NCBI GenBank assembly: GCA_014804345.1
Contig: JAAUZZ010000027.1
Span: 1 to 40,851 of the forward strand
Reading direction: 5' to 3'
DNA from: Lachnospiraceae bacterium
GTDB lineage: Bacteria > Bacillota > Clostridia > Lachnospirales > Lachnospiraceae
DNA: 40,851 nt
In this document: one piece after another, positions 1 through 40,851 of the stretch
Layout of the letters: every line of letters begins with the position of its first letter
Numbering within the stretch: position 1 is the stretch's first letter
The notes under the pieces: generated by a model
The model's input: only the letters and a program-made list of their open reading frames with translations
Database searches by the model: none
Told to the model about the DNA's origin: nothing
Made by a program: the position numbers and the translations under genes

Positions 1-455
1 ACATCTATAACCAACTCTGCCGCTGCCTCATATGCGGGACCTCTGCTTTTTATCATTTCTCTGATGCGCTCTAACGGATTGTCACACTGCAAAAGCGGCC
101 GCGTCGTATCACCTTTAATGCGTTCATAAACAGTTTCCGGCTTTACGCGCATATAAACCACTGTTCCAAGCTGTCTTAACAGTTGTCGATTCTCCTCCCG
201 TACAGGCATTCCTCCCCCTGTGGAAATGACAAGTCTGTCATTTCCGTCCGCAATCATTTTCTCAAGAAGCGCCGTTTCCATCGCACGGAAGACATCTTCT
301 CCGTCTTTTTCAAAAATATCGCTGATGCTCCTATTCTGCTGCGCAACGATTAGTTCATCAGTGTCAGTAAATATATGTTTTTTAAGCTTCGCGATATTTT
401 TCCCAACCGTTGTCTTTCCGCAGCCCATATAGCCGATTAAAATAATATTGTTCAT
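1..455 (-). CDS. aroK: Shikimate kinase, partial (C-terminus beyond left edge)
   Basis: Phosphorylates shikimate with ATP in the cytosolic chorismate (aromatic amino acid) pathway. About 151 residues are visible. They begin with a beta strand and Walker A loop (GYMGCGKTTVG, near residues 8-18), then a DTDE-type substrate-binding segment, the STGGGMP shikimate-binding loop, and an LID-like region with RPLL. This order is diagnostic of AroK. The ATG at 453-455 shares one base with the aroE stop codon, so the two genes are probably translationally coupled. The gene is third in a YqeG-aroE-aroK operon. The 3' end lies outside the window. Confidence 0.95.
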   Translation of the reverse strand, partial: MNNIILIGYMGCGKTTVGKNIAKLKKHIFTDTDELIVAQQNRSISDIFEKDGEDVFRAMETALLEKMIADGNDRLVISTGGGMPVREENRQLLRQLGTVVYMRVKPETVYERIKGDTTRPLLQCDNPLERIREMIKSRGPAYEAAAELVID

Positions 456-1333
456 TATTTCCTCACATTTTCCTGAAGCTTTTGATAAATTTTCTGCGCG
501 TTTTCATCGGACACTTTGCAGCCATTCCACAATTCAAACGCATCAAGAGCCTGATACAAAAGCATCTTCAATCCGTTATACGCCATACCGCCATTTCCCG
601 CAACAAGCTTCATAAACTGTGTTTCCCACGGCGAATAAATTAAATCATACCCGAATGCGATATAATGATAAAAATCACCGTCCTCGATAACCACATCATT
701 TACGTTCGGTGAAAGCCCTACGCTCGTGCATTGTATCACGACATATCGGTTTTCCGCGCCTGTTAAGAGCTTTTGATAATCGGAAAGCGGCATCGCCTCC
801 ACGCGCTCTGTTCCAAGCGCCTTATTGACCTCAGACGCTACATTTTCTGCCTTTTCGACGCTTCGGTTCAACAGATGCACCTTGTCCGCGCCGTTTGCGG
901 CACACAAAAAGGCAACCGCGCGTCCTACGCCGCCTGCACCTAAGATGATAACTTCCTCACCCTCAATATTTACGCCGTCGCTTTTCATCGCACGCAAAAG
1001 ACCTGTCATATCCGTATTGTATCCTTTGTATCCGCCTTCTGTCCGCACGAGCGTATTCACTGCCCCGATTTTTTCCGCAAGCGAATCAATTTCGGCGAGC
1101 TGCGCGATCACATCGCTCTTGTAAGGCACTGTCACGTTCATTCCGAGAATATTTAATCCGTATGCGCCCTTTACCGCCGCCTCAAGCTGCCCTTCCTTTA
1201 CATGAAACGGCACATATGCCATGTTAATTCCCATCATCTCTGAAAGCGCATTGTGTATCACAGGCGACATCGTGTGCTCCACAGGATTGCCGATAATACC
1301 GCATGTCCTTGTTTTTCCGTTAATCTCAATCAC
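455..1333 (-). CDS. aroE: Shikimate dehydrogenase (NADP+)
   Basis: Reduces 3-dehydroshikimate to shikimate, the step before AroK. At 292 residues it has the usual family length. Visible signatures are the substrate-binding segment NPVEHTMSP (residues 16-24), catalytic Lys72 in NVTVPYK, Asn93 and Asp108 (NTD), the dinucleotide-binding loop GAGGVGRA (132-139), and the C-terminal YNGLKMLLYQ segment. The start is GTG, preceded by a strong GAGGGGG ribosome site, one base after the YqeG-like stop. The stop codon overlaps the aroK start. The tight packing implies one transcript with its neighbours. Confidence 0.95.
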   Translation of the reverse strand: MIEINGKTRTCGIIGNPVEHTMSPVIHNALSEMMGINMAYVPFHVKEGQLEAAVKGAYGLNILGMNVTVPYKSDVIAQLAEIDSLAEKIGAVNTLVRTEGGYKGYNTDMTGLLRAMKSDGVNIEGEEVIILGAGGVGRAVAFLCAANGADKVHLLNRSVEKAENVASEVNKALGTERVEAMPLSDYQKLLTGAENRYVVIQCTSVGLSPNVNDVVIEDGDFYHYIAFGYDLIYSPWETQFMKLVAGNGGMAYNGLKMLLYQALDAFELWNGCKVSDENAQKIYQKLQENVRK

Positions 1334-1334
1334 T

Positions 1335-1841
1335 TTATTTCCCCCTCTTCTGCGCTCTCTGATAAGAAAGCAGCACGATTTTCTCTAAATACCGCTTTAA
1401 TACAATTTGAATTTCCTCTTTCGGGTGTATCGGCTTTACAAGAATGGAATATAACCCCGCCTTGTTTGCCCCCCACACATCCGTAAAAATCTGATCGCCG
1501 ACAAACAGCGTCGTATTTTCATCGGTTCCCATTGTTATAAAAGCTTGTCTATAGTTTTTCGGATTGGGTTTCCCCGCCTTAAAAATATAGGGTGCATCTA
1601 CCGCGTCACAAAACATTTTGACACGCGGCTCCTTGTTGTTGGAAAGCATGGTTACGCGATATCCTATCTTTTTCAACCGTTCAAACAAAGCAATCGCGCG
1701 CTCGTCCGCGGGCATACCATGCGGTACAAGCGTGTTATCAATATCAAAAATAATCCCTCGATAACCTCTTTTATAAAAATCTTCAAAATCGATTTCATAA
1801 GTAGAATTCAAATATTCTTTTGGATAAAATCCTTCCAGCAT
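1335..1841 (-). CDS. yqeG: YqeG family HAD IIIA-type phosphatase
   Basis: A 168-residue HAD-superfamily phosphatase of the YqeG/YlmG-like IIIA group. Its substrate in bacteria is not settled. Motif I is FDIDNTLVPHG (about residues 31-41), with both nucleophile aspartates. Motif II is MLSNN, motif III has the lysine in GKPNPKNY, and motif IV is VGDQIFTDVWGAN. The ATG at 1839-1841 is preceded by a weak purine-rich site. It is the first gene of the aroE-aroK operon, immediately behind a good promoter at 1880-1908. The link with shikimate genes is positional only. Confidence 0.88.
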   Translation of the reverse strand: MLEGFYPKEYLNSTYEIDFEDFYKRGYRGIIFDIDNTLVPHGMPADERAIALFERLKKIGYRVTMLSNNKEPRVKMFCDAVDAPYIFKAGKPNPKNYRQAFITMGTDENTTLFVGDQIFTDVWGANKAGLYSILVKPIHPKEEIQIVLKRYLEKIVLLSYQRAQKRGK

Positions 1842-1879
1842 CTTAATCCCATGCCCTTTCCATAAGCTACATCTTTTAT

Positions 1880-1908
1880 ATTCTATATCATACTCTCCGA
1901 TATTTCAA
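1880..1908 (-). promoter_or_regulatory. Sigma-A type promoter for yqeG-aroE-aroK
   Basis: On the minus strand, TTGAAA (1903-1908) is followed by a 17-bp spacer and TAGAAT (1880-1885). Spacing is ideal and the -10 is one mismatch from consensus. It lies about 40 bp upstream of the yqeG-like ATG, in the only gap between that gene and the MATE gene. Confidence 0.7.
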
Positions 1909-1929
1909 TCATTAATGCAGATACACTGA

Positions 1930-1961
1930 AAAGAAACACGGAAAACACAATTAGTTTTCCG
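1930..1961 (-). terminator. Intrinsic terminator of the MATE gene
   Basis: An 8-bp perfect stem (1939-1946 with 1954-1961) has a 7-nt loop. On the minus strand it is followed by a T-rich tail (TGTTTCTTTTC). The stem overlaps the MATE stop codon, so it would end that transcript before the yqeG promoter. Confidence 0.6.
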
Positions 1962-3318
1962 CATCTGCCATTCCACGAAGTTCTTTGATCACGAACATAA
2001 TGATAACATTGGTCAATACAAACGTAAGCGCATCCGCCACAGGCTGTGCCAGCTGAAGCCCCGTTACACCAAAGAGCTTTGGTAAAATCAAAATTGCCGG
2101 AATGAAAAACAATCCCTGTTTACTGATTGCAGTAAGGGTTGCCCGAAAACTGTAACCGATCGACTGAGCCAACATATTTCCCATAATGGAATACGCCTGA
2201 AAAGGAAGCATACAGCACTGCATCTTCAGCGCCAGTGCGCCAATGCGGATCACCTCTACATCTTCTTTTCGAAACAGCTGCATAATCGGTGTGGAAACAG
2301 CAAACATAATCACACCCATGACCGACAAAAATACAAGAGCTACACGCCGGCAGAAAAAATATGCTTCCAGTACCCTGTCATACCGTTTCGCTCCAAAATT
2401 AAATCCGCACACAGGCTGAAAGCCTTGACCAAAACCAATCAAAGCGGAATTTATAAACATCATAATTCGTGTAACGATAGACATTGCCGCTACCGCCGCA
2501 TCCCCAAAACCGGAGGCTGCCACATTTAAAAGGACAGATGCCACACTCGCCAGTCCCTGCCTTCCGAGTGTCGGCAAACCGGCAGTAAGAATTTCCTTAT
2601 ATACCCATCCCTGAAACGTAAAATATTTTGGCAGTGGCTTTAAAACATTTTTTGAACGAACCACCAGCGTCAGCAAAATCGTGAAGCTGACAAATTGACT
2701 AAAAATCGTTGCAATTGCCGCTCCGGAAATCCCCATGTCGAATCCAAAAATCAAAATAGGATCTAAAATAACATTCAATACCCCACCGATTGTAATACCT
2801 ATCATCGAAAGCGCAGCATTTCCCTGAGAACGAAGATGATTATTAAACACAAAAGAAACCGTCATGTAAGGAGCCGCAATCAATATATATTTGCCATAAT
2901 CCTTGGCATAGGGCGCAATGGTGTCCGTCGCTCCAAGCACCCGAACCATACGGTCAATATTGGAAATCCCAAAAACTGCCAGAATAAGTCCGAAAACAAA
3001 AGCCGTGTATACTGCCACAGAACAGGCTCTCTGAGCTTTCTCCTGTTGTTTGGCTCCCAACATTCTGGACATATAATTTCCGCTTCCCATACCAAGCGTA
3101 AAGCCAATTGCTTGAATCATAGCCATGAGAGAAAAATTCACTCCAACTGCCCCGGAAGCGCTTGTATTCAACTGGCTTACAAAAAAAGTATCCGCCATAT
3201 TATATATGGAAGTTACCAGCATACTGATGATCGTCGGCACTGCCAGTCTGGGTATCAACCTGCTTACAGGTGTTTCGGTCATCATTTTATATTTTTCTTC
3301 ATAGCTTAATGCTTTCAT
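1951..3318 (-). CDS. MATE family multidrug/Na+ antiporter
   Basis: A polytopic inner-membrane exporter of the MATE family (DinF/NorM-like), about 455 residues with roughly 12 predicted hydrophobic helices. Family hallmarks visible: PVSRLIPRLAVPTIISML near the N-terminus, YNMADTFFV, GMGSGNYMSR, and a second-half GFGQGFQPVCGFNFGA. The start is placed at 3316-3318 because GGAGG sits 8 nt upstream of that ATG. A further in-frame ATG five codons earlier lies upstream of this site and has no ribosome site of its own. The substrate cannot be read from sequence. It stands alone with its own terminator. Confidence 0.9.
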   Translation of the reverse strand: MKALSYEEKYKMMTETPVSRLIPRLAVPTIISMLVTSIYNMADTFFVSQLNTSASGAVGVNFSLMAMIQAIGFTLGMGSGNYMSRMLGAKQQEKAQRACSVAVYTAFVFGLILAVFGISNIDRMVRVLGATDTIAPYAKDYGKYILIAAPYMTVSFVFNNHLRSQGNAALSMIGITIGGVLNVILDPILIFGFDMGISGAAIATIFSQFVSFTILLTLVVRSKNVLKPLPKYFTFQGWVYKEILTAGLPTLGRQGLASVASVLLNVAASGFGDAAVAAMSIVTRIMMFINSALIGFGQGFQPVCGFNFGAKRYDRVLEAYFFCRRVALVFLSVMGVIMFAVSTPIMQLFRKEDVEVIRIGALALKMQCCMLPFQAYSIMGNMLAQSIGYSFRATLTAISKQGLFFIPAILILPKLFGVTGLQLAQPVADALTFVLTNVIIMFVIKELRGMADAEN

Positions 3319-3699
3319 CCTGCGTTCCTCCATTTTTCTATTGCAGATTGTGTTGATAATTCATTTCGTTTTTTATATATTTCCGCAATTTTATAAAATC
3401 AGATATTCACATGAAATATTGCTCATATCTGTTCATACAAATATGATTTTACCACAAATTTCCCTTAATGTCATTTACTTTCAAAACAGTTCGAGGGTGA
3501 AAATTTAGGGAATGTTTACCCCTATACCTGTGTATTTTAATGACATATATTTTCGAATTACTGAATTGATATTCATACTGCAAAACAATAGGAAACTGTA
3601 TTTTCTTATGATATAATTGATATAATGAAATGCAAAATCGAAATCTAACCGGATAATAAATCAATAAATGAAAAAATAGAATTTTAGGATTGGAGGAAC
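3319..3699. other. Intergenic region between divergent MATE and flavoprotein fragment
   Basis: 381 bp of AT-rich DNA with no supported gene. Short reading frames here have no ribosome sites. The plus strand holds two tandem TGATATAAT motifs (3609-3626), listed separately. The minus-strand MATE promoter must lie in the left part, but no -35/-10 pair stands out. Confidence 0.6.
3609..3626 (+). promoter_or_regulatory. Tandem extended -10 elements (possible promoter)
   Basis: Two consecutive copies of TGATATAAT (3609-3617 and 3618-3626) match the extended -10 form TGnTATAAT. Neither has a good -35 at 17 bp. They lie about 75 bp upstream of the flavoprotein fragment and may be what remains of its promoter. 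Confidence 0.35.
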
Positions 3700-3981
3700 T
3701 TGATCCTGAAAAATATTCTTATCATACAGGGAGGCGGCCGCGCCAACGGCAATACCGCTCAGCTCATTAACAGCTTTGCAAAAGACGCAGAAGAAAAAGG
3801 GCATTTCGTTGAGATTATTTCCCTTGTAAAGAATGAAGTCAGGGGATGTCTTGGCTGCAATGCATGCCGCTATGGGAAACCTTGTGTCCAAAAAGATTCC
3901 TTTAATGAGAGAATATTTATTCATAGCGCTATAAGTTATAGCCAGACACAAAAAACAGCGGCAATACAGTTTATGCGCTGA
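3700..3981 (+). pseudogene. Truncated NADPH-dependent FMN reductase / iron-sulfur flavoprotein-like gene
   Basis: The first about 67 residues match the N-terminus of flavodoxin-fold reductases: strand ILIIQGGGRANGNT (FMN phosphate loop), a helix, then the cysteine segment GCLGCNACRYGKPCVQKD typical of the iron-sulfur flavoprotein/NADPH-dependent reductase group. Those proteins are usually near 180 residues. Here homology stops after the cysteine region, and about 25 unrelated residues run into the end of oppF, convergently. Translation would start at TTG (3700-3702), behind GGAGG at 3692-3696. It is probably a non-functional 5' fragment left by a deletion. A short functional peptide is unlikely. 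Confidence 0.7.
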
Positions 3982-4714
3982 TATTTGCCGCCTCAAGCAA
4001 AAGCTGTGTATATTCACTTTTCGGATTTTGATAAATCTCTTCCACTTCGCCTTGCTCTAAGATAACGCCTTTTTGCATAATCATAACTCGATCGCACATC
4101 TGATACACCACACGCAAGTCATGTGAAATAAAGAGGATAGAGATGCCTAACTCTTGTTGCAGTTTTAACAAAAGCTTGATAATCTGAGCTTGGATTGTCA
4201 CATCAAGCGCGGAAACAGGCTCGTCTGCAATTAAAAAGGTTGTGTCACACAGAAGCGCAGCCGCGATTGCAATCCTCTGGCGCTGTCCACCGGAAAGTTC
4301 CGAAGGATAATGCTCCTTTACCCTGACATCAAGCCCTACCTTTTCAAGCATTTCATCCACGCGCTTAGTCCACTGCTCTCGTGTCAGTTTTTTGTCACCC
4401 TTTTTCATGCGCAACGGCTCCTCAAGAATCCACCCGATTTTCTTGGAAGGGTTGAGTGAACCGTAAGGATCCTGAAATACCATCTGCGGATTGTCACAAT
4501 CTAATTTAATACTGCCGTCAAACCGTTTCTGCATGCCAAGAATTGCCTTCGCAAGCGTCGTCTTTCCACAGCCGCTTTCACCCACAAGCCCTAAAATCTC
4601 ACCCTTTTTCATGCAAAAACTCACATCATGTAAAACATGCTGCAAGGCGTTGTCTTTTCTGCCTTTATTCTTATAATAGACATTTAGATTATCAACCTCT
4701 AAAATATGTTCCAT
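3971..4714 (-). CDS. oppF: Oligopeptide/dipeptide ABC transporter ATP-binding protein, OppF/DppF type
   Basis: One of the two ATPases driving the opp importer encoded upstream. At 247 residues it carries Walker A GESGCGKTT, a Q-loop (MVFQDPYGSLNP), the ABC signature LSGGQRQR, Walker B LIADEPVSALD and a switch histidine (ISHDL). It lacks the long C-terminal extension of many OppF proteins but is otherwise complete. The ATG at 4712-4714 has a GGTGA site. It is separated from oppD by the type III toxin-antitoxin locus and starts only 27 nt after the toxin stop, so its mRNA must read through that locus or start at the locus promoter. Confidence 0.92.
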   Translation of the reverse strand: MEHILEVDNLNVYYKNKGRKDNALQHVLHDVSFCMKKGEILGLVGESGCGKTTLAKAILGMQKRFDGSIKLDCDNPQMVFQDPYGSLNPSKKIGWILEEPLRMKKGDKKLTREQWTKRVDEMLEKVGLDVRVKEHYPSELSGGQRQRIAIAAALLCDTTFLIADEPVSALDVTIQAQIIKLLLKLQQELGISILFISHDLRVVYQMCDRVMIMQKGVILEQGEVEEIYQNPKSEYTQLLLEAANISA

Positions 4715-4741
4715 GTAAAATCACCATCTAACTTTTCAAAT

Positions 4742-5254
4742 TTAAATCGTTCCTTTTTGCTTCTGTTCTATGTATGCCTTATATCCGTTTTCCAGTATCT
4801 TAAAATCACAACTGTTATCTGTTAATACTTGCTTTCGATTTTCTGTTACTTTTTTATAAATCCTATCTGCTTTCTTTTGAATCTGATCCGCATGATTTAT
4901 GCAAAACTGATATTCTTTATTTAATAGCATTCGATACTTTTCGTCCTCTATATCCTTAATAACCAGCTTTTCAATACACGCATCAGGAACCGGAAACATA
5001 TAATTAAACCGCAAGGAACCTTTCACTTCCTTTTTATCCCCAGGCACTCTAATCAAAATATTTGCCTCCTGCTTTTTATCAAAAGAAGATACAGATACAT
5101 AATAATTCATACCATTGACCTGTAGAACTGCTCCAAATGCGAATTTATTTCGATCTGTATATCGAATATTTGGTACCTTCGTAAACCCACGTTTTTCTTT
5201 CTCATATTTTTGAAGAAATTGGCTATATTCTTCATTTATCCGATAAAAATCCAT
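4742..5254 (-). CDS. toxN: Type III toxin-antitoxin endoribonuclease, ToxN/AbiQ family
   Basis: A predicted sequence-specific endoribonuclease held inactive by its own repeat RNA; family members act in phage abortive infection and plasmid or locus maintenance. It has 170 residues, the size of ToxN and AbiQ. Visible family features: N-terminal MDFYRINEEYSQFL, a conserved GAVL...YYVSVSSFDKK strand (residues 41-61; Ser56/57 and Lys60/61 are candidates for the active-site Ser/Lys), RFNYMFPVPD (82-91), and a C-terminal helical region with KYRMLLNKEYQF and ADRIYKKV. The start is ATG 5252-5254 behind GTGAGGGAG. The reading frame stays open 36 codons further, but those codons lie in the terminator and RNA repeats and are rejected. 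Identification rests on motif and architecture recognition. Confidence 0.88.
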   Translation of the reverse strand: MDFYRINEEYSQFLQKYEKEKRGFTKVPNIRYTDRNKFAFGAVLQVNGMNYYVSVSSFDKKQEANILIRVPGDKKEVKGSLRFNYMFPVPDACIEKLVIKDIEDEKYRMLLNKEYQFCINHADQIQKKADRIYKKVTENRKQVLTDNSCDFKILENGYKAYIEQKQKGTI

Positions 5255-5273
5255 ATACTCCCTCACAATACAG

Positions 5274-5303
5274 AAAAACAGGGAGATAAAACCTATCTCC
5301 CTG
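5274..5303 (-). terminator. Attenuating terminator between antitoxin RNA and toxin gene
   Basis: A perfect 10-bp stem (5279-5288 with 5294-5303) has a 5-nt loop, followed on the minus strand by five U residues (5274-5278). It lies 20 nt before the toxin ATG and just after the last antitoxin repeat. In type III loci such a terminator sets an excess of antitoxin RNA over toxin mRNA. Confidence 0.85.
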
Positions 5304-5434
5304 AAAATTAACGGTTCGCATTCAAAGCTGCGAAGCACTTTAATGAAAAGGTTCACATTCAAAGTAGTGAAGCACTTTAATTAAAGGTTTGCACTCAAAG
5401 TAGCAAAGCACTTCAATTGAGCAAATCTCTGCTC
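5304..5434 (-). ncRNA. toxI: Type III antitoxin RNA (ToxI-like), three tandem repeats
   Basis: The predicted transcript starts about 7 nt after the -10 at 5441-5446 and ends at the terminator. It holds a short 5' hairpin (5419-5423 with 5430-5434) and three contiguous repeats of 36, 36 and 37 nt. Each repeat can form a 5-bp stem with a 10-nt loop: TTTGC/GCAAA, TTCAC/GTGAA and TTCGC/GCGAA. The changes between copies are compensatory. The loop CTTTGA can pair with a TTAAAG or TTGAAG just upstream of the stem, giving an H-type pseudoknot as known for ToxI. Mature units would be released by the toxin. Confidence 0.85.
5313..5421 (-). repeat. Tandem antitoxin repeats (36, 36, 37 nt)
   Basis: In transcription order the copies are 5421-5386, 5385-5350 and 5349-5313. 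All share the core AAGTGCTT, a C(A/T)...CTTTGA centre and an AACC end. There are no spacers between copies, so this is not a CRISPR array. Variation is concentrated in the two stem arms and in the AT-rich 5' end of each unit. Confidence 0.9.
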
Positions 5435-5440
5435 AACATT

Positions 5441-5469
5441 ATTATATGCAACTTTTTAGGGAAAATCAA
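5441..5469 (-). promoter_or_regulatory. Promoter of the type III toxin-antitoxin locus
   Basis: Minus-strand TTGATT (5464-5469), a 17-bp spacer, and a perfect TATAAT (5441-5446). It lies 33 bp after the oppD stop codon and directly before the antitoxin RNA. Consensus quality fits the strong constitutive expression an RNA antitoxin requires. Confidence 0.8.
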
Positions 5470-5502
5470 TATTTATTTAATATTTTCCTATATCTATATT
5501 AA

Positions 5503-6297
5503 TCATAACACCTTCTCCAACTTCGGTATCGCATTGATCAGCTCCCGCGTATAACTCTCCTGTGGATTGTCAAAAATCGCCTGTGTCGCGCCCTGTTCTA
5601 CCACATCTCCGTTTTGCATCACAATAATCCTACCGCAAAGACGTTTCACAAGGCTCAGATCATGCGAAATAAAAAGCACAGCCATATTTTTCTCTTTGTT
5701 CAACCGCTGCAGAAGCTTTACAATCTGAAGCTGTATCGTCACGTCAAGCGCTGTCGTCGGCTCGTCCGCAATCAAAAGCTTCGGCTCACAAATCATCGCT
5801 GACGCAATCATCACACGCTGACGCATTCCTCCCGAAAGCTCATGCGGATATTTCCTGTAAATCTGCTCGGGATTTGGCAGTTCCACATCTGACAAAGCTT
5901 CGATCGCACGACGCTTCCGTTCACTTTGACTCATATCTGGCTTATGGATTTTTAAACTTTCCTCTACCTGCCAGCCAATCCTCTTTACCGGATTGAGCGA
6001 AGTCATAGGTTCCTGAAAAATAATGCTGATATCGTTTCCCTGATAATTTCGAAGCTCCGCGCGCGAGGCGTGCAAAAGCTCCTTTCCATCAAAGAAAATC
6101 TCGCCCTTTTTTTCCAAGTCGTGTCGCTTTAAAAGCCCTGCAATCGCCATTGCCGTCATCGACTTACCGGAACCTGATTCTCCCACAATTCCAAGTATTT
6201 CTCCCTCCTCGAGAGAAAAACTCACATGATTTACCACCCGCTCGGGAACATCGTGGTCATGAAATTCTATGCATAAATCCTTGATTTCCAACAACAT
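5503..6297 (-). CDS. oppD: Oligopeptide/dipeptide ABC transporter ATP-binding protein, OppD/DppD type
   Basis: The first ATPase of the opp importer, 264 residues. Walker A is GESGSGKSMT, the Q-loop IIFQEPMTSLNP, the signature LSGGMRQR, Walker B LLIADEPTTALD, with ISHDL after it. The ATG at 6295-6297 is chosen because AGGAGGG (6306-6312) lies 8 nt upstream and overlaps the oppC stop. An in-frame upstream extension of 20 codons lies inside oppC. It ends 33 bp before the toxin-antitoxin promoter. It is shorter than many OppD proteins, which carry a C-terminal cysteine-rich tail not seen here. Confidence 0.93.
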   Translation of the reverse strand: MLLEIKDLCIEFHDHDVPERVVNHVSFSLEEGEILGIVGESGSGKSMTAMAIAGLLKRHDLEKKGEIFFDGKELLHASRAELRNYQGNDISIIFQEPMTSLNPVKRIGWQVEESLKIHKPDMSQSERKRRAIEALSDVELPNPEQIYRKYPHELSGGMRQRVMIASAMICEPKLLIADEPTTALDVTIQLQIVKLLQRLNKEKNMAVLFISHDLSLVKRLCGRIIVMQNGDVVEQGATQAIFDNPQESYTRELINAIPKLEKVL

Positions 6298-6310
6298 ACC
6301 GCACGCCCTC

Positions 6311-7123
6311 CTATTTTGCCTTGATTCCGTCAGCCAAAAGCGAAAAGCCAAGCACAAGCAGAATGATCATAAGTCCCGGAAAGATGGCATACCACGGCGC
6401 GGAAAACAAATACGTCTGCGATTCGGAAAGCATACTTCCCAAGCTCGCATCGGGCGGCTGCACGCCAATCCCCAAATAACTCATGCCTGCTTCCGCAAGC
6501 ACAGCATTGTTAAAACCAATCATAATGGACGACACCAGTACGGTAAATGTATTCGGCAGAATATGCACAAAAATAATCCGCAATCTTCCCACGCCCGCAA
6601 GTCGTGCGCTTTTTACATAATCCATCTCGCGGTACTTGATAAACTCGCTTCTCACAATACGCGCAAAACTCGGGATAAATGCCACGCCAAGCGCCGCCAC
6701 GACATTGTATCTGCCTGTTCCAAAGATGCTCACAAACACCAACGCGAGCAAAATGCTCGGAAATGCAAACACAACGTCAATGATGCGCATTAAAACCTCG
6801 TCAAGCAAACCGCCGAAATAACCGGTAAACGCCCCGATGATAATGCCTCCCACAGTCCCGATGATCACTGTCAGAAACGCTATCACAAAGGTATTTTGCA
6901 TTCCCTTCAACACACGCGAAAAAATATCCCTGCCAAAGTTATCGCAGCCCATCAAATGACGAAGCGAAGGCGCTGCAAGCTTTGAAGCGCTATCCATCTT
7001 TGTCGTATCGTAAGGCGTGTAAAAAAAACTCATCAGGATCAGCAACAGCATAATACCTGTTATCACAGCCCCGATAATAAAATTGGGAGGATATTTTTTA
7101 TTTCGAAAGCCTTTCATAAACAT
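6311..7123 (-). CDS. oppC: Oligopeptide ABC transporter permease, OppC/DppC type
   Basis: An inner-membrane permease of about 270 residues. It has an N-terminal helix (FIIGAVITGIMLLLILM), a periplasmic/extracellular segment with HLMGCDNFGRDIFSRVL, and then five helices. The EAA-type cytoplasmic loop (SARLAGVGRLRIIFVHILPN) contacts the ATPases. The start is ATG 7121-7123, whose A is the last base of the oppB TGA, with GGGAG about 10 nt upstream. It forms the translocation pore with OppB. Confidence 0.92.
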   Translation of the reverse strand: MFMKGFRNKKYPPNFIIGAVITGIMLLLILMSFFYTPYDTTKMDSASKLAAPSLRHLMGCDNFGRDIFSRVLKGMQNTFVIAFLTVIIGTVGGIIIGAFTGYFGGLLDEVLMRIIDVVFAFPSILLALVFVSIFGTGRYNVVAALGVAFIPSFARIVRSEFIKYREMDYVKSARLAGVGRLRIIFVHILPNTFTVLVSSIMIGFNNAVLAEAGMSYLGIGVQPPDASLGSMLSESQTYLFSAPWYAIFPGLMIILLVLGFSLLADGIKAK

Positions 7124-8070
7124 CACTCTGCTCCCACATTGATACGCGGATCAATTATTCCATAGATAATGTCCACGCAGAAATTTGTCGCCACTACCAC
7201 AAAGGCAATCAACACAATAATTGCCTCCACCACAGGATAATCCCTGTAAGAAATCGAGGTCAAAAGAATGCGCCCGATGCCCGGAATGTTAAATACCTGT
7301 TCAATGACAATGCTTCCTACAAGCATATCCGCAAGCATCATACCCCAAAGTGTAATCACAGGAATCATGGCATTTTTTAAAACATGCCTGTATAAAACCT
7401 TATTCGTATTGTTGCCTTTGCTATACGCAGTCCTCACATAATCCTTCTTTGCCTCACCGACGCAAGAGCCGCGAAGAAGCTTTACAGACATTGCAATCTT
7501 CGGAAGCGCGATCGCAATGCACGGAAAAATAATATAAGAAAGAAATCCCCAAAAATCCACCTCATATGAAACAAAACCGCCCGGTGTGAAAAGCTTCAAC
7601 ACCATTCCGAAAACATAAGTAATTATAATTCCCATAAAAAAATGCGGCACGGACATCATAACCTGATTGATTACCGTTATCACCCTGTCAATACGTCCCC
7701 CACTGTGCTTTGCCGTATAAATGCCGACCGGAAGTGACACGAGTGTCATAATTACAAAAGAAATAAGCGCCATAATGACTGTCACAGGCAGCTTTGATAT
7801 AATCATATCCGCCACAGGCAGATTGTATTTGTACGAGGTGCCAAAGTCCCCCGTTACAAAGCTGACAAGCCAGTCAAAATAACGCTCCAAAAAAGGTCTG
7901 TTTAACCCCATTTCTTCCCGAAGCGCCTCAAGGCGCACGGGCTCCACATCGGTACCGAGCGCCGCAAGCGCCGCATCTCCCGGTATCACGTCGAAGGCAA
8001 GGTAGACAAGAAACGAAATACATAAAATTGTAATCAGCATTGCCGCAAATTTTTTCAAACCGTATTTCAT
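7123..8070 (-). CDS. oppB: Oligopeptide ABC transporter permease, OppB/DppB type
   Basis: A 315-residue membrane permease. It opens with the usual first helix (FAAMLITILCISFLVYLAF), then DVIPGDAA, a large external segment, and helices bearing the EAA loop (DYVRTAYSKGNNTNKVLYRHVLKNAMIP). The ATG at 8068-8070 follows an AGGA site and lies 37 nt after oppA. The stop overlaps the oppC start. The order oppA-B-C-D-F is the standard one for peptide importers. Confidence 0.93.
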   Translation of the reverse strand: MKYGLKKFAAMLITILCISFLVYLAFDVIPGDAALAALGTDVEPVRLEALREEMGLNRPFLERYFDWLVSFVTGDFGTSYKYNLPVADMIISKLPVTVIMALISFVIMTLVSLPVGIYTAKHSGGRIDRVITVINQVMMSVPHFFMGIIITYVFGMVLKLFTPGGFVSYEVDFWGFLSYIIFPCIAIALPKIAMSVKLLRGSCVGEAKKDYVRTAYSKGNNTNKVLYRHVLKNAMIPVITLWGMMLADMLVGSIVIEQVFNIPGIGRILLTSISYRDYPVVEAIIVLIAFVVVATNFCVDIIYGIIDPRINVGAE

Positions 8071-8107
8071 ATTCCTGCCCGTCCTTTCCTCTCGTTAAAA
8101 GCTCCGA

Positions 8108-9715
8108 CTATTCCGTAATATAGAGTTTTGAAAAATCCTGAATGTAAAGCGGATAGAACTCGTAGCCTGCATAACCCTTTCTAACAGCCACAAGCTCGCA
8201 CATATCCTGAATATATACATTTGCTGCTGTTTCTGCAAGAATTGTCTCGCATTCCTTATAGTATTCCGTCGCCTTTGCATCATCGGACGCTGCCTCTGAT
8301 GCAAGCGCATTGGCATAAGCGGCATCATAATCCGCATTATTGTAATTAATAAAATTGTTATGCGCATCAGAACGGAAACGACTGAGCATTGCGCCTGCCG
8401 TAAGCGTCGACGCATCCACGCCAACAAGCGTCGCCTCAAAGTCGCGCCCCTGGTAGACATCACTAAGCCACGTTTCCCACTCAATCAACTCGATATTGGC
8501 AGTCACGCCAATCTGCTTTAACTGTTCCGCAACAACCTGCGCAGTATCAATATGCTGCTGATAGTTGGAAGGCACTTTCATCGTAAAACTGAAACCGTCC
8601 GCATAACCTGCCTCGGCAAGCAGCTCTTTTGCCTTCTCGATGTCCGTTGTATAGGTGTCGCTTAATTCCTCAATATAATATTTACCAAATGCGGGGAACA
8701 TGCTGCTGCCCACAGGCGTACCCTTTCCATCCGAAACGAAGTCAAGAATCTCCTGTTTGTTAATTGCATAACAAAGTGCTTGTCTTACCTGTTCATTATC
8801 AAACGGCGCAACCGTATTGTTTAAGTACACTGCCTGCACTAAATTCATTGTTCCCTCAATTACCTCAAAGCTGTCACTCAGCTCTGCTGCCTGTGCTGTT
8901 GACACTCTTGCAACCATATCCACCGCACCGCCTTCAAGGTTCATCACAATCGAATCCGCATCTGCAAGAACCTTTAAAGTGATGTCTTTAATATGTGCCT
9001 TCTCTCCCCAATAGTCATCAAAACGCTCCAAAATCACATTTTCCTGCAAAGAACGTGACACAAATTTATACGGACCGGTACCGATCGGATTGGTTTGCAG
9101 ATCTGTTACATCTGCCGGAACAATTGCCGCCTCCACTGTAGCAAGGATTGCAAGGAATGAACTGCTTGATTCCTTTAATTTGATAATAATCGTCTGCTCG
9201 TCCGGCGTTTCAACACTCTCAATATTAGAAAACGCCGATATAATAGGATCTCCCCCATTTAAACCGGCGCAGGTATCAATCGAATATTTTACATCCGCTA
9301 CGGTAACAGGGTTTCCATTATGGAATTGAATTCCATCCCGCAATGTGAAGGTGTAAGTAAGTCCATCTTCTGACATTGTGTAATCACTTGCTACTGCAGG
9401 GACCAGATTGCCATCGCTGTCGGGTTTGATCAATCCCTCATAGATGTTAAACAGTATTTCCTGTGTGCCTGCGCCCTGTGAAAGGCTTGGCACAAGACTG
9501 TCCAAATCCTGTGGAACACCTATGGTTATATGCGAGTCTGCCACAGCGTCAGTTTTCGGTACGGTATTCTCCGTATTTTCCGTTTGAACTGCTGTCTGTG
9601 TCTGTGCAATCTCATTAGAGCCTTTCGCCTCCTTATCACCTGCGCATCCGCCCAGTGCAATAGTCAGTGTAAGTAACATACTTGCGAAAAGAACATTTTT
9701 TCCTCTCTTAGTCAT
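8108..9715 (-). CDS. oppA: Oligopeptide ABC transporter substrate-binding lipoprotein
   Basis: A family 5 extracellular solute-binding protein of 535 residues that presents ligand to OppBC. The N-terminus is a lipoprotein signal: basic MTKRGK, a hydrophobic stretch and lipobox LGGC with Cys24 as the lipid-modified residue, then a charged linker. Family signatures include GLIKPDSDGNLVPAVASDY, FTLRDGIQFHNG, GTGPYKFV, FDDYWGEKAHI and VRQALCYAINKQEI. Ligand class (oligopeptide, dipeptide, nickel or other) cannot be decided from motifs. It heads the operon behind a promoter overlapped by a palindrome. Confidence 0.93.
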   Translation of the reverse strand: MTKRGKNVLFASMLLTLTIALGGCAGDKEAKGSNEIAQTQTAVQTENTENTVPKTDAVADSHITIGVPQDLDSLVPSLSQGAGTQEILFNIYEGLIKPDSDGNLVPAVASDYTMSEDGLTYTFTLRDGIQFHNGNPVTVADVKYSIDTCAGLNGGDPIISAFSNIESVETPDEQTIIIKLKESSSSFLAILATVEAAIVPADVTDLQTNPIGTGPYKFVSRSLQENVILERFDDYWGEKAHIKDITLKVLADADSIVMNLEGGAVDMVARVSTAQAAELSDSFEVIEGTMNLVQAVYLNNTVAPFDNEQVRQALCYAINKQEILDFVSDGKGTPVGSSMFPAFGKYYIEELSDTYTTDIEKAKELLAEAGYADGFSFTMKVPSNYQQHIDTAQVVAEQLKQIGVTANIELIEWETWLSDVYQGRDFEATLVGVDASTLTAGAMLSRFRSDAHNNFINYNNADYDAAYANALASEAASDDAKATEYYKECETILAETAANVYIQDMCELVAVRKGYAGYEFYPLYIQDFSKLYITE

Positions 9716-9824
9716 GTTTTTTACTCCTTTTTTATTCTACTGTATTCAGTTGTATTATGCCCATTCAGGCAATTATAATCATAAAGTACAGTCGGAATGC
9801 GTACCGTCTTTATGACCTTGATAA

Positions 9825-9853
9825 ATTGTATACAAAAATGCATAAAAAAGCAA
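9825..9853 (-). promoter_or_regulatory. opp promoter overlapped by a TTGTATACAA palindrome
   Basis: Minus-strand TTGCTT (9848-9853), a 17-bp spacer, and TACAAT (9825-9830). The -10 lies inside the perfect 10-bp palindrome TTGTATACAA at 9826-9835, so a regulator bound there would block RNA polymerase. Confidence 0.55.
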
Positions 9854-9881
9854 GCCGTTTCATGCACAAATTTGTATTTTA

Positions 9882-9891
9882 TTGTATACAA
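9882..9891. promoter_or_regulatory. Second TTGTATACAA operator-like palindrome
   Basis: An identical copy of the palindrome at 9826-9835, 56 bp away. A third symmetric element, ACAAATTTGT, lies between them at 9866-9875. GntR-type regulators often use GTATAC-centred sites. No regulator gene is adjacent, so the cognate protein is unknown. Confidence 0.5.
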
Positions 9892-9893
9892 AT

Positions 9894-10343
9894 TTATTCC
9901 AACACCTTTTTCAGTTCGTCCATAAAGGTATTGATGTCCTTAAACTCCCTATAAACAGACGCAAAGCGCACATAAGCCACGGCATCCAAATCCTTTAGCT
10001 TATTCATCACCATCTCGCCGATCACACGACTTTGCACTTCTTTTTCCTCTCGATTGAAGATTTCTGTCTCGACGGAATCCACAAGCAAGTTAATGCTGTC
10101 GGCGCTCACAGGTCGTTTATGGCACGCCCGCAAAATTCCCGCTTCAATCTTTGACCGATCATAGGTTTCGCGGTTATCGTCTTTTTTTATGACAATCAAC
10201 GGAATCGTTTCTATCTTTTCGTAAGTTGTAAAACGCTTGGCGCACTCGTCACACACGCGCCGTCTGCGAATGGAATTGTTCTCATCTGCCGGTCTGGAAT
10301 CAATTACCCTTGTATTTTCGTGATTACAAAACGGACACTTCAT
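9894..10343 (-). CDS. nrdR: Transcriptional repressor NrdR
   Basis: An ATP/dATP-sensing repressor of ribonucleotide reductase genes, 149 residues. The zinc ribbon has Cys3, Cys6, Cys31 and Cys34 (CPFC...CDEC) with the conserved RRRRVC and RFTTYE segments. The ATP-cone follows (VIKKDDNRETYDRSKIEAGI). The ATG at 10341-10343 is chosen because GGAGG at 10352-10356 gives standard spacing; the in-frame ATG five codons upstream overlaps that site. It has its own consensus promoter. No ribonucleotide reductase gene lies in the window. Confidence 0.96.
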   Translation of the reverse strand: MKCPFCNHENTRVIDSRPADENNSIRRRRVCDECAKRFTTYEKIETIPLIVIKKDDNRETYDRSKIEAGILRACHKRPVSADSINLLVDSVETEIFNREEKEVQSRVIGEMVMNKLKDLDAVAYVRFASVYREFKDINTFMDELKKVLE

Positions 10344-10368
10344 TTGTTTGGCCTCCATGCAAATTTTC

Positions 10369-10406
10369 TTAACTTTCAGTATAAGTTAAATTTTCAATTA
10401 TGTCAA
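10369..10406 (-). promoter_or_regulatory. nrdR promoter with 7-bp inverted repeat over the -10
   Basis: Minus-strand TTGACA (10401-10406), a 17-bp spacer, and TATACT (10378-10383). TTAACTT (10369-10375) and AAGTTAA (10383-10389) form perfect arms around the -10. The sequence does not match the classical NrdR box, so autoregulation is only a possibility. Confidence 0.75.
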
Positions 10407-10437
10407 CTAAATGCCACCTTTCTCTATCGGATTTCCC

Positions 10438-10665
10438 CTAAATATCAACCAAAATTAAATCGGGACCAATCTGTCTTATGCAGTTATACGGTATGACAAT
10501 CTCCGAGTTATCCGTAAGAAGTCCCCAAAGCCCCCGGCATCCAGGCACCATAATCTTACAGATACAGCCCTTGCACTCATCAAACTCAAGGTCGCACACA
10601 TGCCCAAGGCGTTTGCAGTCCTTTATGCTGATAACTTCCTTTTTCTTAAATTCACTGTATCTCAT
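10438..10665 (-). CDS. YlmC/YmxH family sporulation-associated PRC-barrel protein
   Basis: A 75-residue protein of the YlmC/YmxH family, common in spore-forming Firmicutes and of unknown biochemical role. It begins MRYSEFKKKEVISI and contains the family pattern DCKRLGHVCDLEFDECKG followed by an IPYNCIRQIGPDLILV barrel end. The ATG at 10663-10665 has AAGGGG upstream. The in-frame 23-codon upstream extension is not conserved in appearance and is rejected. It lies 72 nt after lgt. Confidence 0.85.
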   Translation of the reverse strand: MRYSEFKKKEVISIKDCKRLGHVCDLEFDECKGCICKIMVPGCRGLWGLLTDNSEIVIPYNCIRQIGPDLILVDI

Positions 10666-10737
10666 AAAAAAAATCCCCTTTTCATCAAGTCTGCCTTGTT
10701 TTATCATATGCAGCGCCCGATAAAAAGGGAACACGTA

Positions 10738-11625
10738 TCAATCGTTCAACGGTTTTTCTTTTCCACCGTCTTTTCCAATCTTAATTCTGATATAAGCATT
10801 GAGCGCAACGGCAAATACAAACAGAATAATGCCCAGCATCTGTGATACCGCAATCTGCGTATGAGGAATAAGAAGCTGATCTGTTCTAAGCCCTTCAATC
10901 ATAAATCTTCCAATCCCATAACCGCCCAAATAAATCAGGCACATCTGACCATGATACTTTTTGTGTTTGTGATACAAAAGCATCGCTATGAGCAGACAGA
11001 GATTCCAAACGCCCTCATACAGAAAAGTAGGGTGCACCTGTATAAAATTTGTCGCGCCATAAGTCGCCATACCTGCCAAATGCGACTCTGCGATATCCTT
11101 TGCGCGCACAGCCTCAATCGGGAGACGCATTGCAAAAAGAGAGTCTGTGAAACTGCCAAACGCCTCTCTGTTGAAAAAATTTCCCCAACGCCCTATAATC
11201 TGACCGAGCACCAGACCATATACGCCGCAGTCGCCAATCTGATACGGCGACAATTTCTTCAATCTGCAGTAAACAAAAAGCGTTGTAAATGCTCCAATGA
11301 CAGCGCCATAAATAGCGAGTCCGCCCTGTCTTGTATTAAAAATACTAAGCAAATCGTTTTTGTACGAATCCCAAGAAAATACAACGTAATAAATCCGCGC
11401 GCCGATTACGGAAAAAATCACGGCATATATCGCAAAATCCCATATAATGTCAGGATTCATCTTCTCAAGCTTTGCCATATGCACAGCCATAAGCACGCCG
11501 CAAATGACGCCGATGCCGATAATCAGACCGTATAAAGCAATCTCAAAGCCAAAGATTGTGAAACTCTTCGGAACATTTTCCAAATAAATTCCAAGGTGCG
11601 GAAAGGATATATCGTTTACTCCCAT
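10738..11625 (-). CDS. lgt: Prolipoprotein diacylglyceryl transferase
   Basis: Transfers diacylglycerol from phosphatidylglycerol to the lipobox cysteine of prolipoproteins, such as the OppA encoded nearby. An integral membrane enzyme of 295 residues with about seven helices. Diagnostic segments are GARIYYV, RQGGLAIYGAV, the Lgt signature GQIIGRWGNFFNREAFG, and the C-terminal GYGIGRFMIEGLRTD. The ATG at 11623-11625 follows GGAGG and is 12 nt after the ychF stop, so the two are probably co-transcribed. Confidence 0.96.
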   Translation of the reverse strand: MGVNDISFPHLGIYLENVPKSFTIFGFEIALYGLIIGIGVICGVLMAVHMAKLEKMNPDIIWDFAIYAVIFSVIGARIYYVVFSWDSYKNDLLSIFNTRQGGLAIYGAVIGAFTTLFVYCRLKKLSPYQIGDCGVYGLVLGQIIGRWGNFFNREAFGSFTDSLFAMRLPIEAVRAKDIAESHLAGMATYGATNFIQVHPTFLYEGVWNLCLLIAMLLYHKHKKYHGQMCLIYLGGYGIGRFMIEGLRTDQLLIPHTQIAVSQMLGIILFVFAVALNAYIRIKIGKDGGKEKPLND

Positions 11626-11637
11626 GTCAATCCTCCG

Positions 11638-12735
11638 TTATACATTAAATCGGAATAAGATTACGTCGCCGTCTTTTACCACGTAATCCTTTCCCTCTAA
11701 CCCCACAAGTCCCTTGTCCTTCGCCGCCGAAAGGGAACCGTTTTCCAGCAAATCTTTATAGTTTACCACCTCTGCACGGATAAAACCACGCTCGAAATCC
11801 GTGTGGATTTTCCCTGCTGCCTGTGGTGCTTTTGTTCCAATTTTTATCGTCCATGCACGGCACTCGTCCTCACCCGCCGTTAAAAAGCTGATAAGTCCTA
11901 ACAGTCTGTAGCTTGCCGCAATCAACTTGTCAAGTCCCGACTCCTTTAAGCCCAAATCCTCCAAAAACATCTGCTTTTCATCATCGTCAAGTTCCGCAAT
12001 CTCCTGTTCAATCTGCGCACAGATGACAAAGACGCCAAAGCCCTCGCCTGCGGCATACTCTCTTACCTTCTTCACGCCCTCATTTGATGCGCCATCGTCT
12101 GCAAGGTCGTCCTCGGCAACGTTTGCCGCAAAGATCACAGGCTTGTCCGTAAGTAAATTATATCCGTTTCTCCAAAGAGTTTCCTCCTCGTCCTCCGTAA
12201 CAAAACTCTTTGCAAGCTTACCGTCTTCAAGATGCGCCTTAATGCGCTCTACAAGCGCAAGTTCCTTCGCCTGTGTTTTATCGTTTTTCGCACCCCTTGA
12301 CACCTTTGCAATACGGCGTTCCAAAATTTCGATATCAGAAAAAATAAGCTCTAAGTTAATTGTTTCGATATCCCTGAGCGGATTAATGCTTCCGTCAACA
12401 TGGACAATGTTTGTGTCCTCAAAACAGCGCACCACATGAACGATTGCATCCACTTCACGGATATTGGCAAGGAACTGATTTCCAAGTCCCTCTCCTTTTG
12501 ACGCACCTTTTACAAGTCCTGCAATGTCCACAAATTCAATCACTGCAGGCGTCACTTTTTTCGTGTGATACAACTCACCCAAAAGCTTAATCCGTTCATC
12601 CGGCACAGTTACCACGCCCACATTGGGGTCAATCGTGCAAAACGGATAGTTTGCCGATTCGGCGCCTGCCTTTGTCAATGAGTTAAAAAGTGTACTTTTT
12701 CCTACGTTCGGAAGTCCGACGATTCCTAGTTTCAT
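11638..12735 (-). CDS. ychF: Redox-regulated ATPase/GTPase YchF (OLA1 family)
   Basis: A universally conserved Obg-related P-loop NTPase that binds ribosomes. It has 365 residues, the full family length. G1 is GLPNVGKSTLFN (residues 6-17), then the YchF-specific NYPFCTIDPN switch I, G3 DIAGLVKGASKGEGLGNQFL, a coiled-coil segment (about 130-200), and a C-terminal TGS domain (GTKAPQAAGKIHTDFERGFIRAEV). The start is ATG 12733-12735 behind AAAGGAG. It has its own promoter at 12829-12857. Confidence 0.96.
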   Translation of the reverse strand: MKLGIVGLPNVGKSTLFNSLTKAGAESANYPFCTIDPNVGVVTVPDERIKLLGELYHTKKVTPAVIEFVDIAGLVKGASKGEGLGNQFLANIREVDAIVHVVRCFEDTNIVHVDGSINPLRDIETINLELIFSDIEILERRIAKVSRGAKNDKTQAKELALVERIKAHLEDGKLAKSFVTEDEEETLWRNGYNLLTDKPVIFAANVAEDDLADDGASNEGVKKVREYAAGEGFGVFVICAQIEQEIAELDDDEKQMFLEDLGLKESGLDKLIAASYRLLGLISFLTAGEDECRAWTIKIGTKAPQAAGKIHTDFERGFIRAEVVNYKDLLENGSLSAAKDKGLVGLEGKDYVVKDGDVILFRFNV

Positions 12736-12828
12736 TTTATCTTAATCTCCTTTGAATATTCTCAATTTCCATTTAGGTCTTTTCCACTGTAAAAGCTCCT
12801 TTCAAAAAAGAGCCTTGACAACTATGAT

Positions 12829-12857
12829 AGTATAGCATATCAAGACTCAAAAGTAAA
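12829..12857 (-). promoter_or_regulatory. ychF promoter
   Basis: Minus-strand TTTACT (12852-12857), a 17-bp spacer, and TATACT (12829-12834), about 95 bp upstream of ychF. It marks the border between core genes and the defence island on the right. Confidence 0.6.
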
Positions 12858-12939
12858 TCATTGGATTTCTATATTTTCATCATATGCATAACAAGGAAAA
12901 TCTGCGCCTCAAACACCAGTTTAGAGAAAAAGATATAGT

Positions 12940-13368
12940 GGTTGAACTGTTAAAAAGTGAAAGAATTCGAAAGGATGTGAGTTAAACATTTCCTATGGAG
13001 CTTACTACAAATAACTATGCTGGTCGATTCAAAAACAGGAAGCTGAGAACATAAAGCTGGCAGAATACAGCGTGAAACAATAGTCAGGTCGCTGGTGGAG
13101 GAATACCGTGCATTTACAGAGAGCATAAGCAGCAAAAATCCCCTGACCAGTAGCCGGTTAAAAGATACCCTGAATTAGCCCAAAACCAGAAGGACAATCT
13201 CCGCCGATTTTTGGAAGATGGAAATATCCCAATAGACGATGAGTCAACGGAAAGACACATGAGAGCCTTTGCAATGGCCGGAATAACTTTTTATTCTGCA
13301 ATACGGTTGATAGCTCAGAAGTAATGGGCATCCTGTTATCTGAAATTCAAAGCTATTTCAGTTTTTAG
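12940..13368 (+). pseudogene. IS66-type transposase remnant
   Basis: A decayed piece of an IS66-family transposase on the plus strand. One frame gives EEYRAF near 13100, then NQKDNLRRFLEDGNIPIDDE and STERHMRAFAMAG (13184-13283). These correspond to the IS66 C-terminal segment with the catalytic glutamate region (FLEDGxIPIDNNxAER). After one frameshift NNFLFCNT and a 3' tail follow, ending TAG at 13366-13368. Internal stops and the frameshift make it non-functional. The stop overlaps the 3' end of the convergent SIR2-STAND gene, so the IS marks the left end of the defence island. The rest of this 629-bp gap, apart from the ychF promoter, shows nothing recognisable. Confidence 0.7.
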
Positions 13369-16300
13369 ACTCTGAGAGAGGTATAGCGCTCCGTATGGTC
13401 TGGATGCTCATTAAGGTATGTATCCAGAGCGTTCTGGAATCCTTGGTTTGCCTCAGGATATGCCAGAAGGAATTTGCGTAGTTGCATCACAGTCTGACGC
13501 AAAGTCTCGGGTTCTTGTTTCAATGTCAGATTAAACAGCGTTTGGGCATATGACAATTGTATATCCGTATTTTTGCGGTATTTTGAGAGCAGTTTTTTTG
13601 CTTGCTGTGCATTCTTTTGAACATCGGCTTCTTCGGTTTGTTTTAAAGATAAATTAACCAACCCCTTCGAATACTCAACCGCAAGTTCTGCACTTGTTGA
13701 AGACTGTTCATAAAGCTGCCTCAGCTTGTCTACACTGTGCGTACACTCCTCCAATGTCTGTTTTTCGCACAGATTAACCAAACCCTTCCCATACTCAACC
13801 GCAAGCTCTGCACTTGTTGGAGACTGTTCATAAAGCAATCTCAGCTTGTCTACACTGTGCGTACACTCCTCCAATGTCTGGTCTGCGCACAGATTAACCA
13901 AACCCTTTCCATACAAGACAGCAAATTCTGCACTTGTTGAAGACTGCTCATAAAGCTGTCTCAGCTTGTCTACACTTTTCACACGATCTCCCAATGTCTG
14001 GTCTACGGAAAGATTAACCAACCCACTCCCATACTCAACCACAAGTTCTGCACTTGTTGGAGACTGTTCATAAAGCTGTCTCAGCTTGTCTACACTTTTC
14101 ACACGATCCCCCAATGTCTGTTCTGCGGAAAGATTAACCAACCCTTTTGCATACGCAACCACAAGTTCTGCACTTATTGGGAACTGTTCATAAAGCTGTC
14201 TCAGCTTGTCTACACTTTTCACACAATCTTCCAATGTCTGTTTTACGGAAAGATTGACCAGCCCCTTCGCATACTCGAGCATAAGTCCTGTACTTGTTGG
14301 AAACTGTTCATAAAGCTGCCTCAACTTGTCTACACTTTTCACACGATCCCCCAATGTCTGGTCTACGGACAGATTAACCAAACCCTTCCCATACTTGATC
14401 GCAATATCTTCGCTGTCGTGGAAATGGTAATACAGTTTTTCCAGTCGATCCAGTGCTTGCTTTTTCATTTTGGGAATTTGCACTGTAGTAACATACAGCA
14501 AATCGCCATATAACTGTGCAAAAAACTCTAATTCTGGTTCGCCTGCAAAAAAGAACGTCCAAAATTGATTGTTTCCCTCCAGTTTTTCCGGATAGTCAAT
14601 TAAAATTCGACAAAGGAAAAACAGTTGCATGGGATTGGTAACCCAATCCTTTGGAAGCAGGAGCTGCAATTGGTTCTTGTTAAGGGTCTGGCGTAAAACA
14701 AGGTACTCTTTTATCAGATCCGGGCAATCCAACACAATAGCCTCCATGATGCCCTCTTGAATTACCTGATCGTTCGATTCGTCATCTTCTATTTGAATAT
14801 GGACTGTAATTTTATGAACAATTCCTATCTGGCGAAGCATTTCATAGAAAGTCAAATCTAATTTATCAGCTATTTTATGGAGTCTTGGGTATTTGTCATC
14901 AGCTATTTGATCTAGCTGCAAAAAGGGCACTGTACACGATTGAGCCAGCAGATTTTCCAATTCAGAACGGGTTTCTTTAGAGATTTTATCCGGGGATAAG
15001 CTGCACAGCCTGCAATAGTAAAACTTTAATTCGCGCATGACCAGTGTATCCAGAACCTGCTCTTTACTCCAGTGGGCAGGGTCTTTTCCGCCACACCATG
15101 CATCTGTAATCGCCAAGGCATAAATCGGGCGTTGTAGGTCGCCATCGATTTTTTTCAAGGTTCTCAACAGACGGTCAGTATGTTCGCTGTCCACCAACGG
15201 CTTGCCCGACACTTTGGCAAAGTCCATCATTATATCCTTTAACTCGTCGTCTGACAATGGCGCTAAATTCAAAAAATCGGAGCAATAGCATTTGGAGGAA
15301 ATTGTATCGTCATAAGGAGACTCAGACTGCATCAGCTCAGCCCATTTGGCAGAGTCCAAATCCTTTCCATTCCGTTCCAATAATATAATCCTCAACTTTT
15401 CGCTGCGCTGACGTGATGAAATGGAGATGATCCAATCCCCAATCGTCTGAAGATGCGCCTGAACATCATCCATTACTACGATACAGCGATCGACAGGCGG
15501 TGTCCAACTGTTTAGATTGTCATAATCGCTATGTTTCAGCCAACAAATCTTCCACCCAACTTCTCTTTGCGCATTCGTAAATTCATACACAAGCCGGCTC
15601 TTCCCTATGCCGCCAGAACCTGCAACAGCCCACCAGGAAATTTGCTCGGTATCCTGACAAAACTCTTGCAGCTGCGCAAGTTCCTGTTCACGACCTACAA
15701 AAGTGATATAATTGGAGTCATACATAAAGCGGTTTGCTGAATTGAGTGCAGGAACAGATTTTTTAGTATAGCGGCACAGTTCTTCATATGCACTATGATT
15801 GGTGTCTTCCAGCAACCGCTCCAATATGACGCGAACCGCCTCATGTCTTCCATCCGGATAATAGATGGCAGATATTCCCCAATTGCCCAATTCAATGCAC
15901 CGCTGCGGTATATCGCCTGGACAGCATGCAAGAATTGCATAATGATCCAGCCCGGGATTTTTGCTCGTCACCTGCTGGAGAACACCCATCGTTTTATCCT
16001 TTGCAAGGCTACAGCCTAAGAACAGCAATTTCTTACTCTGAAACCACTGCGGCAATTCCTGCATGAGAGGGCCGTCATTGGCGTATGCTCTATCATATTG
16101 TGTTTTAGTAAATATCAGCCGTTCTATGTCATGGATATCTGGACCAATATCGCCATGCAACTTGAATAAACAGCGGGGATTGTTCTGACGGCTTTGCGTC
16201 AGAAGATCAGGTTCATAAGGTGTAATGACTTTTTCAAATTTTTTGTGGCACTTGTCAAATACCTCCTCTAGTACACGGTCAAAATTGGTGGTCATAACGA

Positions 16301-16703
16301 GACTGCTGTCAAACAGATATGGAAGAACATATGCTGCTGAGTTGTACAGTCTGTCATGATTACAGTTTTTGATCTTATCATAGTTAATCAATTTTTGAAG
16401 TGCTTTTAATATCTGCGGATAGTTGTTCTTAATCTCTTCCGCAGCCTGCAAGAGTTCTCCATTTTTAATCATCGTTTCAATGCTGCCTCGTATGCTGATG
16501 TCATAAACATATTCTGCAAGTTCTTTCAATACGTCCGGCCACCCCTGATAACCGCAAAAAACAGAAAGTCCTGCGCCGACAAAAGGAATTATAGATCTGT
16601 TCTGGCACGCATTCTTTAGTTCCTCATAAACGGATTGGTTATGTTTCGGATAAAACTCCATAATCTCCGAAAAAGTAATATTGTTCAACTTATTCACCTT
16701 CAC
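13365..16703 (-). CDS. SIR2-STAND-repeat protein, predicted anti-phage NTPase (Avs5-like architecture)
   Basis: A 1112-residue three-part protein. The N-terminus is a SIR2 domain: FVGAGLS (41-47), TTNFD (138-142), KLHGD (181-185) and FLGCS (228-232), the NAD-binding and catalytic landmarks. The centre is a STAND-type P-loop NTPase: FVGREQEL (335-342), Walker A AGSGGIGKSR (361-370), Walker B IVVMDD (408-413). The C-terminus is a sensor-like array of seven 40-residue TPR-like repeats (774-1053). This effector-NTPase-sensor layout is that of nucleotide-depleting anti-phage systems; function here is inferred. The start is probably GTG 16701-16703, but a TTG five codons later is also possible. It has its own promoter and lies beside type I restriction genes. 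Confidence 0.85.
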   Translation of the reverse strand: MKVNKLNNITFSEIMEFYPKHNQSVYEELKNACQNRSIIPFVGAGLSVFCGYQGWPDVLKELAEYVYDISIRGSIETMIKNGELLQAAEEIKNNYPQILKALQKLINYDKIKNCNHDRLYNSAAYVLPYLFDSSLVMTTNFDRVLEEVFDKCHKKFEKVITPYEPDLLTQSRQNNPRCLFKLHGDIGPDIHDIERLIFTKTQYDRAYANDGPLMQELPQWFQSKKLLFLGCSLAKDKTMGVLQQVTSKNPGLDHYAILACCPGDIPQRCIELGNWGISAIYYPDGRHEAVRVILERLLEDTNHSAYEELCRYTKKSVPALNSANRFMYDSNYITFVGREQELAQLQEFCQDTEQISWWAVAGSGGIGKSRLVYEFTNAQREVGWKICWLKHSDYDNLNSWTPPVDRCIVVMDDVQAHLQTIGDWIISISSRQRSEKLRIILLERNGKDLDSAKWAELMQSESPYDDTISSKCYCSDFLNLAPLSDDELKDIMMDFAKVSGKPLVDSEHTDRLLRTLKKIDGDLQRPIYALAITDAWCGGKDPAHWSKEQVLDTLVMRELKFYYCRLCSLSPDKISKETRSELENLLAQSCTVPFLQLDQIADDKYPRLHKIADKLDLTFYEMLRQIGIVHKITVHIQIEDDESNDQVIQEGIMEAIVLDCPDLIKEYLVLRQTLNKNQLQLLLPKDWVTNPMQLFFLCRILIDYPEKLEGNNQFWTFFFAGEPELEFFAQLYGDLLYVTTVQIPKMKKQALDRLEKLYYHFHDSEDIAIKYGKGLVNLSVDQTLGDRVKSVDKLRQLYEQFPTSTGLMLEYAKGLVNLSVKQTLEDCVKSVDKLRQLYEQFPISAELVVAYAKGLVNLSAEQTLGDRVKSVDKLRQLYEQSPTSAELVVEYGSGLVNLSVDQTLGDRVKSVDKLRQLYEQSSTSAEFAVLYGKGLVNLCADQTLEECTHSVDKLRLLYEQSPTSAELAVEYGKGLVNLCEKQTLEECTHSVDKLRQLYEQSSTSAELAVEYSKGLVNLSLKQTEEADVQKNAQQAKKLLSKYRKNTDIQLSYAQTLFNLTLKQEPETLRQTVMQLRKFLLAYPEANQGFQNALDTYLNEHPDHTERYTSLRV
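13545..14384 (-). repeat. Seven 120-bp tandem coding repeats in the SIR2-STAND gene
   Basis: In-frame repeats of exactly 120 bp (40 codons) begin at 14384, each opening GLVNL and carrying the core SVDKLRxLYEQ. The first six copies are near-identical in DNA; the seventh (from 13664) has diverged. A half-copy (RLEKLYYHF...IKYGK) precedes the array. High DNA identity implies recent expansion by recombination. Confidence 0.9.
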
Positions 16704-16722
16704 ATCTTTCTAAGATACGATA

Positions 16723-16751
16723 ACTATATCATTTACAGCGACATTTTTCAA
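16723..16751 (-). promoter_or_regulatory. Promoter of the SIR2-STAND gene
   Basis: Minus-strand TTGAAA (16746-16751), a 17-bp spacer, and TATAGT (16723-16728). The start point would be near 16716, giving a very short leader of about a dozen nucleotides before the GTG. The gene is thus a separate unit from hsdR. Confidence 0.6.
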
Positions 16752-17123
16752 CAATTCTTGCCACTCTGTTTATGTCAAGTAATCGTTGGCAATCTACCAT
16801 TTTTTTATCTTTGTGATATACTGCTTATTTTATTGTATGCCAAATAAACCTCGACAGTTTATCCTTCTTTTTAACAGAATGCTCTCTTATTTGCCTTCCT
16901 TGATGCCGTATACATTTCTTCTATTATCGGTAAATGCGTTCTTACCACTGTTTTGTGTCACAACTAACATCATAAAGAAAATCTATATGATTTGGAAGAG
17001 GTTTCGGCTTTTTTTCCAACTATAATTTTACACTATCACAACAGTATTTAATATAAGAGCAGTTTCTCCTTTTACCGCATTGCAATTTTTCTCAAATCCT
17101 CATTTTTAACAAAATCATACATC
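16752..17123. other. Gap between hsdR and the SIR2-STAND promoter
   Basis: About 370 bp with no supported gene. A plus-strand hydrophobic 79-codon frame here has no ribosome site or family signature. A TTGGAA/TTCCAA inverted repeat with a long loop (about 16992-17020) could be a weak terminator for hsdR. Otherwise I see nothing. Confidence 0.5.
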
Positions 17124-20100
17124 TTATGCAATTGCATTGGAATTTATCGTATCTATAACCTTCCTAATCCCCATCCAAACAGTCATATCCGTAAATATCT
17201 CAACCACACTTCCTTGATCTGTAAATGGTGATTCCTGCAACACGGAAAGGTCCTTCATCATTCCATTATGGACAATGTATTCCACTATCTGATTGACAAA
17301 ATATATCTGTCTGCTGTCCATGCTTACACTATTCAGGTACTCTGAAAATGCTTCTTTTGCTGCGTTCATATCAAGCCCAACAATCTCACGAACAAATTCC
17401 CCAAGCGGTTTATCTCCAAATTCGTGTTCGTAATCCTGTTTTGTTCCGACTTCTTTCCATAAGATTTTTTCCAAACTCTCAATATCCGTACTTGTTAAAG
17501 GTTGATTTGTTCTTAACTTAGCAATGGCAATATGATCCTGATGCTGTCTTACATAGAATTCTGCCTTTGCCTTGTAATTCTTTAATTCATCGTTTTCAAG
17601 CTCCGATTCCTTCCATTCCGTTGACAACAAATCATCTTCAAAATTTGTATCATAACGCATCTTGTGTTTCGGAATATACTTCATTAAGTCACGCAGTCTT
17701 TCTCTGATTTCTTCAAACTCATGAATCCCAGCATTATCCACATAATCTGTATTCACAATCCGATTGATCAAATCCGATTGTGCTTGAATCTCCGGAATAT
17801 TTGCTACACCGGCAATTCCCGCAACTTTCTTTTTCAAATCATTTCGTGCTCTCGTATACTTCTTACCTATCAAGTAAGCAAGCTCTATTCCATACATAAG
17901 CGCGTCAAAACGGACCGCACTTGCCTCATCTTCATCCGGCAGAATAAGGGGTGCAACCTCCTCCCGAACAATCAAGGTATCCTCATATGTCAATACCTGA
18001 TAATTTGTTTCCATTGAATACAAATCAACATACTTAAGATGCTGCCTTACTGCAAAGTTGTCCCGTGGCAGTTCCTGCACCTTTTCACTCATATGTTTAA
18101 CCAAAGCATTTCTGTAGGCAATCAACCGTTCCATTTGATATTCGATATTCTGTAACTTATAAGTAATCTCAAATTGTAAATTAAAGATGGCCCCTTGAAG
18201 CGCAATCATATTTGCTGTGGCTTTTCCTTTATTCATGCGAAAAAATTCAAAGTTCCCGCAAAAGTCAAAGATATAAAATCTCTGTTTATCCTCTCCATCC
18301 AACAAACCGGGACATAACCTTGTTCCACGGCCGATCATCTGCCAAAACTTAGCCTTACTCATAACCTTCTTAAAGAACACTAGATTCAAAATTTCCGGGA
18401 TGTCGATTCCCGTATCCAACATATCAACAGAAATTGCAATCTGCGGCATTTTCTTTGAGTCCGAGAATTCATCTATTGCACTCTGTGCGTATGCCATATA
18501 ATTATCAATCACTTTTGCATAATCAGGTAAATGTGGATACTCTTTATGAAATACTTCCAATATCTTTTCTGCATGGTCATGATTTTTTGCAAAGATAATT
18601 GTTTTTCCAAGTTTCTGACCATAATCAATCTTGATTCCGTTTGTCATAAGGATATTTAAAACCTGCTTTATTGTATCTTCATTAAATATCCACGTGTTTA
18701 ATGCGGAAGATGCAATTGATTCCGGCAATTTACCATGCTCATCTTCAAAAGTTTCCTCATAAGCTTCTTTATCTTCTTCCGACAGTTCATCGTATACAAT
18801 TCCCTGTTCAATGAACTTGAGTTTCGATTCAACGGAAACATAATCGACAAGATACCCATCTTTTACAGCCTGTGCCAGATCATAACCATAAGTTGGCACG
18901 CCATTCTCCAATTCAAATACTCCATAAGTATTCTTATCAATCTCATCCTTTGGTGTTGCAGTGAGTCCCACCAGAGGAGCATCAAAGTATGTAAAAATAT
19001 CCTTGTATTTATTGTAAATTGATCTATGTGCCTCATCACAGATCACCAAATCAAAATGTCCACAGGTAAAAAGTTTTCCATCGCTATCGTTTACCGTATC
19101 AATGCAGTTCATCATCGTTTGATAGGTAGAAAACACACAATGAGCGCTATAATTATCTTTTTCTTCCACCAAATTAGTGCAAGACAGATTTGGAAGCAAA
19201 TTTACAAAACTTCTTTTTGCCTGTATAACCAGAGAATTTCTATCGGCTAAAAAAAGTATATTTTTAACCCATCCTGCCTTTAGCAAAACATCACACAATG
19301 CAATAACCGTTCTTGTCTTACCGGAACCGGTAGCCATTACAAGCAATGCTTTTCTTCTATTTCGCGCATCAAAACTATTGCATACCGCTTTAATTGCAGC
19401 CTCCTGGTAATAGCGCCCTGCAATTTCTTTATTTATCACAACGTTTTTAAGACTTGTCCTCATAGTCAGTAAATTGAACCATTTCTCCAAGTCTCTCTTT
19501 GAATAAATAACAGCGCATTTTCTCTCCGGATATTGACCATCAATGATATGAGTTTCGAATCCATTTGTCAGGAAAATAACTGGTCTTCTCTTATATTTTT
19601 GTTCCAGTATATCCGCATACAGCTTTGCCTGCTGCCTTCCTTTTGAGACATCCACACAGGTACGCTTTGCCTCTATCACAGCCAATGGTTTGTGCATATC
19701 ATCATAAAGAATATAATCTGCATATCCTACTTCTAATTTATTAGGCATTCCCGAAAGCTCGACCTCATTCATCCAGTCTTTGCCTTCCGTCCAACCGGCA
19801 TCCGTAAGCATTTCATCAATATAAAGTTTTCTTGTCTCGTATTCCGTTAAATCCAAAGGTTTCGGAACATACGTGGGCTGTTGCTCCTGTCTGCGGGCGG
19901 ACAATTCTTCTTTCAAAAAAGCGTTTTCAGCAATTAACTTTCGTAAGTCTACCTCCTGTTTGGCAGACTTTTTCTGCTCTTTCTCCAGTTCTTTCTTCGT
20001 TGCATTTGCAGTTTCCTGAGACTCTTTTGCTTTTTGGATTCTGTCCGTAATTATGTTCTTATCGAACAGGCGTTCTTCGTACTGGTCCGAATAGCAATAA

Positions 20101-20468
20101 GCTATGTAGTCCAAATAAATAAAAAGATTCTCAAGACAAAGCATCGCCTCGTCTCGTCCAAACCTTTTGTTGCTATGCGCTACATGATTACCACATTTTC
20201 GAATATAATCCATTCGTTTCCACAGATCCGGGCCCACAATCTGTCTATATTCCTCGGCATTCATCAAGCTCTGCAGATTGTCCTGATATGGCATTTCCAG
20301 TTCCGAATCAACAGAATACATCCATTTTATTGCAAACTCCATCGCCCTGCGGCTATTCATGATACTAGCTTCTGGATCCAGCAGAATAATCTTCTCAGCC
20401 GCTATGGCAACATCCGCAAAAGTAGAAAATTTTGATTCAGTTTTTAGGTAATCAAAGTTAGTTTTCAT
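17124..20468 (-). CDS. hsdR: Type I restriction enzyme, endonuclease/translocase subunit
   Basis: The ATP-driven DNA translocase and nuclease of the type I complex (R2M2S). It has 1114 residues. An N-terminal helical region and coiled coil (about 140-195) is followed by the PD-(D/E)xK nuclease with Asp251 and EAK (266-268). The SF2 helicase motor comes next: Walker A ATGSGKT (379-385), DEAH (478-481), LTATPKDE, and motif VI QMIGRGTRLCPG. The EcoEI-like C-terminal helical domain ends the protein. The ATG at 20466-20468 is chosen because GGAGG lies 7 nt upstream. It is the last gene of the restriction cluster, 47 nt after hsdS copy 1. Confidence 0.94.
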   Translation of the reverse strand: MKTNFDYLKTESKFSTFADVAIAAEKIILLDPEASIMNSRRAMEFAIKWMYSVDSELEMPYQDNLQSLMNAEEYRQIVGPDLWKRMDYIRKCGNHVAHSNKRFGRDEAMLCLENLFIYLDYIAYCYSDQYEERLFDKNIITDRIQKAKESQETANATKKELEKEQKKSAKQEVDLRKLIAENAFLKEELSARRQEQQPTYVPKPLDLTEYETRKLYIDEMLTDAGWTEGKDWMNEVELSGMPNKLEVGYADYILYDDMHKPLAVIEAKRTCVDVSKGRQQAKLYADILEQKYKRRPVIFLTNGFETHIIDGQYPERKCAVIYSKRDLEKWFNLLTMRTSLKNVVINKEIAGRYYQEAAIKAVCNSFDARNRRKALLVMATGSGKTRTVIALCDVLLKAGWVKNILFLADRNSLVIQAKRSFVNLLPNLSCTNLVEEKDNYSAHCVFSTYQTMMNCIDTVNDSDGKLFTCGHFDLVICDEAHRSIYNKYKDIFTYFDAPLVGLTATPKDEIDKNTYGVFELENGVPTYGYDLAQAVKDGYLVDYVSVESKLKFIEQGIVYDELSEEDKEAYEETFEDEHGKLPESIASSALNTWIFNEDTIKQVLNILMTNGIKIDYGQKLGKTIIFAKNHDHAEKILEVFHKEYPHLPDYAKVIDNYMAYAQSAIDEFSDSKKMPQIAISVDMLDTGIDIPEILNLVFFKKVMSKAKFWQMIGRGTRLCPGLLDGEDKQRFYIFDFCGNFEFFRMNKGKATANMIALQGAIFNLQFEITYKLQNIEYQMERLIAYRNALVKHMSEKVQELPRDNFAVRQHLKYVDLYSMETNYQVLTYEDTLIVREEVAPLILPDEDEASAVRFDALMYGIELAYLIGKKYTRARNDLKKKVAGIAGVANIPEIQAQSDLINRIVNTDYVDNAGIHEFEEIRERLRDLMKYIPKHKMRYDTNFEDDLLSTEWKESELENDELKNYKAKAEFYVRQHQDHIAIAKLRTNQPLTSTDIESLEKILWKEVGTKQDYEHEFGDKPLGEFVREIVGLDMNAAKEAFSEYLNSVSMDSRQIYFVNQIVEYIVHNGMMKDLSVLQESPFTDQGSVVEIFTDMTVWMGIRKVIDTINSNAIA

Positions 20469-20515
20469 AATGATACCTCCAACACTATTCAAAATTATGT
20501 GGCTATACCAAATTT

Positions 20516-21652
20516 CTATCCAAAATACTGCTGCATTAGGCTGTCAAAAAGCATCTGGGTTTCGTCAAGACTTTTCTGTACGGCAACTTTCAATTTGTCG
20601 ACCTGGTGGACGAATGTTGCAAACTGATTTTGGAGTTCTAATGGTGGCAAAATAAATACTAAATCTTCAATCTGCTGTTTCGTTATTGCCTCCCTTGTTG
20701 CCCCATTACTTGTTGCAATGTTCCACAAAATTTTCTGATAATTATTTTCTGTAAGCATATAACTTACAAACTCTGGTAATAGCATATTTTTACATCTGAT
20801 AATAGATACATGCTGATTTACTCTTGCAGGCAATACGTCTTCTGGTACAACACAACATCTCGCGACAGAAGCACCCGTTATATTAAGTAAAACATCATTT
20901 TTCTTAATTGTAACATTAACTAACTTTTCAGCTTGCTCATCTGTTATATGGGCTAAATCTTTGTATTCAAATCGATTGTTATATACATTCATACTACGGA
21001 TTAATGAAATACCTTCTTCCCCATAGTTTTCTTTGCCCCCTTTAGGAGTTGCACCTGACCCAATCTTTGATGCAGCAGTTTTACAGCTAATCGTTTCCCA
21101 TTCATGTGAATTACTAACAGGATCTCCAAACATCTCCACAAATCTGGATTTGATTAGAATATCAAATTGATTCAATTCCTCTTTATAAATTGTAATTAAA
21201 TTTTCTATCCTTACAAGTATTTCAGAAATTCTCTTCTGCTCTTCATATGGCGCTACGTTAAGTGTCATTTTGTTTAGTTCTTTAGCGGATAGGTGTTTAA
21301 CTGTAACAAATGCTGTTTTTTGTTCTACCTCTTTTAATGCTTTTACAAGCGCGAATCTTAAATACTCCTCATCGGTATTTTCTTTAGCAATAATTCTACA
21401 AACTCGTTGATTTAACAGAGCACTCCTACTTTTCCAGCGAGCAATATTAAATTCCCCATCCATTCCTATCAAAAGAGCACCTGCGTGTATTACATATTCT
21501 TCTGGATATTCCCCAGAATAAAATGTTTCTGAAAATCCACGTTTAACATCTCTTATTCTCACCAATGGAAGATATGATTCATCAACTGTAAAATTTGACG
21601 AATCAAACGCATATCCATATTGAATATTACATAAATCTATTAATCTATCCAT
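20516..21652 (-). CDS. hsdS: Type I restriction specificity subunit, copy 1
   Basis: Recognises the two halves of the target DNA for HsdM and HsdR. It has 378 residues with two target recognition domains. Domain 1 spans about 1-135, then a helical spacer (EEQKRISEILVRIENLI...IKSRFVEMFGDP, to residue 178). Domain 2 spans about 185-340, then the second helical spacer (LPPLELQNQFATFVHQVDKLK...MQQYFG). It is complete at both ends. The ATG at 21650-21652 uses the GGGGA within the 24-bp repeat at 21659-21682. Its central and terminal helical segments are nearly identical to those of copy 2, while the recognition domains differ. Confidence 0.92.
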   Translation of the reverse strand: MDRLIDLCNIQYGYAFDSSNFTVDESYLPLVRIRDVKRGFSETFYSGEYPEEYVIHAGALLIGMDGEFNIARWKSRSALLNQRVCRIIAKENTDEEYLRFALVKALKEVEQKTAFVTVKHLSAKELNKMTLNVAPYEEQKRISEILVRIENLITIYKEELNQFDILIKSRFVEMFGDPVSNSHEWETISCKTAASKIGSGATPKGGKENYGEEGISLIRSMNVYNNRFEYKDLAHITDEQAEKLVNVTIKKNDVLLNITGASVARCCVVPEDVLPARVNQHVSIIRCKNMLLPEFVSYMLTENNYQKILWNIATSNGATREAITKQQIEDLVFILPPLELQNQFATFVHQVDKLKVAVQKSLDETQMLFDSLMQQYFG

Positions 21653-21658
21653 GTTAAT

Positions 21659-21682
21659 TCATCCCCACAAACCCGAATTTGT
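21659..21682. repeat. 24-bp repeat upstream of hsdS copy 1 (site C)
   Basis: An exact match to 24958-24981 upstream of hsdS copy 2, in the same orientation and within a few bases of each hsdS start codon. It contains the ribosome site used by each hsdS gene and a small ACAAA/TTTGT hairpin. Confidence 0.85.
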
Positions 21683-21690
21683 TTTAAAAT

Positions 21691-21954
21691 TTACTTGTCT
21701 TTTACGCTATGCTTTTCCTGCTGCCTATAACAATTTAATAATTCTTTCTCCGTCTCAAGCAGTATTTGAACCAATGCCTTATAATCTAAATATTGTATCC
21801 CTTCTTTTCCCATATGAATCTTATCCGACAATTTGCTGTTATAATATAAATCCATTGCCGTTTCATAGGAAAGATTTTTCGTCTCTGCCAAATATGCTAT
21901 AATCCGTTCCTCAAGATTTTCCCGGTATATATTTTCCAATACTTCTTCATTCAT
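21691..21954 (-). CDS. Small DUF3990-associated protein
   Basis: An 87-residue acidic, helix-rich protein (NLEERIIAYLAETKNLSYETAMDLYYNS...). No function is known to me. Small proteins of this appearance often accompany DUF3990 genes in Firmicutes. The ATG at 21952-21954 overlaps the end of the DUF3990 gene by 8 nt, with GAGGT about 9 nt upstream, so the two are translationally coupled. A neutralising partner role is possible. It is the last gene of a three-gene cassette inserted between the recombinase and hsdS copy 1. Confidence 0.7.
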   Translation of the reverse strand: MNEEVLENIYRENLEERIIAYLAETKNLSYETAMDLYYNSKLSDKIHMGKEGIQYLDYKALVQILLETEKELLNCYRQQEKHSVKDK

Positions 21955-22438
21955 ATCGCATTACCTCATAAAATGTTTCGTACCGTAATAGCTGATCAAT
22001 CGCCTTTTGACTGACAAATGCAATCTGATCGTAATCGGGGTAAACTTTTATCTCTTTCAAAGCTCTTTCCTTATCCCAGATACCGGAATGATACATGTCA
22101 ACAACTCTAAATACCTTATCATTTGCCACTTTCCCTCTGATTAAATCATATTTTAGATAATCTTCTTTTTCGTCACGACACCGACACACAAAATCAATCC
22201 ATTCCGTCAAATCATCATCAAAACATTTCCTGCTAAGTCCGGTAAAGTTTTCTCCCATTTCATAAATAGTGACAATCGCCTTTCCCATACCGCAAATATC
22301 CGTCTTTCTTCTTGCCCATCTTTCCGCCTGTTCCTTTACCGTTGTCACATAAAAACCTTTTCCAAAATCTAACGATCGAAAAGAATGCACTATGTCCGGA
22401 TTATAAACAATCACATTTGAACCATGATATACATTCAC
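21947..22438 (-). CDS. DUF3990-like protein, putative ADP-ribosyltransferase-fold toxin
   Basis: A 163-residue protein beginning NVYHGSNVIVYNPDI, then LDFGKGFYVTTVKEQAERWA and, near the end, YDQIAFVSQKAIDQLL. This is the pattern of DUF3990. The YHGS strand, the FYVTT segment and a late QIAFVS strand resemble the H-Y-E/Q layout of ADP-ribosyltransferases, so a toxin or modifying enzyme is plausible but unproven. The start is GTG at 22436-22438, overlapping the stop of the preceding gene as GTGA, with GGGGG upstream. It is sandwiched between two small proteins in a compact cassette. Confidence 0.75.
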   Translation of the reverse strand: MNVYHGSNVIVYNPDIVHSFRSLDFGKGFYVTTVKEQAERWARRKTDICGMGKAIVTIYEMGENFTGLSRKCFDDDLTEWIDFVCRCRDEKEDYLKYDLIRGKVANDKVFRVVDMYHSGIWDKERALKEIKVYPDYDQIAFVSQKAIDQLLRYETFYEVMRYE

Positions 22439-22650
22439 ACTATTATCCCCCTGACATTAAAATATTCCTTGATATCTGTAATCACATACTGCGTACTTTG
22501 CGTGTGAAGAATTTCATAATTAGGTACCAAAAAACCCATAATACAATTTGTTCTTTTCATATTTTTATATACCATGGAAGGTTTCTGATTCCAATGATTT
22601 GCACATGCATGTATCATATATATAACGAATGAAAATGTATCTTTATTCAT
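22435..22650 (-). CDS. DUF3791 family small protein
   Basis: About 71 residues: MNKDTFSFVIYMIHACANHW at the start and YEILHTQSTQYVITDIKEYF near the end, the pattern of DUF3791. The function is unknown. The family usually sits next to DUF3990 genes, suggesting a partner or antitoxin. The start is placed at 22648-22650, where the family similarity begins; an in-frame ATG ten codons earlier at 22680 is an alternative. The stop overlaps the DUF3990 start. Confidence 0.72.
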   Translation of the reverse strand: MNKDTFSFVIYMIHACANHWNQKPSMVYKNMKRTNCIMGFLVPNYEILHTQSTQYVITDIKEYFNVRGIIV

Positions 22651-22694
22651 ACTCCGCTTTTCCTTTCTTACGTCTGCCATTCCCCCATATACCA

Positions 22695-22732
22695 GAATCT
22701 GTATATCAGGCTATATACTTTCTGTGGGATGA
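22695..22732. repeat. Recombinase 3'-end repeat (site B)
   Basis: 38 bp spanning the end of the recombinase gene match 24974-25011 (downstream of hsdM) with four mismatches. The shared part encodes the recombinase C-terminus SSHRKYIA, so the copy beside hsdM looks like a remnant of a former recombinase 3' end or a duplicated recombination site. Confidence 0.75.
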
Positions 22733-23674
22733 TTTTACATTGCTCTGATTGACCATCGCATATTGCATTGTGGTATCTATCTGTTGATGTCCAAGCAATT
22801 TCTGCACTTGTTCTATAGGCATTCCTTTATCAATAGCCCTTGTTGCCATGGTTCGGCGAAACTTATGGGGATGGATATTACATATCTCAAATTGTCTTCC
22901 CAATTCCCTAAGCCTTATCTCTACTCCACTTATCTGTAATCTTTGATAAGGTGCATTGAGAGAAACAAACAATGCCGGATTATCATCATTTCTTGATTCC
23001 ATATATTTCTGGATATGCAGCTTGGTTCTTGCATCAAAATACACCTTGCGTTCCTTGTCTCCCTTACCATAGACAATGCACTCTCGCTCTTCAAAATCCA
23101 AATCTGCAATATCAAGATTTACCAATTCCCCAACCCTGATACCAGTGGATGCAAGCAAATCTATCATTGCCAAATCACGCATTTCATTGCATCCGTCACG
23201 TAATATTTCCATATTTTCATCTGAAATAATTTCTTTCACGACTTTTTTGGTCTTAATCTTATGTATTCTTCGTATAGGGCTTTTCAATATATGATCCTCT
23301 TCTTCCAGCCACGAGAAGAAACTTGACAGATTTCTACGTATGTTATCTATCGTGACCCTGCCGCAATTATTTATTTCCTGATATTGCGACAAATAATCCC
23401 TTAACATTTCTGTGGTCATTTGCCGTACAGGCGTTTTTATTTTATCAAGCATCATTTTTATGGTGCTTCTATAATATTCTAATGTCCTTTCAGAACATCC
23501 CTCTATTCTTTTTGCCGTCAAAAACATATCCAAGTATTCATCATTGTCGCTCTCTTCTGGCCTTGCCTGCTGTGTAACGAGCCTTTCAATAAGCACTTCC
23601 TGTAATTTTTTCATCTGTGCAACATTAAGAACCTCTGACATATCATTGATGATATTATAAATCTGGTTATCCAT
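22706..23674 (-). CDS. Tyrosine recombinase/integrase (XerC/D-like)
   Basis: A 322-residue site-specific recombinase. The N-terminal SAM-like core-binding domain spans about 45-135. The catalytic domain carries Arg180 (TGIRVGEL), Lys204/207 (GKGDKERK), His270 and Arg273 (HPHKFRRT), His296 (LLGHQQ) and nucleophile Tyr305 (TTMQYAMVN). All catalytic residues are present. The ATG at 23672-23674 follows AAAGGAG. It sits between the two hsdS genes in the same direction, a context typical of recombinases that reshuffle type I specificity genes. Its last codons lie in repeat B. Confidence 0.92.
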   Translation of the reverse strand: MDNQIYNIINDMSEVLNVAQMKKLQEVLIERLVTQQARPEESDNDEYLDMFLTAKRIEGCSERTLEYYRSTIKMMLDKIKTPVRQMTTEMLRDYLSQYQEINNCGRVTIDNIRRNLSSFFSWLEEEDHILKSPIRRIHKIKTKKVVKEIISDENMEILRDGCNEMRDLAMIDLLASTGIRVGELVNLDIADLDFEERECIVYGKGDKERKVYFDARTKLHIQKYMESRNDDNPALFVSLNAPYQRLQISGVEIRLRELGRQFEICNIHPHKFRRTMATRAIDKGMPIEQVQKLLGHQQIDTTMQYAMVNQSNVKSSHRKYIA

Positions 23675-23704
23675 TCTGTTATACTCCTTTTTGCTAACAG
23701 TATA

Positions 23705-24952
23705 TCATATGGGAACCTCCTTATGAAAAATTGTTTCATCCCTATGCCACATACAACTCCACCGCCCCACGATTTTAAACTGACGGGACTTCTCAATCGA
23801 GCCATAGATAATATCAATATCCACTTTTAGAATATTGGCAACTTTCAATTTGTCGACTTGGTGGACGAAGGCGGCAAACTGCTCTTGCAAATCTATTGGC
23901 GGCAATGGTATTTTAATTGCTCGAAATTTTTCCATTGAAACATTATACATTGATCCACTTGTCCCAGTTGAGACCGCAGAAAACTTTTCTCGAACAGTCC
24001 TGCTACTCAATATATATTTCATATAAAATACGTTTGTTGAATTTGTAAAACGAATTTTCCAAAGTTTATCAGGTAAAATTAATTCAGGATAATCTTCTGT
24101 AATAATAGCTGTTGATCCTACCATTTCTTTTGTATTTGCTCTGCTAAATAGCAAATCTCCTTTTTGAGGATAAACAAATTTTTTAATATTTTTCTGATCA
24201 TCCAGCACCTTGCATTCTTTTGGAATAAAATATCCTTTCGTTACAGCACTAACTTTTAAAACTGCTATTTCACCTGGCAATTTTTCCCTTTGCTTACCAT
24301 TTCCACTCCAACCTGATTCACTATTTAAAATCACTTTTCCAATCGTAACAATATTCCATCTCATAGGATTAATTTCAGGATCCCCAAACATCTCAACAAA
24401 TCTGGATTTGATAAGATTATCTAAAAGTTCTAATTCTTTTTTTCTTGAATCGATAGCCTTAACCAAACAATTCAGTTTTTTAACAACATTCCCCTGCTCA
24501 TCTTTTGAAGGAATATGTAATTCCACGTTTCCAAGATTTTTCCTAGAGATTCTTTTTCTTGTTGTACCTGTTACATTGCCAAGTAATCTGTTATAGTATG
24601 CATCGGATCTCATGAAATAGCACAGATATTCCTTATTAACAATAGACTCGTTAGGTCTACAAATCGTACAATCGACTGCCGTAATCATACGCTCTTTTTT
24701 TTCAGGAATAATACAAGCTCTTCCAACTGGTTCCGGTAATCTTGATACCAAAATATCACCCGAGAATATCTCAGTACATTTGAGCCTTAAAAAGGTATCC
24801 TCAGATATATATTTTGCGCGCGACTCTTTTTCAAAATATATACCTTCACCTATATTTCCCGTCTGGACTAATCGTATGCCTTCATCTGATTGATCTTTAC
24901 TCTCTATCCAGTCACCGTCTGCAAAAACGGTACAGATCTCTTCTAATCTCAT
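23705..24952 (-). CDS. hsdS: Type I restriction specificity subunit, copy 2, with aberrant C-terminus
   Basis: A 415-residue HsdS with two recognition domains different from copy 1. The conserved spacer IKSRFVEMFGDP ends at residue 192, and the second spacer begins LPPIDLQEQFAAFVHQVDKLKVA (to about 372). From there copy 1 ends in 21 residues to MQQYFG, but copy 2 continues with 43 unrelated residues (NILKVDIDIIYGS...FHKEVPI). The switch falls exactly at the end of the shared DNA block (23837-23880 matching 20581-20620), as expected if recombination exchanged the 3' end. It directly follows hsdM, so it is probably the copy expressed with HsdM. The ATG at 24950-24952 uses GGGGA of repeat A. Confidence 0.88.
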   Translation of the reverse strand: MRLEEICTVFADGDWIESKDQSDEGIRLVQTGNIGEGIYFEKESRAKYISEDTFLRLKCTEIFSGDILVSRLPEPVGRACIIPEKKERMITAVDCTICRPNESIVNKEYLCYFMRSDAYYNRLLGNVTGTTRKRISRKNLGNVELHIPSKDEQGNVVKKLNCLVKAIDSRKKELELLDNLIKSRFVEMFGDPEINPMRWNIVTIGKVILNSESGWSGNGKQREKLPGEIAVLKVSAVTKGYFIPKECKVLDDQKNIKKFVYPQKGDLLFSRANTKEMVGSTAIITEDYPELILPDKLWKIRFTNSTNVFYMKYILSSRTVREKFSAVSTGTSGSMYNVSMEKFRAIKIPLPPIDLQEQFAAFVHQVDKLKVANILKVDIDIIYGSIEKSRQFKIVGRWSCMWHRDETIFHKEVPI

Positions 24953-24957
24953 CTACA

Positions 24958-25011
24958 TCATCCCCACAAACCCGAATTTGTATATCTAGCTATATGCTTT
25001 CTGTGGGATGA
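24958..25011. repeat. Composite repeat between hsdM and hsdS copy 2 (site A)
   Basis: A 54-bp element. Its left 24 bp equal site C exactly and its right 38 bp match site B. Its ends are inverted arms: TCATCCCCACA (24958-24968) and TGTGGGATGA (25002-25011). It lies between the hsdM stop and the hsdS copy 2 start. Confidence 0.75.
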
Positions 25012-25054
25012 ATATCAATTTAACAATTCTCACTCTACCTGTTCAATATAGCGC

Positions 25055-26554
25055 TCATCCTAACAACTTCTCCAGTTCATCCATCTCTTTCGCGATCTCC
25101 GCTTCTATTTTGCGAATATTCGCCATAATTTCCGATGTGGGCGGATACTCTACTGCAACGTACTCAATCTCTTTATATTTGTTGACACTAAGATCATAAT
25201 CATTATCCACAATATCCTTCTTGGGAACCATAAACGACTTATCCGTGCGTTTTCTTTCTATTTCCTTATTGAGATTCTTAAACCTTTCGATAATATCCGG
25301 GATATCGTTTTCTGCAATGGAAATACGTTTATCATCCAGGCTGAATCCATCTGCTGTCATATCGTAAAACCACACATTATCCGTTCCGCCATGTTCCGTC
25401 TTAGTAAAGATCAGTATGGCCGTCGATACTCCTGCATAAGGTTTAAATACGCCTGATGGCATCGAGATAACTGCTTCTAATCTCTGATTTTCCACAATTT
25501 CTTTTCTAATGGACTTGTGTGCTGTTGACGAACCAAACAGGACACCATCGGGAACAATACAGGCACAGCGTCCGCCTACTTTAAGAATACGAAGGAAAAG
25601 TGTTAAAAACAAAAGCTCTGTTTTTTTTGTTTTACATACTTTCAACAAATCACCTGATACCGATTCAGCATCAAGGCTTCCCTTAAAAGGCGGATTGGCC
25701 AATACAAGAGAATATTTGTCTTTATCAGAATTCTGATCTGACAGACTGTCTCTGTACTCAATAAAGGGATTATCAATTCCATGTGTCATCAGATTCATAG
25801 CGCCAATGCGTAGCATTGTTCGATCCATATCATAGCCATGGAACATATGATTCATGTAGTGATCTTTTTTCTGTTTGTCATAGAATATCTCATCTTTTCT
25901 CTTTTCCTTTAGATACTCCCCTGAAGCCACCAGAAATCCGGAAGTACCACAGGCAGGATCACAGATCACTTCATCTGCAGACGGATCCATCATCTCTACC
26001 ATCATACGAATAATGTGTCGTGGAGTTCTAAATTGACCATTCAGCCCAGATTGCGCAATCTTTGAGAGAAGATACTCATACACGTCTCCTCTTACGTCAG
26101 CAGTCTGAATTTCATTCATCATTGAATATATCTCATCCAAAGAGTCCACGACTTTTGACAATAACAAAGGCGTTGGAAGCTTAAAAATCGCATCATCCAT
26201 ATATTTTGAATAGGCACTATTCTTATCACCGTGTAATGTCTTAATAAACGGAAATACCCATTCCTGCATTACAGAATACATTCTATCTGCAGGGAAATCA
26301 TGGAATACAGACCATTTAAGCTGAGTACCATCAATTTTTCTTTCGCCAACCTTTACTTCGTCTGCAAAAATGCTCTGATAAGGCAGCCCCAGCATTGCAC
26401 TTTCTTTTGCCCTTAAATTGTCCGAATCGTCCAAATCGTGAATGAACATTAAATAAGTAATCTGCTCAATTACCTCAAGCGGATTTACCAGTCCTCCCGC
26501 TGCAAATATATCCCACAAGCTATCAATTTTATTTTTTAATTCACCTGTAATCAT
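25055..26554 (-). CDS. hsdM: Type I restriction-modification DNA methyltransferase subunit (N6-adenine)
   Basis: Methylates adenine in the sequence chosen by HsdS, and is required for both modification and restriction. It has 499 residues. The N-terminal helical HsdM_N domain (KIDSLWDIFAAGGLVNPLEVIEQITYLMF) is followed by the S-adenosylmethionine motif DPACGTSGF (199-207) and catalytic NPPF (287-290), with QFRTPRHI before the methylase core. A C-terminal helical tail contacts HsdS. The start is ATG 26552-26554, 15 nt after the fic stop, so fic and hsdM share a transcript. Confidence 0.95.
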   Translation of the reverse strand: MITGELKNKIDSLWDIFAAGGLVNPLEVIEQITYLMFIHDLDDSDNLRAKESAMLGLPYQSIFADEVKVGERKIDGTQLKWSVFHDFPADRMYSVMQEWVFPFIKTLHGDKNSAYSKYMDDAIFKLPTPLLLSKVVDSLDEIYSMMNEIQTADVRGDVYEYLLSKIAQSGLNGQFRTPRHIIRMMVEMMDPSADEVICDPACGTSGFLVASGEYLKEKRKDEIFYDKQKKDHYMNHMFHGYDMDRTMLRIGAMNLMTHGIDNPFIEYRDSLSDQNSDKDKYSLVLANPPFKGSLDAESVSGDLLKVCKTKKTELLFLTLFLRILKVGGRCACIVPDGVLFGSSTAHKSIRKEIVENQRLEAVISMPSGVFKPYAGVSTAILIFTKTEHGGTDNVWFYDMTADGFSLDDKRISIAENDIPDIIERFKNLNKEIERKRTDKSFMVPKKDIVDNDYDLSVNKYKEIEYVAVEYPPTSEIMANIRKIEAEIAKEMDELEKLLG

Positions 26555-26569
26555 CTATCTAATCTCCAT

Positions 26570-27622
26570 TCAAATATTATTCCATGTGTACTTGGTATAT
26601 CTTCCTCCGCCAATTTTGATGATCTCACCGGATTCAACTAAATCGGCCAAAGCTCTTTGAACTGTAACCTGACTGATGTCAGGACATCTTTCGAGAATTT
26701 CTGTCTTGGTAATTGTCCCAAGCGTATTTTTAATGATTTCCCGCACACGCTCCGGCTTAGACATCCCATTTGTGGTGATTAACTTTACTCTTGACGAAAA
26801 ATCCCTGTATGCAGCAACGATAACACCCAACATATATCTGACAAACGGCTCATAATTATTTTCATTCTCATGCCATTTTATCGAACTATCCTGTAAACAA
26901 CCATAATATGATTCCTTAGTGTTCTCAATCAACTTTTCTATACTGATGTATTTACCTACGATATAACCTGCCCTATACAATAAAAGAAGTGTAAGCAATC
27001 TGCTCATCCTGCCATTGCCATCGTTGAAAGGATGAATGCACAGGAAGTCTAATATATACATCGGGATCAAAATAAGCGGATCGATTTTTTCTGTTGAAAT
27101 TGCTTCTTCAAAGGCTTTGCACAGTTCTTCCATCGCTTCGGCAGTTTGCCATGCCGGCACCGGTTTAAATCTGACAAATTTACCTCCATTGGCATCTTCT
27201 TCCTCGATCACATTATCTGCCGGCTTATATTTACCACCAACGTCAGCACCTTCAAATTTATACAAGTCTCGATGTAACTGTAAAATGATAGACGGCTTAA
27301 CAGGAATGTAATTATAGTTTTCATGAATGATACCCAGCACATCTCTATAGCCTGCTATCTCACGTTCATTACGCGATCTTGGCCTTGTGGTATCCTTTAC
27401 CAAAGCGCGTAATCTATCATCTGTTGTGTAGATTCCCTCAATTTTATTGGAACTTTCGGTACTTTGAATCTTTGCAATCTCCACTAATTGCGTCAACGTA
27501 TCCGCTTTTGCTTCAAGAAAAAGAGTCTGTTCTCCTTTAAATTCATGTATTTGCGAAAGATAACTCACAATCTCCGGGGTAAGCAATTCCTTCCATTTTT
27601 CGCTATAATCAAACTGTCTCAT
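26570..27622 (-). CDS. fic: Fic family protein, predicted AMP-transferase with winged-helix C-terminus
   Basis: Fic proteins transfer AMP (or related groups) to target proteins. This one has 350 residues. An N-terminal inhibitory helix has SNKIEG (residues 58-63), matching the (S/T)xxxE(G/N) autoinhibition motif of class II Fic proteins. The Fic core has the full motif HPFNDGNGRMSR (197-208). A C-terminal winged helix (about 285-350, TKTEILERCPDISQVTVQRAL) suggests DNA binding. The ATG is at 27620-27622. It is the first gene of the restriction cluster. Whether it affects restriction is unknown; autoregulation via the inverted repeat upstream is possible. Confidence 0.9.
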   Translation of the reverse strand: MRQFDYSEKWKELLTPEIVSYLSQIHEFKGEQTLFLEAKADTLTQLVEIAKIQSTESSNKIEGIYTTDDRLRALVKDTTRPRSRNEREIAGYRDVLGIIHENYNYIPVKPSIILQLHRDLYKFEGADVGGKYKPADNVIEEEDANGGKFVRFKPVPAWQTAEAMEELCKAFEEAISTEKIDPLILIPMYILDFLCIHPFNDGNGRMSRLLTLLLLYRAGYIVGKYISIEKLIENTKESYYGCLQDSSIKWHENENNYEPFVRYMLGVIVAAYRDFSSRVKLITTNGMSKPERVREIIKNTLGTITKTEILERCPDISQVTVQRALADLVESGEIIKIGGGRYTKYTWNNI

Positions 27623-27678
27623 TCAATGACCTCATTCATAGTTTAATTTGATCATAATTTCTTTTATGATATAATTAA

Positions 27679-27707
27679 AATATATTACTTTCTTTTCATA
27701 TTGTCAA
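27679..27707 (-). promoter_or_regulatory. Consensus promoter of the fic-hsd cluster
   Basis: Minus-strand TTGACA (27702-27707), a 17-bp spacer, and TATATT (27679-27684), about 57 bp upstream of fic. The -35 is perfect. No other promoter of this quality was noticed up to hsdR, so it may serve the whole module. Confidence 0.75.
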
Positions 27708-27747
27708 TTCATTTTTATCATTATTATTAAAAAGATAAAAATGAATT
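27706..27747. promoter_or_regulatory. 14-bp perfect inverted repeat at the fic promoter
   Basis: Arms 27706-27719 and 27734-27747 are perfect complements around a 14-nt AT-rich loop. The left arm touches the -35 box. The size and position fit an operator for a dimeric repressor or activator. It lacks a T-tract on either side, so it is not a typical terminator. Confidence 0.6.
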
Positions 27748-27782
27748 TCTTTTGATAAAATTAGTGGTCAAATTATATTATA

Positions 27783-27808
27783 AAGGACAAGCCATCCGGC
27801 TTGTCCTT
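27783..27808 (-). terminator. Intrinsic terminator after the 56-codon gene
   Basis: A perfect 11-bp stem (27783-27793 with 27798-27808) has a 4-nt loop, and on the minus strand TTTATAATATAA follows. It lies 12 nt after the stop of the small gene at 27821-27991 and insulates the fic promoter from upstream transcription. Confidence 0.8.
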
Positions 27809-27820
27809 CTTATTGCGGTA

Positions 27821-27991
27821 TTACCGTCTTCTTTCTTCATCAGATACTTGTCTGTTATATATGGTCTTCTTCCAAATATAGATTACTTCTTTATATATTT
27901 CGTAATGTAATAACCATTGGTTTATGTTCTTTACAACCGTCTCCGGTTTCTCTTGGCTTGTTTGATTGAATAGACAATTGTTTTTAGACAT
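27821..27991 (-). CDS. Small protein of unknown function, 56 residues
   Basis: An open frame from ATG 27989-27991 to TAA 27821-27823, starting MSKNNCLFNQ and ending VSDEERRR. The middle (VVKNINQWLLHYEIYKEVIYIW) would form an amphipathic helix. I do not recognise the family. It is supported by the strong terminator placed 12 nt after its stop and by a codon composition that looks protein-coding. It is weakened by the lack of a clear ribosome site before the ATG. It may be a small regulator or phage-derived protein. Confidence 0.45.
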   Translation of the reverse strand: MSKNNCLFNQTSQEKPETVVKNINQWLLHYEIYKEVIYIWKKTIYNRQVSDEERRR

Positions 27992-28107
27992 AAATTTTAA
28001 TGTTACTGTCTCATTTATCGTATTTAATTAAAAATTATATTTTAAAAAATTGCCTTCATAAGAATTTCTAAACAGCTAAATATATCATTATTCCACTCTC
28101 CTTAATA

Positions 28108-28138
28108 AACACGAAAAGGACAGCACAGACTTTTGTGC
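28108..28138 (-). terminator. Terminator after the PstS-like gene
   Basis: A GCACA/TGTGC hairpin (28123-28127 with 28134-28138) is followed on the minus strand by TGTCCTTTTC, just after the stop at 28146. The short stem makes it a modest terminator. Confidence 0.45.
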
Positions 28139-28145
28139 CAATAGG

Positions 28146-29147
28146 CTAAAGCTTAGTGGCTTCATCAGGCAATCCGACATAACCGCAGGCTTCTATCATA
28201 GCCTGCCCTTCATCTGAAAGCAACCATTCTACAAGTCTGACGACATTCGGATTATGGTTATCTTTACGATAGACAACATAAAAATTTACAGTAATCGGAT
28301 ATGAACCGTTTCTTATATTCTCTGCATCAGGATATATTCCATCTACCGCCAGCATTTTCACATTTTCATCGGCTACCATCCCTGACAGATAGTATCGAAA
28401 AGAGTATCCGATTGATCCGCCAAATATAGATAGAGGATTTCTGGAGTTAATCATATTGCCCTCCATAAACATATCCATCATCGTTTGACTGCCTGATCCT
28501 TCGATTCTTGTTAATGGATTGATTTGTCTGGAAGCTCCGCCTACTTCTATCCAGCTTGTAATCTCTCCTCTGTAGATAGAGCGTATCTGTTCCGATGTAA
28601 GTCCGTCCACAGGATTATCTTTGTTGGCAAAGAAAACAAATGCTTCTAACCCTATCGGCACGATTTCGATTTCAACACCCTTTTCTTGTGCTGACAACAT
28701 TTGTTCTTTGGATGGATGAGCTGTAAAAAACAAATCAACCGAGCCGTCAACAAGCGCATCAAATCCTCTGACCGTGTTCTGATACTGCATTACGCTGTCA
28801 GGCGCAAAGTTTTCACCGTAGTAGTTATCGTCAGAAAACGCTCCACCCTCGTAGGTAACAGTTCCTTCGGGGTAGCAATTCTCTATCACAGATGCGTAAA
28901 CAGGCACAAGAGCTGCCGCTCCGTCTAAAACAGGTAAATCATCTTCCTTTTCAAATTTCAGAGATGAGCCGGTTCTTGCAAGCTCTGATTTCTCCTCAAA
29001 AGGCAGGAATTGTGCAACATCGACCATTTTAAGCTGTCCTGTTCCACTGAAATTATTTGCAAGGCGGCTTGTGATCGTTATGTACAAGAAAGCATTTACG
29101 TCAACAAACAGAAGAACTGTTATAAGAATTACAATTATTTTTTTCAC
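28146..29147 (-). CDS. Membrane-anchored PstS-like phosphate/anion-binding protein
   Basis: About 333 residues with an N-terminal signal anchor (KKIIVILITVLLFVDVNAFLYI). A periplasmic-binding-protein fold follows: LDGAAALVPVYASVIENCYP, FDALVDGSVDLFFTAHPS, FVFFANKDNPVDGLTSEQIRSIYRGEITSW, and RIEGSGSQTMMD. These match the PstS-like family, with the phosphate-loop residues SGS. No pst permease genes are near, so it may be a sensor rather than an importer part. The start is GTG 29145-29147, with GGGAG 8 nt upstream, overlapping the stop of the preceding small gene as GTGA. An upstream ATG at 29204 lies inside that small gene and is rejected. Confidence 0.85.
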   Translation of the reverse strand: MKKIIVILITVLLFVDVNAFLYITITSRLANNFSGTGQLKMVDVAQFLPFEEKSELARTGSSLKFEKEDDLPVLDGAAALVPVYASVIENCYPEGTVTYEGGAFSDDNYYGENFAPDSVMQYQNTVRGFDALVDGSVDLFFTAHPSKEQMLSAQEKGVEIEIVPIGLEAFVFFANKDNPVDGLTSEQIRSIYRGEITSWIEVGGASRQINPLTRIEGSGSQTMMDMFMEGNMINSRNPLSIFGGSIGYSFRYYLSGMVADENVKMLAVDGIYPDAENIRNGSYPITVNFYVVYRKDNHNPNVVRLVEWLLSDEGQAMIEACGYVGLPDEATKL

Positions 29148-29287
29148 AACCACAGCTCCCTTGCTATAAATTGTATGATCGAAGAATTCCGGTAAGCATA
29201 GCAAATATAGATTGAATGCGCAACCGTAATCATGATTCCTATCAAAACAATAATAATCAATATTCTTATGAATTTACGATCACTCAT
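29144..29287 (-). CDS. Small membrane protein, 47 residues
   Basis: An open frame from ATG 29285-29287, with AGGAG about 9 nt upstream, to a TGA that overlaps the GTG of the PstS-like gene by 4 nt. The sequence MSDRKFIRIL is followed by a hydrophobic helix (IIIVLIGIMITVAHSIYICY) and a short charged tail. The ribosome site, single helix and GTGA coupling make it a credible gene. It probably works with the binding protein encoded next. The family is not recognised. Confidence 0.65.
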   Translation of the reverse strand: MSDRKFIRILIIIVLIGIMITVAHSIYICYAYRNSSIIQFIARELWL

Positions 29288-29289
29288 TT

Positions 29290-29538
29290 TTACATACTCC
29301 TCATAAAAAGGATACCAAGGATATAGAACAGTATTCCGATTACTACCACCAAAGCGATAATTGTCATACTAATGATGAACATAACAACAATCCTTTGTTT
29401 TCTGCCGGTTCCTTCTCGCTTTGCACGTATGCCGTCCCGGATAAACAAAATAATAGATATAATTACAAACAGAGAAATTGCAATTACAAAGATCCAACGC
29501 AATCTGTACAATAGCAACATAAACAATATATGCAACAT
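29290..29538 (-). CDS. Small two-helix membrane protein, 82 residues
   Basis: Hydrophobic helices span about residues 13-33 (WIFVIAISLFVIISIILFI) and 50-75 (VVMFIISMTIIALVVVIGIL), joined by a basic loop RDGIRAKREGTGRKQR, which would face the cytoplasm. The ATG at 29536-29538 follows GGGAGGAT. Its stop is two bases before the next ATG, so it forms a three-gene unit with the 47-residue protein and the PstS-like protein. No family is recognised. Confidence 0.72.
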   Translation of the reverse strand: MLHILFMLLLYRLRWIFVIAISLFVIISIILFIRDGIRAKREGTGRKQRIVVMFIISMTIIALVVVIGILFYILGILFMRSM

Positions 29539-29605
29539 AGATATCCTCCCTTTGAATTAAACTTGATTTTATACGCTTTCCGCTTTAAGTAATCATGTTA
29601 CTGCA

Positions 29606-29643
29606 TTAACAAAGATTGCTATATTTCAAGCAATCTTTGTTAA
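29606..29643 (-). terminator. Terminator-like hairpin after the BspA-like gene
   Basis: A perfect 14-bp stem (29606-29619 with 29630-29643) with a 10-nt loop, 13 nt after the stop at 29657. There is no strong U-tract on the minus strand, so it could also act as an mRNA-stabilising hairpin. Confidence 0.6.
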
Positions 29644-29656
29644 TACTTTTATCCCA

Positions 29657-32600
29657 CTATTTCTTTACCTTTTTCTTTGTTATTTCTCCACAGAAATTTT
29701 TTAATCCCTTAAATTTCAAATTGACTTTATTTGTACCGGGAATTTCTTCACTTTCCACTTCATAGTCGATTCCTTCAACTAAGGTTTTTCCGGCATATTT
29801 TACAGAATAATCCGTAGAGTTTTTCACGCGAATCGAGGTATTTTTAATAAGCCTCTGCTCAATCTTAAAGGTTGCGTTTTGATTTAACCCTTCATAGTTG
29901 CCAATTCCGGTAATCTTAACTTTCCCCAAACCGGCATTTAAATGATTCGCATATTCAAGCGTATAGTCTTTTTTCTCGGAAAGCTTTTTCCCATTCATCA
30001 TAACAACGACTTTCGGTTTTTGAAGCTTTCCATTGTACGTCAAATTTTTTGCTTTATTTACAACAACCGAATCAAAACCTGTCTTACCGGGTTCAGTAAC
30101 AATATCAAAAAACGCTATTGCTGTGCCTGTATATAATTTTCCCTTGCCTTTTACGATCACATAAGCCTTACCGCAATCTTTATTATTCTTGTATGTAACA
30201 GAATAATCCTTCTTTTCAAGCTCTTCTCCATCAACAATGACTGTAACCCTTGGCGTATGAGGCTTTCCATCATAATAGTACTCTGTTGTATCAAGTTCAA
30301 TATCATCGGCTTCTATCATGATTTTATCATCGACATCTATGACCGGAACCTTGACTGTTGTAGTTCCTACATAATTTGAACCCGATGCCGCCGATACCAC
30401 AATTTTAGCGGTTCCTTTCCAGCGCACATCGTTTTCCGTGATTTCGTAATCATAATCTTCACCTTTTATCAACAGCTTTGTTCCATCATAAATTTCAATC
30501 GGCTCAGCTAACGTATCATCGACCTCTATGCTGCCTGCAACCTTCGTAAGTTTTCCTATATTCTTTCCTTCAATAAAGAAATTCTTGGCCCTGCTTCCTT
30601 TATAATTTCCAATCCCGATAACCCAGACCGTTCCTCTGCCGGCATTAATATTATTTGCATAAACCAATCTGTAATCCGTACCATATACAAGTTTCTTATT
30701 TTTTCTTTCAATGCGCATTGTTACGTTAGGCATAGGCGTATAAGCCTTTCCGTCATAGACCTTTGACTTTATATTTGCGATCGTACAACCGCTGAGGTCG
30801 GTTCTTTGATCCTCATCATAGACAGAATAACTATCCTCCTTATCCTCATCAGGAGGTAACTCGTTGCTGCCACTGTCTGCCAGCAAGTCACTAAACAGAA
30901 AACCTTCCCTGCCTTCTGCCCTTTCCAAAAATTCTTCCCATCTCCAAATGGCATCATTATACATAGCAGTTGCATTTTTTCTTAATTGTTCGTTATCGCA
31001 GACATCGGAATAATTTTTTGTAATAAATTTAAAGTCACAGCCTTTTTTTTCATAATCAGCATTTGTGATATCTATTTCTGTGCGTAATTTCGTTTTACAA
31101 TATACGTCCAATCCATACCGATAGTCAATTGTATCTACATAAAATTCATTCTTAGACTCAAATAACCACATAAAATATATTTCTTCATTAGGGTAAAAAG
31201 CATTCCCCACTCCATTATGATAATTGCAGACAGAAAAAGTAATCCATTCAGTTCCATCATAATCGATATCATACTCTAAAGTAACTAATTCATTAATTGT
31301 CTTTCCTCTTTCGCTGATTGTATATTGTCTTTCCTCCATTTCTGTATTATTCTCATATTCGCCATTCCGCTTAATGTAATTTTTTAATGCACTCATACAC
31401 TTCGAATCTGCGGTTACTGTATTAGGATATCTTTTCGCCGATTCGATAGCAACTTCTTCGTCCAAAGACGTATCGTTTGAATTATTTTTATATGTAATTC
31501 CATATGATACTTCTTTCGCAGGACCTCCCATAATCTCAATATAGTATTCCCCTGTTTTGTTTGCAGTAAATGTATGATAATAACTATTGGAAGCGGAATC
31601 ATATTTAAAATTTTTTGTAACAAGAATCTTCTCAAATCTTTGAGAAGAATCATATATTAGTACAGATGGATTAATATTATCAAAATTTTCAATATATAGC
31701 GTTTGTGCATATTCCTTTTCAAAATAAACAGAATAATAATCTTTCCTATCCTTATTTCCAATTGATGCAAGAACTTTTTCTCCCATTGGAAGAGTCATTG
31801 CTGTTGCAAAGGAATCATTCGGTTCTACCTCCCGGAGTTCATCACCAGGAACATCCAAACTTGCATCCACAATCAGTTTCACATTTTGTATATTACATCT
31901 TTTCAAAATTCCTTCAACTAAAGTTTTGGAATATTCATTCGGAACATAAAATGTGCCTTCCTCATCATTGTCAACTGTGGAAAACGGCATTCCCGTAAAT
32001 TGCGCAGTTGTGGATAAAAGACATATCTTTTCTATTTTTCGCATGTCGGCAAAAGCGCCGCTGCCAATTTTTTTCACAGTTTTAGGAATAATGAGTTTCT
32101 GAAGTTTATTATCATAAAAAAATGCCCCAGAGAAAATTTCCTCAACAGTAGCCGGAATTTCATATGTGGTACTATTACAAGGCATCACTTCATAAATAAT
32201 CTTTTTGTCTTTGCTTAATAACGCAAAATTTTCATAACACAAATACGGGTTATTTTCATCAATGATAATATTGGACAGCTTTTCCGTGACATCAAAAACA
32301 GCGCCTCCAATATTCTGAAGCGTTGCGGGTATTCTAATAAGAGTAACATTTTCCCCGCCTATATAACCGTTTATCGTCTTTAAGTTTGTGCCTAAATTTA
32401 ATTCCTTGACTTTATAAGAATATAAATCATCAATTTCCGTACAGGCATCCGGCAGTGTGAATGCTTCGTCCGGTTTATTATGCGGATAGAAAAGCAGTTT
32501 TTCTCCGCTTTCATTGTATAATACTCCATTCACAGACAAGAATTTGGAATTCCCTGATAATACATCTATTTTTTCCAACTGATCATTAAAGTCAAATGCA

Positions 32601-33217
32601 AACCAGACATCTTCTATATTGGTACAAGATGCCGGTATTTGTATTTCCGTTAAATTGGGTAAATCATATGTAACATTTTCGCTAAAGCCTGTTATTCCTT
32701 CTTGAAGAATTAATATTTTTACATCTTCCGAAACATCCGCCCAAGGTACATTATCAGCTTCCAGAAAACCTTTATAATTGACCGTAAGAATTCCCTTTGA
32801 AAATTTCCATTGAATACCTGTAGCAACATCCTGTTTCCAATCATCATCCGGCTCCGAGGCATCGGTATTTTCCTCTGTTTCACTGCATATATCAACATTA
32901 CTGCTTTCTTCTGTTCCATCACTCTGTGTTGTTTCTTCAATTTCACTTTCCGATTCGGTCGTTGCACTTTCCGATTCTTCTATAATTTCACTCTTTGCTT
33001 CTTCTGTTGTTCCAACTTCTAATTCTTCCGCACTTTCACCCTCATCAATTTCTTCCGAAACAGCTTCCTCATATTCAGTAACGAATTCCACCGTTTCACA
33101 TTCCGATTCACTTTCATTACTACTTGGTTCCGCATACACGTAAACTGCATTGGAAGATATAAAAATTACACTGGAAAGTAATACAGCTAATGTCTTTGAT
33201 ATACTCTTGTTTTTCAT
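29657..33217 (-). CDS. Secreted BspA-like leucine-rich-repeat surface protein
   Basis: A 1186-residue exported protein. The signal peptide is about residues 1-29 (cleavage near YVYA-EP). A very acidic Glu/Ser/Thr-rich stretch (about 30-130) follows. BspA-type leucine-rich repeats (about 140-440) include LTEIQIPASCTNIEDV and LQKLIIPKTVKKIGSGAF. A PPC-like beta domain (about 455-570) opens VEPNDSFATAMTLP. A central region precedes C-terminal repeats of YDGK...YANN.NAG...GIGNY.G type, as seen in MBG-like stalks. No LPxTG anchor or transmembrane tail is visible, so attachment is unclear. The family is linked to adhesion; the target is unknown. The ATG follows GGGGGAATC. Confidence 0.85.
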   Translation of the reverse strand: MKNKSISKTLAVLLSSVIFISSNAVYVYAEPSSNESESECETVEFVTEYEEAVSEEIDEGESAEELEVGTTEEAKSEIIEESESATTESESEIEETTQSDGTEESSNVDICSETEENTDASEPDDDWKQDVATGIQWKFSKGILTVNYKGFLEADNVPWADVSEDVKILILQEGITGFSENVTYDLPNLTEIQIPASCTNIEDVWFAFDFNDQLEKIDVLSGNSKFLSVNGVLYNESGEKLLFYPHNKPDEAFTLPDACTEIDDLYSYKVKELNLGTNLKTINGYIGGENVTLIRIPATLQNIGGAVFDVTEKLSNIIIDENNPYLCYENFALLSKDKKIIYEVMPCNSTTYEIPATVEEIFSGAFFYDNKLQKLIIPKTVKKIGSGAFADMRKIEKICLLSTTAQFTGMPFSTVDNDEEGTFYVPNEYSKTLVEGILKRCNIQNVKLIVDASLDVPGDELREVEPNDSFATAMTLPMGEKVLASIGNKDRKDYYSVYFEKEYAQTLYIENFDNINPSVLIYDSSQRFEKILVTKNFKYDSASNSYYHTFTANKTGEYYIEIMGGPAKEVSYGITYKNNSNDTSLDEEVAIESAKRYPNTVTADSKCMSALKNYIKRNGEYENNTEMEERQYTISERGKTINELVTLEYDIDYDGTEWITFSVCNYHNGVGNAFYPNEEIYFMWLFESKNEFYVDTIDYRYGLDVYCKTKLRTEIDITNADYEKKGCDFKFITKNYSDVCDNEQLRKNATAMYNDAIWRWEEFLERAEGREGFLFSDLLADSGSNELPPDEDKEDSYSVYDEDQRTDLSGCTIANIKSKVYDGKAYTPMPNVTMRIERKNKKLVYGTDYRLVYANNINAGRGTVWVIGIGNYKGSRAKNFFIEGKNIGKLTKVAGSIEVDDTLAEPIEIYDGTKLLIKGEDYDYEITENDVRWKGTAKIVVSAASGSNYVGTTTVKVPVIDVDDKIMIEADDIELDTTEYYYDGKPHTPRVTVIVDGEELEKKDYSVTYKNNKDCGKAYVIVKGKGKLYTGTAIAFFDIVTEPGKTGFDSVVVNKAKNLTYNGKLQKPKVVVMMNGKKLSEKKDYTLEYANHLNAGLGKVKITGIGNYEGLNQNATFKIEQRLIKNTSIRVKNSTDYSVKYAGKTLVEGIDYEVESEEIPGTNKVNLKFKGLKNFCGEITKKKVKK

Positions 33218-33301
33218 ATTTGATTCCCCCTTTTTATCCGGTTGCTTATGTAAGTATCCTTTTCACAGAATATATATTGATAAACATCAATGCTTCTTTT
33301 C

Positions 33302-34702
33302 TTACACATCTTCAACAAATTTTTCTTTCTTCTCCGCATTTTTAAAAATCAAAGAAAGCTCTATCACAGCCGCCACGGCAAGCACAAACTCCGCGCTAAA
33401 CTGCGCATATGCAAGTCCGTAAAGCGGAAACAGGTGATTTAAAAGAATCAACGCCGGTATCTCAAGCACTATTTTTCGCATGATTGCAAATACCAACGCT
33501 TTTTTGCCATAACCAAGCGCCTGGAACACGCCGACCGCCAAAAAGTCCATACACAAAAACGGCAGTCCGAGGCAGAACCCTCTTAAAAACCGCACGCCAT
33601 ATGCTATAATAGAGGCATTATCCATAAAAAAGCGCACCACGCTGTTTGCTCCCACAAAGAAGAACAGCGCCGCCGCCGTGATAAATCCGACACTGATGCT
33701 GCCTGCAAACACAATCGCCGACTTCATTCGCTTGCGGTTTCCACTGGCGTAATTATAACTCACTAAGGGCATAATTCCCTGTGAAATTCCCATGCAGACA
33801 TACATCGGCACCATATATATTTTCTGTGTAATTCCAATTGCCGCAACCGCATCTGCACCAAACGCTGATGTAAAATTGTTTAAAATCGTCATACCTGTCA
33901 CATTCAGCAGATTTTGTATGGAAGCGGGAATCCCGACACCAAACACGCCAAGCACAATCTCTTTTCGAAAGCCAAACCGACTCGGCTTAATGCAAACACA
34001 TGTTTTATCTCTTTTCACATACAACAGCACAAAGAAATAACCACACGCAACACAGTTCGAAAGAAACGTAGCAAGTCCCGCGCCTGCTGCCCCCATATTC
34101 AATCCCCACGGGAGGATAAAAATCGGGTCCAGCACAATGTTTAACAGACAGCCGCTCATTGTTCCGATGCTTGCATGAAGGGACGCCCCTTCCGAGCGTA
34201 CCATATATGCCATAACCACATTTAAGATTGCCGGCGCTGCGCCACATGTAACCGTCCATCTCATATAAGCAGCAGTCGCCTGCACCGTCACCTCATCTGC
34301 TCCGAGGAGCGCTAAAAGCGGTGATTTCCCAATAGTGCAAACCAGCGAAAAAATAATGCCGCAAAACAAAGCGCAGTAAAAACCAAATGCAGAGCTTCTG
34401 TGGACCGTATCATAATCTTTCCGTCCAAGCGCTCTGCTCATCATACTCGAACTGCCTACGCCGAACAGATTATTGACCGCATTAAAGGCGAGAAGTACTG
34501 GTCCTGCAAGCGTCACCGCCGCATTCTGCACTGGATCGTTTAACATTCCCACAAAATAGGTATCTGCCAAGTTATAGAGCACCATGACCAGCGAACTGAT
34601 GATCGTAGGCACACACAGCGTCACCACTGCCTTTGGAATTGGTATCTGTTCAAATAAACTTGTTCTTTTATCTAATTTCGGACTCACATTATCATGCTCC
34701 AT
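33302..34702 (-). CDS. MATE family efflux transporter
   Basis: A polytopic exporter of about 466 residues with about 12 hydrophobic helices. Hallmarks are PKAVVTLCVPTIISSLVMV, YNLADTYFVGML, GVGSSSMMSRALG and, in the second half, GISQGIMPLVSYNYASG. It overlaps the rpe stop by 11 nt. The ATG at 34700-34702 lacks a ribosome site, whereas GTG at 34685-34687 has GGAG 9 nt upstream, so the real start may be five codons later. It is co-transcribed with rpe, in the position where many Firmicutes carry thiamine pyrophosphokinase. It shares the family but not close sequence with the other MATE gene in the window. Confidence 0.9.
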   Translation of the reverse strand: MEHDNVSPKLDKRTSLFEQIPIPKAVVTLCVPTIISSLVMVLYNLADTYFVGMLNDPVQNAAVTLAGPVLLAFNAVNNLFGVGSSSMMSRALGRKDYDTVHRSSAFGFYCALFCGIIFSLVCTIGKSPLLALLGADEVTVQATAAYMRWTVTCGAAPAILNVVMAYMVRSEGASLHASIGTMSGCLLNIVLDPIFILPWGLNMGAAGAGLATFLSNCVACGYFFVLLYVKRDKTCVCIKPSRFGFRKEIVLGVFGVGIPASIQNLLNVTGMTILNNFTSAFGADAVAAIGITQKIYMVPMYVCMGISQGIMPLVSYNYASGNRKRMKSAIVFAGSISVGFITAAALFFFVGANSVVRFFMDNASIIAYGVRFLRGFCLGLPFLCMDFLAVGVFQALGYGKKALVFAIMRKIVLEIPALILLNHLFPLYGLAYAQFSAEFVLAVAAVIELSLIFKNAEKKEKFVEDV

Positions 34703-35348
34703 TCATAATTTGCAAAAAGGATTTGATGTTTTTATCGATGTCCCCCTTGAATACCGCAGACCCTGTCACGATGACATTTGCGCCGGCATCAAGGTTTTCT
34801 TTGAGATTTCCAAGACGCACGCCTCCGTCAATCTCCACGTCCACCGACAACCCTCTTTTGTTGATCTCGTTGCGGATATTCCTTATTTTGTCAAGACATT
34901 CCGGAATATAACTCTGCCCGCCAAAACCGGGACGCACGGTCATGACCAGCACCATCTCTACTTCTTCTATATACGCAAGCGCCTGTTCAATCGGCGTTTC
35001 GGGGTTGATCGCGATACCGCGCTTTCCACCCAAACTTTTAATACGCGCAAGCGTTTCATGAACACAATCGCATGCCTCCACATGAATCGTGATACCGTCT
35101 GCTCCCAGCCGCATAAACTCATCTACATAACGCTCAGGACTTTGAACCATCATATGTACATCAAGAAAACGCTTTGTGCGCTTTCTCACACACTCAAGTA
35201 CGGGCATTCCAAAAGAAATCGACGGCACAAACATACCGTCCATGACATCCACATGAATGTAAGGCACCTTTGACTGTTCAATAATATCAAGCTGAGAGCC
35301 GAGTTCACAAAAATCCGCTGCCAGTATTGAGGGCGCTAAATAGTTCAT
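34692..35348 (-). CDS. rpe: Ribulose-phosphate 3-epimerase
   Basis: Interconverts ribulose-5-phosphate and xylulose-5-phosphate in the pentose phosphate pathway. A 218-residue TIM barrel: APSILAADF at the start (catalytic Ser), VDVMDGMFVPSISFG (metal-binding His/Asp region), LDVHMMV, MTVRPGFGGQSYIPE, and VDGGV-type VEIDGGVRLGN. The ATG overlaps the rsgA stop (ATGA) and is preceded by GGAGG. The position after rsgA is conserved in Firmicutes. Confidence 0.96.
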   Translation of the reverse strand: MNYLAPSILAADFCELGSQLDIIEQSKVPYIHVDVMDGMFVPSISFGMPVLECVRKRTKRFLDVHMMVQSPERYVDEFMRLGADGITIHVEACDCVHETLARIKSLGGKRGIAINPETPIEQALAYIEEVEMVLVMTVRPGFGGQSYIPECLDKIRNIRNEINKRGLSVDVEIDGGVRLGNLKENLDAGANVIVTGSAVFKGDIDKNIKSFLQIMNGA

Positions 35349-36250
35349 TGATACCTCCTGTTCTCACTCTTTTTCAGTGTTTCTTTACTCCTAAGTTCCT
35401 CGTAAAACATTCCGTAATTATCATACCTTACCCTGCTGATGCGGTTCTCACTCAATGCATTTTTTACTCCGCAGTCGGGCTCATGAATATGTGTACAGGT
35501 TAAAAATCTGCACTTGCCCTCATAAGGGGTAAACTCGGGATAAAAGCGTTTCAGTTCCTCTTTTTCGATATCAAAGAGGGAAAGGGAACTAAATCCCGGC
35601 GTATCCATAATATATGTGTTGTCCGATATCGCAATCAGTTCCGAATGTCTTGTCGTATGTCTGCCGCGTTCTATCTTTTCGCTGATTTCTCCCGTTTCCA
35701 TCTGCGTTTCCTTTTGCAGGCAGTTCACGAGAGAGGACTTTCCCACGCCGCTCGGTCCCGCCACAGCAGTTGTTTTGGAAGTAAGCGCCTCTGTGATTTC
35801 ATTGATGCCCTCTTTTTTGAGAGCGCTTGCAAACAAGAGCTTACAGCCACTATCGGCATAAATTTCCCTGATACGCTCACATTGCGCTTTGTCTGCCAGA
35901 TCACTCTTATTAAAACAAATTAAGCAGTCAAGCCCCTGTCTTTGCATCATGATCAGAAATCGGTCAAGCAGATTATAATTCGGCTCAGGTTTTGCCACCG
36001 CAAAGATGAGCAGCGCCTGATCGATGTTTGCCACCGCCGGTCTAATGAGTGCGCTTTTTCGCGGAAATATTTTCATGATATTTCCTTCACAATCTTTTAC
36101 GTCCGTGATTTCCATCTCCACATCATCACCGACAAGCGGCTTGATGTTTTCTTTTCGAAATATTCCCTTTGCCTTACACGCATACACACCCTTTGCGGGT
36201 ACGTCCACATAGTAAAAACCCGCTATTCCTTTTATTATCTTACCCTTCAT
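35345..36250 (-). CDS. rsgA: Small ribosomal subunit biogenesis GTPase RsgA
   Basis: A circularly permuted GTPase that matures the 30S subunit. It has 301 residues. An N-terminal OB fold is followed by G4 NKSD (114-117), G1 GPSGVGKSS (165-173), G3 DTPG (216-219) and the zinc knuckle Cys247, Cys252, His254, Cys260. This order G4-G1-G3 is diagnostic. The ATG is 15 nt after the prkC stop, so it belongs to the prpC-prkC-rsgA-rpe operon. Confidence 0.96.
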   Translation of the reverse strand: MKGKIIKGIAGFYYVDVPAKGVYACKAKGIFRKENIKPLVGDDVEMEITDVKDCEGNIMKIFPRKSALIRPAVANIDQALLIFAVAKPEPNYNLLDRFLIMMQRQGLDCLICFNKSDLADKAQCERIREIYADSGCKLLFASALKKEGINEITEALTSKTTAVAGPSGVGKSSLVNCLQKETQMETGEISEKIERGRHTTRHSELIAISDNTYIMDTPGFSSLSLFDIEKEELKRFYPEFTPYEGKCRFLTCTHIHEPDCGVKNALSENRISRVRYDNYGMFYEELRSKETLKKSENRRYQ

Positions 36251-36265
36251 CTATTTTTCCCGAAT

Positions 36266-38680
36266 TTAATTCTGTGTAAACTGCACATTCTGATGAATCT
36301 GCGCCACATCTACGCCCATCTGTGTCGTTTCGTTTCCGTCCGCGTCCAGGACGACCTCCTGTACCTGCTTCAAGTAGGAAATCGTAACGATTCCGTATGC
36401 CGTGGGACTTTCAAAATCATTTAAGTTAATTGCCACAGGGAAAGACGTAACGTTTTGCGAATACCAAAGCTGCGTACTTCCATCGGCAGTCGTAAGGATA
36501 ACCTCCGCATTTCCTCCCATATAGTCGGTAGGCGCCTGTATCATAAGGCTACAGTTATATGTGACCTTTTCACTTCCGATACTTACTTTTAAGTCAACGA
36601 CCGTTCCTTCTTTGACCGTCGTTCCCTCTTCATAACTCTGATAGCAGATCTGCCCCTCGGGAAATTCTGCGCTGTACGCCTCGTCGACATTGCCGATCAC
36701 AATACCCGCCGCCTCAAGCGTGCTCTTAGCCGCATCGCTCGAAAGACCAGTAACTTTCGGCATGATCACGTCTTTATCGGAGCCTCCCGCGCTGATTACA
36801 ATCGTAATCTCCGAACCTATCGGAGCCATATCGTTTGCTTCAGGACTCTGCGAAATAATGGTTCCTTTCGCATATTCTGCGGATTTTTCCTCACGTTTTA
36901 CTACCTTAAAACCCTGATTCGTCAACGCCGCAGTTCCTTCTGCCTCGCTCATTCCCTCGACACCCTGCACCTTCACTCCATCCGCTCCCGCGCTCACGGT
37001 AAGTACAATTGTCGTATTTATCAGTATCTTATCATTTGCAAGCACGGTCTGTCCGTCCTCTAACGCTGCCGATATGACAATATTTTTTTCATACTGCGTC
37101 GATTCCACATAAACCGTCTTACAACCTAATCCTACATCATTAATCGCTTTTTTTACCTCATCAACATCATGCCCCACAAACTCGGGCATTACTGCACGCT
37201 CGCCATCCTGTACGTCATTTGTATGCGTACCGGACAGGGAAGCAATATCCTCAAAGATGCCCGTCGCCTGTCCCACAAAGTATAAAAGGATACAGCCGAT
37301 GATAATCGCGCCAAGAACCGTGAGTACTGTGGTAAACCCTTCTACTTTCGGATTATAGTCATACTCGTCCTTGCCTTTTAAATAGGCTCCTTCATCGTCA
37401 TAATCATTTTTGCGCAAGTTTTGTCTTGTAACAATTTCCTGTGTATATCCCGTTTGTTCATAATAATCATCATGGTTTTGTTTCTTTTTCTTTTGGCTGC
37501 CCTTTGCGCTTGAGGCGCTTTTGCCTGACTTGTTTTGGCTGTTTCTGCCGGTAGTATTTTTGTTGGAAGCTTTGTTACCGGAAGCCTTGTTGTTGGAAGC
37601 CTTCTTATTGGCATTGGAAGCTTTATGATTGGTCTGCTTTTTTGCCGGCTCTTCAGCAGGATAAGCATTCTCGGATAGAGAAACAGGTCTTTTTTGCGGA
37701 GACACCTTATTCGGTATCAGCTCCAAATCCGCCTCCTGTGCATATTCTTCCCTTCTTGGCTGCCTTGCAGGCTCATTGTTGGCGCTTGCGCTTGTAGCCG
37801 CCGGTACGATTCTGGTCTTACCAATCTCGTCCTGTACATCGGGCTGTGCGATCACGTCATCCGGATTGATCAGAGAATGCTTCAAATCCTTTATGATGTC
37901 CGCCATACACTGATAGCGTCTGTCAGGACTTTTCTGTGTGCATTTTTTAACAATGTTTTCCACGCTGATCGGTAAATCGGGCACAAACTCCCTGATATCC
38001 GGCATTTCGTCCTGAATATGCTTAATCGCGATTGACACCGTCGTATCACCGTTAAAAGGCACACGCCCCGCAAGCATCTCAAACATAGTGATACCAAGCG
38101 AATAGATATCGCTCTTTTCATCCGAAAAGCCGCCGCGCGCCTGTTCCGGCGAGGTATAATGCACGGAGCCCATAACATTCGAGGTGATGGTATTGCTCGA
38201 TGCAGCCTTTGCAATGCCAAAGTCTGTCACCTTTACTTTTCCCTCTTTTGATATGATAATATTCTGCGGCTTGATATCCCGATGGATAATATGATTGTTG
38301 TGCGCCGCCTCTATTCCCATTGACACCTGTATTGCAATACTGATTGCCTCTTTAGTGGTGAGTCTTGACTTTTTTTCTATGTATTTTTTTAAGGTAATGC
38401 CCTCGACAAGCTCCATTACGATATAATGGATCCCGTCCTCCTCACCCACATCATAAACATTTACGATGTTTGGGTGCATAAGCCCCGCCGCCGCCTGTGC
38501 TTCCACACGAAATTTTGAAACAAAGTTTCGATTCTCCGAAAACTCCTGTTTTAAAACCTTGATTGCCACAAAACGGTTGAGCTTTTGATCTTTTGCTTTA
38601 TATACATCCGACATTCCACCGGTGCCGATTTTTTCAAGCGCCTCGTATCTGTCGCCGATTATCATTCCCGACTTAATCAT
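36266..38680 (-). CDS. prkC: PASTA-domain serine/threonine protein kinase
   Basis: A membrane kinase that senses cell-wall fragments and controls growth and dormancy in Firmicutes. It has about 804 residues. The kinase domain (10-270) has Lys41, HRDIKPQN (133-140) and DFGIAKA (153-159). A long Lys/Asn/Ser-rich linker with repeated KASN motifs (about 348-402) leads to one transmembrane helix (about 450-470). About three extracellular PASTA domains follow (490-705), then a non-PASTA C-terminal domain. The start is ATG 38678-38680, with GGAGG 5 nt upstream, overlapping the prpC stop by 8 nt. An upstream in-frame ATG lies inside prpC and is rejected. Confidence 0.95.
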   Translation of the reverse strand: MIKSGMIIGDRYEALEKIGTGGMSDVYKAKDQKLNRFVAIKVLKQEFSENRNFVSKFRVEAQAAAGLMHPNIVNVYDVGEEDGIHYIVMELVEGITLKKYIEKKSRLTTKEAISIAIQVSMGIEAAHNNHIIHRDIKPQNIIISKEGKVKVTDFGIAKAASSNTITSNVMGSVHYTSPEQARGGFSDEKSDIYSLGITMFEMLAGRVPFNGDTTVSIAIKHIQDEMPDIREFVPDLPISVENIVKKCTQKSPDRRYQCMADIIKDLKHSLINPDDVIAQPDVQDEIGKTRIVPAATSASANNEPARQPRREEYAQEADLELIPNKVSPQKRPVSLSENAYPAEEPAKKQTNHKASNANKKASNNKASGNKASNKNTTGRNSQNKSGKSASSAKGSQKKKKQNHDDYYEQTGYTQEIVTRQNLRKNDYDDEGAYLKGKDEYDYNPKVEGFTTVLTVLGAIIIGCILLYFVGQATGIFEDIASLSGTHTNDVQDGERAVMPEFVGHDVDEVKKAINDVGLGCKTVYVESTQYEKNIVISAALEDGQTVLANDKILINTTIVLTVSAGADGVKVQGVEGMSEAEGTAALTNQGFKVVKREEKSAEYAKGTIISQSPEANDMAPIGSEITIVISAGGSDKDVIMPKVTGLSSDAAKSTLEAAGIVIGNVDEAYSAEFPEGQICYQSYEEGTTVKEGTVVDLKVSIGSEKVTYNCSLMIQAPTDYMGGNAEVILTTADGSTQLWYSQNVTSFPVAINLNDFESPTAYGIVTISYLKQVQEVVLDADGNETTQMGVDVAQIHQNVQFTQN

Positions 38681-39419
38681 TCCGACCTCCAAACGGTTCC
38701 ACAAGAACCACAGCTATGTTATCGCGTCCGCCGTTTGCGTTCGCCGCTTCAATCAGACGCCTTCCCGCCTCCTCTATATCGGCGCTTTCACGAATAATCC
38801 TGTGTATCTCATTGTCCTTTAACATGTTTGTGAGTCCGTCCGTACACAGTAACAACATTTCCTTCTCACTGATCGTTATATCAAAAAAGTCCACAAGCAC
38901 ATATTCTTTCACCCCGACTGCTCTTGTTATAATATTCTTGTCAGGATGCATGCGTGCCGCTTCTCTGTCAATTCCGCCCATGTCAACCATTTCCTCTACG
39001 AGAGAATGGTCCTTTGTAATCTGGGTAATAAAATCATTGATAATATACATACGGCTGTCGCCCACATTGGCTACAAGCACATGGTTTTCCTCTATATCCA
39101 CGGTTACCGCTACAAGAGTCGTTCCCATACCTTTCAGGTGACTATCCGATTTTGCCATTTTATTGATATACGTATTGGCATCATCTATCGCCTTTTGCAA
39201 AATATTCTCGGAATCCGTTTCCTGTGTGTAGTTCTCAATCACTTCCACAACCTTTTCCACAGCATGTTTTGAAGCATAATCGCCCGCGTTGTGACCGCCC
39301 ATACCGTCAGCCACCATAAAAAGGTTGGGCAGGTTTCCAACCGGTCTTTCTGATGTATAGATATAATCCTCATTGAGTTCCCGTTTTTTTCCTACATCAG
39401 TAATCGAAAATAGTTTCAC
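38673..39419 (-). CDS. prpC: PP2C-type serine/threonine phosphatase (PrpC/Stp)
   Basis: Removes phosphate from PrkC and its substrates. It has 248 residues. Metal-binding residues include NED (16-18), DGMGGH (38-43), a central GDSR, and C-terminal CTDGLTNM and GGRDNIAVV. It starts with GTG (39417-39419) behind AGGAGG at 6-nt spacing. It is the first gene of the prpC-prkC-rsgA-rpe-MATE unit. A palindrome overlaps its probable promoter. Confidence 0.95.
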   Translation of the reverse strand: MKLFSITDVGKKRELNEDYIYTSERPVGNLPNLFMVADGMGGHNAGDYASKHAVEKVVEVIENYTQETDSENILQKAIDDANTYINKMAKSDSHLKGMGTTLVAVTVDIEENHVLVANVGDSRMYIINDFITQITKDHSLVEEMVDMGGIDREAARMHPDKNIITRAVGVKEYVLVDFFDITISEKEMLLLCTDGLTNMLKDNEIHRIIRESADIEEAGRRLIEAANANGGRDNIAVVLVEPFGGRND

Positions 39420-39453
39420 TTTTAACCTCCTGTAAGTATAACCGCATCAATAG

Positions 39454-39493
39454 ACATAGTATTCCATAATCCATACTATGTTAGCACAGTCAA
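39454..39493 (-). promoter_or_regulatory. prpC operon promoter with 9-bp palindrome
   Basis: Minus-strand TTGACT (39488-39493), a 16-bp spacer, and GATTAT (39466-39471). Perfect 9-bp arms (39454-39462 and 39473-39481) flank the -10. The -35 is good and the -10 is weak, which suits a regulated promoter. It lies right after the rlmN terminator. Confidence 0.45.
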
Positions 39494-39494
39494 T

Positions 39495-39523
39495 TAAAAA
39501 AAGCAAGATGTTATATCTTGCTT
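39495..39523 (-). terminator. Intrinsic terminator overlapping the end of rlmN
   Basis: A perfect 9-bp stem (39501-39509 with 39515-39523) with a 5-nt loop is followed on the minus strand by six T (39495-39500). The stem contains the last rlmN codons, the loop carries the stop. It separates the rsmB-rlmN unit from the prpC operon. Confidence 0.85.
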
Positions 39524-40569
39524 GTATGGTCACTTATGTGATGGCGGCGGCGAAGCTGTCCACAGGCGCCGTCAATATCTCTGCCCATCTCGCGGCGCAC
39601 GGTAACGTTGATATGCTTTTTTTCAAGCCGTTCTTTAAAACGCATAACGTCTTTTTTCTGCGACGCTGTATAATCTCTCTCTTTAATCAGATTCACAGGA
39701 ATCAGATTAATGTGGCAGTTTAATCCGCTCACAAGTCTGCACAGATTTTCGGCATCCTCCTCCATATCGTTTACGCCGCCTACCAGGCTGTACTCAAAGG
39801 TGATGCGTCTGCCGGTCTTTTCAAAATAATATTGACACGCTGCTATCACTTCATCTAAGTCGTATTTGTCCGCAATCGGCATCAGTGCGCGCCGCTTTTC
39901 CTGTGTGGACCCGTGAAGCGACAATGCAAGCGTTATCTGCAAATCCTCATCGGCAAGCCTTCGCATATTCTCCACGATACCGCATGTTGATACGGTTATA
40001 TTTCTCTGACTGATATTTAAACCGTTTTCATCAGTAAGCAGTGTTATAAATTTCAAAAGATTATCATAGTTGTCTAACGGTTCCCCCGTTCCCATCACCA
40101 CCACGTTGGATACGCGCTCACCCGTATCTTTCGATATCGCGTAAATCTGGTCAAGCATCTCGGAGGGCGTCAGTCCACGTTCCAATCCGCCAATCGTCGA
40201 CGCGCAGAATTTACACCCCATGCGGCATCCCACCTGCGAGGAAATGCAGACCGAATTGCCGTGATGATATTGCATCCACACACTCTCCACCAGACTTTTG
40301 TCCGCAAGTTCAAACAAATACTTTTTTGTGCCGTCTATTTGGGAAGTCTGGACCTCCACAATTTTGAGAGCCGTATATGTATAGCCACTTTTCAGCTTTT
40401 CTTTCAAGCCTTTGGAAATGTTTGTCATCTCATCGTAATCTCTCGCAAGCTTTACATGAAACCACTCATACAACTGCTTTGCGCGAAAAGGCTTTTCACC
40501 GATCTTTTTCATTTCCGCTTTTAATTCTTCTAAAGACAACGACTTGATATCCGTTTTGATATCCTCCAT
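39511..40569 (-). CDS. rlmN: Dual-specificity 23S rRNA/tRNA adenine-C2 methyltransferase
   Basis: A radical-SAM enzyme that methylates A2503 of 23S rRNA and A37 of some tRNAs. It has 352 residues. The cluster motif is Cys115, Cys119, Cys122 (CRMGCKFC). The methyl-accepting cysteine is Cys336 in GACGQL near the end. The N-terminal accessory helices (AKQLYEWFHVKLARDYDEMTN) are typical. ATG 40567-40569 is 6 nt after the rsmB stop. Its stop codon lies in the terminator loop. Confidence 0.96.
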   Translation of the reverse strand: MEDIKTDIKSLSLEELKAEMKKIGEKPFRAKQLYEWFHVKLARDYDEMTNISKGLKEKLKSGYTYTALKIVEVQTSQIDGTKKYLFELADKSLVESVWMQYHHGNSVCISSQVGCRMGCKFCASTIGGLERGLTPSEMLDQIYAISKDTGERVSNVVVMGTGEPLDNYDNLLKFITLLTDENGLNISQRNITVSTCGIVENMRRLADEDLQITLALSLHGSTQEKRRALMPIADKYDLDEVIAACQYYFEKTGRRITFEYSLVGGVNDMEEDAENLCRLVSGLNCHINLIPVNLIKERDYTASQKKDVMRFKERLEKKHINVTVRREMGRDIDGACGQLRRRHHISDHTSKI

Positions 40570-40575
40570 TTTTTG

Positions 40576-40851
40576 TCACACACCACCCTGTTTTTTCAAT
40601 ACGCTGATAAAAAATCCGTCCGTATCATGAAGCTTTGGCAAAAGCTGTAAATATCCCTCTTTTGTCGTTTCTGAATGAAGGCACGTTGGCAAAATATTAT
40701 TTAATGACACAGGTGTCATTTTTAGTTCACTCCCCAGCCATTCTAAATTTTCCTCATTCTCGGCACGGTTTATGGTACAGGTGCTAAAAAGCAGTCTGCC
40801 GTTTGGTTTTAGCATCTCTACCGCGTTCTTAAGAATACGCCTTTGCAAATT
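40576..40851 (-). CDS. rsmB: 16S rRNA (cytosine-C5)-methyltransferase RsmB, partial (N-terminus beyond right edge)
   Basis: The last 91 codons of a Rossmann-fold rRNA m5C methyltransferase. MLKPNGRLLFSTCTINRAENE contains the catalytic TC motif, and LQLLPKLHDTDGFFISVLKK is the RsmB/RsmF family ending. The gene order rsmB-rlmN-prpC-prkC-rsgA is standard in Firmicutes and supports RsmB. The frame remains open at the window edge. Confidence 0.92.
   Translation of the reverse strand, partial: NLQRRILKNAVEMLKPNGRLLFSTCTINRAENEENLEWLGSELKMTPVSLNNILPTCLHSETTKEGYLQLLPKLHDTDGFFISVLKKQGGV

Follow-up and report, generated by a model that had tools for sequence, protein, structure and literature searches.

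ToxIN of Pectobacterium atrosepticum (ToxIN-Pa) has a ToxI antitoxin array of 5.5 repeat copies. The literature describes its order of parts, its units folded as H-type pseudoknots, its terminator 5' of toxN (PMC5086642) and a unit length of 36 nt (PMC3475682), and in all of these it resembles the locus analyzed here, which lies on the minus strand at positions 4742-5469 of a 40,851-nt stretch of Lachnospiraceae DNA (contig JAAUZZ010000027.1; the whole stretch is called the window below). The predicted fold of the toxin is likewise similar (TM 0.76 and 0.79 for PDB 2xd0 and 2xdd). However, the two toxins are only 22% identical in the structural alignment, the linkers differ, and the units of the window are dissimilar and position-specific, whereas those of ToxI-Pa are near-identical, with a single variable base (PMC3475682). 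AbiQ/antiQ of the Lactococcus plasmid pSRQ900 (PDB 4glk; L059) shares the family and the layout with the window locus, its toxin being 27% identical (tblastn); its array consists of 2.9 copies of 35-nt units with 98% matches, as compared with 80% in the window. The toxin encoded by the Clostridioides phage ES-S-0107-01 is 47% identical to the window toxN over 89% of the query and is accompanied by an array with a period of 36 and 3.1 copies, two units of which are weakly matched by the window-unit model; this system differs in its location on a phage record and in its units (68% matched). Its locus (L057, 2326-2947), with its own related array, was the nearest phage-borne relative found. As to CptIN, it has the same type III layout, but membership in this family was rejected: the CptN structure 4rmo gave E 0.038 and TM 0.35-0.38 in the fold search, and the window units are 36-37 nt long, while gut CptIN repeats have 40-47 nt (PMC6315513). 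The question of the subtype, left unanswered by the initial annotation, can thus be answered with the ToxIN family rather than CptIN; the gut type III table in PMC6315513 contains no 36-nt three-repeat toxIN.

We consider the window locus to be an intact type III toxin-antitoxin module that lies on the chromosome and belongs to the ToxIN family, with a probability of about 95% as judged from its sequence. All the parts that the initial annotation had listed were found in place and in order. The sigma-70-type promoter of toxI (5441-5469) comprises the -35 element TTGATT (5469-5464), a 17-nt spacer and the -10 element TATAAT (5446-5441), matching 10 of 12 consensus positions. Since the surrounding 2.5-kb stretch contains 11 promoter-like sites against a shuffled mean of 5.9, this match by itself is weak; a site with at least nine consensus matches, ending 16-26 nt 5' of the first unit, is present in 21 of 24 toxN-bearing arrays (including L161 and L119, both without complete toxN), and the consensus site is the probable single promoter 5' of the ToxI repeats. 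It is followed by a leader stem-loop (5416-5437; folding z -3.3), whose 3' strand overlaps the beginning of the first unit, and by three units: R1 (5386-5421, 36 nt, stem 2 UUUGC/GCAAA, 50.5 bits with the covariance model), R2 (5350-5385, 36 nt, UUCAC/GUGAA, 55.2 bits) and R3 (5313-5349, 37 nt, UUCGC/GCGAA, 55.3 bits for 5313-5348). The leader hairpin was dropped as a strong result: its core pairs were retained in 90 of 90 cases in 18 chosen toxN-bearing arrays, but in this best-position count, which left out non-aligning leaders such as those of L119, L141 and L144, shuffles reach 86. Alternative paired forms of this stem-loop (GAGCA/UGCUC, GAACA/UGUUC, GAACC/GGUUC, GAUCA/UGAUC) were noticed by eye in the relatives. 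The gap between toxI and toxN is occupied by an intrinsic terminator (5279-5303; -14.9 kcal/mol, z -4.6) with a 10-bp stem followed by TTTTT, and similar hairpins are present in the relatives. Then come the ribosome-binding site GAGGGAG (5258-5264), read from the sequence, and toxN (4742-5254, ATG at 5254, stop at 4742), predicted to encode a 170-residue endoribonuclease toxin of the ToxN/AbiQ family. The warning that an upstream extension of this frame hides the repeats was justified, as the TTG-started frame 4742-5362 covers them.

The profile search proposed with the initial annotation gave strong matches of the ToxN protein: PF13958 was its best Pfam match (E 3.6e-45, 154.4 bits at a cut-off of 25), and the PADLOC AbiQ profile matched with E 1.6e-30; in NCBIfam, no match was found at E 1e-10. 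By phmmer, the protein matches PDB entries 4ato, 2xd0, 4glk and 7d8o (E 4e-11 to 1e-7). The best of five AlphaFold2 models, built from 14 toxins, had pLDDT 85.7 and pTM 0.82 (the other four scored 56-68), and the top matches of this predicted structure were the same four ToxN/AbiQ entries of the PDB (E 3.9e-9 to 2.2e-7, TM 0.76-0.79), with ToxN/AbiQ entries being the only ones at E 0.001 or below. In all ten comparisons of the window toxN with relatives, calculated over the first 160 codons, pN (0.09-0.17) was far below pS (0.63-0.99), which indicates strong purifying selection on toxN where it is present. The active site of ToxN-Pa is formed by Tyr29, Lys33, Thr52, Ser53 and Lys55 (PMC5086642). 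In the phmmer alignment, Thr52 and Ser53 correspond to S56 and S57 of the window toxin, which are, respectively, invariant and nearly invariant in 24 toxins (in L115, counted as complete, His replaces the second active-site Ser); Lys55 is aligned with D59, adjoined by K60 and K61, while Y32 and K37 are conserved but displaced by two and one residues from Tyr29 and Lys33, which makes the counterparts of these three of the five positions tentative.

The array itself was detected as a tandem repeat (5306-5418) with a period of 36, 3.1 copies and 80% matches. A degenerate unit pattern, derived from the window units and related ones, matched the window three times with at most two mismatches; all three matches lie within the array, and 100 shuffles gave none. 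Rfam families gave no match in the window at gathering thresholds. In the initial alignment of ten units (three from the window, three from L080 and two each from L081 and L082), a pseudoknot with a stem 1 of four pairs and a stem 2 of five fits 96.7% of 90 cells. The covariance model of the unit produced 142 matches in 54 sources, among which the match to the plus strand of the window (12 bits) was spurious and was excluded from the scripts. Of the 931 cells in the 142 rows (of which 105 are distinct), 95.6% are paired, and 71 show double changes against 22.8 in shuffles, none of 500 shuffles equalling this value. The shuffles take no account of relatedness, while pseudoknots slid along the alignment preserve it, and these controls gave at most 61.1% pairing and at most 10 double-change cells. 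Two pairs of stem 2 covary (C-G with U-A and G-C with A-U); the outermost pair of this stem is unpaired in 26 of the 99 rows that have letters there. Each ToxI unit thus fits an H-type pseudoknot with a covarying stem 2.

The units differ from each other in a way that is conserved between the loci. Identity between units at the same position of different loci is 83.3, 92.3 and 88.4%, as compared with 73.7% within one array, and in 20 arrays that combine three units with a complete toxN the nearest unit elsewhere occupied the same array position in 60 of 60 cases (63 of 63 once L119 is added). In 21 arrays (L119 included), stem 2 of R1 is GUUGC/GCAAA in 11 units, the 5' side of stem 2 of R2 is UUCAC in 20, and stem 2 of R3 is UUCGC/GCGAA in 20. 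These data suggest that the units of this subfamily are not interchangeable. The idea that position-specific units are unique to the subfamily was rejected: while the AbiQ array and an array on an E. faecium plasmid are 98-100% uniform, repeat matches are 76% in L002, 78% in L015 and 68% in the phage array, so that unevenness should be regarded as a trait of the subfamily but not an exclusive one.

Of 38 genomes from the genus, 17 (the own genome included) have PF13958 matches, mostly belonging to other ToxN subfamilies. In the family, the unit model matches 8 genomes out of 397, again including the own one. Among 84,980 species genomes, the unit pattern was found in 49 contigs, whose record titles name Lachnospiraceae, Oscillospiraceae, Selenomonadaceae, Anaerovibrio, Blautia, Roseburia, Hungatella, Faecalibacillus and others; this search passes over any array, L116 for example, in which the pattern is not matched exactly. 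Twenty toxins of the subfamily are 64-80% identical to the window toxN, and three outgroups 28-40%. We found no earlier description of a ToxIN subfamily of this type, which, on the sequences collected, spans several groups of Firmicutes, mostly from the gut and the rumen, and has its units conserved by position. Neither the 50,697 phage records nor the 72,556 plasmid records contained a match to the array DNA; the unit pattern was absent from viral contigs, where the protein scan gave six pattern stretches with no relative among them, and the toxins from 48 plasmid records were all less than 60% identical to the window toxN. In the same genus, partial, split or stop-containing ToxN genes of other subfamilies were seen (L012, L016, L022, L023/L025), which indicates that toxin decay is wider than the subfamily of the window.

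The module is flanked by genes of two ABC transporter ATPases on the same strand, a peptide/nickel-type one upstream (5503-6297) and a second one downstream (3971-4714), which begins 27 nt past the toxN stop. The initial annotation had placed it between oppD and oppF. The ABC ATPase flanks were verified, but not the exact names of the transporters: the highest scores of both neighbors are with ABC ATPases for dipeptides, oligopeptides, microcin and nickel, but all 25 families listed for each of them stay below their curated cut-offs in NCBIfam, so "oppD" and "oppF" remain likenesses. In 20 congeners (L060-L079), the two ATPase genes are separated by 14-39 bp in six genomes, 80-138 bp in three and 510-3379 bp in eleven, the gaps of this last group containing unrelated ORFs. 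Nine gap proteins were scanned, of which five had Pfam matches (DUF402, SF0329, DUF1963, DUF6273 and RibD_C) and four had none; in the nearest congener (ATPases 97% identical) the junction carries the DUF402 gene. A regular residence of ToxIN at this junction was rejected, since none of the PF13958 matches of the genus lies in the junction of any of these 20 congeners. The junction, with its variety of unrelated ORFs, is thus a variable site for cargo, and ToxIN is one of its visitors. Two other features of the window were noted: a 93-aa ORF (3700-3981), which by eye resembles a truncated NADPH-dependent FMN reductase, is oriented convergently to the transporter operon, and a 120-bp repeat is present in six tandem copies with 86% matches at 13653-14395.

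By analogy with the characterized ToxIN systems, most transcripts would end at the terminator and yield ToxI RNA, while the few reading through it would produce ToxN, an endoribonuclease. The latter would cut the ToxI precursor between the pseudoknots, presumably in the inter-unit linker (UUUAAUU between R1 and R2; the cut sites of characterized systems are more A-rich, PMC8860590), and the freed units would trap ToxN in a closed ring, probably of three toxins and three RNAs. If the supply of ToxI stopped, for example upon phage-induced shut-off of transcription, ToxN would be freed and would cut cellular and phage RNA, so that infected cells would fail before the phage multiplied. Pairs of this kind are known to protect bacteria from phages; for the window module, the activity of ToxN, the processing of ToxI, the neutralization of the toxin and a role in phage defense or replicon maintenance are inferred from these relatives. 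The module is oriented in the direction of the operon, within the variable junction, and its terminator may reduce the transcription that reaches the second ATPase gene.

A different role of the repeats would be that of a cis-regulatory leader of the nuclease gene. Such an explanation accounts for an array and a terminator located, attenuator-like, directly 5' of the ORF, but we regard it as extremely improbable, given that the units are pseudoknots built like those of ToxI and show covariation, and that arrays with a promoter-like site and a terminator of their own exist where toxN is absent. An inactive remnant of a decayed module is also very unlikely: decay has affected many members of the family (24 of the 47 arrays discussed below), but in the window the ORF, start codon, ribosome-binding site, promoter, terminator and all three pseudoknot units are complete, and the pN of toxN is far below its pS. 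An intact module remains our preferred reading.

The status of toxN, established by a search with our own HMM, reading of the DNA, alignment of downstream regions and reading of ORFs, was tallied for 51 distinct arrays (the 49 pattern contigs, the window and L116, found by the model). Toxin genes of 23 loci, the window included, were complete (L131 was counted despite its ATA start; the toxins of L125 and L156 are identical and possibly come from one species), and the repeat array lies upstream of the toxin gene at all of them. With this and the strong profile matches, neither of the two outcomes that would have refuted the initial annotation was obtained. Four arrays (L110, L133, L134, L136) run up to the end of their contig or stop close to it, and among the 47 readable ones 24 have no complete toxN of their own. 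In six of these the gene is defective: residues about 26-75 are deleted in L117, about 51-90 in L128 and L162, and about 7-36 in L161, only about 100-166 are retained in L158, and in L119 the protein stops at 142 aa; the L117 and L128 genomes (Blautia glucerasea and Parablautia) are titled without MAG. Only an N-terminal stub of toxN is left in five arrays (L145, L148, L155 and L160, clear by eye, and L118, weak), and twelve show no trace of it (L080, L081, L116, L120, L121, L126, L142, L149, L151, L153, L154, L163). The array of L082 (1268-1339, G032), with two window-type units and a 15-bp terminator stem, stands immediately past the stop codon of a toxN that belongs to a different subfamily and has its own upstream array. 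Stand-alone arrays L080 (3191-3371), L081 (3906-4016) and L116 (about 2827-2970) were seen to combine a promoter-like site and a terminator with two or three units, toxN being absent; L116 has a pentapeptide/DUF6273 protein on one side and an unassigned protein on the other. By eye, the place of toxN is taken by a methyltransferase-like ORF in L163 and a HicA-like one in L120. No toxin of the same subfamily was found elsewhere in the 17 genomes with a stub or no trace, 15 of which are titled MAG (L120 is not); the assemblies of this set may be incomplete. A cognate toxin acting in trans was rejected: ten of these genomes have a PF13958 match, but of another subfamily (at most 37.5% identity to the window toxin in alignments of more than 11 residues).

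The likeliest explanation of the lone arrays, as far as their sequences tell, is loss of the toxin with the antidote lingering. In an addiction module the toxin would have to be lost first, which would be the order safe for the cell. Substitutions, scored relative to the closest unit of any complete-toxN array, fall on the 14 conserved columns of 36 in 14 of 54 cases in the 12 better-kept toxN-less arrays, as compared with 5 of 111 where toxN is complete (Fisher p 1e-4), but also with 21.0 expected at random (p 0.03). The proportion is 5/21 in relic-like arrays (L116, L118, L121, L126, L151; this split was chosen after inspection), 4/22 in the defective-toxN arrays and 1/9 in L082, and 19/75 in the better-kept and relic-like arrays pooled (p 7e-5). 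Constraint on the lone antidotes is thus partly relaxed, with which recent toxin loss agrees best. Selection of these arrays as decoy or anti-addiction RNAs, neutralizing incoming ToxN or disarming abortive infection by ToxIN, seems unlikely to us. Their substitutions still shun the conserved columns; L080, L081, L142, L149 and L154 have kept a promoter, at least two full units and a terminator without toxN; pairing in the twelve no-trace arrays is 94.1% (254/270), close to the 96.3% with complete toxN (573/595; stubs 97.8%, defective 96.3%), and in phage phiTE such mimics do evolve. Yet constraint is below that of the arrays accompanied by toxN, decay is visible in L118, L121, L126 and L151, the array DNA has no match in the phage and plasmid records, and the unit pattern has none in the viral contigs. 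The pseudo-ToxI of phiTE, according to PMC3475682, is a ToxI-like RNA without a toxin gene, as the lone arrays are; unlike them, it is a phage-borne element of 1.5 repeats, expanded under selection, while they belong to bacterial assemblies, mostly have two or three units and in some cases carry toxN stubs. In PMC open-access text it is the nearest counterpart, and no report of toxin-less ToxI in bacterial chromosomes was found there; an earlier mention elsewhere may exist. It is rather doubtful, and should be taken as quite improbable, that the lone arrays are a maintained class of RNA-only antitoxins immunizing against ToxN, with the three units being the matched set for one ToxN ring. If the latter were true, each precursor would supply the three different RNAs of one ring.

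The ToxIN module is sound and ordinary in kind, and the unexpected part is the antidote RNAs outliving their toxins. Among the relatives, the toxin gene has often been lost, with ToxI retained, suggesting that in many cases the module is not worth its upkeep. The subfamily presents a natural series from the intact module through the broken toxin and the toxin stub to the lone antidote RNA, and this makes it testable whether toxin-less cells keep the antidote by inertia or for protection.
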